A stretch of 64,000 nt of DNA. Source: Candidatus Zhuqueibacterota bacterium (GTDB lineage Bacteria > Zhuqueibacterota > Zhuqueibacteria > Zhuqueibacterales > Geothermadaptataceae). A model generated the notes under the pieces. It worked only from the letters and a program-made list of their open reading frames with translations, searched no databases and was not told where the DNA came from. Shown one piece after another: positions 1 through 64,000 of this stretch. Each line of letters opens with the position of its first letter. Position 1 is the first letter of the stretch. The stretch lies in NCBI GenBank assembly GCA_030950365.1, contig JAUZRQ010000020.1, positions 1 through 64,000 on the forward strand, written 5' to 3'. Position numbers and translations under genes: made by a program.

Positions 1-336
1 TATGAGTACATGGCCTGCGGCAAATGCGTGGTGGCCTCGCGGCTGGGACAGATCGCCGAGGCTATTGAAGATGGTCGGTCGGGATTTTTGGTGGAGCCCG
101 GCAAAATTGAAGATTATCTGGCCGCACTGCAAAAGCTGATCGATGATCCCCAATTGCGGCGGTCGATGGGCAGTGCCGCCGCGGAGCAGGCCATGACCCA
201 TTACAGTTGGGCGACGAAAGGTCGTCAGTGGGTGAGCGTGTGTGAGCGGGTGCTGGAACAGTACGGACGGAAGCAGGCGCAGGAAGCGACAGGGACACCG
301 GAGCATCTTCCAGTGGAGCAGGAGAGACCTTCATGA
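1..336 (+). CDS. Glycosyltransferase family 4, C-terminal fragment (cut by window start)
   Basis: The frame is already open at base 1 (Y-E-Y before the first Met), so only the last ~111 residues of the protein are here. The piece starts in the segment EYMACGKCVVAS, which in GT4 enzymes holds the second Glu of the EX7E motif that contacts the nucleotide-sugar donor. It continues with DGRSGFLVEPG and a helical C-terminus ending in a charged tail (about residues 60-111), as is normal for the GT-B fold. The stop overlaps the next start as ATGA, so it is translationally coupled to the secreted hydrolase-like gene. Acceptor and donor cannot be told from this fragment. It would act at the cytoplasmic face of the membrane in glycan assembly. 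Confidence 0.85.
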   Translation, partial: YEYMACGKCVVASRLGQIAEAIEDGRSGFLVEPGKIEDYLAALQKLIDDPQLRRSMGSAAAEQAMTHYSWATKGRQWVSVCERVLEQYGRKQAQEATGTPEHLPVEQERPS

Positions 337-2120
337 ATGCAGCAAGCATGGACAGCAAGCGAATAGGAAAGGGTATGCGAAAACTGATCCAAATCAGTCT
401 ATTATTAACGGTGTTCGGTTCTCAGGCGGCGGCACAGAATTATCAGCCGCCCTTTCCGCGCATCGGTGTGATTTATTTTTACGAAGCCAACATTCCCGAA
501 GAAATCTGGCAGTACCACGATTTGATCGTGGTACGGTTCTGGTATCCGGAAATTGCCCGCAAAATCAAAGCGAAATATCCTGAAAAAATTGTACTGGCCA
601 CGAACAACGTCATCGATGGGACGGCCATCAATCCGCCGGATGATTACCTCATTCCAACGCTTGATGGTTCGTGCATCAAAGGCTGGCACCAGAAACACCC
701 GGGCGATTGCCTGTACGATGGCACCAATTTTTGCCCGCAGGTGAACGGCAAGCGTTGGAACGACTTTCTCACCGATTTTCTCGCCGAACGCACCGACTGG
801 TCGGTGTTTGATGGGACTTTTTGGGATTCTTGGGCTGGTTCAATTTCCTGGCAAGAAGCATACGACCAAGTTGATTTTAACCGCAATGGAATACCCGATA
901 ACCAGGAACAGAAAAACCTCGCGGATAAATACTGGCGCGAAGGCAACCGGCTGATCGTCGAAAAATTGCGTCAGAAAATGCCGCCAGGAAAAGTTGTGGT
1001 CGCTCACGAAGCTTCGCCTGAAGAGGTGGGATACCTGAATGGTCTTGGCGACGAAGATTGGGAAGGGAATAGTTGGGAATGGTTCTATCCGAATGTCTGG
1101 CGTCGGTTTCAGCTTGAGGCGGTGACCCCGAGGGTCAATTTCATCGAAGCCCGCGGCAAGCCGGAGAATTTCCAGCGCATGCGGTTTGGGCTGGCCACTG
1201 CGTGCCTTCTGGATGCGTTCTTTACCATGGATGACGGCAATTACGCCCACCGATACACCTATATTTACGATGAGTATCTCGCCAATCTGGGCCATCCCAC
1301 CTCGGAACCCGAAGAAATTCGCAAGGGCGTGTATGTACGCTATTTCGACAATGGTGCCGTGGTGGTCAATGCTTCCGGCAAGCCACAAACAATCACGGCA
1401 AACGACCTGCGCGGTGGCCCCTATTACCGATTTCTCGGCGGACAGGTGCCGGACTTCAACAATGGTCAAAAGCTCGGGTCGATCACCCTCGCCGGTTCCA
1501 TTTCCGGACGCAAACAAACCGGCGATGGTGTATTGCTGTTCAAACGGCCGACGGTGCTGATCGCACCAATCATCGTGGATAATGTCCGCATCAACATGAC
1601 CAGTCCGGGAAGCAAGCCGGCGAAGTTGGAAGGCAACTGGATCCAGCAGGATCAGGGCAAGCTACGCAACACCAATGCCTACGCGCTGAATTATGGCTGG
1701 GATGAGTACGGACCGCCATACGCGTACACCCATGCCGGCAATGGCGAGAACCGCGCCATTTATACCCCGACCATTGGCGTGGCCGGCGAGTACGATGTAT
1801 ATGAGTGGCATCCGTACCACGGCAATGCCGAGGGAGATTTCATGGAAGCGCGTGACGTGCCATACCTCATCAAGCATGCGCGCGGCACGGCCACCGGCAC
1901 CATTGACCAGTCACGCAATTCTGGACGCTGGAATTATCTCGGGCGGTTTTATTTCAATAAAGGCACGTCCGGACAAATCATTATCAGCAATAAGGTTTCC
2001 TCGGGGATCGTGCTGGCCGATGCATTCAAGTTCGTGTACGCTGCCACGAACACCGACGCGTTCTCTTCCGATCGCACACCTCCCAAAGCGCCAACAGGGG
2101 TGAAAATCGAAAAAAACTGA
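333..2120 (+). CDS. Secreted putative glycoside hydrolase (GHL15-like) with golvesin-type C-terminal domain
   Basis: A 595-residue protein. The long N-terminus contains a second Met (base 375) that starts a cleaner signal peptide (MRKLIQISLLLTVFGSQAAAQ), so either start could be used; the upstream ATG overlaps the previous stop. Residues ~30-330 look like a TIM-barrel glycosidase related to the hypothetical family GHL15 (motifs FWDSWAGS, VDFNRNGIPDNQ, VVAHEA). Residues ~430-565 match the golvesin/Xly-like beta-sandwich (YTPTIGVAGEYDVYEWHP, GRFYFNKG, VLADAFKF) that is common on extracellular enzymes. The protein ends abruptly with DRTPPKAPTGVKIEKN, which resembles the first strand of a fibronectin III domain. 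It sits between glycosyltransferase genes, so a role in trimming the exported glycan is likely, but no substrate can be named. Confidence 0.6.
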   Translation: MNAASMDSKRIGKGMRKLIQISLLLTVFGSQAAAQNYQPPFPRIGVIYFYEANIPEEIWQYHDLIVVRFWYPEIARKIKAKYPEKIVLATNNVIDGTAINPPDDYLIPTLDGSCIKGWHQKHPGDCLYDGTNFCPQVNGKRWNDFLTDFLAERTDWSVFDGTFWDSWAGSISWQEAYDQVDFNRNGIPDNQEQKNLADKYWREGNRLIVEKLRQKMPPGKVVVAHEASPEEVGYLNGLGDEDWEGNSWEWFYPNVWRRFQLEAVTPRVNFIEARGKPENFQRMRFGLATACLLDAFFTMDDGNYAHRYTYIYDEYLANLGHPTSEPEEIRKGVYVRYFDNGAVVVNASGKPQTITANDLRGGPYYRFLGGQVPDFNNGQKLGSITLAGSISGRKQTGDGVLLFKRPTVLIAPIIVDNVRINMTSPGSKPAKLEGNWIQQDQGKLRNTNAYALNYGWDEYGPPYAYTHAGNGENRAIYTPTIGVAGEYDVYEWHPYHGNAEGDFMEARDVPYLIKHARGTATGTIDQSRNSGRWNYLGRFYFNKGTSGQIIISNKVSSGIVLADAFKFVYAATNTDAFSSDRTPPKAPTGVKIEKN

Positions 2121-2171
2121 CCTGGCCTGTAGCGAAGTGGGCTGGATATCCCTGAACACGGAGGTTTGAAT

Positions 2172-5100
2172 ATGCGGCAACATAGGACATACACCATCAC
2201 TTTCATGAAAACAATATGGCTGCTCCTGGGTGCTGTCCTTGCGGCGGAATCGTTGCAGGCGCAGACCATCAATCCGGCAGACATTGAAAAACTGCGCGAA
2301 AAATATCTGGCGGAGAAGGCCCCCAAAATTAATATGGCCGGTATCGTTAAGAAAATTTTGCAAATACCGGTGGGCCAGGGCTGGAGCGGCTACCGGCCCA
2401 CAGAGTGGTATTTTGCCGCTGAACTGGCCTACGCAGCCGGCTCCGGCGGCACCGACCTCAGCCGCTTGCGCAAAGCCCTGGATTTTGCTGAGCGCAATAC
2501 GGTCGAGAACTGGTGGGAAATCGAGGTTGGCATTCCACGGGCGCTGGCCCGCGGCTTGTTGCGTGGCGGCGATCAGCTCCCAGCGGACCTCCGCCAGCGT
2601 CTGGAACAACACCTGCGCAATTTTTTGAGCCGGCAACGATTGCGAGAATGGAACGGCGCCAACACCATTTATCGCGGTTGGACGCGTCTGATCGCCGGGC
2701 TGTATTTTCGCGATGCGGAGCTTTGCCAGCAGGCTGTCAAGTTGTTCGCCAGCGCAACCAGCATCGGAAAATACACCCACATCCGCCCGGATGGCTCGTA
2801 TTTCTTTCACAATGACAAAATGAACATGTTTTATGGCAGCGATCACTTCGTGCAATTTGCCGAATACGTGAACTTTGCGGCCAACACCAGCTTTGCGCTG
2901 GAAAACCATCCCAATCCCTACAACCCGGGCAAGACGGGTATCGAGGTGCTCGGCAAATGGATCGAGGACGGCATTCGCTGGTTTACCTATTACGGCGCCA
3001 TTGACCCGCTGACCATCAACAAGTTTCCGCACAAATGGCATTTGGGCCGCATCAAGGCCGGGCTGCGCGAGCTGGTTGCCTCCGGCTCGCCGGGACTGTC
3101 GCCCTACTGGCAGAGCATACAGGACATTCTCAACGATTCTCCCAATCCGCTGGGCGCGCGCGCCTTCCCGTCGTCGCGGTATCTGGCCGTACGCCGGGAT
3201 CGGTTCTTTGCCGGTCTGGTGCTGATGGACCTGGTGGTGCCGCACCTGGAAGCGTCCTCGTTCGCGCCCATGTTTGGCGCCGTGAACTTGGTCACCCCGC
3301 AAACGGTGGACCGCATTTCGCGCACCCCGGGAGATCAGAATGTTTCCGAAGATATTCTGAACGTGCCGTCGTCGCTACTTTCCACGATGACTGTGCCGAA
3401 ACTGTTTTTCCCGGATGTGGCCAATCCCGGCTCCGAGCACTCGAACCGCGTGCACATCAACGAGATTACTGATATCGCGAAACAGTGGGGCTATTACGGG
3501 GTCACAACCCTTGATAGCTATTTTGCCATGGCGGCGCAGCACTTGCGCAGCAGTGAGGGCCAGTTTCGGATGAAAAAATCCTGGTTTTTCTTTGATGATG
3601 AAATCGTGGTGCTGATCAGCGATCTGCGCAGCCAGGGCCGTTTTGGGCCGGTGGTCACCTGGCTGCAGACCTTCCGGCCAGGCGGCAGCGCGCTGGCCAC
3701 CGATCGCGGCGTGAAATCGCTGCCCACCGGCTCGGGCAGCAACGATATCGGTTTGACGCGCTGGGCGCACGCGCGCGGATGGGGATTCTATTTTCCGGAT
3801 CCGGTGTATCTCGTGGCTGAGGGTCGTAGCCGCGGTTTCACCCGGCTGACAGTGGATCATCAGCGCATGAACCGGCAGGACCGGCTGGCCTTTGTGCTGC
3901 TGCCGAACCGCAGCGAGGCCGAGGTTCGCAATTACAACGGTATCGAAATCCTGCGGCAGGACGGCAATTTGCATTTGGTCCGCGATCGGTCCTCGCAGGT
4001 GGTGGGAGCGGCCTTTTTCGCGCCGGTTTCCACTGGCTGGATTGCATCCAATCTTCCGGGCTATGTCCTGTATCAGGCGCGCGGGCAGCGGTTCCGCCTC
4101 ACGCTATACAATCCGCACAAAGAAAAATCCCTGCCGGTGCGGCTTTCGCATGAGGGCAATCCGGTGAATCCCATGGATGATGTGAAAATTGACGAAAGCG
4201 CGGCCACGCACCACCTGTACCGCATCCGTGTGCCGTTTGTGCTGAACAAAGGCGCCGGCGATGGTTTGAATCTGTTCGATCTGGCTTCCGCCGGCAATCA
4301 GGGCACAGAACTGATCGTGAATTTGCGTGTGTACCGTAAATTTGAAATCGAAGCGGAAAAGAATAGCGATGGTTCTTACAGCATTGTCCGGGCAACCATC
4401 AACCTCAACGATACCGGAAAGGATGGCAGTAGTGCGCAGCAGCCGGTTCCGCCGCAGCCGCAACCACCGGTGGCCGTGCTGCGATCGAGCTACCAGGCCA
4501 AAGCCGGTGTCCCCCTGCAATTCGATGCGTCGGGGTCGTACGATCCGGATGGTGGTAGCATTCAAGAATACATCTGGAATTTTGGCGATGGTGCTACTGC
4601 GCGCGGCGCCCGGGTGAGCCATAGTTATGCCAGCGCCGGCACCTATACAGGGTCCCTGCGACTGCGCGATGATGAAGGCCAGGAAACCACGGCCAATTTT
4701 ACCGTGAATGTATCACCAGCGCAAACGGCTGGCCCGGTTATGGTCATCCGTATTACCGCCGATGATCAATATGAGCTTTACGTGAACGGGGCATTCGTGG
4801 GCCGGGGTGAGCAGTGGGAGACCGCAGAAGAGTATCGCGTGCCGCTGAGCTCTGGAAAAAACGTCATCGCCGTTAAAGCCGTGAACCAGGCCAGTGCCGG
4901 CGGCATTCTTGCTGAGATTCAGGTGGACGGCAAAACATTTTTTACCAACACCAACTGGCGTGTGAGTTTGAACGAGGCGCAGGACTGGACCCGGCCTGAT
5001 TACAACGATCAGACCTGGTCACAGGCGGCATCGTTTGGTAAACACGGCTACGCGCTGCCGTGGGCCCAGTTCCGCAACGTGGAGGGGCTGGCCCGGGATA

Positions 5101-5228
5101 TTCCAGAATGGATATGGTCGAAAGACAATTACAAAGATTCACCAGTATATTTTCGCTACACTATCAATTTGAGCCAGGATGCCGAACCGCCCGCCGCGCC
5201 AAAAGGGGTTCGCGCAATTGTGGAATAA
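2172..5228 (+). CDS. Secreted polysaccharide lyase family 8 protein with PKD and galactose-binding-like domains
   Basis: ATG 2172 has GGAGG seven bases upstream; an in-frame TTG (2166) and a Met (2205, MKTIWLLLGAVLAAESLQAQ) are alternatives, and all include the signal peptide. Residues ~40-340 form the alpha-toroid of PL8 lyases (NWWEIEVGIPRALARGLL, GANTIYRGW, DGSYFFHND). Residues ~370-720 form the beta-sandwich (VHINEITDIAKQWG, KSWFFFDDEIVVLISDLRS). Candidate catalytic residues by family position are N164, H213 and Y221. A PKD domain (~780-860, WNFGDGATARG) and a beta-sandwich like those of rhamnosidase accessory domains (~870-1000, ELYVNGAFVGRG) follow. PL8 enzymes beta-eliminate uronic-acid polymers (hyaluronan, chondroitin, xanthan side chains); the substrate here is unknown. 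The C-terminus DAEPPAAPKGVRAIVE mirrors that of the preceding gene. Confidence 0.8.
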   Translation: MRQHRTYTITFMKTIWLLLGAVLAAESLQAQTINPADIEKLREKYLAEKAPKINMAGIVKKILQIPVGQGWSGYRPTEWYFAAELAYAAGSGGTDLSRLRKALDFAERNTVENWWEIEVGIPRALARGLLRGGDQLPADLRQRLEQHLRNFLSRQRLREWNGANTIYRGWTRLIAGLYFRDAELCQQAVKLFASATSIGKYTHIRPDGSYFFHNDKMNMFYGSDHFVQFAEYVNFAANTSFALENHPNPYNPGKTGIEVLGKWIEDGIRWFTYYGAIDPLTINKFPHKWHLGRIKAGLRELVASGSPGLSPYWQSIQDILNDSPNPLGARAFPSSRYLAVRRDRFFAGLVLMDLVVPHLEASSFAPMFGAVNLVTPQTVDRISRTPGDQNVSEDILNVPSSLLSTMTVPKLFFPDVANPGSEHSNRVHINEITDIAKQWGYYGVTTLDSYFAMAAQHLRSSEGQFRMKKSWFFFDDEIVVLISDLRSQGRFGPVVTWLQTFRPGGSALATDRGVKSLPTGSGSNDIGLTRWAHARGWGFYFPDPVYLVAEGRSRGFTRLTVDHQRMNRQDRLAFVLLPNRSEAEVRNYNGIEILRQDGNLHLVRDRSSQVVGAAFFAPVSTGWIASNLPGYVLYQARGQRFRLTLYNPHKEKSLPVRLSHEGNPVNPMDDVKIDESAATHHLYRIRVPFVLNKGAGDGLNLFDLASAGNQGTELIVNLRVYRKFEIEAEKNSDGSYSIVRATINLNDTGKDGSSAQQPVPPQPQPPVAVLRSSYQAKAGVPLQFDASGSYDPDGGSIQEYIWNFGDGATARGARVSHSYASAGTYTGSLRLRDDEGQETTANFTVNVSPAQTAGPVMVIRITADDQYELYVNGAFVGRGEQWETAEEYRVPLSSGKNVIAVKAVNQASAGGILAEIQVDGKTFFTNTNWRVSLNEAQDWTRPDYNDQTWSQAASFGKHGYALPWAQFRNVEGLARDIPEWIWSKDNYKDSPVYFRYTINLSQDAEPPAAPKGVRAIVE

Positions 5229-5372
5229 CGCAGGTATTATATTATTTCTGGCAACGGTGTCGGGGCCGAGCGGAAGTGGTCAGGATGGAAATCCGGTGCG
5301 AGCTTCAAATCATCGGCGCACCGAAAGCGGTTCGATGCTGGCGCAGGATTATGAGGATTTCGGAGGAGCCGA

Positions 5373-6629
5373 GTGAAGATTTTAATGGTTGACAAGTATT
5401 ATTTCATCAAAGGCGGGGCGGAGCGATATTATTTTGAGCTGACCAAGACCCTCGAGGAGCGGGGCCACGAGGTCATCCCTTTCTCCATGAAACATCCGGA
5501 CAATTTTCCCACCGACTACGAGCCGTACTTTGTCGACAACATCGAATTCAATGGGCTTTCGCTGGCGCAAAAAATTCGCCATGCGCCGGACATCATCGGC
5601 CGGGTGATCTGGTCGCGCAAAGCCAAAGAGGCGATCGTTCGCCTGGTGGATAAAGTCAAACCCGACATCGCGCATCTGCACATGATCGACCACCAGCTTT
5701 CGCCGTCCATCCTGCAGGGCCTCAAAGAGCGCCGCATTCCCATTATCCAGACGTGTCACCAGTACAAGCACGTTTGCCCGAGCTACCGGTTATACATTAT
5801 GCATAAAAACCAGATTTGCGAGAAATGCATTTCGGGGCGGTTTTATCATGCGGTAGTGGAGAAATGTCACAAAAATTCTCTGTCAGCAAGCGCCATTGTC
5901 GCTATTGAAAGTTACATTCATAAATGGCTAAAAATTTACGACCTCATTGATGTTTTTCATGTTCCGAGTCGATTTTTGGGAGGGAAATTGCAGGAGGCAG
6001 GATACCCATCCGAGAAAATCTGGCATTGTAACTACACCATCAATTTGCGGGATTATCCCTATCATCCGGATGCGAAAGATTATTTTGTGTATTACGGCCG
6101 ATTGAGTGAGGAAAAGGGGATTCTGACCCTGCTGAAGGCCAAGCAGCGTCTGCCGACTCCAAAACTCTACATTATTGGCGATGGCCCGCAGCGGCCGGCG
6201 CTCGAGGCGTTTGTGCGGGAACAACGGGTGGAAAATGTGGAGTTTCTCGGCAATCGCGGCGGACAGGAGCTGATCAGGCTGGTGCAGAACAGCCGGTTTG
6301 TGGTGGTGCCGTCGGAGTGGTATGACAATTCGCCGCTGGTGATCTATGAATCGTTTTCCATGGGCAAGCCGGTGATTGTCAGCACGCTGGGCGGCATGCC
6401 GGAATTGGTCGAGCCGGGGGGGGATGGCTTTCATTTTTCACCGGGCGATGTGGAGCAGCTCACCGATCGGATTCAGGCGCTGTGGCAAAACCCCGATCTC
6501 TGCCGTCAGATGGGCGAAAGGGCTCGCCAGAAGGCGGAGCGCGAATTCAGTCCCGAAGCGCATTACGAAAAATTGATGACGGTTTATCACCGATTAACCG
6601 ATAAAATCCAGACGAAGGTGACCATGTGA
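5373..6629 (+). CDS. Glycosyltransferase family 4 with cysteine-rich insertion
   Basis: The start is GTG at 5373, set by GGAGGAG at 5362-5368. The 418-residue protein begins MKILMVDKYYFIKGGAERYY, the usual GT4 N-terminal glycine loop. It carries a Cys cluster at ~130-170 (CHQYKHVCPSY, ICEKC, EKCHKN) found in a subset of GT4 enzymes and possibly zinc-binding. The C-terminal donor domain has YYGRLSEEKG and PSEWYDNSPLVIYES. In that last motif the first Glu of the classic EX7E is an Asp (DX7E), a conservative change seen by eye. About 144 bases separate it from the lyase gene, with no clear gene between. It likely adds one sugar to the lipid-linked repeat unit at the inner face of the cytoplasmic membrane. 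Donor and acceptor are unknown. Confidence 0.9.
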   Translation: MKILMVDKYYFIKGGAERYYFELTKTLEERGHEVIPFSMKHPDNFPTDYEPYFVDNIEFNGLSLAQKIRHAPDIIGRVIWSRKAKEAIVRLVDKVKPDIAHLHMIDHQLSPSILQGLKERRIPIIQTCHQYKHVCPSYRLYIMHKNQICEKCISGRFYHAVVEKCHKNSLSASAIVAIESYIHKWLKIYDLIDVFHVPSRFLGGKLQEAGYPSEKIWHCNYTINLRDYPYHPDAKDYFVYYGRLSEEKGILTLLKAKQRLPTPKLYIIGDGPQRPALEAFVREQRVENVEFLGNRGGQELIRLVQNSRFVVVPSEWYDNSPLVIYESFSMGKPVIVSTLGGMPELVEPGGDGFHFSPGDVEQLTDRIQALWQNPDLCRQMGERARQKAEREFSPEAHYEKLMTVYHRLTDKIQTKVTM

Positions 6630-6650
6630 GGGAGCATTAAAACGAGCGGC

Positions 6651-7748
6651 ATGAGTGAGCGTAGCGCGCAAACGATTACACGGGAGCGGAAAGGACTGAA
6701 AGTAAAAACAAGAAAATCCTCTTCCACATCAGAACCGCTTACCGCGATTTTTCAAGACCTGTCCGAACACGCCCGGGACTACTTCGGGCAGGAGGGACCT
6801 CTGGAATTTCAGATTCTGGAGCATCAGCAGAAGCGGCTGTCTGAAATCTGGCGCTGTGCCGTTTCCCACAATGGCTGGCACACGCACATTTTCATCAAAA
6901 TGCACAAAAACCCAGACCACCGTGACGACCGGGTGCTGCAGTTTTGTGCCACGGAATTCGATATTTTGAAAGAGCTGTATGCGGCATTCGCGCCGTACGA
7001 ACAATTCGGCGTGGTGCGACCGGTGGCCTTTTATCCGCGTGAGATGATCACCATCACCGAAGAAAAGGCCGGTGACAATCTGTATAATCTTTTGCAGAAG
7101 CAAAGCCACCGGCTGGCACGCCACAAATCGTTTCGTGATCTGGAACGCTATTGCTATCTCTGCGGCAAATGGCTCCGGGTGTTCCAGAAAATCACCAGCA
7201 CAGGCAAGACCCGCCATCTCGAAGAGCTGGGCATTCTGGCCAATGCCGATGAGCGGTTTAGACGATGGCAAGCCTTGCATTTGAACCAAAGCCTGATGCG
7301 CCGCGTGAAGGCCGATTTGCAAGAACGGATCCGCCGGCTAACGGACCGAAAGGTGCCCATTTCCGGCCAGCACGGGGATTTCATCCCGTTCAACATCATC
7401 GTCAACCCCAATGAGGTGACGCTACTGGATTTTCCGTATTACTGCGAAGGCACGGTGTATCACGATCTGGCGCGCTTTTGCACCGTGCTGATCACCATGG
7501 CGAAAAAACCTCAGTACTCGCGGCGTCGCATGCAGCGGCTGGTGAAGAACACCCTGTCGGGATTTGCTGAATATGCGGATTTTGATCCTGACATTTTTGG
7601 CGTGTATTTACGGTACAATATGATCGATTGGGTGCTCTGGGATGAATGGCTAAATAGAGGCGATTGCAAGAACCGATTTTGGCGGCGGCGGGTCAAGTCG
7701 TTTTATGAGAACTGCTTCCGGAACTTTGATCACTATGCCATTGCATGA
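6651..7748 (+). CDS. Phosphotransferase-fold (APH/choline kinase-like) protein in glycan locus
   Basis: This 365-residue protein has the catalytic signature of aminoglycoside/choline-kinase-like enzymes: GQHGDFIPFNIIV (HGD-x4-N, catalytic Asp and Mg-binding Asn) followed by VTLLDFPYYCEG (the LDF metal-binding motif), at residues ~240-275. The N-terminal lobe is divergent (IWRCAVSHNGWHTHIFIKMHKN), where the K in IKM could contact ATP. The first ~40 residues are basic and low in complexity. No strong Shine-Dalgarno lies next to ATG 6651. A position 21 bases after one glycosyltransferase and upstream of another suggests a sugar or glycan kinase rather than antibiotic resistance. It has no signal peptide, so it should act in the cytoplasm. 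Confidence 0.7.
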   Translation: MSERSAQTITRERKGLKVKTRKSSSTSEPLTAIFQDLSEHARDYFGQEGPLEFQILEHQQKRLSEIWRCAVSHNGWHTHIFIKMHKNPDHRDDRVLQFCATEFDILKELYAAFAPYEQFGVVRPVAFYPREMITITEEKAGDNLYNLLQKQSHRLARHKSFRDLERYCYLCGKWLRVFQKITSTGKTRHLEELGILANADERFRRWQALHLNQSLMRRVKADLQERIRRLTDRKVPISGQHGDFIPFNIIVNPNEVTLLDFPYYCEGTVYHDLARFCTVLITMAKKPQYSRRRMQRLVKNTLSGFAEYADFDPDIFGVYLRYNMIDWVLWDEWLNRGDCKNRFWRRRVKSFYENCFRNFDHYAIA

Positions 7749-8432
7749 AACGGAGCGCAGCAGCTTTCGCTGCAGGTCGATCCGATAAATTGGCTTCCAT
7801 TCTGGCTGTGAGTTCCAATTGGTTGCTGTTTGGCCACACCTGGACCAACGGACGTTTATGCGATTCTGTTTTTTTGTCAATCGACTGCACCGATGGATGA
7901 AAAATACTGGAATCGCCGTGCACGGAGCATGCCAGCGGATGAGCCCCGGTTTTCCGGTGCTTACATTCGGATGAATGCAGGAAACCGGAGTCTCATACCT
8001 GGCTCTTTCCTTGGAGAGAAATTGCTGCATGTTTGGCCATTTTTCTTTCGTGGAATGGCGAAAAGATCGGAATGACCAATCGAACAAAATTGCACGTATG
8101 GCTGAATGGTTATCTGCAATTGCATTAAATCATTGTAACTATTCAGTTATTCCCGTTTGATGAAATCTTACCCGTCATCGCGAGCAGCCGCCGCAAGGCG
8201 GTTGCACCTGTCCGACTGCTGGCGGACGGCGATCTCTTTAAATATAACAATGGGATTGCGTCGTCTCCGCCAGCTGGCGGATCCTCGCGATGACGGGGAA
8301 GAGACTGAAGAGTTACAAATCATTACTTTAATTGAAAATAGCCTGTTGCAGGGCTGTGATAGACAGGACATGGCGGCCATGGAGAGAAGCGGCCGCAGGC
8401 GTGAGGACAAGCATGAGGACGATTGAATTACC
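7749..8432 (+). other. Non-coding gap inside the glycan locus
   Basis: This 684-base stretch has no convincing gene; the short frames present have no recognisable motif and no good ribosome site. It contains the MITE-like palindrome at 8171-8297, described separately. The rest is moderately AT-rich with no clear promoter. A short GCAGC-TTTC-GCTGC hairpin just after the kinase stop (about 7759) has no T-run, so it is not called a terminator. Confidence 0.6.
8171..8297. repeat. MITE/REP-like imperfect palindrome (~127 bp)
   Basis: The ends are a perfect 14-base inverted repeat, CCCGTCATCGCGAG at 8171-8184 and CTCGCGATGACGGG at 8284-8297. The inner arms are partly complementary too (GACTGCTGGCGGACGGCGATC against GGGATTGCGTCGTCTCCGCCAGC, pairing with gaps), around a central AT-rich loop (taaatataacaat). 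This is the structure of the non-autonomous GTCATTGCGAG-type interspersed repeats found in many bacterial genomes. No transposase and no certain target duplication are visible. Confidence 0.75.
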
Positions 8433-9581
8433 ATGAGCCATTCATCGAAATTGCGGGTACTTCAAATTGTCGACGGCTTCCGCATGGGCGGCGCCGAAAA
8501 CAAGCTATGGGAATTAATCGAGCGGCTGGATAAAAACCGATTCGAAAGCTTTGTCGCCAATGTCGGCCCCACCGGTCCGCTGGAAGAGCGGTTCAAAGGG
8601 CTGGGCGTGCCGATGTTTCAGGCGCAGCGGCGGTACCGTTTCGACATCATGCCGGTGATAAAGCTGCGGCGCATCATGCGTCAGCACCGCATCGACATTG
8701 TGCAGTCCACGCTATTTTGGGCCGATGTGGTGGCGGCGCTGGCAGGAAAGTGGGCGAAGGTGCCGGTGATCCTTTCCTGGGAGACGGTCACCCACGAAGG
8801 CAATCCCTACCACGGCAAAGTACAGCGGTTGCTGGGCTACCAGATGGCCGCTCGCCGCATGGACAAAATCGTGGCGGTGTCGCATGAAATCAAGCAATCG
8901 CTGATGAGAAACCGCGGACTGCCGGCAGAAAGAATCGAAGTCATTCATTATGGTGTGGACCTCACTAAATTTGCGCCGCAGCCACCTGACCTGGAATTCC
9001 GGCGTAGCCTCGGCGTCAGCGATGGTGAGATCGCTATCGGTATTGTGGCGCGGCTCGAACCCGTGAAAGGCCACACCGTGTTCGTGGAGGCATACCACGA
9101 GTTGGCCAAAGCCCATCCGAACACGCGCGTGCTGTTCGTCGGCGATGGAAGCGAGCGCGAACGGCTGCAGACGCAGGTGAAGTCGCTGGGTCTGGAAGAT
9201 CGCATCCGTTTTCTGGGCATCCGCCGCGACGTCACCCGGATTCTTAATGCGCTGGACATTTTCGTCCTTCCATCCGTGGCGGGCGAGGGATTGCCCAACG
9301 TGATTCTGGAAGCCATGGCCTGCGCCAAACCCGTGGTGGCCACGATGGTGGGCGGCACCCCGGAGGCTGTGCGTGACGGCGAAAATGGGCTGCTCGCTCC
9401 GGCGAAGGATGCCCATGCCCTGAAAGAAAAACTGGCCGTTCTGGTGGACGATCCCGAAAAAATCCGGGCCATGGGGCAGCGCAGCCGTGAAATCGCCGAG
9501 GACGAGTTTTCACTGGAGATGCAGATCAGTCGCTTTGAATCGCTCTATGAAAGCCTGTATGCGCAGAAAACCGGGCATTGA
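8433..9581 (+). CDS. Glycosyltransferase family 4
   Basis: A 382-residue GT-B enzyme. The N-terminal half has LRVLQIVDGFRMGGAENKLW, the glycine-rich acceptor-side loop typical of GT4. The donor half has GIVARLEPVKGH, VLFVGDGSERERLQ, and PSVAGEGLPNVILEAMACAKPVV, which contains an intact EX7E motif. There is no membrane segment, so it is a peripheral inner-membrane or soluble enzyme. GAGGA lies 13 bases upstream of ATG 8433, a rather long spacing. It is followed after 91 bases by the flippase, consistent with one glycan operon interrupted only by the repeat element upstream. The sugar is not predictable from sequence alone. Confidence 0.92.
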   Translation: MSHSSKLRVLQIVDGFRMGGAENKLWELIERLDKNRFESFVANVGPTGPLEERFKGLGVPMFQAQRRYRFDIMPVIKLRRIMRQHRIDIVQSTLFWADVVAALAGKWAKVPVILSWETVTHEGNPYHGKVQRLLGYQMAARRMDKIVAVSHEIKQSLMRNRGLPAERIEVIHYGVDLTKFAPQPPDLEFRRSLGVSDGEIAIGIVARLEPVKGHTVFVEAYHELAKAHPNTRVLFVGDGSERERLQTQVKSLGLEDRIRFLGIRRDVTRILNALDIFVLPSVAGEGLPNVILEAMACAKPVVATMVGGTPEAVRDGENGLLAPAKDAHALKEKLAVLVDDPEKIRAMGQRSREIAEDEFSLEMQISRFESLYESLYAQKTGH

Positions 9582-9672
9582 CTTTTATTCATGAATTTGC
9601 GTTCTTACAGGAAATCGGTTTCCCCGACGGGACCTATCCAGCCACTCTGGCCGCAATTGGACAAGATCAGGG

Positions 9673-11112
9673 ATGAGTACACTCAATCGACTGTTTAAAA
9701 ATACGACGGCACTGGTGGTGGCGAAGGGAATCCAGCCACTCATTTCTCTGTTTTTAATCATCACCATCACCAAAAAGCTCGATGTGTCCGGCCTTGGCGC
9801 CTACATCACCATTCTGAGCTTTGTTGAAATCTTTCAGATTATCGCCGCGTTCGGCCTGCGCAATCTGCTCACCCGGGAGGTGGCTCAAAACCGGGACCGC
9901 GCCGGTAGCTATTTCGCCGCCGTGCCGATGATCACGATCATCTCCAGCGGCGCCGCCATGGCCGTCATGATCCTGGCCGTGCACCTGCTGAGCAAAGAGC
10001 CGATCGTCGAAAAAGGTGCTATCATTATTTCGCTTAGCCTGGTGGCGGCGGCCATGGCCGAAGCCTACGAGGGCATCATTGGCGGCTTCGAAAAGCTCAG
10101 CCGGGTGGGACTGGCCTGGTTCATTGAAAATGTGTCGCGCGTTTTGATCAGTATCGCCCTGTTGTTTGCCGGCTTCGGGCTGTTTTCGCTGTTGTGGGTG
10201 TACATCGCAGTACGCTATTTGAAGGCGATTTATTATTACTTTTATATACGGCGTCTCATTGGGTCCCAGCCTGCATCCGTGAGCTGGCCATTCATCAAAG
10301 AGCTTCTGGTACAGGCGCGCGTGTTTGCGCTGATCATGGTGTGCGTGATGATTTACTGGAAAGCCGACGTGGTGATGCTGCAGTCCATGAAAACCACGGA
10401 TGACGTGGGCTACTACTCGGCCGCGCACCGGATTTTCATGATGGCGCGCATCCTGGTCACTGGCTTTATGACCTCGTTTTTCCCGGTCATCGCCAATTTG
10501 TACAAGACCTCGGCAGCGCAGTTCGAGAAAGCGTGCAAGCAGGCCATCCGGTTTTTGGTGATTATTACAGTGCCCATCGCCATTGCCGTTTCGCTATTGG
10601 CCCGGCCGATTCTCATGTTCGTATTCGGCGAAGACTTGCTGCCGTCGGTGCTGGTGCTGCAGATATTGATCTGGGTGGTGGTGCCGTATGGCATTTCGCA
10701 GGTGTTTGCTTACGCGCTGGTGTCCAGCAACCGCCAACGGTTCGATCTGTACGTCAATATTTTGAGCATGTTTGCCAATTTGCTGTTAAATTATCTATTG
10801 ATTCCCAAATACAACTACTACGGTGCTGCCGCCGCGACTCTGATTTCGATTCACATTTATGTGTTGTTTCAATTGCCGTTCATTTTTCCACGGATATTCT
10901 CGCTGCAGCCGGGGAGCATTTTGCGTACCGGGTTGAAAATTCTGGCAGCGTCCGCGGTGATGGTGGCATTCATTCTGCTGGCCCGGCATGCATCTTTCAT
11001 GATCACAGGTCCGCTCAGCGTGCTGGTGTATTTTGCGGCCATTTATTTTGTGCGCGTTGTGCCAGGTGAGGACCTGCAGGTGTTCGCTCGCATGTTGAGG
11101 CGACCGGCCTAG
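9673..11112 (+). CDS. Polysaccharide flippase (Wzx/MATE-like, oligosaccharide exporter)
   Basis: A 479-residue, strongly hydrophobic protein with about 12-14 membrane segments across its length and short basic loops. It matches the polysaccharide biosynthesis/Wzx group of the MOP superfamily: an N-terminal segment with NTTALVVAKGIQPLISLFL, a middle KADVVMLQSMKTTDDVGYYSAAHRI (the conserved DxxML...G.Y..A pattern), and PILMFVFGEDLLPSVLVLQI. It would flip lipid-linked oligosaccharide units from the cytoplasmic to the periplasmic face. Neighbouring transferases support this role. No polymerase (Wzy-like) is seen in the window; it could lie upstream of base 1. Confidence 0.88.
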   Translation: MSTLNRLFKNTTALVVAKGIQPLISLFLIITITKKLDVSGLGAYITILSFVEIFQIIAAFGLRNLLTREVAQNRDRAGSYFAAVPMITIISSGAAMAVMILAVHLLSKEPIVEKGAIIISLSLVAAAMAEAYEGIIGGFEKLSRVGLAWFIENVSRVLISIALLFAGFGLFSLLWVYIAVRYLKAIYYYFYIRRLIGSQPASVSWPFIKELLVQARVFALIMVCVMIYWKADVVMLQSMKTTDDVGYYSAAHRIFMMARILVTGFMTSFFPVIANLYKTSAAQFEKACKQAIRFLVIITVPIAIAVSLLARPILMFVFGEDLLPSVLVLQILIWVVVPYGISQVFAYALVSSNRQRFDLYVNILSMFANLLLNYLLIPKYNYYGAAAATLISIHIYVLFQLPFIFPRIFSLQPGSILRTGLKILAASAVMVAFILLARHASFMITGPLSVLVYFAAIYFVRVVPGEDLQVFARMLRRPA

Positions 11113-11132
11113 CTGATAGCAAAGGTTGAATA

Positions 11133-11567
11133 ATGGAACAAACTCAACCATCGGCAAAATTGCAGGAAAAAGTGCTGCAAATCGAAAAAAAGATGGCGTT
11201 TCGCTCCGGCCTGTGGCGCGGCATCGCCATCGGGTTTTTCATCCCCATTTTGCTTCTGCTGATGGCGCTATCCATCGCTTATGCCAAACGCGAGGCGCTG
11301 ATGGAGTGGGCGATGGACCGGTATGTCATCCGCTATGCCGAAGACCTGTTCGCCGGCTTTCCGGATGCTTACATGAGCTACAATCGCGACCGGGTGTTCG
11401 AAACGCTGGACAATTTCACCAACGCAGTGGCCGATAAGAAAGTGGATCGGCACGACTTCGCGCGCATCGGAAAGCTGGTGTTGTCCATCATTGAAGATAA
11501 GCGGATCTCGTATGAGGAAATGGAACAACTGCTCACGGCTTTGAACAAAGCCGCCAAAGGGAGATGA
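11133..11567 (+). CDS. Small single-pass membrane protein, unknown function
   Basis: A 144-residue protein I do not recognise. ATG 11133 has AAAGG seven bases upstream. A short amphipathic, charged N-terminus (residues 1-28) is followed by one strong membrane helix (GIAIGFFIPILLLLMALSIAY, ~30-52). The rest is a soluble helical domain rich in acidic and aromatic residues (YVIRYAEDLFAGFPDAYMSY, DKKVDRHDFARIGKLVLS, ISYEEMEQLLTAL) that could form an EF-hand-like or coiled helical hairpin. It lies 20 bases after the flippase and 12 before another small membrane protein, so co-transcription is likely. A scaffold or regulatory part of the glycan export machinery is possible but unproven. Confidence 0.75.
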   Translation: MEQTQPSAKLQEKVLQIEKKMAFRSGLWRGIAIGFFIPILLLLMALSIAYAKREALMEWAMDRYVIRYAEDLFAGFPDAYMSYNRDRVFETLDNFTNAVADKKVDRHDFARIGKLVLSIIEDKRISYEEMEQLLTALNKAAKGR

Positions 11568-11579
11568 GGTAAAACAGAC

Positions 11580-11897
11580 GTGAACGGACAGAAGATTCGA
11601 TTTGTGCTTGGTGTGTTCTTTTTCGGGCTCGCGGTGGGCGGATTTTTCGCCATAACCGTGATCCGTGAAGCCGTGCCGCTGCGGGACCACGTGTGGATGA
11701 TTGCCCTGAGTCTGGCCTTTGGTACTCCCATCATCCTTGGCCTGGTGTTCTGGTACATCCACGTGGTCAAGGTCACTAAAAAGGCCCTGGGGCCCAAAGG
11801 CGGGGAGCTGATAACGCAACTCCTTGGCTTTCAACTGGCCAGCACGGTGCTGATTTTTATCATTTTGTTGTCGATTTTTTACGCGGCCATTGCGTAG
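11580..11897 (+). CDS. Small multi-pass membrane protein, unknown function
   Basis: A 105-residue protein starting at GTG 11580, with GAGATGAGG about ten bases upstream. Three hydrophobic stretches are visible: ~8-28 (FVLGVFFFGLAVGGFFAITVI), ~40-60 (MIALSLAFGTPIILGLVFWYI) and ~80-104 (LLGFQLASTVLIFIILLSIFY). A short basic loop (KVTKKALGPKG) lies before the third. I do not recognise the family. It follows a single-pass membrane protein and precedes two membrane-anchored amidohydrolases, all tightly spaced, so the four probably form one functional unit at the membrane. Confidence 0.75.
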   Translation: MNGQKIRFVLGVFFFGLAVGGFFAITVIREAVPLRDHVWMIALSLAFGTPIILGLVFWYIHVVKVTKKALGPKGGELITQLLGFQLASTVLIFIILLSIFYAAIA

Positions 11898-11964
11898 CCA
11901 TCCGGGCTGCGTGCCGCGACAGGCCACAGGAATGTTGATTTTTCAGGATGTGAGAGGACGATTT

Positions 11965-13122
11965 ATGGACCTGCTGAAACGCTTTTTCGTGTATCTTGGG
12001 ATTCTATTGGTCGTTGGCGGCGCCGCGGCATATCACGTGCTCACCGATTTTGCCTCGACGCCCTATCCGCCCGACATGACCCTGGAAGCCTTCCATCCCG
12101 AGACGCCCGGGAATATCCCCGAGCACCGGGTGTGGCAACCCAAATTCCCCGTCATCGATGTGCATTCCCATCCCCAGGAAAGCGGCAAAACCCCGGACGA
12201 GCTAATCAAAATCATGGATGCATCCGGTGTGCGCGCCATCGTCGATCTCGATGGCCACTGGGGATGGATCGGACACCGTATCAAGCGCAAACTGGAAGAA
12301 TACAATCTCAAATATCCGGGCCGGTTTATCCTGTTCACCAAAATCGATTTCGGCCGGTATAGTAATCCGGATTTTGTGGAAGAAACCATCCAGCGGCTCG
12401 AACAATCGGTGAAATGGGGCGTGAAAGGCGTCAAAGTGTGGAAAAATCTGGGTATGATGTACCGCGACGCCAGCGGCAAAATCATCCCCCTGGACGATCC
12501 ACGACTCGATCCCATCTGGGATAAAATCGGCGAGCTCGGCATTCCAGTGCTGATACACACGGCCGATCCAGTGGCCTTCTGGCAACCGGTGGATCGGTTC
12601 AACGAGCGCTACGAAGAATTAACCGAAGGCGGGAGCTGGTTCGACAGCTATGCCAATGGCGATTATCCATCCTTCGAAACCCTGATGCAGCAGCGCGAAA
12701 ATCTCATTCGCAAACATCCGAACACGATATTTATCGGTGCGCACATGGCCGAGCTGGGCCATGACCTCAAGCGCCTGGGGCGAATGCTGGATGAATTCCC
12801 CAACTTTTATGTCGATCTTTCCGACCGGGCTTATGAGTTGGGCCGTCAACCCTATACCGCCCGTGACTTTTTCATCAAATATCAAGACCGCATTCTGTTC
12901 GGCATCGACCTGTATCCGGAAACGCACGTGTATCAGGTGTACTACCGCTTTTTCCAGACCGAGGACGAGTATTTCGATTATCCGCGCCATTACTACAAGC
13001 ACGGCCGCTGGAAAATTTACGGCCTGAACCTGCCCGATTCGGTTTTGCAAAAGGTGTATTATCTGAATGCCGTGAAGTTGTTGCGGCTCGATCGCAGTTT
13101 TGTTGAAAATCCGACATCGTGA
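11965..13122 (+). CDS. Membrane-anchored amidohydrolase (amidohydrolase-2 type), copy 1
   Basis: The start is ATG 11965, because AGAGGA (11953-11958) is six bases upstream; the frame is open further upstream only through weak TTG codons. Residues 1-28 form one hydrophobic anchor. The rest is a TIM-barrel metal hydrolase of the amidohydrolase-2 type: VIDVHSHP (H67, H69), LIHTADP (H198), IGAHMAE (H260) and LFGIDLYPE (D315) provide the expected HxH...H...H...D metal set. Family members hydrolyse or decarboxylate small cyclic or carboxylated substrates; many are uncharacterised. The catalytic part should face the periplasm. It is clearly paralogous with the next gene, and a role in modifying the polysaccharide or its precursor is inference from location only. 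Confidence 0.8.
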   Translation: MDLLKRFFVYLGILLVVGGAAAYHVLTDFASTPYPPDMTLEAFHPETPGNIPEHRVWQPKFPVIDVHSHPQESGKTPDELIKIMDASGVRAIVDLDGHWGWIGHRIKRKLEEYNLKYPGRFILFTKIDFGRYSNPDFVEETIQRLEQSVKWGVKGVKVWKNLGMMYRDASGKIIPLDDPRLDPIWDKIGELGIPVLIHTADPVAFWQPVDRFNERYEELTEGGSWFDSYANGDYPSFETLMQQRENLIRKHPNTIFIGAHMAELGHDLKRLGRMLDEFPNFYVDLSDRAYELGRQPYTARDFFIKYQDRILFGIDLYPETHVYQVYYRFFQTEDEYFDYPRHYYKHGRWKIYGLNLPDSVLQKVYYLNAVKLLRLDRSFVENPTS

Positions 13123-13156
13123 GGCAATAAAGAAGGATGATTGGAAAGGATATATC

Positions 13157-14416
13157 ATGTTGAAGCGAATTATCGATGGTTTGTTCATTCTCGGTCTATT
13201 GGCCATCGCGGCGGTTTATATCGGCTATTTCAAGTTTTTCAAGAAAGAATATCCCGGGCTGCCGTTGAAAGATTTCCAGCCGCGAGCCAATCTGGTGGTC
13301 GAACAGCATCCGGTCCAACGCGCCAAATTTCCGGTTTTCGATGCCCACATCCATCTGGACTATTCCGGCCTGACCGCCGATCAGGTGGTGCAGATCATGG
13401 ATTCTTGCAATATTTATAAGATCGTGAATCTGGAAACGCATGGCTGGTGGGGCGAGAAACTGCAAGAGATGATCAATCGCTATCAGGCCAAATATCCAGA
13501 TCGGTTCATCACCGTGGCCAACATCGATTATTCCGGCATTGATGACCCGAATTTTCCACAAAAGGCGGTGGCGCAACTGGAGGAGGCGTACAACATGGGC
13601 GCCCGCGCGCTTAAGGTGTGGCGCAATCTCGGACTCATGGCGCGCGACAGTAAAGGCCAATTCATCCGCATCGATGATCCGCGTTTGGATGGCGTGTGGG
13701 AACGGGCCGGGCAGTTGAAGATGCCGGTCATCATGCACATCGCCGATCCGACGGCTTTCTGGAAACCGGTGGATGAACACAACGAGCGCTACGAAGAGCT
13801 GCAAGCGCATCTGACGCAAAAGCGCAAGAAATGGACTTTGTTTGGACCACGTTTCGATGCGTTGACCGGCACGTGGTACAAAATTAGCCTCATCCGCCAT
13901 CCGGAGCGGCTGTATTACCACAGCGATTTCACCTGGTCTGGTGATTATTACCCGACGAAAGAGGAGCTCATCGCCCAACGCGATCGCGTCATTGCCCGTC
14001 ATCCGAACACGGTGTTCATTGGCGCGCACATGGGTTATCAGGTGGATGATCTGGCATTTGTGGCAAAAGAGCTGGATCAGTATCCGAATTATTTCGTGGA
14101 AATGTCACATGTCGTCAATGAGCTGGGACGACAGCCGTTTACCTCCCGCCGATTTTTTCTCAAATATCAAGACCGCATTCTCTTCGGCCTGGATGGCAAA
14201 CCCGAAACCGATGCTTATGCGGCATCGTTCCGCTTCCTGGAAACCCGCGACGAGTATTTTGATTATCCGCGTTATCACTGGAACCGGTTTGGCCGCTGGA
14301 AAATCTATGGCATCTATCTGCCGGATTCGGTGCTGAGAAAAGTGTATTCCGAAAACGCGGAAAAGGTATTCTCGTATCGGGTGCTGTCGCAGAGCTTTCA
14401 ATCGAAAAAGCGATAG
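13157..14416 (+). CDS. Membrane-anchored amidohydrolase (amidohydrolase-2 type), copy 2
   Basis: The start is ATG 13157 with GGAAAGGA at 13143-13150. An N-terminal membrane helix (MLKRIIDGLFILGLLAIAAV) precedes a barrel with VFDAHIHLD (H64, H66), MHIADPTAF, IGAHMGYQ and LFGLDGKPE, so the metal site appears complete. Many stretches align with the upstream paralog, for example DDPRLD, NERYEEL, RHPNT against KHPNT, ELGRQP, KYQDRILFG, DEYFDYPR and RWKIYG. It carries an extra ~30-residue segment before the fourth metal region (residues ~225-260, KKWTLFGPRFDALTG). Tandem duplication followed by divergence is the simplest reading. Its last 19 bases overlap, tail to tail, the opposite-strand GT2 gene. 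Confidence 0.8.
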   Translation: MLKRIIDGLFILGLLAIAAVYIGYFKFFKKEYPGLPLKDFQPRANLVVEQHPVQRAKFPVFDAHIHLDYSGLTADQVVQIMDSCNIYKIVNLETHGWWGEKLQEMINRYQAKYPDRFITVANIDYSGIDDPNFPQKAVAQLEEAYNMGARALKVWRNLGLMARDSKGQFIRIDDPRLDGVWERAGQLKMPVIMHIADPTAFWKPVDEHNERYEELQAHLTQKRKKWTLFGPRFDALTGTWYKISLIRHPERLYYHSDFTWSGDYYPTKEELIAQRDRVIARHPNTVFIGAHMGYQVDDLAFVAKELDQYPNYFVEMSHVVNELGRQPFTSRRFFLKYQDRILFGLDGKPETDAYAASFRFLETRDEYFDYPRYHWNRFGRWKIYGIYLPDSVLRKVYSENAEKVFSYRVLSQSFQSKKR

Positions 14417-15096
14417 CGGAACAGGGTGAAAATGGCCTTGAGCCCGTCGAACCAGGTGATTTTTTTTCCCTCACGATACGTACGGCCGCTGTAGCTGATG
14501 GGCACTTCATATAGCCGGTAGCCACGTTTTGCCACCTTGATAGTGAATTCTGGCTCAAAGCCAAACCGCCGGGATTTGAACGTGATGTGCTGCAAGATTT
14601 CGGCGCGGAAGGCCTTGTAGCAGGTTTCCATATCGGTGAGGTTGATGTTGGCCAGCGCGTTGCTCAGCAGCGTCAGGAATTTGTTGCCCACATAATGCCA
14701 GAAAAACAGCACCCGGTGCGGGCCTCCCAAAAAGCGGGAGCCGAACACCACGTCGGCGCGGCCGTCCAGAAGCGGTTCCAGCAGCGCCTCGTAGTCCCGG
14801 GGATCGTATTCCAGATCGGCATCCTGAATGATCACGAAATCGCCCTTCACGGCCTTGAAGGCGGTGTGCAGCGCGGCCCCCTTGCCGACATTTTTTGGGT
14901 GATAAAACGGGCGGACGTTGTCATAGCATTCGGCCAGTGCCGCGATTTTTTCCCGGGTGCCATCGGTCGAACCATCGTCTACAAGGATGACTTCCTTTTC
15001 AAATGGCGTTTTCTGCACGCGCCGCACGATTTCCTCAATGGTGTTGACCTCGTTGTACGCCGGAATAATCACCGTGATCTTCGCCGCTGTATTCAT
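14398..15096 (-). CDS. Glycosyltransferase family 2, dolichol-phosphate mannosyltransferase-like
   Basis: A 232-residue GT-A enzyme. The N-terminus ITVIIPAYNEVNTIEEIV and the LVDDGSTDGT donor-binding motif (~40) are followed by QDADLEYDPRDY (~93), which contains the DxD-like metal-binding acidic residues of DPM1-type transferases. A FGSRFLGG loop and GYRLYEVPISYSGRTYREGKKI complete the family pattern. There is no C-terminal membrane domain, so it resembles the short bacterial polyprenyl-phosphate sugar transferases that load a lipid carrier for periplasmic glycan decoration. It is transcribed opposite to its neighbours and its end overlaps the preceding gene by 19 bases. The sugar is not predictable. 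Confidence 0.9.
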   Translation of the reverse strand: MNTAAKITVIIPAYNEVNTIEEIVRRVQKTPFEKEVILVDDGSTDGTREKIAALAECYDNVRPFYHPKNVGKGAALHTAFKAVKGDFVIIQDADLEYDPRDYEALLEPLLDGRADVVFGSRFLGGPHRVLFFWHYVGNKFLTLLSNALANINLTDMETCYKAFRAEILQHITFKSRRFGFEPEFTIKVAKRGYRLYEVPISYSGRTYREGKKITWFDGLKAIFTLFRYRFFD

Positions 15097-15299
15097 CGAT
15101 TTAGTCCGCCGGGGATGAAAAAGGTTCCGAATTTCATGATGGCTGACTGGCTCCTGCTCAAATGGCTCGTCCGTTTCTGAATCTATAATTTAAGTAATTA
15201 TCTTGAATCTACCAAGCCTTTTGCCGATAAAGAGATTAGGGTTACGCCGTCTCCAGCCTTTTGGTCGAAAATATCTCGAAAATGAATTAAGGTGTTTCG

Positions 15300-15340
15300 T
15301 TTCGAACCAGTGTCACAATCGTAGACTGTTTCGAACCAGT
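15300..15340 (+). promoter_or_regulatory. Repeated TTTCGAACCAGT sites, one inside a 16-bp dyad (candidate activator sites)
   Basis: TTTCGAACCAGT occurs at 15300-15311 and again at 15329-15340. The second copy lies in the dyad ACTG-t-TTCGAA-c-CAGT (15325-15340), symmetric apart from the two flanking t/c positions. A related TTTCGAACTGG at 15459-15469 touches the ribosome site. Their placement ~65-105 bases before a sigma-54 promoter suits an enhancer-binding activator, but the protein is unknown. Confidence 0.5.
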
Positions 15341-15403
15341 TTTAATTTTTTAACATATTTTAGTAATTGACTAAAATATAGATAGTTAATGATTGTCAGT
15401 GTT

Positions 15404-15419
15404 TTGGCACAAGAATTGC
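15404..15419 (+). promoter_or_regulatory. Sigma-54 (-24/-12) promoter for the giant secreted protein
   Basis: TTGGCAC-AAGAA-TTGC matches the RpoN consensus TTGGCACG-N4-TTGC at all key bases, with the correct five-base spacing between TGGCAC and TTGC. Transcription should start near 15430, about 54 bases before ATG 15484. No other motif of this quality was noticed in the window. Confidence 0.7.
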
Positions 15420-15483
15420 CAATTGCTATCTTGCAAAAATAATCACAATCAAGGATGGTTTCGAACTGGAGGTTAATGCGAGT

Positions 15484-18400
15484 ATGCAACCACAGCATCC
15501 TATGACAAAGCTTCTGAGGGTGGGAGGATTATTGCTTGGTGTAATTTTGGCCGCAGAAATGGCCTTGGCGCAGGCGGTCAAAATCTTGCCATTAGGCGAT
15601 TCGATTACTCGCGGCGATGGAGGATCTCTGCCATATCATGGTTATCGTGACACGCTGGCGAACAAACTGAACAACGCCGGCATAACTTATGATCTGGTTG
15701 GCTTGCACAACGATGGCGACGGCACCTTTGACGGCGACCATCAGGGTATGCCGGGCAAGCGAGCCGATGAAGTAGCCGATTCAGTGACCACTGTGATGTC
15801 GCTGACCAATCCGGACATCGTACTGGTTCATGTAGGCACGAATGACATCACGCAGGGTCAGACCGTGGCTTCCACGTTGACCGATATCGAGCGCGCCATC
15901 GATGATATTCACGCTTACAATGCCAATGCGAAAATCCTGGTGGCCGGCATCGTGCCCCGTGCGGACGATGCTAATCTGGATAATGAGACCGGGCAACTTA
16001 ATACCAGCATCCAGGACCTGGTCAACCAGAAGAAGGGTGCCGGATATAAAATCTGGTATGTGGATCACTACAACAATTTCAAGAGCAATGCCAATTGGGC
16101 CACGGATTACATGTCGGCTGATGGCGTTCATCCCAACGATACAGGCTATCAGGTCATGGCTGATCTGTTTTTTACGGCCATCCAGACGGCGCTGGCTGCA
16201 GATAGCACCCCTGTCGTGGTGGACGATTTCAACCGTTCCGGCCCAAACCTCGGGGCCAACTGGGATGCCGATCCAGCCTATCAGATTGTGAATAATCAAC
16301 TGTCCAACACCTCTACAGTGGGCAATTGGGTGCTGGCTACCTGGATAGCCAATAGCAACCCGGTGGAGGTGTCGTTCCGCTGGGCCAATAATGCCAATAG
16401 CGCTGGCATCAACGAAGGCGGCCTGGCCCTTCGCTTGGACGCGCCCACCAAAACGGCCAACGGCTATTTGATCTGGTTGGGCACCAGTGCCGGGGCCGCC
16501 GGCAAGCAAATTATACTCTGGACGATCGAAAATGGCGCGCCAGCGACCCCGGTCGCTGAAGTGGCCTATACGCAGCCTGAACCGGCTCCCGGCGATACAT
16601 TCAAAGTCAAGCTCAGCAGCGATGCCAACGGCCATCATTTCGATGTCTATATCAACGGCACACTTTACGGGCGCGTGTCGGACCCGAATACGTTGCAGGG
16701 GAATACCGCACCGCTGTACGCCGGTATTATGCTGAAAGGCGGACTCAACAACGATGTGGATGATTTCAGCTTTACGGTCAATCAGGATGCGACCGCTCCG
16801 GCTACCGTCACGGATTTGATCGTTTCTTCAGTCAGCGGAACTTCCGTAACCCTGCAATGGACGGCGCCCGGGGATGACGGCAATACCGGCACGGCTGCCA
16901 AGTATGAAGTCCGCTATTCGACCAGTTCTATCAACTCCACCAATTTCGATTCCGCCATTCTGGCGCCGAATGCCCCGTTTCCGTCTCCGGCGGGGACTGT
17001 CGAGACCATGACCATCACCGGTTTGAGTACGGGGACTACGTACTATTTTCGCTTGAAAGCCCGTGACGAGGCCGGCAATGTGAGCGATTTGTCCAATCAG
17101 GCGTCGGCCACTACATCGTCTGGAGTCACCACGACGGATAATTTCAACCGGGCGACGCTGGGCGACAATTGGACCGCTGATCCGGCATTTCAGATCGTCA
17201 ACAATGAATTGCACAACACCTCGACGGTCAGTTCCTGGAACTATCTTGCCATCTTCAATGCCAAGAAAAATCCGATCGAGGTCGGGTTTACCTGGGGGCA
17301 GACCGCCGATGCTGCCGGCATCGATGAAGGCGGTTTTGCGCTGATGATGGATGCTGCATCCACCACGGCCAATGGTTATCTGCTGTTCCGGCGCCCGGTG
17401 GCCGGCACCATCGAACTCTGGACGATTGAAAACGGTGCACCGAAGCTGGGGGTGGCGAGTGTGGCTGGAAACCTGGCCGGCCCCACTGCCGGAGATAAGA
17501 TGTCGGTTACCATCCGTTCGGATGCCAGCGGCCATCATTTCGATTTGTATATCAACGGTCAGTTGGATGGCACCGTGACGGATCCGAACAAGCTGCAGGG
17601 CAATGGGGCCACTCTGTATGCTGGCGTCATGTTGAAAGGCAATCTCAATAACCCCATCGACGATTTCTTCGTCACCAGCGAGCTCGGTGCGCCATCGCAA
17701 ATTTTTAAGGTTTCCGGCGACAATCAGCAGGCGCCCGTTGGCCAAAAGCTGCCGCAGCCGCTGGTGGTGCAGGTTACCGATGACAACGGCAACCCCATCG
17801 AAGGTGCCGCGGTCGATTTTACCGTAATCGAAGGCGACGGACAGATCGTTGAACCGCCCGCATACGAATTCCGTGTGGATGTTGGCGGCGAGACGGCCTA
17901 CACCGATGCGCTCGGCAAGATCTGGAATGCCGATCAGGCTTACAGCCCCGGCAGTTACGGATACATTGGCGGCAATCGCGGATACATTGCCAATGCAGCC
18001 ATTGCGAATACCAACGACGACGAACTCTATAAAAGCGAACGCTGGGGATTGACATCGTACAAAATCGATCTTCCCAATGGCGAATACAACGTGTTCTTGC
18101 ACTTTGCCGAACTGGTTTATCAATCCACCGGAAGCCGGGTTTTCAGTGTCAAACTTGAAGGCACTACGGTCTTGAATAATTTCGATATTTTCGCGACTGG
18201 CGGTTACCGCACGGCGGTCGTAAAACAGTTTTCGGTGACCGTCACCGATGGTGTATTGGATATCGATTTCATTTCCAATGTGGAGAATCCCAATATCCAT
18301 GCCATCGAAGTGATAGGCAAATCGGGCGTGGCCACGACCGATGCTTCGGGCAAAGTGTCACGGGAATTCATTGTGGGCTCGACCGTTGGAACTCATCGGG

Positions 18401-21400
18401 TGCAGGTTTCTCCGCTTGGATTCACGGCAACGCCGGTGGTGTTTACGGCCACGGCCACGGCTGGCCAGGCAGTGAAAATCGTCAAGATTAGCGGGGACAA
18501 CCAGAGCGGCGCGGCCGGTCAGCCGCTGGCACAGCCATTCGTGGTGGAGGTCCAGGACTCCGTTGGCAACCCGGTCACTAACTATGATGTGTATTTCGTG
18601 GCCACTCAGGGCGGCGGTTTGCTCGATAAATCCCTGCCGGTCAAAACCGATTCGGTGGGCCGGGCCAGCGTCACCCTGACCGTCGGTAATCAGCATGCCA
18701 CGAATATCGTGAAGGCCTATGCGCCGGGATTGACCGGATCGCCGGTCTCGTTTACAGCTACGGCCACCTCCGGAATCGCGGCCAAAATTGAAAAGGTCAG
18801 CGGCGATAATCAGACCGGCATAGTCAATCAAGCACTGGCCAATCCAATTGTTGCACAAGTGCTGGATTCCAACAATCAGCCGGTGCCGGATTTTCCGGTG
18901 AATCTTAGTGTGAGTGGCGGCGGCAGCACCGATCAAGGAAGCTTGTTAAGTAATCCTACCCTTGAGGGTAATTATTACACCCATAATGATGGACTCGGAT
19001 TAGTTGCTCCTGGATGGGCTGCATGGAATCCAGACAAGAGCGAAACTCATTTCAAGACCACCGGATTTAATTCTGCTTCGGCGCAACGATTAAATACCAC
19101 TGGTAGTGCTATTGCTGCATCAATTGCTCAAACCATTCCGAGCAGCAATTCGCCTTCAAATGGTTCTAAAGTGTTGTTAAGCTTCTTTTATAAAGCAAGC
19201 GGTGATGTTGATGTAGCGCTTCGTGTGAAGCTAAGAAAAACATTAGATAGTGTATTGGTTGAGCTCGCATTGCCCCCAACAAACGATCAATGGGTTCATG
19301 TGACCCATCCGTTTATCTGGGATGCTAATTATCAACCCTTGCAAATTCATCTTGTTGCGCAAAATAACGTGATTATCGATCTGGACGATGTCAACATTTA
19401 CCACCTCACCGACTCTCAGGGCAAGATTTCCACGACCTGGACTCTGGGACCAACGGCGGGGACGCAGCAGTTGCAGGTGGTTGCCGTAGCTGAGGGCACC
19501 CCGCTGACCAACTCGCCTTTGACGTTTAACGCCACGGCCAATGCAGGCCCCGCGGCGAAACTCGTCGAAGTTAGCGGCAACAACCAGGTCGGATCAGCCA
19601 ATCAGCCGTTGCCAACTGCGTTGAAAGTCATGGTTCAGGATGCCGCCGGCAACCCAAAGCCTGGCCATCCGGTGACGTTTCAGGTAACGCAGGGTGGGGG
19701 AACATTGAATGGTAATTTGACCACCTATACTACTCTCACGGATACGGCTGGTATTGCATCGGCAGTGTTTACCCTGGGACCGAATGCCGGAGTGAATAAC
19801 GAAGTTAAAGCGTCGGCCGAACTGAACGGAACGCCGCTGGCAGGTTCACCAATTACCTTTACCGCTCTTGCGGCTGTTCCGGCCAAGATGGTCAAACTAT
19901 CCGGCGATAACCAGACGGGCACGCCCGGGCGGGCTTTAACATCGCCAGTGAAAGTTCAAATCACCGATGCCCAGGATCGGCCTATTTCTGGCTTCAGTGT
20001 TACGTTTACTGTGACCCAGGGCGGGGGTACCGTGAACGGTCAAACCAGTGTCACTGTAACTACGGCTGCAAACGGTGAGGCATCGGTATCCTGGGCGCTG
20101 GGCACCACCCCCGGAGCCGTCAACAAGCTCACCGTGACCGCGCTTTCGCAAGGCTCGCATTTGAGCGGTTCGCCGATGACGTTTACGGCCACAGCCACTG
20201 AACTGGCACAGCTCGTGTTGCTGGACGGTAATAACCAAACGGGCGTAGTAGGCACAGCCCTTGGAACGCCACTGCAGGCTAAGGTGATCGACCAATTGGG
20301 CAATGGCGTTCGTGGTTGGCCGGTAACCTTTAAAGTGACCGAGGGGGGTGGTACGTTGGATGGCGACGTCACTGAAAAAACTGTCAACACCGATAGCCTC
20401 GGTATTGCCAGAGTAACGCTAACCCTGGGCCCGAAACCAGGAACGAATAATAATAAAGTGACCGCATCGACTACATACAAAGGCGGTCCGCTTACAGGGT
20501 CGCCGATCACCTTTGTAGCTTCCGCCACGCACGGCGCTCCGGTGGCCATTGAAAAAGCTGGTGGCGATAATCAGCGTGGCGTGGTCGGGTCGCCGCTGCC
20601 CGAGCCGTTGCAGGTGAAGGTGGTGGACAACCTGGGCAACGGCGTGCCCAATCATAACGTCACGTTTGAGGTTAAAGCCGGCGGCGGTAACATCAACGGC
20701 CAGAAAGTGGTTAATGTGCTGACCAATGCAGATGGTATCGCTCAAGTAACCCTTATCCTGGGCTCAGCAGCCGGTGAAAATAACAATAAAGTTGAAGCCA
20801 GAGCGTTCAGCGGCAATACGCCGCTCGGAAACTCGCCTCTGGTGTTTACCGCCTCGGCCACCAACAGCCCGGCTCGCAATATTCTTTATGTATCGGGTAG
20901 TGGACAGCAGGGCAGTGCGGGCCAGGCCCTTGCGCAGAAGCTCGTCGTTAAAGTTACCGATGGCTCGGCTGCACGTAATCCAGTGCCGAACCATCCGGTA
21001 ACCTTTAAAGTCACCAAAGGTGGTGGCACTCTGAACGGAACCGAAAATGCGCAGGTCGTTGTGGCCACGGATACCAATGGCCTGGCTTCGGCAACCTGGT
21101 ACCTCGGTGGCTTGACGCTTCCAGATTCGCAGCAGGTTGAGGCCAGCTCAACCGATGGTCAGGTTGCGCTGAACGGATCGCCGGTTGTGTTCAAAGCAGC
21201 GGCGACTGCAGGTGCCCCCAGCGCGACGAAGTCCATCGTCGAGGCGACGGGGCCAGTGCCTGCCGATGGTAAATCCTTGTCAAAAGTGACCATTTATCTG
21301 AAAGACAATTTTGGTAATCCGATTTCTGGGCATGCCGTTATTATCAAAGTTTCGGGTAGCGGTAACAGCATCAATCAGCCCCTGTCGCTGACCGACAACC

Positions 21401-23868
21401 AGGGCAAAGCAACCGGCAGCTTCTCCTCCACGCGAGCAGAAACCAAAGTGGTGACGGCGTTCGATTTGAATACGCAAACCGAGATTACCAACGGCGCCAC
21501 GGTGGTCTTTGAACCGTTGGCGGCGGCGCGGCTAGTCTTGGAGAGCGGAAACAACCAGACCCGCAATGTGGGCACAGCGTTAGCCGAGCCACTGGTTGCC
21601 AAGGTGACCGATATCAACGGCAACCCGGTGGCCAACTATCCAGTTAAATTCGAAGTGGAGAGCGGTGGTGGGTATTTTATCGAGATGCAGCCTGTGCGCA
21701 CGGATAGCAACGGTCTGGCGAAGGTAACGTATGTGCTTGGCCAGAGCCCGGGCTTGAATATTGTTAAGGCCTTCGCGCTTGGCCTGAACGTGGCACCGGT
21801 AACCTTCAATGCCACAGGTAAAAGCAACAATGCTAAAAAGATGCTCATGGTATCCGGCAATGAGCAAACCGGCGTTGCGGGGGAGCCGCTACCCAAACCA
21901 CTGGTCGTGGCCATAACCGATGAAAATAACGATCCGATTTACAATTATCCCGTACGCTTCCGCGTGACCTTTGGCGGCGGTTCGGTGAACGGAAGCGCCG
22001 AAGCCACGGCAGTCACCAATGCGTTCGGTCATGCCAGGATTTTCTGGACTCTGGGCGAAGAGCGCGGACCGAACGTGCTCTGGGCAGAGGCTGATGGTCT
22101 GGCTGGATCCCCACAAATTTTCACCGCACAAGGGACTAGCGGCCAGCCCGATACTCTTATCCTTGTTAGCGGCGATGGTATGAAGGGGACGGTCGGACAG
22201 CAGGCTCCGGGCGCTCTGGTTGTGAAAGTTACGGATCAAGGCAAAAAGAACCCGGTATCGAATGTGATCGTGCGTTGGGAATTGATTTCCGGCACCGGAT
22301 CACTATCGGCGGTGCAAACCACAACGAATGACAACGGTATCGCCAGCGTGCGTTTCACTTTCGGTAACGATGCTGGCCCGAGGCTGGTTCGTGCCTATAG
22401 TGATGGCCTGAAAGGCTCTCCGGTGAGTTTCCATCTGTATGGCCAGGCGGCCGGGCCCAAGTCCATGGCTATCGTTGATGGCAACAATCAGGCCGGTACC
22501 ATCGGAAAGCCGCTCAGCCGGCCGATCCGGGTGAAGGTTATCGATCCGTTTAACAATCCGGTGCCCAATGCCAACGTGACTTTTGTCATCACGGCAGGCG
22601 GTGGCAGCTTTGTGGAGTCGCAACCGGTGAAAACCGACGAGCGCGGCATTGCCAAAACCACCTGGATTCTGGGGCCGAATCCGGGCCAGAACCGTGTCTG
22701 GGCGGTGATCCAGGGCGTGACCAACTCACCGCTGGAATTCGTGGCCACCGGAAGCACCAACAACTTCCCGGCATTTACCCAGATCGGTGATAAGGTAATC
22801 AACGAGCTCGATCACATCGAGTTTCAGGTTGAAGCCACCGATGCGGATGGCGACGCGATCACCTATGGCGCTCGCAATTTGCCAGCAGGTGCCGCATTCG
22901 ACTCGATCGGGACACGCATTTTTAGCTGGACCACCGGTTATGCGGACGCCGGCATTCATGACATCATCTTCACCGCCCGGGATAGCAAAGGCGGTCTGTC
23001 GGAAATGCTGGTGACCATTAAAGTGAACAATGTGAACCGTGCGCCGATTCTGGCCAACTGGCAGCCGGCTGCCAACACCATCGAAATTCAGGGCGGCAAG
23101 AACCAGACTTTCCAGATTACCGCAATCGATCCGGATGGCGATCAAATCGGATACTTGTGGTATCTGGACGGCCGCCATGTGGGTTCCAGCAATACCTATC
23201 TGTTCCAGCCGTTTGAAAAAGGCAGCTTCACCCTGACAGCCATGGCCTTCGATCAGCAGGACACGGTGAAAAATACCTGGACCGTGATCACGGCGGTCAA
23301 TCTGGTCAGCTTCTCGGCCACGGCCAAACTGGGCGACGGCGTGCTCTTGCGCTGGATCACCGGCAATGAAACCGGCAATGCTGGTTTCCGCCTCCTGCGT
23401 TCGGAAACCGCGCAAGGGGATTACCATGTGATCACCCGGGAGCTGATTCGCCCGAACGGCACTGGCGATTACGAATTCATCGATAAATCCGTGCAGTCCG
23501 GTAAGCGTTACTTCTACATGCTGGAAGCGGTTTCCGTCGCCGGCGATGTGGAGCGGTTTGGCCCGGTGATGGTGCAGATTGCACTGCCGGAGAAGTTTGC
23601 TCTGTATCCAAACTTCCCGAACCCGTTCAATCCGAGTACCAACATCCGGTTTGAACTTCCGAAAACAACACATGTCACCCTGATCATTTTCAACTCGCTT
23701 GGTCAGGAAGTCGTGCGGTTGGTGGATCGCCCGGTGCCAGCAGGCTCACATACCATCCTCTGGGACGGCCGCGACAAAAACGGCCTCCCGGTGCCTTCCG
23801 GCGTGTACTACTATCTGTTCCGTGCCGGTGATTACAAACAATCGCGCAAAATGCTGCTCCTCAAATAA
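15484..23868 (+). CDS. Giant secreted SGNH-hydrolase/Ig-repeat protein with nested carbohydrate-binding domains and T9SS-like tail
   Basis: A 2794-residue protein with a signal peptide (1-~30). Domains in order: SGNH/GDSL hydrolase (~32-240; S40 in LGDSITRG, N120 in GTND, D213 and H216 in DGVHP, all blocks intact); a concanavalin-like sandwich (~250-430); fibronectin III (~440-545); a second, related sandwich (~550-735); 13 Ig-like Big_1-type repeats (~740-2425, each opening near SGDNQ-G and ending near SP-x-F-x-A-T); a cadherin/He_PIG-like domain; a PKD-like domain; a fibronectin-like domain; and a C-terminal FlgD-like/T9SS type A tail (LYPNFPNPFNPST...MLLLK). Malectin-like and CBM-like modules are inserted inside repeats 1 and 3. 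Likely a cell-surface or secreted esterase-adhesin acting on glycans. Start ATG 15484 has GGAGG 11 bases upstream, and expression is probably sigma-54 dependent. It stands alone, ending at a strong terminator. Confidence 0.9.
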   Translation: MQPQHPMTKLLRVGGLLLGVILAAEMALAQAVKILPLGDSITRGDGGSLPYHGYRDTLANKLNNAGITYDLVGLHNDGDGTFDGDHQGMPGKRADEVADSVTTVMSLTNPDIVLVHVGTNDITQGQTVASTLTDIERAIDDIHAYNANAKILVAGIVPRADDANLDNETGQLNTSIQDLVNQKKGAGYKIWYVDHYNNFKSNANWATDYMSADGVHPNDTGYQVMADLFFTAIQTALAADSTPVVVDDFNRSGPNLGANWDADPAYQIVNNQLSNTSTVGNWVLATWIANSNPVEVSFRWANNANSAGINEGGLALRLDAPTKTANGYLIWLGTSAGAAGKQIILWTIENGAPATPVAEVAYTQPEPAPGDTFKVKLSSDANGHHFDVYINGTLYGRVSDPNTLQGNTAPLYAGIMLKGGLNNDVDDFSFTVNQDATAPATVTDLIVSSVSGTSVTLQWTAPGDDGNTGTAAKYEVRYSTSSINSTNFDSAILAPNAPFPSPAGTVETMTITGLSTGTTYYFRLKARDEAGNVSDLSNQASATTSSGVTTTDNFNRATLGDNWTADPAFQIVNNELHNTSTVSSWNYLAIFNAKKNPIEVGFTWGQTADAAGIDEGGFALMMDAASTTANGYLLFRRPVAGTIELWTIENGAPKLGVASVAGNLAGPTAGDKMSVTIRSDASGHHFDLYINGQLDGTVTDPNKLQGNGATLYAGVMLKGNLNNPIDDFFVTSELGAPSQIFKVSGDNQQAPVGQKLPQPLVVQVTDDNGNPIEGAAVDFTVIEGDGQIVEPPAYEFRVDVGGETAYTDALGKIWNADQAYSPGSYGYIGGNRGYIANAAIANTNDDELYKSERWGLTSYKIDLPNGEYNVFLHFAELVYQSTGSRVFSVKLEGTTVLNNFDIFATGGYRTAVVKQFSVTVTDGVLDIDFISNVENPNIHAIEVIGKSGVATTDASGKVSREFIVGSTVGTHRVQVSPLGFTATPVVFTATATAGQAVKIVKISGDNQSGAAGQPLAQPFVVEVQDSVGNPVTNYDVYFVATQGGGLLDKSLPVKTDSVGRASVTLTVGNQHATNIVKAYAPGLTGSPVSFTATATSGIAAKIEKVSGDNQTGIVNQALANPIVAQVLDSNNQPVPDFPVNLSVSGGGSTDQGSLLSNPTLEGNYYTHNDGLGLVAPGWAAWNPDKSETHFKTTGFNSASAQRLNTTGSAIAASIAQTIPSSNSPSNGSKVLLSFFYKASGDVDVALRVKLRKTLDSVLVELALPPTNDQWVHVTHPFIWDANYQPLQIHLVAQNNVIIDLDDVNIYHLTDSQGKISTTWTLGPTAGTQQLQVVAVAEGTPLTNSPLTFNATANAGPAAKLVEVSGNNQVGSANQPLPTALKVMVQDAAGNPKPGHPVTFQVTQGGGTLNGNLTTYTTLTDTAGIASAVFTLGPNAGVNNEVKASAELNGTPLAGSPITFTALAAVPAKMVKLSGDNQTGTPGRALTSPVKVQITDAQDRPISGFSVTFTVTQGGGTVNGQTSVTVTTAANGEASVSWALGTTPGAVNKLTVTALSQGSHLSGSPMTFTATATELAQLVLLDGNNQTGVVGTALGTPLQAKVIDQLGNGVRGWPVTFKVTEGGGTLDGDVTEKTVNTDSLGIARVTLTLGPKPGTNNNKVTASTTYKGGPLTGSPITFVASATHGAPVAIEKAGGDNQRGVVGSPLPEPLQVKVVDNLGNGVPNHNVTFEVKAGGGNINGQKVVNVLTNADGIAQVTLILGSAAGENNNKVEARAFSGNTPLGNSPLVFTASATNSPARNILYVSGSGQQGSAGQALAQKLVVKVTDGSAARNPVPNHPVTFKVTKGGGTLNGTENAQVVVATDTNGLASATWYLGGLTLPDSQQVEASSTDGQVALNGSPVVFKAAATAGAPSATKSIVEATGPVPADGKSLSKVTIYLKDNFGNPISGHAVIIKVSGSGNSINQPLSLTDNQGKATGSFSSTRAETKVVTAFDLNTQTEITNGATVVFEPLAAARLVLESGNNQTRNVGTALAEPLVAKVTDINGNPVANYPVKFEVESGGGYFIEMQPVRTDSNGLAKVTYVLGQSPGLNIVKAFALGLNVAPVTFNATGKSNNAKKMLMVSGNEQTGVAGEPLPKPLVVAITDENNDPIYNYPVRFRVTFGGGSVNGSAEATAVTNAFGHARIFWTLGEERGPNVLWAEADGLAGSPQIFTAQGTSGQPDTLILVSGDGMKGTVGQQAPGALVVKVTDQGKKNPVSNVIVRWELISGTGSLSAVQTTTNDNGIASVRFTFGNDAGPRLVRAYSDGLKGSPVSFHLYGQAAGPKSMAIVDGNNQAGTIGKPLSRPIRVKVIDPFNNPVPNANVTFVITAGGGSFVESQPVKTDERGIAKTTWILGPNPGQNRVWAVIQGVTNSPLEFVATGSTNNFPAFTQIGDKVINELDHIEFQVEATDADGDAITYGARNLPAGAAFDSIGTRIFSWTTGYADAGIHDIIFTARDSKGGLSEMLVTIKVNNVNRAPILANWQPAANTIEIQGGKNQTFQITAIDPDGDQIGYLWYLDGRHVGSSNTYLFQPFEKGSFTLTAMAFDQQDTVKNTWTVITAVNLVSFSATAKLGDGVLLRWITGNETGNAGFRLLRSETAQGDYHVITRELIRPNGTGDYEFIDKSVQSGKRYFYMLEAVSVAGDVERFGPVMVQIALPEKFALYPNFPNPFNPSTNIRFELPKTTHVTLIIFNSLGQEVVRLVDRPVPAGSHTILWDGRDKNGLPVPSGVYYYLFRAGDYKQSRKMLLLK
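17860..18325 (+). other. Malectin-like domain nested in Ig repeat 1
   Basis: Between the GDGQ bend of repeat 1 and its second half (GVATTDASGKVSREF), a ~155-residue module is inserted. It reads FRVDVGGETAYTDALGKIW, WGLTSYKIDLPNGEYNV, LHFAELVYQSTGSRVF and PNIHAIEVIG, the pattern of malectin (di-glucose-type glycan-binding) domains. Boundaries are approximate. Confidence 0.75.
18938..19407 (+). other. CBM-like domain nested in Ig repeat 3, AT-rich
   Basis: At the same GGG bend of repeat 3, a ~155-residue beta-sandwich is inserted (NPTLEGNYYTHNDG, PGWAAWNPDKSETHF, VLLSFFYKASGDVDVALRVK, IIDLDDVNIYHL), resembling CBM4/9- or CBM16-type sugar-binding modules. The repeat resumes at DSQGKISTTW. Hand counts give 22/60 G+C for 19141-19200 and 23/60 for 19201-19260, against 30-35/60 in flanking lines, so the DNA composition shifts with the insertion. 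Confidence 0.65.
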
Positions 23869-23896
23869 CCTTTGCAACGTTTGGACAACCATCCGG

Positions 23897-23924
23897 GGCC
23901 ACCCACTTTGGGTGGCCTTTTTTT
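23897..23924 (+). terminator. Rho-independent terminator of the giant gene
   Basis: GGCCACCC and GGGTGGCC form a perfect 8-bp stem around the loop ACTTT, directly followed by seven T. It lies 28 bases after the stop codon. Confidence 0.92.
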
Positions 23925-23957
23925 ATTGTAGGCAACGCTATTGCATCCTGATTGCGC

Positions 23958-23988
23958 TTGCAGGTTGTGCCGCCGTTTGTTATCTTAT
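23958..23988 (+). promoter_or_regulatory. Bacteroidetes-type promoter candidate for the lipoprotein protease
   Basis: TTG at 23958-23960, 20 bases, then TATCTTAT at 23981-23988, close to the TTG-N19-21-TAnnTTTG pattern of Bacteroidetes primary sigma factors. It lies between the terminator and ATG 24086. Confidence 0.35.
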
Positions 23989-24085
23989 GAAAAAACGATT
24001 AAAGCGTATGTGTTCATTTTTGTGCCAGGGGGAGAGTGGTGAACTTTGTCAATCGAGATGATCCCATTAGAAAAGGGGTTTAATA

Positions 24086-25159
24086 ATGAAGCGAAAGCCC
24101 GGTTTTATTTTTTGGCTATGGATGTTCCTGCCGGTGTTTCTTCTGATGTCCTGTCAAAATAAGCGCGGAATAGCCCCCCAACTGGAAGCGGATCCCAACC
24201 TCTGGTTTCCGAACAACCTGACCCGTGAAATCAATCGAGTGCTCCCATCCATCATCGAGGTGGCAGCAATTCTGGAATACCAGGTTGAAGAATACATCTA
24301 TGAACTGATCAATGGCAAATACATTCGCGATCCCAATAGTCCCGTTGGTTACCGGCTGAAACCGGGGAATGCCGGCATTATCCAAAGCAAAACCAGCACC
24401 AAAGCGTTTGGCGCTGGATTGGTCATCGGTAAAAGTTTGACCGAAAACCTTATTCTCACCAGCAGGCACATCGTTGTGCAGCGAGATACGATCACCGACT
24501 ATATCTATTTGATGAATCGGTACACCGACATCCCGAGAACTCGGGCGATTTTGATTCGCAATGATCTGGGAATTCGCGGCCAAAACAACATTCTCCGCCC
24601 GGCCTCGATTATGGCCTCCAATGCCAAAATGGACCTGGCTCTGATCACGGTCGCCAGAAAAGACTACATCGGTAAGGAGTATAACGGCGATGTTTTGGTC
24701 AATTTTGCGCCGGTATCCGGCCAGTTTGCCGTGGCCATTGGCTATCCGGATGAAATGATTCAGATTGCCATGGGATTTACAGCATCGGCCCCCTATCCGG
24801 GTAATTTCAGCCTGGGGATTCATGGAGATTTTGGATTTTCTGGCGGCCCCATCTTTCTATTTGATCCTGCCAAAGGCTTGTTGCTTATTGGCATCGGCAA
24901 AAGCATTCCCGGGCAGCGGTTGTTTTACGTAACGCCCGATTCAAGTCTTCGGTTCAAAACCCGATTAAATACAGTAGATATTCCCAATTTGATGATCGAT
25001 GAGATGCCTATGCTGGCACCGCATCGGATTTATGGAGTGAGAATTGAATATGTATTGCAATTTTTACGAGAGAATCTGGGCCTGATTGAACGGCGTGGCT
25101 TTCGGTTGACTCCAGCATTCTTTAAAGCGGTGAGAAAAGTTGAATCCACCTCCAAATGA
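24086..25159 (+). CDS. Lipoprotein with trypsin-like serine protease domain
   Basis: A 357-residue protein with a lipoprotein signal: a basic start, a hydrophobic core and the lipobox LLMSC with C23 as the lipidated cysteine. Residues ~105-300 show a chymotrypsin-fold pattern with the full triad in order: H128 (LTSRHIV), D183 (KMDLALI) and S252 (GFSGGPIF). Spacing fits S1/HtrA-like proteases, but no PDZ domain follows; the last ~60 residues are unassigned. It would sit on the membrane facing the periplasm or on the cell surface. AAGGGG lies upstream of ATG 24086. The gene is isolated by a terminator on the left and ~214 bases on the right. The substrate is unknown; processing of secreted surface proteins is a reasonable guess given the neighbour. 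Confidence 0.75.
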   Translation: MKRKPGFIFWLWMFLPVFLLMSCQNKRGIAPQLEADPNLWFPNNLTREINRVLPSIIEVAAILEYQVEEYIYELINGKYIRDPNSPVGYRLKPGNAGIIQSKTSTKAFGAGLVIGKSLTENLILTSRHIVVQRDTITDYIYLMNRYTDIPRTRAILIRNDLGIRGQNNILRPASIMASNAKMDLALITVARKDYIGKEYNGDVLVNFAPVSGQFAVAIGYPDEMIQIAMGFTASAPYPGNFSLGIHGDFGFSGGPIFLFDPAKGLLLIGIGKSIPGQRLFYVTPDSSLRFKTRLNTVDIPNLMIDEMPMLAPHRIYGVRIEYVLQFLRENLGLIERRGFRLTPAFFKAVRKVESTSK

Positions 25160-25276
25160 AGATGCTTTACGACGGATTGGAAGAATTGATTGCATTCGCC
25201 TCGAAATGAATTTTCTCACAGCCCCGTGAGGTGATTGATCAACCTAAGAACGGGATTGCGCTGATGCCAATTCTTC

Positions 25277-25306
25277 TTGACATTGGTAACTGAGATGTTA
25301 AATTGG
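25277..25306 (+). promoter_or_regulatory. Bacteroidetes-type promoter candidate for nhaD
   Basis: TTG at 25277-25279, 19 bases, then TAAATTGG at 25299-25306, near the TAnnTTTG consensus. It lies ~68 bases before the start codon of the antiporter gene. Confidence 0.35.
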
Positions 25307-25373
25307 AAGCAATTTTAAGCTGGACAGGCTGGACTCTGGATGGAGTCAGGAAGATTGAGGAGGAATAAAAGCA

Positions 25374-27068
25374 ATGTTTAGCTCGGTCATGCATTCGGAT
25401 CAACGGGGAAAGCATCTTATTTTTTTCATTTTAGTGCAGCTGATCTTTGTGTCTGCGGTTATGCCGGCTTTTGCCACTTCTGAAAAAGCTACCCCTGCGG
25501 TTAGCGCTTCCACGGTGATGGCGCAAGAAGCTGAACATGGTAAACAAACAGCGAATGCCGCCGAAAGCGAAGAGATGCCGCTTGGGGCCGTCCTTCCTAT
25601 CTGGAGCGTGATCCCTTTTGTTGGCATTCTCCTGTCCATCGCCCTTTTCCCACTATTGGCGCCCGATTTCTGGCACCACCATTTTGGAAAAATCTCTGCG
25701 GCGTGGGCCGTGCTCTTTGCCGTGCCGTTTCTACTGGCCTATCATGGCGAAGCCTTCCATGAAATTGTGCATATCTATTTGAAAGACTATATTCCTTTTA
25801 TTATTCTTCTTTGGTCTCTATATACCGTGGCCGGTGGAATTTACTTGAAGGGTTCCCTTTGGGGTTCACCGCTGTCCAACACCATTATGTTGCTTGTTGG
25901 CACTCTGTTTGCATCCTGGGTGGGAACCACCGGTGCTTCCATGCTTCTCATTCGTCCCATGCTACGGATGAACAAGCGTCGCAAAAATAAAGTGCATTTG
26001 GTAGTGTTTTTTATCTTTCTAGTGAGCAATATTGGAGGCTCTCTCACCCCATTGGGCGACCCACCGCTATTTTTGGGCTTTTTGCACGGAGTGCCGTTTT
26101 TTTGGACGCTTTCACTATTTCCAGAAATGGCGTTCGTTTCAGTCTTGTTGCTGTTAATCTTTTTCCTGATCGATACTTATTTTTATCGTAAAGAAGGTTT
26201 GGCTGGAAAAGGATTTGGCGCCGAAGACATTGACATTGATATTGATGATGAACATGGCGGAACAGTGGTTATTGAAGAAATTGCTCAGGAACCAACGGTA
26301 CGAGGCAAAAAAGATCGTATTCGCCGGCGAGAAGCGCTATCCATCGAAGGATTGTTTAACTTTATTTTTCTCGGTGGTATCGTCGGTGGCGTACTGTTTA
26401 GTGGGATTGCCGACCTTGGTGAGGTGACTATTCTTGGAGTCCATGTGGCCGTACAAGATATCATACGCGACCTGTTTTTAATTCTCATGGGCCTCCTTTC
26501 CTTAAAGCTGACACCTAAAGTAATACGAGAAGGTAATGAATTTACATGGTTCCCAATTAAAGAAGTAGCAATTCTTTTCGCCGGAATTTTCATGACGATT
26601 ATTCCTGCCTTAGCCATCTTACATGCGGGAGACAAGGGCGCTTTGGCGTTCTTAATAAATGCCGTGAAAGAGCCGTGGCATTATTTCTGGGTAACCGGGT
26701 CGCTTTCAAGCTTTTTGGATAATGCACCCACCTACTTGACCTTCTTTAACACCGCGCTTGGTAGCCTCGGACTCACTGAAGCGCAAATTGCAGAGGCGTT
26801 ACGCTATGCGCCTTCGGTGCTGGCGCAACATGGTTTTACCGATGGCATTATTGCCAAAATGGAACAATTTGTCCCCATCTTGAAAGGGATATCCCTCGGC
26901 GCGGTTTTTATGGGGGCCAACACGTACATCGGTAATGCTCCGAACTTTATGGTCAAATCTATCGCCGAAGAGAATGGGGTGAAAATGCCCAGCTTTTTCG
27001 GCTACATGATATACTCAATACTTTTGTTAATACCTCTCTTTATTTTAGTTTCATTGATTTTTCTCTAA
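25374..27068 (+). CDS. nhaD: Na+/H+ antiporter, NhaD type (ion transporter superfamily)
   Basis: A 564-residue membrane protein with about 12-13 hydrophobic segments. An AGGAGGA ribosome site precedes ATG 25374. The N-terminus carries a cleavable-looking signal (FFILVQLIFVSAVMPAFA) and an Ala/Glu-rich linker before the first transport helix, as in several NhaD proteins. Conserved parts include VGTTGASMLLIRPMLRMNK, LVSNIGGSLTPLGDPPLFLGFL and SSFLDNAPTYLTFFN, which hold the polar Thr/Ser/Asp residues of NhaD/ArsB-like transporters; MGANTYIGNAPNFMVKSIAEE follows near the C-terminus. A charged acidic loop (~280-305, DIDIDIDDEHGG) lies mid-protein. It exchanges cytoplasmic Na+ (or Li+) for H+. The gene directly precedes complex I genes, but a hairpin separates them. 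Confidence 0.85.
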   Translation: MFSSVMHSDQRGKHLIFFILVQLIFVSAVMPAFATSEKATPAVSASTVMAQEAEHGKQTANAAESEEMPLGAVLPIWSVIPFVGILLSIALFPLLAPDFWHHHFGKISAAWAVLFAVPFLLAYHGEAFHEIVHIYLKDYIPFIILLWSLYTVAGGIYLKGSLWGSPLSNTIMLLVGTLFASWVGTTGASMLLIRPMLRMNKRRKNKVHLVVFFIFLVSNIGGSLTPLGDPPLFLGFLHGVPFFWTLSLFPEMAFVSVLLLLIFFLIDTYFYRKEGLAGKGFGAEDIDIDIDDEHGGTVVIEEIAQEPTVRGKKDRIRRREALSIEGLFNFIFLGGIVGGVLFSGIADLGEVTILGVHVAVQDIIRDLFLILMGLLSLKLTPKVIREGNEFTWFPIKEVAILFAGIFMTIIPALAILHAGDKGALAFLINAVKEPWHYFWVTGSLSSFLDNAPTYLTFFNTALGSLGLTEAQIAEALRYAPSVLAQHGFTDGIIAKMEQFVPILKGISLGAVFMGANTYIGNAPNFMVKSIAEENGVKMPSFFGYMIYSILLLIPLFILVSLIFL

Positions 27069-27084
27069 AAATTTCTTATATTTG
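27054..27084 (+). promoter_or_regulatory. Bacteroidetes-type promoter candidate for the nuo genes
   Basis: TTG at 27054-27056 (inside the end of nhaD), 20 bases, then TATATTTG at 27077-27084, a full match to TAnnTTTG. If used, transcription would start near 27090 and the leader would contain the hairpin at 27126-27148. Confidence 0.4.
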
Positions 27085-27125
27085 CATCTTCAAATTTCGA
27101 CTCCAATTAACATAGCCTGCTATTT

Positions 27126-27156
27126 CCCCTGGGCCGAAAGGCCCGGGGCTTTTCTT
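27126..27156 (+). terminator. Hairpin with T-rich tail between nhaD and nuoJ
   Basis: CCCC-t-GGGCC GAAA GGCCC-GGGG folds into a nine-pair stem with a GAAA tetraloop and one bulged T, followed by CTTTTCTTT. It fits a rho-independent terminator for nhaD, or an attenuator if nuoJ is transcribed from the upstream promoter candidate. Confidence 0.75.
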
Positions 27157-27188
27157 TGATAGAATGTCAAAGGAAAAGGAGACCTCGG

Positions 27189-27713
27189 GTGCAAGAAATT
27201 CTTTTTTTTGTCCTGGCTGCGGTGGCGGTGCTTTCGGCGCTGGGGATGCTGCTGAATAAGAATCCCGTATACAGCGTGCTGCTGCTCATCGTGACGCTGT
27301 TTTCCATTGCCGGCCTGTATGTGCTGCTGAATGCCTCGTTTATCGCGGCGGTGCATCTCATCGTGTATGCCGGCGCCATTATGGTCCTTTTCTTGTTTGT
27401 CATCATGTTGCTGGATATCCGCGCCGACGTCGAGCACATCAACCTGAAGCGCCTGTCACGCATACTGGCTCTCCTGGCAACGTTCATCTTTCTGGGCGAA
27501 ACCTTTCTGATCATTTGGATGTCCCTCAAAGGCAAAGCGGCTTTTGTGGGGCTGGGCGAGGGCATACTCGGAGATGTCCCCTCGGTCGGCGAGTTGCTGT
27601 TCACCAAATACCTGCTTCCCTTCGAGATCGCATCGGTGTTGCTTTTGGTTGCCATTGTGGGAGCGATTATTCTGGCAAAACGCAAGTTGCGGCCGGAACC
27701 GCCCGCCGCATAA
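27189..27713 (+). CDS. nuoJ: NADH-quinone oxidoreductase subunit J
   Basis: The start is GTG 27189, with AAAGGAG at 27175-27181; the translated start VQEILFFVLAAVAVLSALGM matches the usual NuoJ N-terminus, while the longer frame is rich in Arg/Lys and unlike the family. The 174-residue protein has five membrane helices. The signature LNASFIAAVHLIVYAGAIMVLFLFVIMLL corresponds to TM3, with its pi-bulge helix. It is part of the membrane arm of complex I that couples NADH or ferredoxin oxidation to ion pumping. It is first of a tight J-K-L-M-N run; subunits A-I are not in this window. Confidence 0.95.
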   Translation: MQEILFFVLAAVAVLSALGMLLNKNPVYSVLLLIVTLFSIAGLYVLLNASFIAAVHLIVYAGAIMVLFLFVIMLLDIRADVEHINLKRLSRILALLATFIFLGETFLIIWMSLKGKAAFVGLGEGILGDVPSVGELLFTKYLLPFEIASVLLLVAIVGAIILAKRKLRPEPPAA

Positions 27714-27735
27714 TGCTTAACCGAGAGAGTTGATC

Positions 27736-28035
27736 ATGCCTTTAACATACTATCTGGTTCTGGGTGCGATTTTATTTTCTCTGGGTGTCCTGGGCGTTTT
27801 GACCCGTCGCAATGCTATCATCATCTTCCTTTCCATTGAGCTCATGCTCAATGCCGTCAATTTGACGTTTGTCGCACTCTCTAATCATGTGCAAAATCTG
27901 GATGGTCAGGTTTTTGTTTTCTTCGTAATGATCGTTGCGGCGGCCGAGGTCGCAGTGGGCCTGGCGCTTATCGTGGCGATCTTTCGCTTGAAAGAGACGG
28001 TTTATGTCGATGAAATCAATTTAATGAAGTGGTAA
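27736..28035 (+). CDS. nuoK: NADH-quinone oxidoreductase subunit K
   Basis: The start ATG 27736 gives [20 protein letters not shown], the standard NuoK start; the in-frame TTG six bases earlier is less likely. The 99-residue protein has three membrane helices. It keeps the two buried glutamates needed for proton transfer: [10 protein letters not shown] in helix 2 and [12 protein letters not shown] in helix 3. It lies 22 bases after nuoJ. Confidence 0.95.
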
Positions 28036-28079
28036 TGTTTTAGAAGGTGGACTAAACCTCAGTCACAAGGGCCTTTTCA

Positions 28080-29996
28080 ATGAATGACTATTTGTGGCTT
28101 ATCCCATTTTTCCCGCTTCTTGGATTTTTGATAAATGGCCTGCTTGGGCGCAATTTTTCAGAAAAAATGGTCGGTATCATTGGTGCCGGTGCCATTTTTC
28201 TTTCCTTTGTTACAACCCTGCTGACTTTTAAAGAACTGCTTACTCTCGAGCCAGAGCATCGCATCTTTATCCAGAAACTCTACACATGGATGGCCACGGG
28301 CAATTTCAGCGTTGATGTCGCCTTTCGCTTTGATGCTTTGTCTGCGGTGATGACGCTCGTGGTCACCGGCGTGGGTTTTTTGATTCATGTGTATTCTATT
28401 GGTTATATGCATGGTGATCGTGGATTTTTTCGTTACTTTGCTTTTCTGAATTTATTCACTTTCGCCATGTTATTGCTGGTGCTCGGGAATAATTTTCTGA
28501 TTCTTTTTCTTGGATGGGAAGGCGTAGGGTTGTGTTCGTACTTGCTCATTGGTTTCTGGTACGAAAAGATCGATTATGCCAATGCTGGTATGAAAGCCTT
28601 TATCGTCAACCGAATTGGCGATTTTGGTTTTCTTTTGGGTATGTTCTTGATCTTTAAGCATTTTGGTTCCCTTGATTTCGATCAGGTGTTTAGCAACGCT
28701 GCTGCGGTTCCCCCCGGTGTCATCACTGCTATTACGCTCCTGCTGTTCGTGGGCGCCACGGGCAAATCGGCGCAAATTCCGCTGTACGTCTGGCTTCCGG
28801 ATGCCATGGCCGGCCCCACGCCAGTTTCTGCGTTGATCCACGCGGCCACCATGGTGACGGCGGGCGTTTACATGGTCAGCCGGGCCTCGGCGTTGTATAT
28901 CCTGTCACCGCTGGCGCTTTCGGTGGTGGCGGTCATTGGTGTGGCAACGGCCCTGTTTGCCGCCACTATGGCCATTACCAGTCAGGACATCAAAAAAGTG
29001 TTGGCCTATTCTACCATTAGCCAGCTTGGCTACATGTTTCTGGCCGCGGGAGTGGGCGCGTTCTCGGCCGCCATTTTTCATTTGATGACGCACGCCTTTT
29101 TCAAGGCGCTGCTTTTTCTTGGCGCTGGAAGCGTCATGCATGCCCTGTCCAATGAAACAAATCTGATGAAGATGGGCGGTTTGCGCAAGCATCTCCCCAT
29201 AACCTTTTGGACTTTTCTCGTCGGCGGGCTGGCCATTTCCGGAATCCCCGGGTTCTCCGGCTTTTTCTCGAAAGATGAAATCCTATGGAAAGCCTTTAGT
29301 AGCCCGTTTGGCTCGCCGGTTTTGTGGGGCGTGGGTGCCGTGGCGGCTGGTATTACCGCATTCTATATTTTTCGCATGATTTATCTTGCCTTCTATGGTG
29401 AAAGCCGTGTTGATCCGGAAGTGGCATTGCACATTCATGAATCTCCAAAGGTCATGACCGTGCCGTTGATGGTGCTGGCAGTGCTGTCAATCATTGGTGG
29501 CTACGTGGGCATACCGCATGTGTATATGGGGTTGGAGCATTTCCTCGAGCCTGTGTTTGAACCCGCTTCCGTGGCCATGGCTGCCGGTGCGGCCGGGCAC
29601 GCCAGCGCATCCACCGAGTTCACTTTGATGGGCATTTCGGTGGTCATCGCTCTGGCGGGAATTTACCTCGCCTATCAACTCTATGTCATGAATCCGGAAA
29701 AGCCCAGGCAACTGGCGCAATCCATGCACGGCCTTTACACGCTGCTATTCAATAAATACTACGTCGATGAAATTTATCAGGCGGTGTTTGTCAAACCGTT
29801 TGTCAACCTGTCTAACGTATTTTTCTGGCGTTTCTTCGATGTGAAGATTATCGATGGAATTGTCAATGGCGTGGCAAGGATATTTGGTAACATCGCGGCC
29901 GGCTTACGCCGCATGCAAACCGGCATTGTGCAAATGTATGCCCTGTCATTGATGTTGGGAGCCATTATCATTTTTGGATATTTTATACTACGGTAA
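28080..29996 (+). CDS. nuoL: NADH-quinone oxidoreductase subunit L (antiporter-like)
   Basis: A 638-residue Mrp/antiporter-like subunit. It shows FLGWEGVGLCSYLLIGFWYE (conserved Glu of helix 5), LPDAMAGPTPVSALIHAATMVTAG (split between two motifs in the family: LPDAMxGPTPVSALIHAATMV), SQDIKKVLAYSTISQLGYM (conserved Lys and broken helix) and HAFFKALLFLGAGSVMHAL. The length and the C-terminal extension, which in structures includes the long lateral helix HL, fit NuoL. It pumps ions in the distal membrane arm. It is 44 bases after nuoK and three before nuoM. Confidence 0.96.
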   Translation: MNDYLWLIPFFPLLGFLINGLLGRNFSEKMVGIIGAGAIFLSFVTTLLTFKELLTLEPEHRIFIQKLYTWMATGNFSVDVAFRFDALSAVMTLVVTGVGFLIHVYSIGYMHGDRGFFRYFAFLNLFTFAMLLLVLGNNFLILFLGWEGVGLCSYLLIGFWYEKIDYANAGMKAFIVNRIGDFGFLLGMFLIFKHFGSLDFDQVFSNAAAVPPGVITAITLLLFVGATGKSAQIPLYVWLPDAMAGPTPVSALIHAATMVTAGVYMVSRASALYILSPLALSVVAVIGVATALFAATMAITSQDIKKVLAYSTISQLGYMFLAAGVGAFSAAIFHLMTHAFFKALLFLGAGSVMHALSNETNLMKMGGLRKHLPITFWTFLVGGLAISGIPGFSGFFSKDEILWKAFSSPFGSPVLWGVGAVAAGITAFYIFRMIYLAFYGESRVDPEVALHIHESPKVMTVPLMVLAVLSIIGGYVGIPHVYMGLEHFLEPVFEPASVAMAAGAAGHASASTEFTLMGISVVIALAGIYLAYQLYVMNPEKPRQLAQSMHGLYTLLFNKYYVDEIYQAVFVKPFVNLSNVFFWRFFDVKIIDGIVNGVARIFGNIAAGLRRMQTGIVQMYALSLMLGAIIIFGYFILR

Positions 29997-29999
29997 ACC

Positions 30000-31550
30000 A
30001 TGGAAAACATGAGCGACTTCCCATTCTTGACGACCATTACGGCCCTGCCAGCTCTGGGTGCGCTGGGGCTGCTGTTTTTTCCGAAAACCGCTGAAAAAGG
30101 GCAGAAGCTCTTTGCTCTGCTGGTTACTTTGGCGACCTTTATTGTATCGGTGCCGATCTATTTCAATTTTGATCCGAGCACCCCGGCATTTCAATTTGTC
30201 GAACAGTATTCCTGGATTGAGGTGCTGGGCGCGAGCTATCATGTTGGTATCGACGGTATTAGCCTTTTCATGGTGCTGCTGACCACTTTCTTGGCGCCGC
30301 TGATCATCCTGAGTAGCTGGACGGCGATCCGCAAAAGTGTTAAGGGCTTTCTGATCTCGATGTTGCTGCTGGAAACCGGTATGCTTGGGGTATTCGTCTC
30401 GCTCGATCTGCTGCTCTTCTACGTGTTCTGGGAAGCCATGTTGATTCCGATGTATTTCATCATCGGCATCTGGGGCGGCGAGCGGCGCATTTATGCGGCT
30501 ATCAAATTTTTTATTTACACCATGGTCGGCAGCCTGCTGATGATGGTCGCGTTGATCGTGATGTACCTGTACGTAGGCCGCGAGACCGGCACCTACACCT
30601 TTGACTATCTCGTCTTCCGCGAGTATCTGCTGCCGGCTGGTATCCAGACCTGGCTGTTTCTAGCATTCGGTCTTTCGTTTGCCATCAAAGTTCCGATCTT
30701 TCCATTCCACACCTGGCTACCGGATGCTCACGTGGAAGCGCCAACGGCCGGTAGCGTGGTGCTGGCAGGCGTGCTGCTGAAAATGGGCACCTACGGATTT
30801 CTGCGGTTCTGCCTGCCGCTGTTTCCCAACGCCAGCGTGCAGTTTGCGCCATTGATCATGATCCTGGCGGTGATCGGCATTCTGTATGGCGCCTGGGTGG
30901 CTATGGTACAGCCCGATATTAAGAAACTAGTAGCCTACTCCAGTGTCAGTCACCTCGGGTTTGTCATGCTGGGCATCTTCACGTTTACGCATCAGGGCAT
31001 GCAGGGTGGCCTGATTCAAATGGTCAATCACGGATTGAGCACCGGCGCCCTGTTTTTGATTGTGGGCATGATTTATGAGCGGCGCCACACGCGGCTAATT
31101 GCCGAGTTCGGCGGACTGGCGCGGCAGTTGCCGATCTTCGCCACATTTTTCATGATTGTGACCCTGTCCTCCATCGGCCTGCCGGGCCTCAATGGCTTCA
31201 TCGGCGAGTTCCTGGTGCTGCTCGGCGCGTTCCAGACCAATCAAATCCTGACGGCGTTCGCCGCCAGCGGTGTGATCTTCGCCGCGGTGTACATGCTGTG
31301 GATGTTCCGCCGAGTGATGTTTGGGCCGATCACGCGCGAAGAAAATAAATCGCTGGCGGATTTGAATCTACGCGAAGTGGTTGTGCTCATACCAATCATC
31401 GTGTTCATTGTGTGGATTGGTGTGTGGGCACAGCCGTTTCTGGGAAAAATGGAAGCTTCGGTGGATCACCTGATTCGGCTGGTCGATGCCAAAAAAACCG
31501 CCGTTTTGCAAATGAACGATCAGCACATGTGGGCGAGAGGAGATAAATGA
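30000..31550 (+). CDS. nuoM: NADH-quinone oxidoreductase subunit M (antiporter-like)
   Basis: A 516-residue antiporter-like subunit. VFWEAMLIPMYFIIGIWGGE holds the conserved Glu of helix 5. LPDAHVEAPTAGSVVLAGVLLKMG is the NuoM version of the loop-helix motif with its Lys. QPDIKKLVAYSSVSHLGFVMLG and VNHGLSTGALFLIVGMIYER follow. Fourteen membrane helices are expected. The gene begins three bases after the nuoL stop, and its stop overlaps the nuoN start as ATGA, showing one transcript and coupled translation. Confidence 0.96.
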   Translation: MENMSDFPFLTTITALPALGALGLLFFPKTAEKGQKLFALLVTLATFIVSVPIYFNFDPSTPAFQFVEQYSWIEVLGASYHVGIDGISLFMVLLTTFLAPLIILSSWTAIRKSVKGFLISMLLLETGMLGVFVSLDLLLFYVFWEAMLIPMYFIIGIWGGERRIYAAIKFFIYTMVGSLLMMVALIVMYLYVGRETGTYTFDYLVFREYLLPAGIQTWLFLAFGLSFAIKVPIFPFHTWLPDAHVEAPTAGSVVLAGVLLKMGTYGFLRFCLPLFPNASVQFAPLIMILAVIGILYGAWVAMVQPDIKKLVAYSSVSHLGFVMLGIFTFTHQGMQGGLIQMVNHGLSTGALFLIVGMIYERRHTRLIAEFGGLARQLPIFATFFMIVTLSSIGLPGLNGFIGEFLVLLGAFQTNQILTAFAASGVIFAAVYMLWMFRRVMFGPITREENKSLADLNLREVVVLIPIIVFIVWIGVWAQPFLGKMEASVDHLIRLVDAKKTAVLQMNDQHMWARGDK

Positions 31551-33004
31551 ATACCGCAATTGGCACAATTGATTGGATTCCGGTAGCCCCATTCATCGCA
31601 CTGTCGGTTCTGGGATTTTTGATCATGATTATCGGCCTGTTTTTCCCGCGCATTTACCGGGAAACCCTGGGCACCATTACGCTCGTCGGGCTGGCCGTAA
31701 CATTTTTTTTGATCTTGCAGAACTGGGGCGAGCCGCGCTATGCATTTGCGAATACCATTGTCGGCGACAAATTCTCCACCGTATTCAATGGCCTCTTTGT
31801 GGTTGGCGCCGCCTTGACGATTTTGCTATCATTAAATTCGCAGGAAAATCGCTACTTACTGTATGCCGATTACTTCACAGTGATCGTTTTCGCCACGGCT
31901 GGCATGGTGCTTATGTCGGCTGGTACGCACCTGTTGACTATTTTTCTAGGCCTGGAAACCCTGTCCATCGCGCTCTACGTGCTGGCCGGATTCCGCCGTG
32001 AAAATGCGTTTTCATTGGAATCGGCATTCAAATATTTTCTGCTCGGCGCCTTTGCCAGTGGCTTTTTGCTGTACGGTATCGCCCTGATTTACGGCGCCAC
32101 TGGCTCGGCCGATATTCAGGAAGTGACGCGCTGGATTCAACAAAACAGCCTGACCGGCTCGCTCATGTTGCCGATTGGCTTCCTGTTGCTGTTCGTTGGG
32201 TTGGGGTTTAAGCTGGCAATCTTCCCGTTTCACATGTGGGCCCCGGATGTATATCAGGGGGCACCCACGCCGATTTCGGCCTTTATGGCCACAGGTTCCA
32301 AAGCCGCCGCCTTTGCCGCACTGTTGCGCGTCGCCCTTTCCACGCAATCGTACACTGCTATTGCCTGGGAGCAGGTGCTATGGGTGATCGCTGTAGCCAC
32401 CATGACCATCGGCAACATCATTGCCCTCCGGCAGGATAATATCAAGCGCATGCTCGCATACAGCTCCATCGCCCACGCAGGATATATTTTGATCGGTTTT
32501 ATTGCCAACAATGAGCTGGGCCACTCGGGCATGTTGTTTTACCTGCTGAGCTACACGTTCATGAACATCGGCGCCTTCGGCGTGATTTCCTATCTGTCCA
32601 CCGCCGAACACGAGTTTGTTACCCTCGGCGATGTGCGCGGCCTGGCCTACCGGCGGCCGTTCGCGGCCATCGCCATGGCGGTATTTATGTTTTCGCTGGC
32701 AGGCATTCCTCCCACGGCCGGTTTCATCAGCAAATTCTATATTTTCAGTGCCGCGGTGAAGGCCGGATACGTATGGCTGGTCATCCTGGGCGTGATCAAT
32801 TCCATGATCAGCCTGTACTACTACCTCGGCGTCGTGGTGCAGATGTTCATGTCCGCCGTTGAAGAGAAAGCGCCGGCGACGGCCACCCAGCAGCCTGCGG
32901 TGGCCCTGGCATTGGTGGTATCGATGTTTGCCGTGCTGGGCCTGGGGATTTTCCCATCGCGCTGGCTGGCCGTATTTATGGAGATGGCCCGATCGTTCAT
33001 CTGA
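31547..33004 (+). CDS. nuoN: NADH-quinone oxidoreductase subunit N (antiporter-like)
   Basis: A 485-residue antiporter-like subunit. GLETLSIALYVLAGFRREN (conserved Glu), WAPDVYQGAPTPISAFMATGSKAAAFA (NuoN form of the loop-helix motif with Lys) and QDNIKRMLAYSSIAHAGYILIG identify it over L and M. The middle contains an extra polar stretch (~185-205) between helices, within normal variation. Its start overlaps nuoM by four bases. A terminator-like hairpin lies 30 bases after its stop, closing the nuoJKLMN unit. Confidence 0.96.
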   Translation: MNTAIGTIDWIPVAPFIALSVLGFLIMIIGLFFPRIYRETLGTITLVGLAVTFFLILQNWGEPRYAFANTIVGDKFSTVFNGLFVVGAALTILLSLNSQENRYLLYADYFTVIVFATAGMVLMSAGTHLLTIFLGLETLSIALYVLAGFRRENAFSLESAFKYFLLGAFASGFLLYGIALIYGATGSADIQEVTRWIQQNSLTGSLMLPIGFLLLFVGLGFKLAIFPFHMWAPDVYQGAPTPISAFMATGSKAAAFAALLRVALSTQSYTAIAWEQVLWVIAVATMTIGNIIALRQDNIKRMLAYSSIAHAGYILIGFIANNELGHSGMLFYLLSYTFMNIGAFGVISYLSTAEHEFVTLGDVRGLAYRRPFAAIAMAVFMFSLAGIPPTAGFISKFYIFSAAVKAGYVWLVILGVINSMISLYYYLGVVVQMFMSAVEEKAPATATQQPAVALALVVSMFAVLGLGIFPSRWLAVFMEMARSFI

Positions 33005-33033
33005 TTCGGATCATAGTTTGAATCGGCAACACG

Positions 33034-33065
33034 AAAAGGAGGAGGCGATCGCTTTCTCCTTTTTT
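33034..33065 (+). terminator. Terminator of nuoJKLMN
   Basis: AAAAGGAG (33034-33041) pairs with CTCCTTTT (33056-33063) around a loop containing the palindrome GCGATCGC, and the T-run continues to 33065. It lies 30 bases after the nuoN stop. Confidence 0.75.
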
Positions 33066-33207
33066 GTTGTGTGTACGGGGCGCCTGATCGTTCAGGTGCT
33101 TCGGGGAAGAAGTCGCCATGGCATGTGCCGGAGAATTCGGGCCGGTGCCAACGGCCGCAAAGGACCAAAATGTATGGCGGAGCATTAAATTTGGAGAGGA
33201 TAATGGA

Positions 33208-34137
33208 ATGCGCCTGCATCCCGATCCGGTAATCGACCGGATTTTTCAAAGCATTGCTAAAGACAATGTGTCGGGGGCATCGGTTCTATTCAAGCGCGCT
33301 TTCGAGCTTTTTCCGCGCATGGCGGAAATTTTGAGCCAACAGGAAGACCGGGAACTAAAACCGTTTTTGCAGGACGTGGCCAAAAAGCTGGTTGACTTGC
33401 AGCCGGGAATGGCGCCATTTGTACATCTGGCGCGTTATATTGATAATTTTACTAGCGGCAAATTTGATAAAAACGTCATCATGAATGCGTTTCGTGCTTT
33501 TCCGTTGGCCGCCGATCGGCTCATTGAAAAACAAAAACGCGCCATTGTGAAAACGGCGCTAAATGAGACCGCGGGGATGCGCCGTATCCTAACGCACAGC
33601 CGTAGCTCGCTGGTTGAACGGTTTCTTCGAGAATGGCTTGGAGCAGATCGAAAACGGGAAGTGTTTGCCACGGAATCGCGGCCGGTAGGTGAGGGAGTGC
33701 AGTTGCTTGAAGCATTGCAAGAGTTGCCCAACCGCAAAACGTTGCTAGTGGATGACGCCCGCAGCCTGATCATGCCGAAAATTGATGCTGTGGTGATTGG
33801 CGCCGATCGCATCTGCGAGCAAAATCTGCTCAACAAAATCGGTACGCTGGCGCTGGCACTGCTGGCGCGAGAGATGAACAAGCCGGTTTTTGTGCTGGCC
33901 GATGGCAGCAAAATGATTCCAGCGAAACTGTGCCAGCATAAAGAACGGTTCCATCCGCCTGAGGAAATTCAGCTAAAAGCGAACCGGTTCGAGATAATGA
34001 ATCTGTATTTCGAAGAGGTCCCCAATTCATTCTTCCGGTTCATCACCGCTGACGGTGTGGCCAATGCGCGGGATATCCGGGCGCACTTTCGGCAGGGGCG
34101 GTGGGAGATGTTTTGTTTTGAAACCGACCCCGATTGA
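33208..34137 (+). CDS. eIF-2B alpha/beta/delta-family protein (sugar-phosphate isomerase-like fold)
   Basis: Start ATG 33208 is chosen because AGAGGA (33195-33200) is seven bases upstream; the longer frame from 33118 has no such site. The 309-residue protein has an N-terminal helical half (~1-125) and a Rossmann-like half with RRILTHSRSSLVERF, TLLVDDARSLIMPKIDAVVIGADRI and KIGTLALALLAREMNKPVFVLADGSK. The GADRI Asp matches the catalytic Asp of MtnA and ribose-1,5-bisphosphate isomerase. The Cys expected in true MtnA is not evident, and LTHSRS resembles eIF-2B regulatory subunits. It could be an uncharacterised pentose-phosphate isomerase or regulator. It is monocistronic between the nuo terminator and the ffh promoter region. 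Confidence 0.75.
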   Translation: MRLHPDPVIDRIFQSIAKDNVSGASVLFKRAFELFPRMAEILSQQEDRELKPFLQDVAKKLVDLQPGMAPFVHLARYIDNFTSGKFDKNVIMNAFRAFPLAADRLIEKQKRAIVKTALNETAGMRRILTHSRSSLVERFLREWLGADRKREVFATESRPVGEGVQLLEALQELPNRKTLLVDDARSLIMPKIDAVVIGADRICEQNLLNKIGTLALALLAREMNKPVFVLADGSKMIPAKLCQHKERFHPPEEIQLKANRFEIMNLYFEEVPNSFFRFITADGVANARDIRAHFRQGRWEMFCFETDPD

Positions 34138-34187
34138 TACGGTACAGGCTGGTTTTGACCGCCGAATGCGGCGCTAACAAAAAAAGC

Positions 34188-34218
34188 TTGCAAACACAGG
34201 TTTAATTTCTTAAATTTG
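34188..34218 (+). promoter_or_regulatory. Bacteroidetes-type promoter candidate for the ffh-rplS operon
   Basis: TTG at 34188-34190, exactly 20 bases, then TAAATTTG at 34211-34218, a full match to TAnnTTTG. It lies ~84 bases before ATG 34302, in an AT-rich gap after the eIF-2B-like gene. Read as a classical sigma-70 site (TTGCAA-17-TAAATT) it is weaker. Confidence 0.45.
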
Positions 34219-34301
34219 CGTGAATTAAACTCATATTTTGCGGGGGAATATCCGGAAATCACAGATATTCTCTGTGATTTTTATTTTGCTCGGCGGCGGC
34301 G

Positions 34302-35621
34302 ATGCTACAGGAACTTACGGAAAAATTTGAAGGCGTCTTCCGGAAACTCAAAGGGCACGGAAAGATCACCGAAAAGCACGTGTCCGAAACCCTGCGTGAC
34401 ATTCGCAGGGTCCTCCTGGAAGCGGATGTCAATTATAAAGTTGTCAAACAATTCGTAGCTGCGGTTCAGGAAAAGGCGGTTGGTGCGGATGTGATCCGCA
34501 GTGTGACGCCAGCTCAGCAGATCATTAAAATCGTGCACGATGAGCTGGCGGCATTGATGGGGGGATCGGAAACTCCCATCCGGATGGCCAATATTCCTCC
34601 TACCATAATCATGGCAGTTGGCCTCCAGGGTTCAGGGAAAACAACTTTCTGTGGCAAATTAGCCAATAAGCTCAAAAAACAGAGCAAACATCCGCTGCTG
34701 GTCGGCGCCGATTTGCAGCGCCCGGCGGCGGTGGAACAATTGCGAGTTCTGGGAGATCAGATCGGCGTTGCGGTGTATTCGGATTTGAACGCCCGACCGG
34801 TCGATGTGTGCAAACAGGGCTTCAAGCTTGCACGTGAGCACGGCCATGATGTGATCATTCTGGACACGGCAGGCCGGCTGCACGTGGATGATGCGTTGAT
34901 GGACGAGCTCTTTGAAATCAAGGAAACCCTGAAGCCGCACGAGATTCTGTTCGTGGCCGATGGCATGACCGGCCAGGACGCCGTAAACGCCGCACTGGCG
35001 TTTCAGGAGCGGCTGGATTTCACCGGCGTGGTACTCACCAAAATGGATGGCGATGCTCGCGGCGGTGCCGCGCTGTCGATCAAGGCCGTGACCCAGCGGC
35101 CCATCAAATTCATCGGCGTCGGTGAAAAGCTGGATGCGCTGGAAAACTTCCACCCGGATCGCATGGCATCGCGGATCCTGGGCATGGGTGATATCGTCTC
35201 GCTGGTGGAAAAAGCCCAGGAAACCATCGATCAGGAAAAGGCGCGCAAGTTGGAAAAGAAGCTGCGTCGCGCCGAGTTCACCCTGGAGGATTTTTACGAG
35301 CAGATCCAGCAGGTTAAAAAAATGGGACCGCTGAGCCAGTTGATTGGTATGATGCCCGGCATGGGCGGCAAGGCCCTGAAAAACATTGAAGTGGATGACC
35401 GCGCCTTGGTGCGCATTGAGGCCATCATCAATTCCATGACCCCGGAAGAACGCCGCCGACCGCAGATCATCAATGGCAGCCGCCGAATGCGCATTGCGCG
35501 CGGTAGCGGCACTTCCGTGCAGGATGTGAACCGGCTGCTGAAACAATATTTTGCCATGCAAAAGATGTTTAAACAATTGAATAAAAAAGGATTATGGAAT
35601 AAACTGCAGTTGCCGCTTTAA
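34302..35621 (+). CDS. ffh: Signal recognition particle protein Ffh (SRP54)
   Basis: A 439-residue GTPase. The N domain is ~1-85. The G domain has GLQGSGKTT (P-loop, ~107), DLQRPAA, LDTAGRLHVD, TKMDGDARGG and GVGEKLDALENF. The M domain (~300-439) has PLSQLIGMMPGMGG and methionine-rich helices that bind 4.5S RNA and signal sequences. It targets nascent inner-membrane and secreted proteins to the Sec translocon through FtsY. It leads a conserved block ffh-rpsP-khpA-rimM-trmD-rplS, typical of bacteria. I saw no 4.5S RNA gene nearby. Confidence 0.97.
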   Translation: MLQELTEKFEGVFRKLKGHGKITEKHVSETLRDIRRVLLEADVNYKVVKQFVAAVQEKAVGADVIRSVTPAQQIIKIVHDELAALMGGSETPIRMANIPPTIIMAVGLQGSGKTTFCGKLANKLKKQSKHPLLVGADLQRPAAVEQLRVLGDQIGVAVYSDLNARPVDVCKQGFKLAREHGHDVIILDTAGRLHVDDALMDELFEIKETLKPHEILFVADGMTGQDAVNAALAFQERLDFTGVVLTKMDGDARGGAALSIKAVTQRPIKFIGVGEKLDALENFHPDRMASRILGMGDIVSLVEKAQETIDQEKARKLEKKLRRAEFTLEDFYEQIQQVKKMGPLSQLIGMMPGMGGKALKNIEVDDRALVRIEAIINSMTPEERRRPQIINGSRRMRIARGSGTSVQDVNRLLKQYFAMQKMFKQLNKKGLWNKLQLPL

Positions 35622-35656
35622 TTTGAGAACGTTTAATTGAAAAAGGAGGTTTAAAT

Positions 35657-36235
35657 TTGGCAGTACGTTTGCGCTTAACTCGAATGGGGAGGAGAAAGAA
35701 GCCATTTTATCGCATTGTGGCCGTAGATTCTCGCGTCAAACGAGACGGTAAATATCTGGAAGCCATCGGGTTTTACAACCCGATCCCGGAGCCGTACGAA
35801 CTTCAAATTGATACAGACAGAGCCCTTTATTGGCTTAAAAAGGGTGCGCAGCCGTCCGATACGGTGCGAAGCCTTTTCCGTCGCAAGGGGATCATGCTGC
35901 GCTGGGACCTGATCCAGCGGGGCAAGAGCGAGGCCGAGATAGAAGAAGAAGTGAAAAAATGGGAAGTTTTGCAGCAGGAACGGCTGAAACGCATCGAGGC
36001 CGAAAAGATTCAGAAGATGCGCAGCAAAGAGAAACAGGCCGAAAAAGAAGCCGTGAAAGAAGCTGCCAGAAAGGCCGCGGAGGCGGATACGGAAGAAGCG
36101 AAGGCGGAATCGGAACCGGAAGTCGAAGCCAAAGCTGCTGAATCCACCGAAGCCGCTGAATCGGCGCGAGCATCTGCAGAAAGCGAAGAGAGCGCGGAAA
36201 GTCAGGACACCTCTGAAGCGGAAAAATCCGAATAA
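35657..36235 (+). CDS. rpsP: 30S ribosomal protein S16 with long charged C-terminal extension
   Basis: The start is TTG 35657; a strong AAAGGAGG (35642-35649) and the family start MAVRLRLTRMGRRKKPFYRIV fix it. Residues 1-~85 are normal S16 (DSRVKRDGKYLEAIGFYNP, LKKGAQPSDTVRSLFRRKG). Residues ~95-192 form a Glu/Ala/Lys-rich segment likely to be a long helix, then an acidic, Ser/Glu-rich tail. Ordinary S16 is ~80-90 residues; similar extensions occur in Bacteroidetes and relatives, supporting the FCB placement. It binds 16S rRNA during 30S assembly. Lies 35 bases after ffh. Confidence 0.95.
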   Translation: MAVRLRLTRMGRRKKPFYRIVAVDSRVKRDGKYLEAIGFYNPIPEPYELQIDTDRALYWLKKGAQPSDTVRSLFRRKGIMLRWDLIQRGKSEAEIEEEVKKWEVLQQERLKRIEAEKIQKMRSKEKQAEKEAVKEAARKAAEADTEEAKAESEPEVEAKAAESTEAAESARASAESEESAESQDTSEAEKSE

Positions 36236-36396
36236 ACAATGTAATATGCCCAGCCCTGAATCGACACATGCTTGAGAACCATAAACTGCCTTCATCGATC
36301 TTCTTCTACGAAAGGTCATTTTCGAAATAATCGGAAATCAGGAAATGATTGGGAAACAGAGGATGATGTCGGATTAACCCTGGAGGAGGGTTTTTT

Positions 36397-36627
36397 ATGA
36401 AAGATTTTATCATCTTTATTGTCAAGCATTTGGTGGATGACCCTGACGCCGTAACCGTGAACGAGGTCGATGGTGAAAAGACGGTCGTCTACGAATTGCG
36501 GGTTGGGCCTGGTGACATGGGGAAGGTGATCGGCAAGCGCGGACAAACGGCCAAGTCCATTCGGACGCTGCTGGCCGCTGCTTCTGCGAAAACGGGGAAA
36601 CGCGCTGTTCTGGAGATTCTGGAATAG
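36397..36627 (+). CDS. khpA: KH-domain RNA-binding protein KhpA
   Basis: A 76-residue single KH domain (KhpA/YlqC). VIGKRGQTAKSIRTLL contains the GxxG RNA-binding loop (GKRG), and the flanking MKDFIIFIVKHLVDDPDAV and VYELRVGPGDMGK are standard. A GGAGGAGGG ribosome site lies just upstream of ATG 36397. In many bacteria this gene sits between rpsP and rimM, as here. It likely forms a heterodimer with KhpB/Jag-type proteins and binds RNA in the cytoplasm. Confidence 0.95.
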   Translation: MKDFIIFIVKHLVDDPDAVTVNEVDGEKTVVYELRVGPGDMGKVIGKRGQTAKSIRTLLAAASAKTGKRAVLEILE

Positions 36628-36725
36628 CCGTTCAACCTGTCACGAACCAGGCGGTACGTCAGGTCGCAGGCCATTCGATCGGCCTGTGCGTGGCATTTTG
36701 TTTCACCTAAGGCCGGTTGAAGTCC

Positions 36726-37247
36726 ATGACGCGTCATCCCCTGGATATCACGGTTGGAAAAATTCTCAAACCTCATGGCATTAAGGGGTATGTTCGGGTT
36801 TTTCCGACAACCGATCACCCGGAACGTTTCCGCGCTCTGAATAAGGTACGAGTGATACAGGCAGACCAGTCTGCCCTTCACCTGACCATTGACAATGTGG
36901 TGCTGCAGGCGAATGCTCTGTTGATTAAATTCGCCGAGATTTCCACGCGAAATCAGGCGGAAACATTGCGTAATGCCCGAATTGTAATCGATCGTAGCGA
37001 ATGCCTGCCGCTGGAAAAAGACAGCTATTATATTTTTGAGTTGGTGGGCTGCCGTGTGTTCACGACAGCCGGTGAAGAGCTCGGCACCCTCGAAGAGGTG
37101 TGGGAGTTCCCGGCGAACGATGTGTATGTCGTTCGCAAACAGGGCAGGGAAATCCTGATCCCTGCGGTGGCCGAGTTTGTGAAATTGGTGGACATTGAAA
37201 ATCAACGCATTGAGATTGAGCCTGTGGATGGCCTCATACCGGAATGA
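36726..37247 (+). CDS. rimM: Ribosome maturation factor RimM
   Basis: The start ATG 36726 gives [21 protein letters not shown]; the upstream TTG 36717 is less likely. The 173-residue protein has the RimM N domain ([21 protein letters not shown]) and a PRC-barrel C domain ([41 protein letters not shown]). It binds S19 and helps process 16S rRNA in the 30S head. Its stop overlaps the trmD start (ATGA), so the two are translationally coupled. Confidence 0.95.
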
Positions 37248-37957
37248 TGAAACAATTTCACGTGGTGACGGCTTTCCCGAACATGTTCGAAAACGTGTTC
37301 GGCGAAAGCATTTTGAAACGGGCTCAGGATAAAGGCCTTGCCAAAATCGAGGTGCACGACCTCCGCGACTTTACGTTCGATAAACATAAAACGGTCGATG
37401 ATTATCCCTTTGGGGGCGGTTCCGGAATGATTTTAAAGCCGGAACCCATTTTTTTGTGTGTCGAAAATATTCTTGAAAATTACGAGCTCGGGAATCCTCG
37501 CATTATCCTGACCTCGCCGGCCGGCCGGGTATTTAACCAGGCCTATGCCAACGAAATGGCCGCGGACGATCGCGACATGATCATCATCTGCGGGCATTAC
37601 AAGGGCGTGGATGAGCGAGTGCGCGAACATCTCGCTACCGAAGAGATCAGTATCGGCGATTTCATTCTCACCGGTGGCGAAATCCCCACCATGGCCATTG
37701 TGGATGCCGTGGTACGGTTGCTGCCGGGGGTGCTCGGCGATTTCGACTCGGCGGCGAGCGATTCCTTCCAAACCGGCACGCTGGACCATCCTCATTATAC
37801 TCGGCCGCGGGATTTTCGCGGCATGAAGGTGCCGGATGTGTTGCTCTCGGGCAATCATGCCAAAATCGAAGCCTGGCGACGGGAAATGGCACTGAAGCGG
37901 ACTCGCGAACGACGGAGCGATTTGCTCGAGAAAAACGACGAAAAGAATAATGCATAG
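37244..37957 (+). CDS. trmD: tRNA (guanine37-N1)-methyltransferase
   Basis: A 237-residue SPOUT methyltransferase. The trefoil-knot SAM site is present: [28 protein letters not shown] and [19 protein letters not shown]. The tRNA-side residues follow ([39 protein letters not shown]). It methylates G37 beside the anticodon to prevent frameshifting. Two Met codons (37244, 37247) are possible starts. The C-terminus is short and charged. Confidence 0.97.
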
Positions 37958-37988
37958 AATGAATAGACTGGTAGAGGAGGTGATTCCT

Positions 37989-38333
37989 ATGAACAAAATC
38001 GATGCCTTGACGGCAGCCCAATTGCGGACCGATTTGCCGGATTTTCGCCCGGGCGATACGGTGGCCGTGCATTACCGAGTGGTTGAAGGCGACAAAGAGA
38101 GAATTCAGATCTTTGAAGGCGTGGTGATCAAACGCCATGGTAGTGGTGTTAACGAAACATTTACCGTTCGCAAAGTGACCGGCGGCATTGGTGTGGAGCG
38201 CATTTTTCCGATGCATTCGCCGAATATTCAGAAAATTGAGCACAAGCGCATGGGCAAAGTGCGTCGCGCCAAGTTGTATTACCTGAGAGAGCGCAAGGGA
38301 AAATCCGCCCGAATTGCCGAACGCCGTCCGTAA
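37989..38333 (+). CDS. rplS: 50S ribosomal protein L19
   Basis: Start ATG 37989 follows a strong AGAGGAGGTGAT ribosome site (37972-37983); frames upstream lack one. The 114-residue protein has [51 protein letters not shown] and the basic C-terminus [20 protein letters not shown]. It sits at the 30S-50S interface. It is last gene of the ffh operon, followed by a terminator. Confidence 0.97.
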
Positions 38334-38362
38334 AAGGTGTGGAGGCGTCAGATTTGTCAGCA

Positions 38363-38398
38363 AAGCCGTTGTCCAGATTACTTGGAAACGGCTTTTTT
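38363..38398 (+). terminator. Terminator after rplS
   Basis: AAGCCGTT-g-TCCA pairs with TGGA-AACGGCTT (12 pairs, one bulge, seven-base loop) and leads into TTTTTT. It lies 30 bases after the L19 stop and closes the ffh-rplS operon. Confidence 0.9.
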
Positions 38399-38477
38399 GT
38401 ATTTGAGCTGATGGATTTCGAGTTAAGGCATTTCAATGAAATTTCGATAACGGATGGTTTTGAGACGGAAGCAGACA

Positions 38478-39818
38478 ATGGAAAAGCGATATGCGCAAAT
38501 TCAGACGGTCATCCCCGGACCGAAAAGCCAAGCTTTGCTGCAGCGAAAGCAACAGGCGGTGCCTGCCGGTGCGTATCACAACGTGCCGGTGTTCATCGAA
38601 AAGGCGGAAAATGCGCTGCTTACCGATGTGGATGGCAATGTGTTCATCGATTTTGCGGCGGGGATCGGTGTGCTAAACGTCGGGCATGCGCATCCGCAGG
38701 TGGTTGGGGCGGCAGCGGAGCAGCTCTCGCGATTGACGCACGCCTGTTTTCATCTCACTATGTACGAACCGTATGTGGCGCTGGCCGAAACGTTGAACGA
38801 AAAGGTGCCCGGCGATTTTGCCAAAAAAACGTATTTCGTCAACAGTGGCGCCGAGGCGGTGGAAAATGCCGTGAAAATCGCCCGCTATGTCACCGGCCGC
38901 CAGGCGGTTGTGGCGTTCGAGCATGGCTTTCATGGCCGTACCCTGCTCGGAATGTCCCTCACCGGCAAAGTGATGCCCTACAAAAAGGGCTTCGGGCCGA
39001 TGGCGCCGGAGGTGTATCACATGCCGTTTCCGTATTGCTACCCCTGTCCGGTGGGCCGCAAAAACGGGCGCTGCTGCATGGCCAACGAGGAGCATCTGCA
39101 GGCGTTTTTCACCACGCACGTCCCGCCGGAGCAGGTTGCCGCGATCATCTTTGAGCCGGTGCTCGGCGAGGGTGGCATTTTGCCGGTGGATGCCGAGTTT
39201 TTGCAGCTCCTGTTTGCGTTTGCTCGTGAACACGGCATTTTGCTGATCGCTGATGAAATTCAGACCGGCTGGGGCCGCACCGGCAAATGGTTTGCCATGG
39301 AGCATTTTGGCCTGGCGGCGGATTTCACCGTGACGGCCAAATCGCTGGGCGGCGGGCTGCCCATTGCCGCGGTCACCGGCCGCGCCGAGCTAATGGACCG
39401 GGTGCATGCGGGTGGCATCGGCAGCACGTATTCGGGCAACCCGGCGGCCTGCGCAGCGGGGCTGGCAGCGATCCGGGTGATTGAAGACAACAACCTGTGC
39501 GAACGCGCCGGGCGCATCGGCCAGCGCGTGCGCGAAAAATTGACCGAATTGCAGCAACGTGTTCCGATCATCGGGCAGGTACGTGGCCTGGGCGCCATGA
39601 CCGGCATCGAGTTCGTGCAGGACCGCGATTCGCGCTCGCCGCATCCGGAGGTGGTCAAAAGCATTCAAAAGCGGTGCTACGAGCAGGGACTGATCGTGCT
39701 CAAGGCCGGATCCTTCGGCAACGTCATCCGCATGCTGATGCCGCTCACCATCCCGGATGATGTGCTGGAAGAGGGATTGATGATTTTTGAAAGCGCGGTG
39801 CTGCGGGAAATCGAATGA
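38478..39818 (+). CDS. gabT: Class III aminotransferase, 4-aminobutyrate aminotransferase-like
   Basis: Start ATG 38478 (MEKRYAQIQTVIPGPKSQAL) fits the family better than the upstream in-frame ATG 38454. The 446-residue PLP enzyme has FVNSGAEAVENAVKIAR (phosphate-side loop), FEHGFHGRTLLGMSLTGK, LLIADEIQTGWGRTGKWFA (the PLP-ring Asp) and TVTAKSLGGGLPIAA with Schiff-base K288. A Cys-rich PYCYPCPVGRKNGRCC segment (~190-205) is typical of GabT-group proteins. The reaction is probably transfer of an omega-amino group to 2-oxoglutarate; GABA, 5-aminovalerate or another omega-amino acid cannot be distinguished by eye. Isolated between terminator and RNase gene. Confidence 0.8.
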   Translation: MEKRYAQIQTVIPGPKSQALLQRKQQAVPAGAYHNVPVFIEKAENALLTDVDGNVFIDFAAGIGVLNVGHAHPQVVGAAAEQLSRLTHACFHLTMYEPYVALAETLNEKVPGDFAKKTYFVNSGAEAVENAVKIARYVTGRQAVVAFEHGFHGRTLLGMSLTGKVMPYKKGFGPMAPEVYHMPFPYCYPCPVGRKNGRCCMANEEHLQAFFTTHVPPEQVAAIIFEPVLGEGGILPVDAEFLQLLFAFAREHGILLIADEIQTGWGRTGKWFAMEHFGLAADFTVTAKSLGGGLPIAAVTGRAELMDRVHAGGIGSTYSGNPAACAAGLAAIRVIEDNNLCERAGRIGQRVREKLTELQQRVPIIGQVRGLGAMTGIEFVQDRDSRSPHPEVVKSIQKRCYEQGLIVLKAGSFGNVIRMLMPLTIPDDVLEEGLMIFESAVLREIE

Positions 39819-39877
39819 AACGCCAGGCACCTCGATGGTGCCAGATGTTTAGATAAACCGAAATTTCGAAAATTCGC

Positions 39878-39909
39878 TTGCATCTTAAGCCTATATTTCG
39901 TTAAATTTA
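39878..39909 (+). promoter_or_regulatory. Bacteroidetes-type promoter candidate for the rng-rplU-rpmA operon
   Basis: TTG at 39878-39880, 21 bases, then TAAATTTA at 39902-39909. The surrounding CTTGCA...TTAAATTT resembles the ffh promoter candidate. It is in the 230-base gap before the RNase gene, ~140 bases from its start. Confidence 0.35.
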
Positions 39910-40048
39910 GAATTGCTTTTTCATGGCATTGTTCTCTGTTTTCATTCGGGATCGGGACCGCCTATGAGCCCGATCTATATGCTCCTTGACAAACTTTTAT
40001 TAAGAGGATCAATCGTTCACGAACAATAGGATTGAGTGAGGGTAGTGA

Positions 40049-41584
40049 TTGGCTAAGAAAAAGACTACGGAACCTACCCGCGAGATTTTCATCAACTCGA
40101 CCATGACCGAGACCCGCGTCGCCTTTGTAGAGAATGGCGAGCTGGTGGAGTTATTTTTGGAGCTTCCGGAAAACGAACGCATGGTCGGCGATATCTATCT
40201 CGGACGGGTAGTGAACGTGGTCAAGGGGATGCAAGCCGCTTTTGTCGATATCGGACAGGAACAGGATGCCTTTCTGCATTTTTCCGATATTGGAAATACC
40301 CTTGCGGAATACGGTTCGTATCTCGATCTGGAATCGGCGGAAACCGAATCCAGCCGGTCGCGACGCCGTCCCATCCCAAAAGAGGGCCAGGAGATTCTGG
40401 TGCAAATCATTAAAGAGCCCATTGCCAAAAAGGGCTCGCGAATCACCACAGAAATTTCCCTACCGGGGCGGTTCTTTGTGTTAGTTCCCAACTCCGATGT
40501 GATTGGGGTATCCAAACGCATTCAAAGCTATAAAGAGAAGCGACGGCTTAAAAATTTTGCCAGGCAAAGCAGGCCAAAAGGATTCGGGGTGATTATTCGC
40601 ACGGCCGCTGAGGGCAAGAGCGAAAAGCTGCTTAAAAATGATTTGGACAACCTGATTAAAACATGGCGCCAAATCGAAAAAAAGCTCAAAACCATTCGGC
40701 CGCCTTGTTTGGTGTATAAAGATCTCGGTATGACCTCCAGCGTTATTCGAGATCTGTTTACCCATGAAATTTCCAAGGTCGTTGTCGATTCGGAAAAACT
40801 CTATAAGCAGATCGTCAAATATCTGAAAGACGTTTCGCCGCATTTGATCGACCGCGTCGAGCTGTATAAAGAGCAGCGGCCGATTTTCGATTTTTTCGGC
40901 ATTGAAAAAGAGATCGAGAAGAGCCTGGCCCGCAAGGTGTGGACTAAAAGCGGTGGTTATATCATCTTTGACCACACAGAGGCACTGGTTGCTATTGATG
41001 TCAATAGCGGTAAGTTCATGGGCAGGGGCCACCACGATGAAAATTCCCTGCGTATCAATCTGGAAGCGGCGCGTGAAATTGCTAGGCAATTGCGATTGCG
41101 GGATATCGGCGGGATCATTGTGATCGATTTTATCGATATGACCGATCCCCAGAAGCGCCAGATTCTTTTGGAAGCGTTTAAAAAAGAGCTCCGCAAGGAC
41201 CGGGCCAAGTGGAGCATCAGCCCGATCAGCGAATTTGGGCTGATTGAAATGACCCGGGAGCGCATTCGCCCGAGCTGGGTGTTTGCCTATTCCGAGCCCT
41301 GCCCGACGTGTGAGGGCTCCGGACGCATCCCTTCGAAATCGGCGATCATCACGCGTATTGAGCGCGCCGTGCGAAGGATCAAAGCGGACCAAAAAGAGAA
41401 GCGAATGGTCATCGAGCTGCATCCGGAAATGGCGCCGTATCTGACCCAGGGTATCCGCAGCCCGGTCCGGCGAATGATGTTCAAATACTGGGTGGTGCTC
41501 GATGTGACGCCGGATGATTCGCTGCGACTGGATCAAATACGCATTCGCTCTAAAAAAACAGGCAAGGTTTTAGCGGAGATTTGA
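40049..41584 (+). CDS. rng: Ribonuclease G/E family endoribonuclease
   Basis: The start is TTG 40049: an in-frame TGA lies directly upstream at 40046-40048, GAGGG is seven bases before the TTG, and [20 protein letters not shown] is the normal RNase G start. The 511-residue protein has an S1 RNA-binding insertion (~40-125, [24 protein letters not shown]), the RNase H-like part with catalytic acids in [13 protein letters not shown] and IIVIDFIDM, and the zinc-link CPTCEGSGR. It processes rRNA and mRNA 5' ends. It is first in an operon with rplU and rpmA, as seen in many bacteria. Confidence 0.95.
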
Positions 41585-41629
41585 CCGACGAAACCAATTT
41601 ACACTGGATGCATAAAGGAGATGATGTCT

Positions 41630-41944
41630 ATGTACGCCATCGTTGAAATTGCCGGAAAACAATACAAAATCGAAGAGAACAGCACGGTGATCACCGACCG
41701 GCTGCCCGGTGAAAGCGGGCAGACCGTGGAGTTCGACCGCGTGCTCATGGTCGTGGATGGCGAAAATGTCAAGGTCGGTACGCCGACCGTGGACGGCGCC
41801 AAAGTCACGGCCACCATCGAGGGCGAAGTGCGCGGCCCGAAAGTGTTGGTGTTTAAAAAGAAACGCCGCAAAGGCTATCGCAAGCTCGTCGGCCACAAAC
41901 AACGCTACAGCGCGCTGCAGATCAACAAGATCGAAGTAGCGTGA
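41630..41944 (+). CDS. rplU: 50S ribosomal protein L21
   Basis: Three Met codons (41621, 41624, 41630) lie close together; AAAGGAG (41614-41620) is best spaced for 41630, and [16 protein letters not shown] is the normal L21 start. The 104-residue protein has [22 protein letters not shown] and the basic [20 protein letters not shown]. It binds 23S rRNA. Lies 45 bases after rng. Confidence 0.96.
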
Positions 41945-42011
41945 TTGGCCGATAGCCGTTGAAGCATTTTGAAAATGTTCCGAAATTGAATAAAACCACA
42001 GGGAGAGGTCA

Positions 42012-42269
42012 ATGGCCCATAAAAAAGGTGTTGGAAGCTCGAAAAACGGCCGGGATTCGAACCCGCAATTTTTAGGCGTGAAGCGCGCCGATGGGCAGTA
42101 TGTGACAGCGGGCAGCATTCTGGTGCGCCAGCGCGGAACCAAATTTCATCCCGGTTTGAATGTGAAACGTGCCAAAGACGACACACTGTTTGCGCTGATC
42201 GACGGACGCGTCGAATTCCAGCGCAAAGGCCGTACGAAAAAAGTCGTCAATGTCTTGCCAGTTGAATAA
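42012..42269 (+). CDS. rpmA: 50S ribosomal protein L27
   Basis: An 85-residue protein starting [20 protein letters not shown], with [21 protein letters not shown] and a basic C-terminus. The N-terminal tail reaches the peptidyl transferase centre. There is no Firmicutes-type cleavable leader. GGGAGAGG precedes the start. It is followed immediately by a terminator. Confidence 0.97.
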
Positions 42270-42298
42270 GCCATGGGGTTTTCCCCCGTGGCTTTTTT
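42270..42298 (+). terminator. Terminator after rpmA
   Basis: GCCATGGGG pairs with CCCC-CGTGGC (one G-T pair) around TTTT, followed by six T. It starts right at the rpmA stop. Confidence 0.9.
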
Positions 42299-42353
42299 CT
42301 TTTGGCTGCTCAGTATGGCTGAATTGTTCGCATTTTTCATAGGGATATGATAG

Positions 42354-43286
<933 letters not shown>

Positions 43287-43311
43287 ATGATCCGTTTATG
43301 GCAATCTCTGT

Positions 43312-43354
43312 GGGAAGCGCGGTTCCCCCTGCGGAACCCGCTTCCCATTTTTTT
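43312..43354 (+). terminator. Terminator after mdh
   Basis: GGGAAGCG-c-GGTTCC pairs with GGAACC-CGCTTCCC (14 pairs) around CCCTGC, followed by A and seven T. Confidence 0.95.
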
Positions 43355-43432
43355 GTCTTTGTCGGCATCGTGACGGCTTAATGGCGTATCGACAGCAAAA
43401 TTCGCTGTATGGCTGGTAACTATTCGATTGCA

Positions 43433-43463
43433 TTGGTGTTGATTTCTCTGCTTTTTATTTTAA
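43433..43463 (+). promoter_or_regulatory. Bacteroidetes-type promoter candidate for the 840-residue secreted protein
   Basis: TTG at 43433-43435, 20 bases, then TATTTTAA at 43456-43463, a partial match to TAnnTTTG. It lies between the mdh terminator and ATG 43526. Confidence 0.28.
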
Positions 43464-43525
43464 CCGAATGTACCCTTCTTTAAATTGCCCAAATTTCAAA
43501 AATCAAGTTCGGGAGAGAGTGACGC

Positions 43526-46048
43526 ATGCACCGAGGAGCGATGGCCCTTGTCCTGGCTGCCCTGGTGCTGGGTGCCCTGCCTCTGCGGAGTCAACCGCAA
43601 TCTATTCCATACCGCATGTGGGAACTGCAGGATAGCGATGAAGCGTATCTGAAAAAGATGATCCGGCTGGCGCCGAAATACCACATCAATGCCATTCAAT
43701 TTTCGCACGCCATTGTCCACCACGCGCATCAGGTTCTGGATGAGCCCGACCGGGCCGCCAAACTGCGGCGGCTGATCCAATTGGCCAAATCCGAAGGGCT
43801 GCACACCTACATCTGGACGCATGAATTCGAGCATGTGCCCGAGGAATTTGTGGTTGACGGCAAGCTGCAGGTCGACTCGACCCGCATCTGGCAATGGCTG
43901 AGGCAAAAATATGAACAAGTGTATGCGCTGCTGCCCGATCTCGCCGGCATCGTGCTGACGGCCACCGAAACCGATTTCCGGCCCAATGACACCAAAAAGG
44001 TGCATTCCAAAATGACGCCGGAGGCGATTTTGACGCGAGTCGCGAATACGCTGTACGAAGTAAGCGCCACAAGAGGCAAGAGGCTGATTTTTCGCACCTT
44101 CACTCAGAATCCCGAGCAATTTCAGGGCTATCAGCACGCCCTGGCGGCCATGCACCCGGACATCATCATCATGACCAAATGCGTGCCGTTCGACTGGAAT
44201 CCGTTTTTTCCCAACAATTCACTACTGGGCGCCGTGGCGCCGCATCCTCAAATTGTTGAATTTGACCTTGGCCAGGAATACAACGGCCAGTCCAACTTTC
44301 CGTTCGCGGATCCGCAGTATTATTTGAACCGCTGGAACCATGCGCGTTCCAAACAGGTGGCTGGCTTCGTGCTGCGCACCGAGCGGCTGGATCAGCACAT
44401 TGTGGGCACGCCCAATGAGGTGAATTTGTACGCTTTCAAGCTGGCCGTTGAAAATCCAGAGGTGAGTGCAGACGAGGTCTGGCAGGCCTGGGGGCGGCAG
44501 CGCTATGGCCAGAAGGCAGGGCAGCAGATCAAGGCGGTTCTGGAACCGACCGCCTGGGCGGTACGCCACATGTTGTATGTACGAGGCATGTGGTTTTCGG
44601 ATCAATCACAGATCCCGACCGGGATGAATTTGCGTGAATATGTCCAGCAGTACAGGCTATTTGCGCAATATGTGCCGCGGCCGGAATATCAGGCGTTTGC
44701 TCAAAAACTCCTGTCGCCCGATGAAACTCTCATTGATTGGGTGATTGCGGAAAAAGAATCCGCCGTACATCTGGCCAGAACCGCCCTGCAGCGACTGCCG
44801 TCGTTACGGCCGTTCATACAGGAGCGCGATTATTTGCAGCTTTCTACGCAACTGGCCCTGTTGGCCGATTACGCCGCCGTATTCCGGCAGGTGGCCGAGG
44901 TGGCCTTCCGGGCCTATCTGGATCGGCGGGCTCGCGGCGACGGCCGGCGCATGGCCAACCGCAAGGCACTGCTGGCCAGCTTGCAGGAGCTGATGCGGTT
45001 GCGGTTTCTGTATCAAACGCCCCTGCGGCTGTTGCACATGGAGCGCGGACGCGAATCCGACAACGTCCAGCGCATCGACCAATTTGCCAGAGGCATCGCC
45101 AAAATCATGCGGCAACAACGCTGGCTGCGGATTTTGAAAGCGCAATTCTCACGCGATGTCTCGGTCAGGCCCGCATGGCCGGCCGGCATTGTGGTGCCGA
45201 TGTTCACGCCGCTGACCCCGCGGCGGAAAGTAGACTTTTCAGCGCTGCGGGCTTATACGAAGTGGCTGAGCCGGCAGGCGGTGGATGTCCTGCTGCCGTT
45301 TGCCGATACGAATGTCGCCGCATCCATCCCGCTGGCGGATCGTCAACGCGCAATATCCAACATCGTGACGGCAACGGCCGGCAAACGGCTGGTGTTTCCG
45401 GTGATTCCTTCGAATGATGCACAAACGGCGGCTGAAATGGCAGCATATGCGCTGGAAAACCGCGCCGATGGACTTTGCATCGATTTTTCTCCCGCACAGG
45501 ATGATCCAGAAGAAGAATTCATCACGACGGTGCTGAGCATCATGAGCAACTATGACCTACCTGTGATTCTGTTGGCTCAACCGAATGGCAAACGCCGCAC
45601 TCTGGTTGTGGAGATCATCGAGCGAGTACTTGCGCAAACCGACAGGCTGAAGGCTGTGGTGTGCAATGCTGCCGATGCGGCCGTGTTCTGGGATATCGTC
45701 AACCGATTCGGCGATCGGGTCGCGATTCTCGCTAATTCCGAACGCGATTTCATGGCAGCTCTGTTGAGTGGCGGCGCTGGACTGGCGGCAAATGGAAATA
45801 ATGTGTTTCCCAACCTGTCCGATAAACTGGGCGAGGCACTGGCCAACCGGCAGGTAGAGGAGGCCATGCGGTATCAGTTGAGTGCGATGTATTGGCAGAA
45901 ACAGCTCGCTGCGGCCCCCTGGCCTGCTGCCGGGCAGGGGGTCCTGCGTATCATGGGCGTGCCAGTAACCGTGTCTCCTAATGCTATTGAGCGTGCGCAA
46001 TTGCAGCAGTTGCGCAAAAGCTTTAAACAATTGATGATAGAAAAATAG
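43526..46048 (+). CDS. Secreted GH67-like barrel fused to a DapA-like (pseudoenzyme) barrel
   Basis: An 840-residue protein with a signal peptide (MALVLAALVLGALPLRSQ). Residues ~28-330 look like a TIM-barrel glycosidase near GH67-type families (YRMWELQDSDEAYLKKMI, HTYIWTHEFEHVPEE, GIVLTATETDF). Residues ~330-540 are helical with no clear match. Residues ~548-805 follow the DapA/NanA aldolase pattern in order (AGIVVPMFTPLTPRRKVDF, FPVIPSNDAQTAAEMA, YDLPVILLAQPNG, DRLKAVVCNAADA). The GTTGE loop reads ADTNVAAS, the catalytic Tyr of ILYNxP reads LLAQP, and the Schiff-base Lys of GIKE reads VVCN, so this barrel is probably not an aldolase; it may bind a sugar acid. Monocistronic between the mdh terminator and the che genes. 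Confidence 0.7.
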   Translation: MHRGAMALVLAALVLGALPLRSQPQSIPYRMWELQDSDEAYLKKMIRLAPKYHINAIQFSHAIVHHAHQVLDEPDRAAKLRRLIQLAKSEGLHTYIWTHEFEHVPEEFVVDGKLQVDSTRIWQWLRQKYEQVYALLPDLAGIVLTATETDFRPNDTKKVHSKMTPEAILTRVANTLYEVSATRGKRLIFRTFTQNPEQFQGYQHALAAMHPDIIIMTKCVPFDWNPFFPNNSLLGAVAPHPQIVEFDLGQEYNGQSNFPFADPQYYLNRWNHARSKQVAGFVLRTERLDQHIVGTPNEVNLYAFKLAVENPEVSADEVWQAWGRQRYGQKAGQQIKAVLEPTAWAVRHMLYVRGMWFSDQSQIPTGMNLREYVQQYRLFAQYVPRPEYQAFAQKLLSPDETLIDWVIAEKESAVHLARTALQRLPSLRPFIQERDYLQLSTQLALLADYAAVFRQVAEVAFRAYLDRRARGDGRRMANRKALLASLQELMRLRFLYQTPLRLLHMERGRESDNVQRIDQFARGIAKIMRQQRWLRILKAQFSRDVSVRPAWPAGIVVPMFTPLTPRRKVDFSALRAYTKWLSRQAVDVLLPFADTNVAASIPLADRQRAISNIVTATAGKRLVFPVIPSNDAQTAAEMAAYALENRADGLCIDFSPAQDDPEEEFITTVLSIMSNYDLPVILLAQPNGKRRTLVVEIIERVLAQTDRLKAVVCNAADAAVFWDIVNRFGDRVAILANSERDFMAALLSGGAGLAANGNNVFPNLSDKLGEALANRQVEEAMRYQLSAMYWQKQLAAAPWPAAGQGVLRIMGVPVTVSPNAIERAQLQQLRKSFKQLMIEK

Positions 46049-46351
46049 AGTTGGCAAGCATCGGGGGGCATACCTGGTTTTGTGGGGTAAAAGCAAAAAG
46101 AAGATACATGCAAGCTGCAATATTTCTTTTCGATAAATGGCCATGATAAATTGAGGCAGAAAGAAGAAGGTCTGGATTTCAGCCATTGCCTTAATGAGCC
46201 GTAAACATTCCGCAGGAAGCATAACTGTTCCTGCCATCTGCTTCCTACCTTTACAAAACTCTCAAAATTCCCCAGATCAATTTCAGAAAATTCCCGATTC
46301 GCCGATAAGCTATTTAGTATAAATAGCATTACGAGGACTCGAGGACTGTGC
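46049..46351 (+). other. Intergenic region before the chemosensory cluster
   Basis: This 303-base gap holds the perfect inverted repeat at 46309-46327 near its right end and GAGGA (46340-46344) as the cheA ribosome site. I see no gene, terminator or clear sigma-70-like promoter in the rest. Confidence 0.5.
46309..46327 (+). promoter_or_regulatory. Perfect 8-bp inverted repeat upstream of cheA
   Basis: GCTATTTA-gta-TAAATAGC is a perfect dyad 25 bases before ATG 46352. The spacing suits a dimeric repressor or an element overlapping the promoter -10. It lacks a T-run and has an AT-rich stem, so it is unlikely to be a terminator. Confidence 0.45.
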
Positions 46352-49072
46352 ATGGGGCAACAGGATAGCTTGGTCAAAATTTTCCTCGAAGAAGCTGGGG
46401 AGCACATCACTCAACTCGACGAGCAAATTGTCCAGCTCGAACAGGATCCAACAAACCACCAACTGTTGGATAAAATATTCCGCGCCTTCCACACCCTTAA
46501 AGGCAATGCCGGTCTGGTCGGATTCAAACGGTTCGAGAAAATCGCCCACATCACCGAAGAAATCCTGAGCGAAATCCGCGAAGGTAAGCGCGAGGTCGAT
46601 TCGGATGTGATCGGCTTCATGCTTGAATCGCTCGACCGACTGAAAATGCTGCATCAAAAAATCGAAGTGACGGGCATGGATGAAACTCCGGAGAAGAATG
46701 CCGCCGATATCCAGTCCCTGTCAGACGTTGAGGGTGAAACAGCAGCCAGCCCCAAACCAGCGGTGCGAAAATCTCGAAAAAATCAATCCAAAAAAACGCC
46801 AAAGCGTGGCTCACAGCGTGTTGTGAAGGCCAGCAAAGCCGAAACCGTGGGAAAGGAAGTGACAGCGGAAGACCAAACAGGAAAGACGGCGGCAATCAAC
46901 ATGCCCAAATCTGCATCCGATCGGGAATTTGCCTCACAGACGGAGACTACCGACCTGCCTTCCTCACTTTCACACTGGCACCAGAATGACACAGCGATTC
47001 GTGTGGATGTAAGCATTCTGGACCGGTTGATGAATATGGTAGGGGAATTGGTGCTGGCTCGAAATCAGATTTTGCGTTTTGCGGACCGTAGCGATGATCC
47101 AGATTTTCAAGCAGCGACCCACCGACTCAATCAGGTGACCAGCGAGCTGCAAGAAGGGATTATGAAAACGCGCATGCAGCCCGTAGGGCATATTTTTAGC
47201 CGCTTTCATCGTGTTGTGCGTGATCTAAGTCACATTTTAAACAAGGAAGTGGAGTTAAAGCTGGAAGGCGAAGATACTGAGCTGGATAAAACCCTCTTGG
47301 AAGCGATGCGCGATCCACTGCTGCATCTGGTTCGAAACGCCATTGATCATGGTATCGAGCCGAAGGAGGTACGTGAACGTATCGGAAAGCCAATCGTGGG
47401 AACCATCATTTTGCGAGCTTACCACGAAAGCGGTCAGGTGAATCTGGAAGTTATCGACGACGGCCAGGGGATCGATCCGGAAAAGTTGCGGCAAAAAGCC
47501 GTGGAGAAGGGGCTTATCAATCCAACCGAGGCGCGCGCACTGAGTGACCGTGATGTTTTGAATTTGATTTTTCGTCCGGGGTTTTCCACCGCCGCAAAGG
47601 TGACGAATCTTTCCGGCCGGGGCGTGGGTATGGATGTGGTGAAAACACATATCGAGAAAATCGGCGGCTCCGTGGAGGTCCACAGCGAGCTTGGTGCCGG
47701 TACAACCATTCGCATTAAAATTCCCCTTACCCTGGCGATTATTCCTGCACTTATTGTAACTTGCAGTGGCCAGCGGTTCGCCATTCCGCAAGTTAACCTG
47801 GTTGAGCTGGTACGATTGGAGGGAGAAACGCGCCGGCGCATCGAGCGCATTGGCGATGCTGAAGTATTTCGGCTACGTGGAGAATTATTGCCCATTCTAC
47901 GGCTCAATCGTCTGTTGGGATTCGATGAACCAATGGATGCAGTTTCCGAAGACCGGGAGATCCAGGTCATTGTGCTGGCAGCGGATCAGATGCAGTTTGG
48001 GTTGGCAGTAGATGATATTCACGATAGGGAAGAAATTGTGGTCAAAGCGCTCAACCGGAAATTGAAGAACATCGATTGTTTTGCTGGCGCTACAGTAATG
48101 GGCGATGGAAAAGTGATCCTTATTTTAGATGCGATGGGACTGGCTCAACGCGCACGGATTCAGTTCGAGAAACCTCTCACCCAGATCAACGTTGAAACTG
48201 GTTATACTCATACCCGGGATCGATTTGGGCATTCACTGTTGCTTTTCACCCCTGATGATAACACCCTGCTAGCCGTACCTGCACCGTTGGTAGCAAGGTT
48301 GGAAACGCTCTCGCCCCAGGATATCAAGGATGCAGGTCATCGTCAGGTAATCCAGCATCACAAAAAAATTTTGCCTATTATTCATCTCAAGGAGCATTTG
48401 CCGGTGCCTGCGGTCACTGCCGACGGCGACCTGTCAGTGATCGTGTTTGAGATCGATCAACGGCAAGTGGGCATTCTTGCAAAGACCATTCTCGATATTG
48501 TGGATATACTGGATGACATCGACACGCAGGCGTTACCACACGAGGGAGTGCTGGGATCGCTGATTTGGGAGGACCGGCTGGTGCAGATCATTGATATATA
48601 CAAACTGGTGGCAAAAGAATTTCCAGAATGGCTTGTACGCAAAGCGGGCGCTACGCCGTCGACTGCTCCGTCCCGGCGGCGCATTCTCTTGGTGGAAGAT
48701 TCCCTGTTCATTCGATCCATCGAAAAATCGTATCTTGAATCGGAGGAATACATTGTGGTGGAGGCCGGTGATGGCATCGAAGCGTTGGCCAGGTTGCGGG
48801 AGCAGGCATTTGATCTGGTGATTACCGACATCGAAATGCCACACATGGATGGGCTTGCGCTATGCCGTGCCATTCGGGAAACCCCGGAGTGGCGGCAACT
48901 GCCGATAATTGTGGTGTCCAGCCGGAACAGGCCGGAAGACATTACCGCTGGCAAAAAAGCCGGAGCCGATGCCTATTTAATCAAACTGAACCGGGATGAA
49001 GTGATCGAAACCATAGAACGGTTGCTCAAGGCAAAAACAACAGATGCCATTGCTGAAGCGGAAATCCTTTAA
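46352..49072 (+). CDS. cheA: Chemotaxis histidine kinase CheA, hybrid with two CheW domains and receiver
   Basis: A 906-residue hybrid kinase. Hpt domain ~1-105 with H47 (AFHTLKGNAGLVGF). Linker ~115-205, charged and low-complexity, without a recognisable P2 CheY-docking domain. Dimerisation ~210-290 (VSILDRLMNMVGELVLARN). HATPase ~300-460 (HLVRNAIDHGIEP N-box, DDGQGIDPEKL, GRGVGMDVVK). First CheW-like regulatory domain ~460-600. A second CheW-like domain ~625-760 (LLLFTPDDNTLLAVPAPLV). Receiver domain ~770-895 with phosphoacceptor D826 (VITDIEMPHMDG) and Lys in YLIKLNRD. It autophosphorylates on His and passes phosphate to receivers, including its own. First of cheA-cheW-mcp. The attached receiver and extra CheW domain are typical of non-flagellar or complex-array systems. 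Confidence 0.93.
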   Translation: MGQQDSLVKIFLEEAGEHITQLDEQIVQLEQDPTNHQLLDKIFRAFHTLKGNAGLVGFKRFEKIAHITEEILSEIREGKREVDSDVIGFMLESLDRLKMLHQKIEVTGMDETPEKNAADIQSLSDVEGETAASPKPAVRKSRKNQSKKTPKRGSQRVVKASKAETVGKEVTAEDQTGKTAAINMPKSASDREFASQTETTDLPSSLSHWHQNDTAIRVDVSILDRLMNMVGELVLARNQILRFADRSDDPDFQAATHRLNQVTSELQEGIMKTRMQPVGHIFSRFHRVVRDLSHILNKEVELKLEGEDTELDKTLLEAMRDPLLHLVRNAIDHGIEPKEVRERIGKPIVGTIILRAYHESGQVNLEVIDDGQGIDPEKLRQKAVEKGLINPTEARALSDRDVLNLIFRPGFSTAAKVTNLSGRGVGMDVVKTHIEKIGGSVEVHSELGAGTTIRIKIPLTLAIIPALIVTCSGQRFAIPQVNLVELVRLEGETRRRIERIGDAEVFRLRGELLPILRLNRLLGFDEPMDAVSEDREIQVIVLAADQMQFGLAVDDIHDREEIVVKALNRKLKNIDCFAGATVMGDGKVILILDAMGLAQRARIQFEKPLTQINVETGYTHTRDRFGHSLLLFTPDDNTLLAVPAPLVARLETLSPQDIKDAGHRQVIQHHKKILPIIHLKEHLPVPAVTADGDLSVIVFEIDQRQVGILAKTILDIVDILDDIDTQALPHEGVLGSLIWEDRLVQIIDIYKLVAKEFPEWLVRKAGATPSTAPSRRRILLVEDSLFIRSIEKSYLESEEYIVVEAGDGIEALARLREQAFDLVITDIEMPHMDGLALCRAIRETPEWRQLPIIVVSSRNRPEDITAGKKAGADAYLIKLNRDEVIETIERLLKAKTTDAIAEAEIL

Positions 49073-49073
49073 T

Positions 49074-49568
49074 ATGAAAACGAATATAGACCTTACAACC
49101 ATAAAAATTCCTGATGATCAACGATCCGCGGATGTGATGAAGCCCTCTATGATCGTCACGTTCTGGCTTGGGACGGATCTTTTTGGTGTTGACATAGAAT
49201 GGGTACAAGAAATGTTACGCAGCCAGGAAATAACGCCCATTCCTCTCGCCCCAGAATATGTGGCAGGGCTAATTAATTTACGTGGCCAGATCATCATGGC
49301 ATTGCATCTGAAAAAGCTGATCAATAATCAAACGCCAGCTTTCAATCCTAATCCTGATAGCATGAATTTGATTGTGCGGCATAATGAGGACGTGGTTAGC
49401 CTATTGATCGATGATGTGGGGGACGTACTGGAATTAAACCCAACCGACATGCGCAGCGTACCACCAACGCTTACCACCATTAAGTCGGAATACTTGTACG
49501 GCGTGTATCCGCTAAATACGCATTTGTTGCTTGTTTTGAATATGGAAAGAGTGTTGACATTACAGTAA
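49074..49568 (+). CDS. cheW: CheW-like coupling protein
   Basis: Start ATG 49074, one base after the cheA stop, is chosen; an overlapping in-frame start at 49044 is possible. The 164-residue protein has a CheW domain: [51 protein letters not shown] (core receptor/kinase contact) and [18 protein letters not shown]. The first ~30 residues are an extra charged N-terminus. It links receptor tips to CheA. Base composition is more AT-rich than cheA. Confidence 0.93.
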
Positions 49569-49585
49569 ATGCAGGAGGCTTGCTC

Positions 49586-51256
49586 ATGGCAAAGGCCAAA
49601 ACCGCTCAAAAGCGAACCCGCAAGGTCAAAGTGGTGACCGAAAAAGAAGCGTTGAAGAAAGCAGCGGCCATTGCGCCGGAAGCGGTGGGGGAGGTTGTGC
49701 AATGGAACGAGGAAATCTGGCCGGGGCTAACGAAGGCCGCCCTGGATGCGCTGCAAACCAACGTATTTATTGCTGATCCGCAGTTTCGATTGATTTATAT
49801 GAACAAAAAAGCCGAAGCCACGCTGCGGTTGATCGAGGATGAGATTCAACGTGCCTTTGATCTTTCGGTCGATGAAATTCTGGGGGGCTCCATTCATCGG
49901 TTTCATCGCGATCCGAAACGGGTGGAGCGAATCTTGAAAAATCCGGACATGTTACCGCATCAGGCTGAATTTGGTTTCGGCAACGTGATTTTACGGACGA
50001 ATATTGCAGCGGTTTACGGTGAAGATAATGAACTCTTGGGCTACGTTGTCAATTGGGAAGAGGTTTCCGAACTCAAGAAGAGGGCCAATGAGGCCGCGCG
50101 CTTACGGTCATTTATTGAGAAAACGGTTACGGCGATCATGCAGGTGGATCGCCAACACAAAATTACCTTCGTGAATCCAGCGATGGTCGGGCTGTTTAAA
50201 AAGCATGCGGACGTTTTAAAGCATGAATTGCCACAGTTCGATCCAGAAAAACTTGTTGGCATGAGCGTGGAAATATTCTGCACCGATTCCGATCAGAGAT
50301 GTGCGTTACAGATGGAACCCGCGAACACGCCATTTTCGAAAGTTATTAAAATTGGCCCCCTGCATTTCAAATTGAATGTGTGTGCCATGTACGACGCCAA
50401 TAACGAATATATCGGGAATACTCTGGAATGGCATGAAATTACCGATCGATTGCAGTTAAAAGACTCGGCAATGAGCTCGGCCGAAGAATTGGAAGAGACG
50501 GCGGGCGCATTTCTGGAAATTAGCAACCAGATGGCCAGTAATGCCGAAGAAACCTCCGTGCAATCCAATACCGTTTCGGCGGCTGCGGAGCAAATTAGTC
50601 GCAACGTCAGCGGTGTGGCTAGCTCCATCGAAGAGATGAATAGTAGTATTAAAGAGATTGCGGAGCGAACAGTTGAAGCGGCCAATATTGTGGGGCAGGC
50701 TGTGGAGGTATCCAATCGGACCAATGAAATCATTGCAAATTTAGGAAAGAATTCTGATGAAATCAGCAAGGTTATTAAGGTGATTAATTCGATTGCCCAA
50801 CAGACCAAATTGTTGGCCTTGAATGCAACCATTGAAGCAGCGCGTGCGGGGGAAGCCGGAAAAGGCTTTGCTGTAGTGGCCAAGGAGGTAAAAGATCTGG
50901 CTCGGGAAACCGCTCATGCAACCGAAGATATCACGCAGAAAATTGAAACGATTCAGAACGACACGCGTCAATCCATCAATTCCATTAAATCAGTCATTGA
51001 AATTGTCGAAAAGATCAACACCATTGCTAACAGCATCGCCTCAGCGGTCGAACAGCAATCCGCAATGGCGGATGAAATCTCTCGTAATATTTCCGAGGCG
51101 GCCACAGGAACCGAATCGGTGGTGGAAAATATGGTTGGAGTCGCGAATGCAGCGTTGGAAGCAGCCCAGCGGGCTGCTTCCACACGCGATTATGCAGACA
51201 AGCTGGCTAGAATGGCTGCCGAATTGAAAGAGCTGGTAACGCGGTTTGATGTCTGA
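49586..51256 (+). CDS. Soluble methyl-accepting chemotaxis protein with two PAS domains
   Basis: Start ATG 49586 has CAGGAGG (49572-49578) seven bases upstream. A 556-residue receptor without any membrane segment or signal peptide. Basic N-terminus (~1-30), PAS 1 (~55-165, [22 protein letters not shown]), PAS 2 (~175-300, [21 protein letters not shown]), then an MCP signalling helix pair (~310-556) with the hairpin tip [23 protein letters not shown]. There is no HAMP domain. PAS 2 contains two Cys ([13 protein letters not shown]). It would sense an internal or freely diffusing cue, perhaps redox or a small ligand. No C-terminal CheR-tethering pentapeptide is seen. Confidence 0.92.
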
Positions 51257-51598
51257 AGTTGACTTATTGAAAATTCATGTATGCATAACATGATTCGACC
51301 TCACGAGGATTATGTAAACGAAAAGAGCAACTTCGATCCTTGGGGGATGTCGCGATGAACTGGATCATGGGGCCCCGATATTGGAAGGCATGAAACAGGT
51401 TGCGGACATCGGGCTAAGCTAACATGGGGAGCCTTTTAGCATGCGCGTTTGCGAGGTGCCGTACATCAATCCCGAATCATCGAGCTGATTTTGTTAAGCG
51501 AGATGCTTCTTGTTCATCACTCGAGGCGGGGTGGTGAAACCATCATGAAGTAATTCACATAATCTCTTGTATTCTAAGAATTACACAACGTGTGACAC
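51257..51598 (+). other. Non-coding gap between receptor and cheB
   Basis: These 342 bases contain only very short frames (for example 51355 onward, 12 codons) and no clear promoter, terminator or known RNA. The region interrupts an otherwise compact cluster. It is unlike a simple spacer and could be a leader RNA or a decayed gene; I see no evidence for either. Confidence 0.4.
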
Positions 51599-52666
51599 AT
51601 GAAGCCAAAGCGAAAACTGCGGGTCCTAGTGGTAGATGATACAGCGATATACCGGCATGCAATTTCCCGAATTTTGAACGATGAGCCTGAGATCGAGGTC
51701 GTGGGCACGGCGGCCAATGGCCGTATCGCGCTGGAGAAGATTGCCGAGTTGCGGCCGGACGTTATTACCCTCGATATGGAAATGCCGGAAATGGACGGGC
51801 TCGAAACTTTGCGACAGTTGCAAAAGCACCACCCGGAAGTGTACATCCTGCTGGTAAGTCATTTTACCGATCAGGGGGCTGACTTAACTCTGAAGGCTCT
51901 CAACCTCGGAGCAGCAGATTTCGTCACGAAGCCAGCGCAAAATAGTTCGCTCGCTGAAAACCTGAAATATTTACGAACACAACTTTTGCCCAAAATCCGG
52001 CAATTCGAACCTAAGGGGACATGGAAGGCACTGGCACTTCAAGGCGGGTATGCTGGCGAAATTAAACTGCTTAAGTCTGTTTTCCCCCGCCCCAAGCATC
52101 GTGAAGTCATTGCTATTGGTGTGAGTACGGGCGGCCCACAGCATCTATCAAATCTGTTCGCACAATTTCCGTCTGATCTGCCGCAAGCAGTACTGATTGT
52201 GCAACATATGCCTCCCTTATTTACCCAAAAATTGGCCGTTCAACTTAATCAGGTGGGGACAGTACCAACGCATGAAGCTATCGATGGCGAGCCGGTCGTT
52301 TGTGGAAAAGCCTATATTGCCCCAGGAGATTTTCATATGGAGGTGGTTGAAAAAGGGGGGAATCGATGCATCCGACTCCATCAAAAAAAGCCAGAAAATT
52401 TTTGTCGGCCTTCTGCGGATGTCTTATTTCGATCAGTCGCTCAGGTGTATGGCCCCAAGGCCGTGGGAGTGATCATGACGGGAATGGGGCGTGATGGACT
52501 GAAAGGAAGCGAAGCATTAAGGAAAGTGGGGGCGGTGATTATTGCCCAGGACAAGGCAACCAGTGTGGTCTGGGGCATGCCAGGTAATGTGGTTAAAAAA
52601 GGACTCGCTGATGCTGTCGCACCGCTGGATAAAATCTACGCAACGATCAAACTATTTGTGGCATGA
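51599..52666 (+). CDS. cheB: Protein-glutamate methylesterase CheB
   Basis: A 355-residue response regulator. Receiver domain ~7-125 with phosphoacceptor D59 (VITLDMEMPEMDG) and K in FVTKPAQN. Linker ~130-160. Methylesterase domain ~165-350 with catalytic S176 (IGVSTGGPQ), His in IVQHMPPLFT and Asp in VIMTGMGRDG. It removes methyl groups from receptor glutamates for adaptation. It lies 342 bases after the receptor gene and 25 before cheR. The ribosome site is weak. Confidence 0.96.
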   Translation: MKPKRKLRVLVVDDTAIYRHAISRILNDEPEIEVVGTAANGRIALEKIAELRPDVITLDMEMPEMDGLETLRQLQKHHPEVYILLVSHFTDQGADLTLKALNLGAADFVTKPAQNSSLAENLKYLRTQLLPKIRQFEPKGTWKALALQGGYAGEIKLLKSVFPRPKHREVIAIGVSTGGPQHLSNLFAQFPSDLPQAVLIVQHMPPLFTQKLAVQLNQVGTVPTHEAIDGEPVVCGKAYIAPGDFHMEVVEKGGNRCIRLHQKKPENFCRPSADVLFRSVAQVYGPKAVGVIMTGMGRDGLKGSEALRKVGAVIIAQDKATSVVWGMPGNVVKKGLADAVAPLDKIYATIKLFVA

Positions 52667-52691
52667 TTGATACGAGTCGCCAGGTAATCCT

Positions 52692-53546
52692 ATGGTACTA
52701 ACGGATCAGCAAATGCAGGACATTGCAGATTTTATTTATGAAATGTCCGGTATTGTAATCGATTTACAAAAAAAATATTTTGTGGAAAGTCGGTTGAAGC
52801 AACTGCTGCCACAAATCGGATTGAAAAACGCTGAAGAACTTTGCGATGCATTGAAAAATTTTCGTGACCCGAAACTAGAAACATTTTTAATTGATGCTTT
52901 TACCACCCATGAAACGTATTGGTTTCGCGATCCTGAACTTTTTAGCGCTTTGGCTTCGATTTATTTTCCATCCTTTAAGGAGTTCAATGCCGGTCGTCCA
53001 TTCCTCATTTGGTCGGCAGCATGTTCCACAGGACAGGAACCTTATAGCATCGTGATGTTATTGTTGGAGAACCACTTCATATCTAATTTGGCTGGTCGGG
53101 TGGTCGCTACCGATATTTCTCTAAATGCCCTGAACAGAGCGAGTAAGGGGATCTATAATCAGATAGAAATGAGCAGAGGAATACCAGCAGAATTCCTGAT
53201 CAAATATTTTTGGCAGATGAACGGAGGGAGTTGGCAAATAAGCGAAAGCGTCCGTAGATATGTTGAATTTGCCCAGCAGAATTTATTGACGGACCCCATT
53301 CCTTATTCTTGTCAGTATCATCTCATTTTCTGCCGCAACGTTTTGATCTATTTTCTAAAACAAGATAAAGAAAAGGTGTTGAAAAAAATTTATCATCGCC
53401 TGGCCCCCATGGGGTTGCTGGTATTGGGAGCATCTGAAACAACTGTTGGGATTTCTAAACAGTTCTGTCCTCTTCGTTTGGGTAAGGCCATGGTGTTTTG
53501 TCGAGCCGAAGACTATTCAAGATGGACTAAAATCCTGGGAAAATAG
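52692..53546 (+). CDS. cheR: Chemotaxis protein methyltransferase CheR
   Basis: A 284-residue SAM-dependent methyltransferase. N-terminal helical domain ~1-75 (FIYEMSGIVIDLQKKYFVESRL). The conserved TTHETYWFRDPELFSAL follows. The Rossmann part has IWSAACSTGQEPYSIVML (SAM-binding), VVATDISLNALNRA and YHLIFCRNVLIYFLKQ. It methylates receptor glutamates opposite to CheB. There is no TPR extension. It is the last rightward gene of the window; its 3' end faces the leftward MDR gene with a 10-base gap. Confidence 0.96.
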   Translation: MVLTDQQMQDIADFIYEMSGIVIDLQKKYFVESRLKQLLPQIGLKNAEELCDALKNFRDPKLETFLIDAFTTHETYWFRDPELFSALASIYFPSFKEFNAGRPFLIWSAACSTGQEPYSIVMLLLENHFISNLAGRVVATDISLNALNRASKGIYNQIEMSRGIPAEFLIKYFWQMNGGSWQISESVRRYVEFAQQNLLTDPIPYSCQYHLIFCRNVLIYFLKQDKEKVLKKIYHRLAPMGLLVLGASETTVGISKQFCPLRLGKAMVFCRAEDYSRWTKILGK

Positions 53547-53556
53547 GCGCGAAAAC

Positions 53557-54579
53557 CTATAGTCTCCCTTGAATCAATACTTTACCATAGCTCTGCCGCG
53601 ACTCAATCCATCGGTGCGCATCCGGCATGGCGTCGAAGGAAAATACCCGACCGATGACCGGCCGGATATCGTGACGGGTGACGAAATCCACCAGCTCCTG
53701 CCAGATGGCGGTCATGAGTTCAACCCGGGACAGCAGGTAGCCTACGTGACTGGACAAAATGCCAAAAGAGCCCTCGGCCATTTGCTGCAAGCGCATTTTC
53801 GGCAGGTCGCGCCAGGTGCGCCACCATGATAGCGGATTCCATTTCTGTAGATTCAGGCTGGCAAAGCCAACCACCACGATTCGGCCGAACGGATTCAGCA
53901 GCCGCTGGCAGGCTTTGAAGACCTCGCCGCCCACCATTTCCACCGCCACATCGATGCCGCCTCCGGATAAAAATTCACGTACCACCGGTTCAAAATTTTG
54001 CTCGCGATAATTGATCACCAGATCAATGCCCAGCTTTTGTAGGAGCTCGATCTTTTCGGCGCGGCCGGCCACGCCCAGCGTGCGGCAGCCAAATGCCTTG
54101 CTCAACTGCACCGCTGCTGTGCCCACGCCGCCCGCCGCCGGACTGATGAACACCGTATCCGACGTCTGTAGTCGCGCCATTTTCATCAGCGCGATCCACG
54201 CGGTCATGTAGTTGACCGCAAAGGCGGCATTTTCTTCGGGGCTAAATTGCGGTAACGCTGGCAGTGCCTGATGCGCCGGCACGCACACCTTTTCAGCGTA
54301 GCAACCGTATTGCGCTCCCACAATCACCGGCTCGCCCACCGAGCGGCCGGTCACGCCGACGCCCACGGCATCGATCTCGCCAAACGCCTCCATGCCCGGA
54401 ATGTACGGCCGCTTCGGCGCCCAGCCATACAGCCCCTTACGGGACAGGATTTCGGCGTAATTGAGCCCGATCCAACGAACCCGGACCCGCACCTCGCCGG
54501 GGGCAGGCTCCGGTTCAGGCACATCGTGAAGGCGCAATACGTCGGGGTTGCCCGTTTTCGTCAGCAGATACGCTTGCAT
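53557..54579 (-). CDS. Zinc-independent MDR oxidoreductase (quinone oxidoreductase-like)
   Basis: A 340-residue medium-chain dehydrogenase/reductase. GroES-like N-terminal part (MQAYLLTKTGNPDVLRLHDVPEPEPAPGEV with VRVRWIGLNYAEILSRKGLY), then a Rossmann domain with VFISPAAGGVGTAAVQLSKAFGC (NADPH-binding, AxxGGVG). The Cys/His zinc ligands of alcohol dehydrogenases are absent, as in the QOR and VAT-1 groups (FIGxxYAE, EAFGEIDAVGVGV). It likely reduces quinones or enones with NADPH. It begins one base after the recQ stop, so it is co-transcribed with recQ. The biological link between the two is not obvious. Confidence 0.85.
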   Translation of the reverse strand: MQAYLLTKTGNPDVLRLHDVPEPEPAPGEVRVRVRWIGLNYAEILSRKGLYGWAPKRPYIPGMEAFGEIDAVGVGVTGRSVGEPVIVGAQYGCYAEKVCVPAHQALPALPQFSPEENAAFAVNYMTAWIALMKMARLQTSDTVFISPAAGGVGTAAVQLSKAFGCRTLGVAGRAEKIELLQKLGIDLVINYREQNFEPVVREFLSGGGIDVAVEMVGGEVFKACQRLLNPFGRIVVVGFASLNLQKWNPLSWWRTWRDLPKMRLQQMAEGSFGILSSHVGYLLSRVELMTAIWQELVDFVTRHDIRPVIGRVFSFDAMPDAHRWIESRQSYGKVLIQGRL

Positions 54580-54580
54580 G

Positions 54581-56902
54581 TTAGCTCCTCTGGCGGTTTA
54601 TTTCGGGATTCAGGCGCAGGAAATAGCGGATCAGGGATAAAATGGGTTTGCCATATTTTTTGACTTTTTTCGCACCAAAGCCGTAAATCTGCTTGAGTTC
54701 TTTCTGAGTCCGCGGCAATTTCACGACCAGCTCCTGTAGGGACCGGTCGGTGAAAATGGCGTATGCGGGCAGATCGGCTTCATAGGCCAGCTTGCTGCGC
54801 AGGTCGCGCAGCCGTTCATACAGGTCGGGATAGGGAATGAGGCCCTCGTGCGCCACGGGATCGGTGTTTCGTGACGCCGGTCTGGATTCCGTGTCCATGG
54901 GCATTGGAATTTGTTTGCCGATGAGGTACTCGCGGCCTTCGGGCGTCAGCGACAGCACAGGGTACGTATCGGTGCTGCGGCTCAGCCAATTCCGCCGGAC
55001 GAGGGAGTAAATCATGCGGCGCAGGCTATCCGCCGAGAGCGAGGCCAGGGTGCCGAAAAACGGGGATTCAGTCAGATTACCACGCTGGGTGCGTTCGGTA
55101 TATTGGCCCCGCAACAAATCCACATAGGTTTCCACGCCGTATTGGATACCCATGGAATCGATGCACCATAGGATGGTGGCAAAATGATCGTTCTGGTGGC
55201 GGTGGCCGTACTGCTCCACGGTCGGCGAGGTCCAGTCGAGGCAGACATCGCAGGCATGGCATTTTTTGTAGCGGTAGGTTTCGCCGAAATAATTGAGCAA
55301 AAACGCGCGGCGGCATTGCTGGCTGCTGGCGTACGCCTGCATGTCATCGAGGCGCTGAAATTGGCGCTTGCGGTTTTTCTCATACGCTTCGAAATCGATG
55401 GGCACCCTTTCCCAGCGGACCTGCTCTGAAGTGAGCAGCAGGCCGCGTCCGCGGAAAGGTGGGATGTACGTCACCAGACCTTTGTTGACCAGTTGCGCCA
55501 TGGTGCGGCTGAATTGATCCTGCGTGATGGACAGCGCGCGCAATGTAGCTTCGAGCAGGATGCGTTCGCCATCGTGCCGTTGCAGCCAGTCGAACAGCTT
55601 TTGCTGCAGTTCCGATCGCCGGATTGTCTTTTTCGCTTCCTCCGGTGGGATTTGCAAAAACACCTGATACGTCAGCGTCTGCTGATGCATGCGCTTGAGA
55701 ATGTCATAGCGCTCGAACAGCTTGATGGCCGAAGCGACAGCGGCCTCATTCATGCTCACGTGCTCGCCAATTTCGCGGTAGGTGAGGTAAATCTCCCGGC
55801 GGCCCAGGCTGAACAGAAAGTGGTACAGCTCACGCAGTTGCGCGTCGGACGGATACGAATTCTCAATGAAAAACTCCTGAATCCAGCGGTCGCGGTAGCT
55901 GTGGAAAAGAATGCAATAGGCGGTTTTGCCATCGCGGCCGGCGCGTCCGGCTTCCTGATAATACGCCTCCACCGAGCCGGGCATGTTGTAGTGTAGCACA
56001 AACCGGACATTGGGCTTGTCGATGCCCATGCCAAATGCATTGGTTGCCACGATGATCGGCACGTCTTCGCGCAGCCACAGGGTTTGCGCCCGCTCGCGTT
56101 CCTCTTTTTCCATGCCGCCGTGGTAGCCGATGGCATTGAGCCCGTGCTGCGTGAGCAGAGTAGTGATTTCGGCCACGGCCTTTTGCGTGGCAACGTACAC
56201 GATGCCGCTGCCCTTGATGGTGGGCAGAATGCGCAGCAGCTCTTTTTCTTTCAGGTCTTTTGTGAGTTCGATGGCGAAAAACTTCAGATTCGGCCGGTCG
56301 AATCCGGTGACGAAAATTTTGGGCTTGCGCAGCCGGAGCTGGTTGATAATGTCCTGCTGCACCAGCCGGGTGGCGGTTGCGGTGAGCGCCGCCACGGGCG
56401 GTCGTCCAACGCGCTCGAAAATGTCCTTGAGTTTGAGATACGACGGCCGGAAATCGTGGCCCCACTGGGAAATGCAGTGCGCCTCGTCCACCGCGATGAG
56501 CGACACCCGGATGTCCTGCAAAAGCCGCATGAACTGTGCCGATTCGAAGCGCTCCGGCGCGATGTACAGCAGCTTATAATGCCCCTGGCGCACCTCGTCG
56601 ATGCGGCGCATGACCTGCGCGAACGGTAGCGTGCTATTGATGAACGTGGCGAGAATGCGGCGGCGCTGCAGGCGATCAACCTGATCTTTCATCAGGGCGA
56701 TGAGCGGCGAAATCACCAGGGTGACGCCATCGAGTAGGAGCGCCGGCAACTGGTAGCACAGCGATTTACCGCTGCCGGTGGGCATCACCACCAGGGTGTC
56801 TTCCCCCTGCAGGATCGCCTCGATGATGGCCTGCTGGCAGTGGCGGAATTCGGCGAGGCCAAATGTCTTTGTTAATAGCTGCTGTATTTGGCGTGTCTGC
56901 AC
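54581..56902 (-). CDS. recQ: ATP-dependent DNA helicase RecQ
   Basis: A 773-residue superfamily 2 helicase with a GTG start at 56902. Motifs: MPTGSGKSLCYQLPAL (Walker A), VDEAHCISQWGHDFRPSY (DEAH plus aromatic-rich loop), ALTATATRLVQQDI, GIVYVATQKAVAE, ATNAFGMGIDKPNVRFVLHYNMPGSVEAYYQEAGRAGRDG. A zinc-binding subdomain (RRAFLLNYFGETYRYKKCHACDVC) and winged helix follow, and an HRDC domain (LYERLRDLRSKLAYE, YGAKKVKKYGKPIL-like end) closes it. It is longer than E. coli RecQ (about 610 residues), mainly through the region before and within the winged helix. It acts in recombination and replication restart. Confidence 0.95.
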   Translation of the reverse strand: MQTRQIQQLLTKTFGLAEFRHCQQAIIEAILQGEDTLVVMPTGSGKSLCYQLPALLLDGVTLVISPLIALMKDQVDRLQRRRILATFINSTLPFAQVMRRIDEVRQGHYKLLYIAPERFESAQFMRLLQDIRVSLIAVDEAHCISQWGHDFRPSYLKLKDIFERVGRPPVAALTATATRLVQQDIINQLRLRKPKIFVTGFDRPNLKFFAIELTKDLKEKELLRILPTIKGSGIVYVATQKAVAEITTLLTQHGLNAIGYHGGMEKEERERAQTLWLREDVPIIVATNAFGMGIDKPNVRFVLHYNMPGSVEAYYQEAGRAGRDGKTAYCILFHSYRDRWIQEFFIENSYPSDAQLRELYHFLFSLGRREIYLTYREIGEHVSMNEAAVASAIKLFERYDILKRMHQQTLTYQVFLQIPPEEAKKTIRRSELQQKLFDWLQRHDGERILLEATLRALSITQDQFSRTMAQLVNKGLVTYIPPFRGRGLLLTSEQVRWERVPIDFEAYEKNRKRQFQRLDDMQAYASSQQCRRAFLLNYFGETYRYKKCHACDVCLDWTSPTVEQYGHRHQNDHFATILWCIDSMGIQYGVETYVDLLRGQYTERTQRGNLTESPFFGTLASLSADSLRRMIYSLVRRNWLSRSTDTYPVLSLTPEGREYLIGKQIPMPMDTESRPASRNTDPVAHEGLIPYPDLYERLRDLRSKLAYEADLPAYAIFTDRSLQELVVKLPRTQKELKQIYGFGAKKVKKYGKPILSLIRYFLRLNPEINRQRS

Positions 56903-57078
56903 GCATGCCCCATGAAATTGGTTGATTCAGCGGCGATCGCCGGCTATGATTGATCCTTGCGTTCTCGATGTCGCTGCGTGAGATATGGTTCATTCAGTGC
57001 GCTGCGCTCAAAATAGCCAAAATCCGCGCCAATGTCAAGCCGGGTGGAGCCCATGAGAGCAGGAAAAGAGGGGAGAGC

Positions 57079-58014
57079 TCAATCGGCGAAGCGGTGCAGC
57101 CCCACCTCGCGGGCATAGGCATAGGCCTGCTGCAAATCGTCGTAGTCAGGCCGCCGGTTGATTGCCGGATACCGCCGGGCATCCACCTTGCCAGCCGGAT
57201 GGTATTGGCCCATGATGTTGACAAACGTGTGCGGAGAAATCTCTTCTGCCAGAAAACGCAGAATCTGGCGCGTGTCGTCTAAAAAACCGGGCATGACCAG
57301 ATGGCGCACCAGTAGCCCCCGTCGGGCCAGCCCCTGGTCATCGATCACCAGATCACCCACCTGCCTATGCATCTCTTTGATGGCCGCCCGGGCGGCATCG
57401 GGATATTTCTCGGTTTTGAGGTAGCGTTTGGCCTTTTGCGGATCCCAGAACTTGAAATCCGGCATGTAAATATCGACCAGCCCGTTCATCAGGCGCAGGC
57501 TCTCCAGCGAATCGAACCCGCTGGTGTTGTACATGATCGGCAGCCGTAGGCCTTGAGGGATGGCCAGCGCCAGCGCTTCCACGATTTGCGGCACTACATG
57601 CTCCGGCGTCACAAGGTTGATGTTGTGGCAGCCCTGCTCTTGCAATTGCAGCATGATGTCGGCAAGCTGCTGCGCGTGGACCTCCACACCGGCATCGGTC
57701 TGGCTGATATCGAAATTCTGGCAAAACACGCAGCGCAGATTGCACCAGGCAAAGAAAATGGTGCCGCTGCCCCGCCAGCCGCGCAAGCAGTCTTCCTCGC
57801 CAAAATGGGCAAAATAGCTGGCCACCCGTGCATATCGGCCGATGCGGCACACTTTCTTCTCGTCCGCCAGCCGGTTGATGCCGCATTCCCACGGGCAGGC
57901 GCAGCAGTGCTCCAGCTCGCGCAACGCCTGTTCCGCGCGCTGGTTCAAGGTACCTGATTGCAGCAGTTCCAGATATGCAGGATAAAAATCGCTGCAGTCT
58001 GCATAAATTAACAT
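57079..58014 (-). CDS. Radical SAM protein, PflX/PflA-like
   Basis: A 311-residue radical SAM enzyme. WCNLRCVFCQN holds the 4Fe-4S ligands C91, C95 and C98. The N-terminal HCCACPWECGINR...VCRIGRYARVASYF pattern, with extra cysteines (C37, C38, C40, C44, C56), is characteristic of the uncharacterised PflX group (COG1313) rather than true pyruvate formate-lyase activase. IYMPDFKFWDPQKAKRYLK and LLVRHLVMPGFLDDTRQIL also match. It would generate a 5'-deoxyadenosyl radical; the target is unknown. It stands alone between recQ and the GT9-like gene. Confidence 0.88.
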   Translation of the reverse strand: MLIYADCSDFYPAYLELLQSGTLNQRAEQALRELEHCCACPWECGINRLADEKKVCRIGRYARVASYFAHFGEEDCLRGWRGSGTIFFAWCNLRCVFCQNFDISQTDAGVEVHAQQLADIMLQLQEQGCHNINLVTPEHVVPQIVEALALAIPQGLRLPIMYNTSGFDSLESLRLMNGLVDIYMPDFKFWDPQKAKRYLKTEKYPDAARAAIKEMHRQVGDLVIDDQGLARRGLLVRHLVMPGFLDDTRQILRFLAEEISPHTFVNIMGQYHPAGKVDARRYPAINRRPDYDDLQQAYAYAREVGLHRFAD

Positions 58015-58124
58015 GGTTCTTGTTTTAGAAGATGATCATAAATAACCGTGGCTTGCTGATGCGGAGCGCAACTTGCACTTTAGCAAAAAAATGGAACGAC
58101 TTCAAGCATTTTTTGGAAGGCTTT

Positions 58125-59234
58125 TCAGGCAGCGGCCAGAATCGCTTCTATGTGTTGCTGTATTGTCCGAGGCAAACTATTTAAATCAATCTGTAAGTCT
58201 TCTTTAAGACCAATAGGATGCATAGTAGGATATAGGTACGGATATAATTGGGGCCAATAGCCTTCCCAGCCATTAAGGACACCGGTGAAAATCACGATGG
58301 TGGGCTTGCCCAGCGCTGCGGCCGCATGCGCCACGCCGGTGTTGGCCGTGATCACAATATCCATTTGCGAGAGGATGCCAAACAAATCAACCAGAAAGCG
58401 CTCTTTGGGGGATAGATTGAAGGGGCCGCCGGGAAATATCTCACCCAGCATAGCCTCGCCTCGGTGGCTGGTGTAATAAGTGGCCTCGGGAAACGCTGCC
58501 TTGATGGCCTTAAAATAATCGTACGACAAGGTGCGTTGCGAATCGGAACTCATCCAGTTATAAAAAATTTTAATGCCATCTTGGGGGATTTCGTTCCGCC
58601 AGTACTCGATTATCTCCGATGGTACCTGAAGACGGACTTGCAAATCGATTTCTCGCCAGTCGCGGATGCCCAGCAGATGTTTCATGCGATAGATTTGCAT
58701 GCCATATTCTATCACATAGTCAAACGAAATGACCTCATTCAAAAGAGGACACTCAGGAAGCACTCTATCAACAAATGGACATTGAAAGAAAATAGGCTCA
58801 AACCGCTTTGCCGAAGATACACCAATTTGAGATGGCCAACCACGCTGTCCCAGTGTTTTCGCCTGGGCTTTTAGAATAGGTAATAAAAGCAGCATATCTC
58901 CAAGCCCTCGCCGTAGATTGGCCAAAAGAAATAAAACGCGCCCCGGGGGGACATTATCAAAATCTTCCAGCTTTCGAGGGACAGGCCAACCCTCCTCTCT
59001 GGAAAGCGGAACAAAGCGAAAATAGCGCAAGCCCGGATGCTGTTTTCGGTGCTGATCCAGCTGATAAGCAAGCTGCCAGCTCAAAACAGGGATTTGACCG
59101 TTTTGCGGGGTGAAGTAAACGGTTATTTGTTGGGTCATGTATGGATTGGCGTCTTCCAAGCAGAGGGTAGCGCTATCCGGTATCTGTCCAAGTGTCATCA
59201 GAAGATGGGTGGTATCAAGAGTAATACCGTACAT
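58125..59234 (-). CDS. GT9 (heptosyltransferase)-like protein
   Basis: Start ATG 59234 is chosen because a strong AGGAGGGAC precedes it; the longer frame to 59282 lacks a ribosome site. The 369-residue protein has an unusual ~115-residue N-terminal part (SATLCLEDANPYMTQQITVYF), then a GT-B fold: VLFLLANLRRGLGDMLLLLPIL (the G-D-x-L...P motif of GT9) and MDIVITANTGVAHAAAALGKPTIVIFTG (donor-site motif). GT9 enzymes transfer heptose or similar sugars to lipopolysaccharide. The extended N-terminus and missing LPS neighbours make the exact role uncertain. Composition is more AT-rich than nearby genes. Confidence 0.75.
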   Translation of the reverse strand: MYGITLDTTHLLMTLGQIPDSATLCLEDANPYMTQQITVYFTPQNGQIPVLSWQLAYQLDQHRKQHPGLRYFRFVPLSREEGWPVPRKLEDFDNVPPGRVLFLLANLRRGLGDMLLLLPILKAQAKTLGQRGWPSQIGVSSAKRFEPIFFQCPFVDRVLPECPLLNEVISFDYVIEYGMQIYRMKHLLGIRDWREIDLQVRLQVPSEIIEYWRNEIPQDGIKIFYNWMSSDSQRTLSYDYFKAIKAAFPEATYYTSHRGEAMLGEIFPGGPFNLSPKERFLVDLFGILSQMDIVITANTGVAHAAAALGKPTIVIFTGVLNGWEGYWPQLYPYLYPTMHPIGLKEDLQIDLNSLPRTIQQHIEAILAAA

Positions 59235-59356
59235 AGTCCCTCCTGTTTTTGAGATATCCAATTCAACTATCAAGTTCGGCATGCAAGTTTGTATTCTTAA
59301 AAGGATGTAAAAATTGTAATTGAAAGAAAAAGAGAAGGGAGAAAAATTGAAGCTTT

Positions 59357-59698
59357 TCAGGCTAGCAGGCGTTCTTTGATACTTTGTAATACTTTTTGCA
59401 AGTTCATGGGCGGAGAGGGATGTACCGAATCAGGCGTGTGGTAATGATACGGGAAGTTATTCAATTCAGGAAAGTGTTCTGCATTGTCCCATCTCATAAT
59501 AAGGTTGTTGTTTTTATCTTGCCAATGGTAGGCCTATTTTCTCGATCCATTTAAAAATAGGTAATCACGGATGTGCAGAACACTATCATCAATGAGGTTA
59601 ACAACGGCTATGATCTCATAAGCTGAACCATATTTTCGAAAACGCTTGACCTCATAATCTTTGATGATTCTCGAGTAGGATTTTAATATAGCAAGCAT
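59357..59698 (-). pseudogene. TumE/DUF6516-like toxin with in-frame amber stop
   Basis: A 113-codon frame (MLAILKSYSRIIKDYEVKRF...) is interrupted by one TAG at codon 55 (bases 59534-59536), then continues without frameshift to TGA 59357-59359. The two halves read LHIRDYLFLNGSRK and AYHWQDKNNNLIMRWDNAEH with FPELNNFPYHYHTP. Together they match the DUF6516 (TumE-like toxin) pattern, in which a Tyr usually stands where the stop is (...KYxYHWQDK...). ATG 59698 overlaps the upstream partner gene by 16 bases, the usual toxin-antitoxin layout. It is either an inactivated toxin, a sequencing error, or an amber codon that is read through. The frame is otherwise intact, suggesting recent mutation. Confidence 0.75.
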
Positions 59699-59979
59699 TT
59701 GGATTTTTGCAGTTTTTCTACTTTCTCCTGCCAGTAAAGCATACCTTCATGAGCAAACTTCCATGCAAAAAAGTCTTCATCTCTTTCCACGTTTTCTGTT
59801 TTCTCCGATTTGTTCTTCTTTTCAAACTCAATGAAGGTCATGCTGTATTTCTTTTCAAAAAGATCGCAATCTTGTTGAAATTCGGCTAATTTTTGCGAGG
59901 CATGAAAGAGAGCGATCTCTCGCAAGGCCTCATCCTCATTCAAACCCAGTTTTTTTAAAACGACTGTGGCTATACTCAT
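59683..59979 (-). CDS. Putative antitoxin partner of the DUF6516-like toxin
   Basis: A 98-residue, highly charged helical protein (MSIATVVLKKLGLNEDEALREIALFHASQKLAEF, FEKKYSMTFIEFEKK, WKFAHEGMLYWQEKVEKLQ). From memory, such ~90-residue partners with an F-x-x-F-E-K-K-Y...F-E segment and a D-x-x-W-K-F-A motif sit directly upstream of TumE-like toxins. Its last 16 bases overlap the toxin start, so translation is coupled. A promoter candidate lies just upstream at 60017-60047. No DNA-binding helix-turn-helix is evident. Antitoxin function is inferred from arrangement and resemblance only. Confidence 0.7.
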   Translation of the reverse strand: MSIATVVLKKLGLNEDEALREIALFHASQKLAEFQQDCDLFEKKYSMTFIEFEKKNKSEKTENVERDEDFFAWKFAHEGMLYWQEKVEKLQKSKCLLY

Positions 59980-60384
59980 TTTAATTACCTAGGTGATTAT
60001 GCTGAACAATTATACATAAAAATAGCATTATTCACAGAGATTTGCAATATATTTACCCATACCGAATTTAAGCAGCACATTAACCATAAGTAAAGCGGCT
60101 GAGAATAGGTTCCTCTTAAAGTTTGCGTGAAATGTAACGGATGTCGGGAGGGGAAAAGGGAAAGAGGCTCACCGATAGCACGAATTAATTGAAGCCAACG
60201 ATTGACACAGATGGAACGTGGTAGATTGCGGCGATCCCGGCCTCTGAGGTGCAGGCCATCGATTAAGGGCTGAATATTTTCCAGTGCCTCGCCCACGAGG
60301 GGCGGGGGCTACAGGGCGTAGCGGTTTTTCTTTGGCCCGGCGCGGTCCGCGCCTCTGCGAGAAGTTTGTAAGCAAAGCTCTCCT
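59980..60384 (-). other. Intergenic region with G+C palindrome
   Basis: This 405-base gap holds the promoter candidate above and, near the right side, the near-perfect palindrome GGCGCGG-t-CCGCGCC (60339-60353). A 99-codon frame (59997-60296) has no recognisable motif and is treated as noise. Composition changes sharply from AT-rich (left) to GC-rich (right) around 60150-60230, which may mark the border of an inserted segment. Confidence 0.4.
60017..60047 (-). promoter_or_regulatory. Bacteroidetes-type promoter candidate for the toxin-antitoxin pair
   Basis: Reading the minus strand, TTG (60047-60045), 20 bases, then TATTTTTA (60024-60017), near TAnnTTTG. It lies 38 bases before the antitoxin start codon. 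Confidence 0.38.
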
Positions 60385-61404
60385 TTACTCCCTAATCCGA
60401 ACGCCCAGTCCCGGCCCATCCGGCAATATGAGCTTGCCATCCTGCACGCCTGCCCCGACGAACGGATCGTTGGCCAGCAGCAGGTTGCCATCCAGATCGG
60501 CCCAGTCCACCAACGGCGAGAGATGGACCGCCGCGGTGATGGCCAGCGAGCTTTCGATCATGCAGCCGAGCATGATCGAAAGGCCGAGCGCGCGCGCGGT
60601 GTGAATCATGCGCAGCGCTTCCAGCAGCCCGCCTGATTTCATAATCTTGATGTTGATGCCATCGTAAGCGTGGGCCAGAGCCGAAATGTCGCGGGCCAGG
60701 TGCACGTCCTCATCGGCCACGATGGGCAGAGGCGAGCGCTCCCGTAGCCAGGCGACATCCTCGAGCCGCCCGGCCGGCAGCGGTTGTTCCACAAACTCCA
60801 CATTGAGCTGCGCCAGCCAGTGGATTTTCTCCAGCGCCTGCCGCGGATCCGGCCAGCCCTCGTTGGCATCGACGCGCACGGTGCGATCCGTGGCCTCGCG
60901 CACCGCCTGCATGATGCGCTCATCATCCTCGCTGCCCAGTTTGATTTTCAATATCGGATACCCTTCGGCTTCGCGAATTTTCTCTTTGATCTTCTCTGGC
61001 GTATCAATGCCGATGGAATAGCTGGTGACTGGCGCTTTGCCGCCATCGAGGCCGAAAAAGCGATAGAGCGGCACCTCCAGCTTTTTGCCAATCCAGTCCA
61101 GCACGGCCATATCAATAGCCGCCTTGGCCGCATTCTGCTCGGCATCGAGATCGTGAATCTGCCACAGCAGGTCCTGAAAATGCCACGGATTTGCCGATTC
61201 CAGAACCGACTGGGCTCTTTCCAGAAACTCGATGGACGAATCGGTGGTTTCGTTGTAGCGGATATTCGGCGCAACCTCGCCAAAACCGGTGACACCGTCG
61301 TGTTCGAGCTGGATAAATACGTTCACTTTGGCCGAGGCCTGATCACGGGAGATGCGCCACACATGTTGCATTCGCAGTTCGCGCGTTTCGATGTGCAGTT
61401 TCAT
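60385..61404 (-). CDS. Dipeptide epimerase (L-Ala-D/L-Glu epimerase type, enolase superfamily)
   Basis: A 339-residue enolase-superfamily protein. Capping domain ~1-120. The barrel has the catalytic pair K153-x-K155 (ILKIKLG), metal ligands D179 (VDANEGW), E206 (VEQPLP) and D231 (ADED), and the second-side Lys K253 in NIKIMKSGG. MLGCMIESSLAITAA and the C-terminal loop also match. This set is that of L-Ala-D/L-Glu epimerases, which recycle murein peptides, though related enzymes epimerise other dipeptides. The specificity loops cannot be judged by eye. It is cytoplasmic. The alpha/beta hydrolase gene lies 48 bases upstream on the same strand, perhaps in one operon. Confidence 0.88.
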   Translation of the reverse strand: MKLHIETRELRMQHVWRISRDQASAKVNVFIQLEHDGVTGFGEVAPNIRYNETTDSSIEFLERAQSVLESANPWHFQDLLWQIHDLDAEQNAAKAAIDMAVLDWIGKKLEVPLYRFFGLDGGKAPVTSYSIGIDTPEKIKEKIREAEGYPILKIKLGSEDDERIMQAVREATDRTVRVDANEGWPDPRQALEKIHWLAQLNVEFVEQPLPAGRLEDVAWLRERSPLPIVADEDVHLARDISALAHAYDGINIKIMKSGGLLEALRMIHTARALGLSIMLGCMIESSLAITAAVHLSPLVDWADLDGNLLLANDPFVGAGVQDGKLILPDGPGLGVRIRE

Positions 61405-61452
61405 ATCTCACTCCATCCATGCATCGTGGTTCGCTATCATATCAAAAGCACC

Positions 61453-62181
61453 TTATCGCTTCTTCGTCCGGGCTTTTTGCAATCGCTCTTTCAGATAGGC
61501 ACGAATATTGTCCCAATAGTAATCGACTTTCCAAAACAGCCGGTGACCGCCGCCACGGTCGTACATGATGCGTTGGACGCGGGCGCCGCGTTCGGTCAGC
61601 AAGGTATCCAGTATGGCCAGACTACGGATGAAGCCAGCATCATCGCTTTTTTCGATGAGCAACAAAACCGTTTGAGCAAGGGAATCCACTGTTGCCAAAA
61701 GAGGGCTAACCTGCTTAGGCCGGAAAGCGGGTGCTTCAAGCACAATGGTTCGGATTTCTGGTCGCTGGAAACTTGCCGTGAGCGTCAGGGCGCCGCCGCG
61801 GGAGAAGCCCATGAGGGCCATACGCGTGGTATCGGCTTGCGGCATGGTTTTCACGTAATCGATGGCGCGCTGGATTTCGGCAAGATGCATGGCCGGTCCG
61901 CTGCGGCCGCTCTGGCGAATCGGAGCAAACGCGAGAAAGCCATCTTCCGCCAGTTGACGACAGATGCCTTTCATATCGTAACCGGCCTTCTGGGCGCCGT
62001 CGTAGCCGCGAAAATCCACAATGGCGCCATGATTGTAAATCACCACCGGAAACGGTCCTTCGCCGCCGGGCTTGCAAACCAGTGCCTGGCCTTTGGCGTT
62101 GCCGATGGTGTAATCCACAAGCTGGCAATCGATAGGAGTTGAAGACAGCAACAGTCTGAATATCAGCGAAGCGGTTAACAT
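61453..62181 (-). CDS. Alpha/beta hydrolase (dienelactone hydrolase-like), probably secreted
   Basis: A 242-residue protein with a short hydrophobic N-terminus (MLTASLIFRLLLSSTPIDC) that may be a signal sequence. Alpha/beta-hydrolase pattern: FPVVIYNHG, then the nucleophile elbow GFSRGG with S127, an acid in LLIEKSDDAGF, and His in GGGHRLFWK. It resembles prolyl-oligopeptidase/dienelactone-hydrolase-type esterases or peptidases. The substrate is unknown. It sits next to a dipeptide epimerase, so a role in peptide breakdown is possible but unsupported by sequence. Confidence 0.78.
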   Translation of the reverse strand: MLTASLIFRLLLSSTPIDCQLVDYTIGNAKGQALVCKPGGEGPFPVVIYNHGAIVDFRGYDGAQKAGYDMKGICRQLAEDGFLAFAPIRQSGRSGPAMHLAEIQRAIDYVKTMPQADTTRMALMGFSRGGALTLTASFQRPEIRTIVLEAPAFRPKQVSPLLATVDSLAQTVLLLIEKSDDAGFIRSLAILDTLLTERGARVQRIMYDRGGGHRLFWKVDYYWDNIRAYLKERLQKARTKKR

Positions 62182-62250
62182 GGAGGCTCCATATTATGAC
62201 GTTGAAAGACTTCCAGCGTATTCTTGCCTGCAATTGCTTTGACCGGCATA

Positions 62251-62697
62251 TCACGACGGGCCGTTTTTGGGCAGCCGGGCGCCAGCCAGCACGCCCAGCG
62301 CTCCGATGATCGGATTGAGGAACGACACCCACGTGGGTTCGCGGGCATTCATCATCGCGAGGGTATTGCTCACCTCGGCCTGGCGCTCCACCGGGCGCGT
62401 ATCTTCCCGGGTGGTATGATGAATGGCGGTGAACATCCCCAAGATGAACACCAGCGCCGCCAGTCCGATGGATACACGATAATTTCTGGCCAGCAGCATG
62501 CTGATATAACCACCGGCCAGCGCGGCCAGAATGCTCATGACGATGCTCATGGCGATCCAGGTCGCAGATACTTCATAGGTTCCGGGCTTGAAGGCGCCGT
62601 CGGCTCCCATCAGATTGTAGGCCAGCGTGAAGCTGATGGCGATGATCAGCGCCATGGCAATATAACCGGCGATGATGGCAAGAATATTTTTAACCAT
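62251..62697 (-). CDS. Small integral membrane protein, unknown function
   Basis: Start ATG 62697 is supported by GAGGTGG just upstream; the frame extends further without a ribosome site. The 148-residue protein has about four membrane helices (NILAIIAGYIAMALIIAISF, ATWIAMSIVMSILAALAGGYI, VSIGLAALVFILGMFTAI, FLNPIIGALGVLAGA). A charged segment (HHTTREDTRPVERQAEVS) lies between helices 3 and 4. I do not recognise the family; function cannot be given. It precedes the alpha/beta hydrolase by 69 bases on the same strand. Confidence 0.7.
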   Translation of the reverse strand: MVKNILAIIAGYIAMALIIAISFTLAYNLMGADGAFKPGTYEVSATWIAMSIVMSILAALAGGYISMLLARNYRVSIGLAALVFILGMFTAIHHTTREDTRPVERQAEVSNTLAMMNAREPTWVSFLNPIIGALGVLAGARLPKNGPS

Positions 62698-62841
62698 GAG
62701 CCACCTCTTGGTTTGAGCCGTTGAAAAAGAAAGTGCAACACCATCTATGGAAAAATTCGGTTTGGGGACCGTGTCGCATGCGATACATAGATACCAAATA
62801 TTTGCCGCAAAGGCCAACGAAAAATCACCGCCGGCAGCCGT

Positions 62842-63186
62842 TCATAGAATTTCGTAAACTTTTTCCGTTGGGCGGGCCAGTACGGCGCGATTGCCGCGCA
62901 CGATGATGGGGCGCTCGAGCAAAATCGGATGCTCGGCGATGGCACGAATGAGCTCGTCATCGGTGGCCTGTTTCAGGTTGAGCTCTTTGTAGATTTTTTC
63001 TTTGGTGCGAATAATATCCCGCACCGACAGGCCGAGTTTTTGCAGCAGATCGCGAATTTCCTGTTCGGACGGCGGCTGTTTCAAATATTCGATCACTTCG
63101 AAATCCACGCCCTTTTCATCCAGCACCTGTTTGGCGGCGCGACTTTTCCGGCACCGCGGATTGTGATAAATCTGGAATTCAGCCAT
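62842..63186 (-). CDS. ArsC/Spx-family protein, arsenate reductase-like
   Basis: A 114-residue thioredoxin-fold protein. IYHNPRCRKSRAAKQVLDEKG contains the active Cys of the glutaredoxin-type ArsC family (C12, usually CSKSR or CGTSR). LLERPIIVRGNRAVLARP with its Arg pair completes the anion site. Length is typical. No other arsenic gene is near, so it could be a general thiol-redox member rather than a dedicated arsenate reductase. Confidence 0.88.
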   Translation of the reverse strand: MAEFQIYHNPRCRKSRAAKQVLDEKGVDFEVIEYLKQPPSEQEIRDLLQKLGLSVRDIIRTKEKIYKELNLKQATDDELIRAIAEHPILLERPIIVRGNRAVLARPTEKVYEIL

Positions 63187-63270
63187 GCGCAGTTCCTCCG
63201 CTTAATTCGGGTCCGTAGGCCTGTTTGGAAAACCGGGCAAATTATAAGCAAAATTTCGCTAGGATGCCAT

Positions 63271-63309
63271 AAAAAAACACCGGGCTCCGAAGGGGGAACC
63301 CGGTGTTTT
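63271..63309 (-). terminator. Terminator of the desaturase gene
   Basis: On the minus strand AAAACACCGGG pairs with CCCGGTGTTTT (11 pairs) around a 14-base loop, and the run of seven A on the plus strand (63271-63277) gives the T-run. It lies 22 bases after the desaturase stop. Confidence 0.9.
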
Positions 63310-63331
63310 GAAGATATAAAATTTCAATCCG

Positions 63332-64000
63332 TCAGTCAATCAGACCGCGTTTCACCGCCTCGCTGGGCCGTTTTAAAATGCGGGCTTCGGCGTAAACTTT
63401 CTGCGGCGGCCGGCGCAAATCCCACACCAGCCGGAGCCAGGAGAGGATGCGCAGGATGTAGTGCGAAATATCGATTTCCCACCAGTAGAAGCCCTGGCGT
63501 TCGGAAGCGGGAAAGCGGTGGTGGTTGTTGTGCCAGCCTTCGCCGAGGGTGATGAGGGAGATCAGCAAACTGTTGCGACTGTCATCTTCGGTTTTGAAGC
63601 GTTTTCTGCCGAACACGTGTGTCAGCGAATTGACCAGAAACGTACCGTGGTAGGTGAGCACGGTGCTAAGGAAAAACCCCCAGAACAGGAGCTGCACGCC
63701 CGACGTGTTGAGCTGGGGGAAAAAGGCGTTCAGCGCCGCACCGATCCCGAACAGGAACACGGCCAACGTGGCCGGCGCGATGAAATGATAGCGATCCAGA
63801 AATTTCAGTTCCGGATATTTCACGAGGTCGTGCACCAATTTGTGATCGGGATGCTTGTGCTTGTCGCACAAAATCCAACCCATGTGCGCCCAGAACAGGC
63901 CCTTGTAGCGCGGCGAGTGCACGTCCTCTTCAGTGTCGGAATGGCGGTGGTGGTGACGGTGGTGCGATGCCCACCACAGCGGGCCTTTTTGCGCCGCCGA
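63332..64000 (-). CDS. Fatty acid (acyl-CoA-type) desaturase, N-terminus cut by window end
   Basis: The last 223 residues are present and the frame is open at base 64000. WASHHRHHHRHSD is the second histidine box (HxxHH type) and EGWHNNHHRFP the third of membrane delta-9 desaturases; together they hold the di-iron site. Two hydrophobic segments (FIAPATLAVFLFGIGAALN, VQLLFWGFFLSTVLTYHGTF) lie between them. The enzyme would insert a cis double bond in membrane fatty acids with O2, implying at least occasional oxygen exposure. A terminator follows. Confidence 0.92.
   Translation of the reverse strand, partial: SAAQKGPLWWASHHRHHHRHSDTEEDVHSPRYKGLFWAHMGWILCDKHKHPDHKLVHDLVKYPELKFLDRYHFIAPATLAVFLFGIGAALNAFFPQLNTSGVQLLFWGFFLSTVLTYHGTFLVNSLTHVFGRKRFKTEDDSRNSLLISLITLGEGWHNNHHRFPASERQGFYWWEIDISHYILRILSWLRLVWDLRRPPQKVYAEARILKRPSEAVKRGLID

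Follow-up and report, generated by a model that had tools for sequence, protein, structure and literature searches.

A likely exported GH67-like hydrolase fused to a DapA-type barrel that has lost the aldolase residues

Layout of the fusion gene and fold of its parts

The window, that is, the whole stretch of 64,000 nucleotides analysed here, comes from a contig of a Candidatus Zhuqueibacterota bacterium and holds one unusual gene between mdh and cheA, the features of which are listed in Table 1. Because a terminator-like hairpin with a T-run follows mdh, the two genes are probably not transcribed together; a simple scan did not list this hairpin, possibly on account of a one-base bulge. The encoded protein has 840 amino acids and begins with a signal-peptide-like segment, its mean hydropathy being 2.5 at the N-terminus and no more than 1.58 elsewhere.

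Table 1 Features of the fusion gene and its upstream region (window coordinates).
Feature	Position	Strand	Basis
Terminator-like hairpin and T-run, 3' of mdh	43312..43354	+	read directly
Ribosome-binding-site-like GGGAGAGAG	43511..43519	+	read directly; ATG 6 bases later
840-aa fusion gene, single ORF, ATG at 43526	43526..46048	+	ORF; ortholog L002:1501-4023
Signal-peptide-like N-terminus, residues 1-23, no lipobox Cys	43526..43594	+	mean hydropathy 2.5
GH67-type barrel, residues 26-358	43601..44599	+	Pfam PF07488, AlphaFold, Foldseek
E148-T149-D150, candidate catalytic-acid region	43967..43975	+	profile alignment, family alignment
D223, equivalent of AguA D364	44192..44194	+	profile alignment; invariant in 8 sequences
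E245, equivalent of AguA E386	44258..44260	+	profile alignment; invariant in 8 sequences
E251, equivalent of AguA E392	44276..44278	+	profile alignment; kept in 7/8 sequences (Q in L003)
Helical bundle, residues 369-541, low confidence from 488	44630..45148	+	AlphaFold; weak PF07477 match below cut-off
DapA/NanA-type barrel, residues 554-773	45185..45844	+	PF00701, AlphaFold, Foldseek
ADTNV replacing GTTGE, residues 593-597	45302..45316	+	alignment with standalone relatives
L683 replacing catalytic Tyr	45572..45574	+	alignment with standalone relatives
V712 replacing Schiff-base Lys, barrel strand 6	45659..45661	+	alignment, AlphaFold
C-terminal helices, residues 774-840, conserved EEAMxYQLxAxxWQKQLAAxPWPAAGQ	45845..46045	+	ortholog alignment, AlphaFold

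A search for the same fusion in other genomes, as suggested with the initial annotation of this DNA, turned it up in one further genome within the searched set. This ortholog, also of 840 aa, belongs to candidate division KSB1 bacterium isolate S140_5 (G001), a member of the same genus. The two proteins share 67% identity overall in an 840-column pairwise alignment without gaps, and the order mdh, fusion gene, cheA is common to both genomes of the genus. An assembly join or a frameshift that merged two genes might be suspected, given the unusual domain combination and a related record that is metagenome-assembled, but the same 840-aa ORF with the same neighbours is present in an independent same-genus assembly. 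Since a second genome carries the ortholog, an artefact or a chance join is ruled out, and we give this explanation practically no weight. The fusion is therefore real, conserved and unusual, and confined to one genus in the searched set.

Full-length matches were obtained in two of the 82 genomes of the phylum that were searched, and the other genomes of the family gave no match at the search threshold. When 84,980 species genomes were scanned with two peptide patterns, 14 loci were obtained. In one of them (the S140_5 gene) the DapA part is present; the remaining loci either stop at the end of the helical bundle or have different domains attached. Short exact patterns must have passed over many relatives, so that the fusion can be called rare only with respect to the searched set. 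Among viral contigs we found no relative. As for a conserved empty site, other genes follow mdh in the four further family genomes that are readable downstream of it, so that the locus differs there, and no clean insertion point could be made out. Two matches running through a stop, in G004 and G057, were considered as traces of a split-gene or operon origin and were rejected: one proved to be a plain dapA in dapB/dapD-like surroundings, the other a gene that follows a GlnD-like gene.

A strongly hydrophobic stretch, residues 5-20, is common to the two orthologs, whose N-termini have mean hydropathies of 2.5 and 2.8, and the protein is therefore likely exported. Of the earlier description as secreted, the N-terminal feature thus stands in two species, and export itself is what its hydropathy predicts. 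Pfam assigned residues 26-257 to Glyco_hydro_67M (PF07488, E 8e-10, 38.7 bits, cut-off 23.5) and residues 553-817 to DHDPS (PF00701, E 2e-14, 53.2 bits, cut-off 22.1). The AlphaFold models of the window protein and its ortholog (mean pLDDT 78 each) contain two barrels with a helical bundle in between; in both, the stretch around residues 488-552 is poorly predicted (pLDDT <50 in the window protein), and the relative placement of the barrels is without confidence (pTM 0.57-0.60). With Foldseek, the N-terminal part matched GH67 alpha-glucuronidases including 1mqq and 1k9d (E about 1e-14; 2e-14 for the window protein), and the C-terminal part matched NanA (E 4e-13, TM 0.88 on NanA length) with TM values of 0.86-0.89 on the length of an E. 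coli-type NanA, or 0.82-0.86 for the ortholog. Pfam, two AlphaFold models and Foldseek therefore bear out, in two species, the previously proposed architecture of an apparently exported GH67-like part joined to a barrel of the DapA type.

The GH67-like hydrolase and its standalone relatives

The window protein shares its barrel fold with the GH67 alpha-glucuronidases (Geobacillus AguA, 1k9d/1mqq; Cellvibrio GlcA67A, 1gqi), and, as in AguA, equivalents of D364, E386 and E392 are followed by a helical region. It differs from these enzymes in several respects: about 16% of residues are identical in the structural alignment, the protein is apparently exported, and a DapA-type barrel is fused to it. 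In addition, Glyco_hydro_67N has no Pfam match in the 840-aa protein, in which the barrel stands directly at the start, and the match to Glyco_hydro_67C (PF07477), in a region that is helical in the AlphaFold model, reaches 16.1 bits, below the cut-off of 27. The N-terminal barrel is thus GH67-like, as had been claimed, and with the GH67N domain missing the hydrolase is not a full member of GH67.

D223, E245 and E251 are identical in the ortholog. In AguA, with residue numbers counted from the printed alignment, E285 and E386 are mutated positions according to PDB titles. We take D364 and E392 to be the base residues. AguA E285 aligns with D150 in the profile alignment, but in the family alignment most members retain E148, so that the predicted catalytic acid may be either E148 or D150. 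The hydrolase is probably an exo-uronosidase acting on uronic-acid-containing glycans.

The closest counterparts of the hydrolase part form an unnamed family of standalone GH67-like proteins of about 530-650 aa, which have the barrel and helical bundle of the window protein at 28-35% identity. The helical bundle is the native C-terminal part of this GH67-like family. Members occur in KSB1, Calditrichota, Fulvivirga, Saprospiraceae, Sedimentisphaerales, Phycisphaerales and Armatimonadota, and the one unfused member that was checked had no NCBIfam match. Unlike the window protein, they stop after the helices or bear other C-terminal domains; among the loci checked, the DapA domain is found in the same-genus ortholog only. 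The C-terminal module is swapped among relatives: in a Calditrichota-labelled genome (L003:278-2953), the GH67-like protein carries a lambda-carrageenase-type beta-propeller.

The neighbours of the standalone genes include GH28, sulfatase, GH92 and GH78 genes and a SusC/SusD pair, which suggests that the family takes part in degrading polysaccharides, in many cases uronic-acid-rich or sulfated glycans. Five loci (L035, L038, L041, L043 and L046) place standalone members in polysaccharide loci with GH28, sulfatases, GH78 and GH92. UxaC, GH28 and a second GH67M gene were not found in either fusion-bearing genome, and since UxaC and GH28 genes are lacking there, the usual glucuronate/pectin context is missing. 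Through the fusion, a GH67-like family comes into view that is widespread and apparently uncharacterised, and whose genes lie next to those of pectinases, sulfatases and rhamnosidases.

Lost aldolase residues and origin of the DapA-type domain

For the second barrel, we aligned the fused pair with 11 standalone relatives, the relatives being placed on residues 541-840. All 11 relatives keep the G-x-x-G-E loop, the Tyr and the Lys. In the fused pair, the position of GTTGE/GGSGE is occupied by ADTNV in the window protein and ADREA in the ortholog, the catalytic Tyr (Y133/Y137) is Leu in both, and by sequence alignment the Schiff-base Lys on strand 6 is Val in both. The replacement of all three features, read earlier from a hand alignment, is hence seen in both orthologs, and no Lys occupies the aligned Schiff-base position. 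The nearest, K709, lies three residues before V712 on the same strand, is kept in the ortholog, and would sit off the Schiff-base position towards the other end of strand 6. The C-terminal part also scored far under the cut-off of every aldolase equivalog in NCBIfam. By both fold and sequence, the second barrel belongs to the DapA superfamily, yet it fails every catalytic test applied and is predicted to be catalytically dead as an aldolase.

A tree of DapA domains grouped the fused pair with standalone proteins of the GGSGE type, apart from true DapA (a six-row branch, 100/99). The stem branch of the pair is very long, at 3.6 changes per site, and its exact sister is not settled in the tree. 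The GGSGE-type clade of KSB1 (L008-L014, L031; motifs GGSGE, YDPRGEG and IKYRT) also contains the nearest BLAST relatives of the fused barrel, at 20-25% identity and weakly joined in the tree. Both its members and the fused domain form a complete (beta/alpha)8 barrel followed by C-terminal helices. In the clade, however, the proteins stand alone and retain the G-x-x-G-E loop, Tyr and Lys, all of which are absent from the apparently exported fused barrel. We found no free-standing GGSGE-type gene in the two fusion-bearing genomes, where the fused gene itself was the top match and other DapA-type genes matched less well. Elsewhere, in the GGSGE-type clade, to which L011:1672-2562 and L012:1462-2388 belong, the gene in two cases comes immediately after a GlnD-like uridylyltransferase gene.

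Selection on the barrel and its possible role

Within the fused pair, identity is 78% in the GH67 barrel, 76% in the helical part and 51% in the DapA-like part. The corresponding pN/pS values are 0.19, 0.22 and 0.47, the last with a bootstrap range of 0.39-0.55; synonymous changes between the two orthologs are saturated. The dead barrel is under purifying selection, with weaker constraint and faster evolution than the GH67 part. These rates bear on whether the barrel is a slowly decaying leftover of a chance fusion. The loss of every catalytic motif, an evolution faster than that of the rest of the protein, the very long stem branch and the restriction to one genus in the searched set would all suit such a decay. 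We nevertheless think it improbable, as the pairwise alignment has neither gap nor stop at saturated synonymous divergence, pN/pS is bounded at 0.55, a complete barrel is predicted in both orthologs, and one face is conserved beyond the level seen in each of the active relatives compared.

Specifically, in the loops at the end of the barrel opposite the old active site, 28 of 33 positions (85%) are identical between the two fused proteins, compared with 19-62% in controls; only two of 220 circular shifts of the mask reach 85%. At 25 positions of the former active site, the pair is 36% identical, against 51% in the rest of the barrel, and the same 25 positions are 76-96% identical in standalone relatives whose overall identity is 40-69%. 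The low active-site identity does not stand out in the shift test (41 of 220), and its force lies in the comparison with the controls; the contrast between the faces stems from one species pair, with residue sets taken from the predicted model after the difference had been seen. The contrast makes a conserved ligand pocket at the old site less likely and favours an interface on the opposite face.

The initial annotation had proposed that the barrel may have become a sugar-acid-binding module that guides the hydrolase. As a carbohydrate- or uronate-binding module, it would deliver the enzyme to its substrate or retain the product. Its fusion to a GH67-like enzyme, the binding of sugar acids by NanA and KDG-aldolase relatives, the frequency of binding modules among the C-terminal add-ons of polysaccharide-degrading enzymes and the beta-propeller in the same place in a relative speak for this proposal. 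With the old pocket poorly conserved across the two species, the anion- and pyruvate-binding residues gone, the conserved surface on the opposite face and nothing that points to a site elsewhere, we consider it unlikely, although sugar binding at some other site of the module is possible. A gain of new catalysis without the Schiff-base Lys appears very improbable: the fold is intact and changes of chemistry are frequent in TIM barrels, but the old pocket has no shared polar set, save for the isolated D594, N687 and a G-N in the loop of strand 8.

On balance, we lean towards an exported GH67-like hydrolase in which a dead aldolase barrel has been reused as a docking or scaffold module. After the fusion, the dead barrel would have served as a folded module in a position where relatives bear other add-on domains, and its docking surface would consist of the face opposite the old pocket together with the C-terminal helices. 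This surface could pack against the cell envelope, a second subunit, or the hydrolase together with its helical bundle. More tentatively, the module may represent a captured class I aldolase barrel that lost its active site, moved its functional surface to the opposite face and became a new kind of non-catalytic CAZyme accessory module.

Our searches of full-text papers, Pfam, NCBIfam, and PDB sequences and folds brought up no carbohydrate-active enzyme described as having a DapA-family module, and the papers searched contained nothing on dead DapA-family proteins. The fusion offers a clear test case of a catalytic TIM barrel turning into a structural part, and with two orthologs and active standalone relatives, the shift of the constrained face is measurable.

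Two other regions of the window, both on the forward strand, deserve mention. An exopolysaccharide-type cluster with its own lyase (2166-5228, 333-2120, 5373-6629 and 9673-11112) contains a PL8-like protein with a PKD domain beside a golvesin-C-domain protein, a glycosyltransferase and a polysaccharide flippase. At 15484-23868, a 2794-aa protein combines a GDSL/SGNH hydrolase with fibronectin III, malectin, several Big_1 Ig-like repeats and an FlgD-Ig C-terminus, and is a putative, very large surface esterase.
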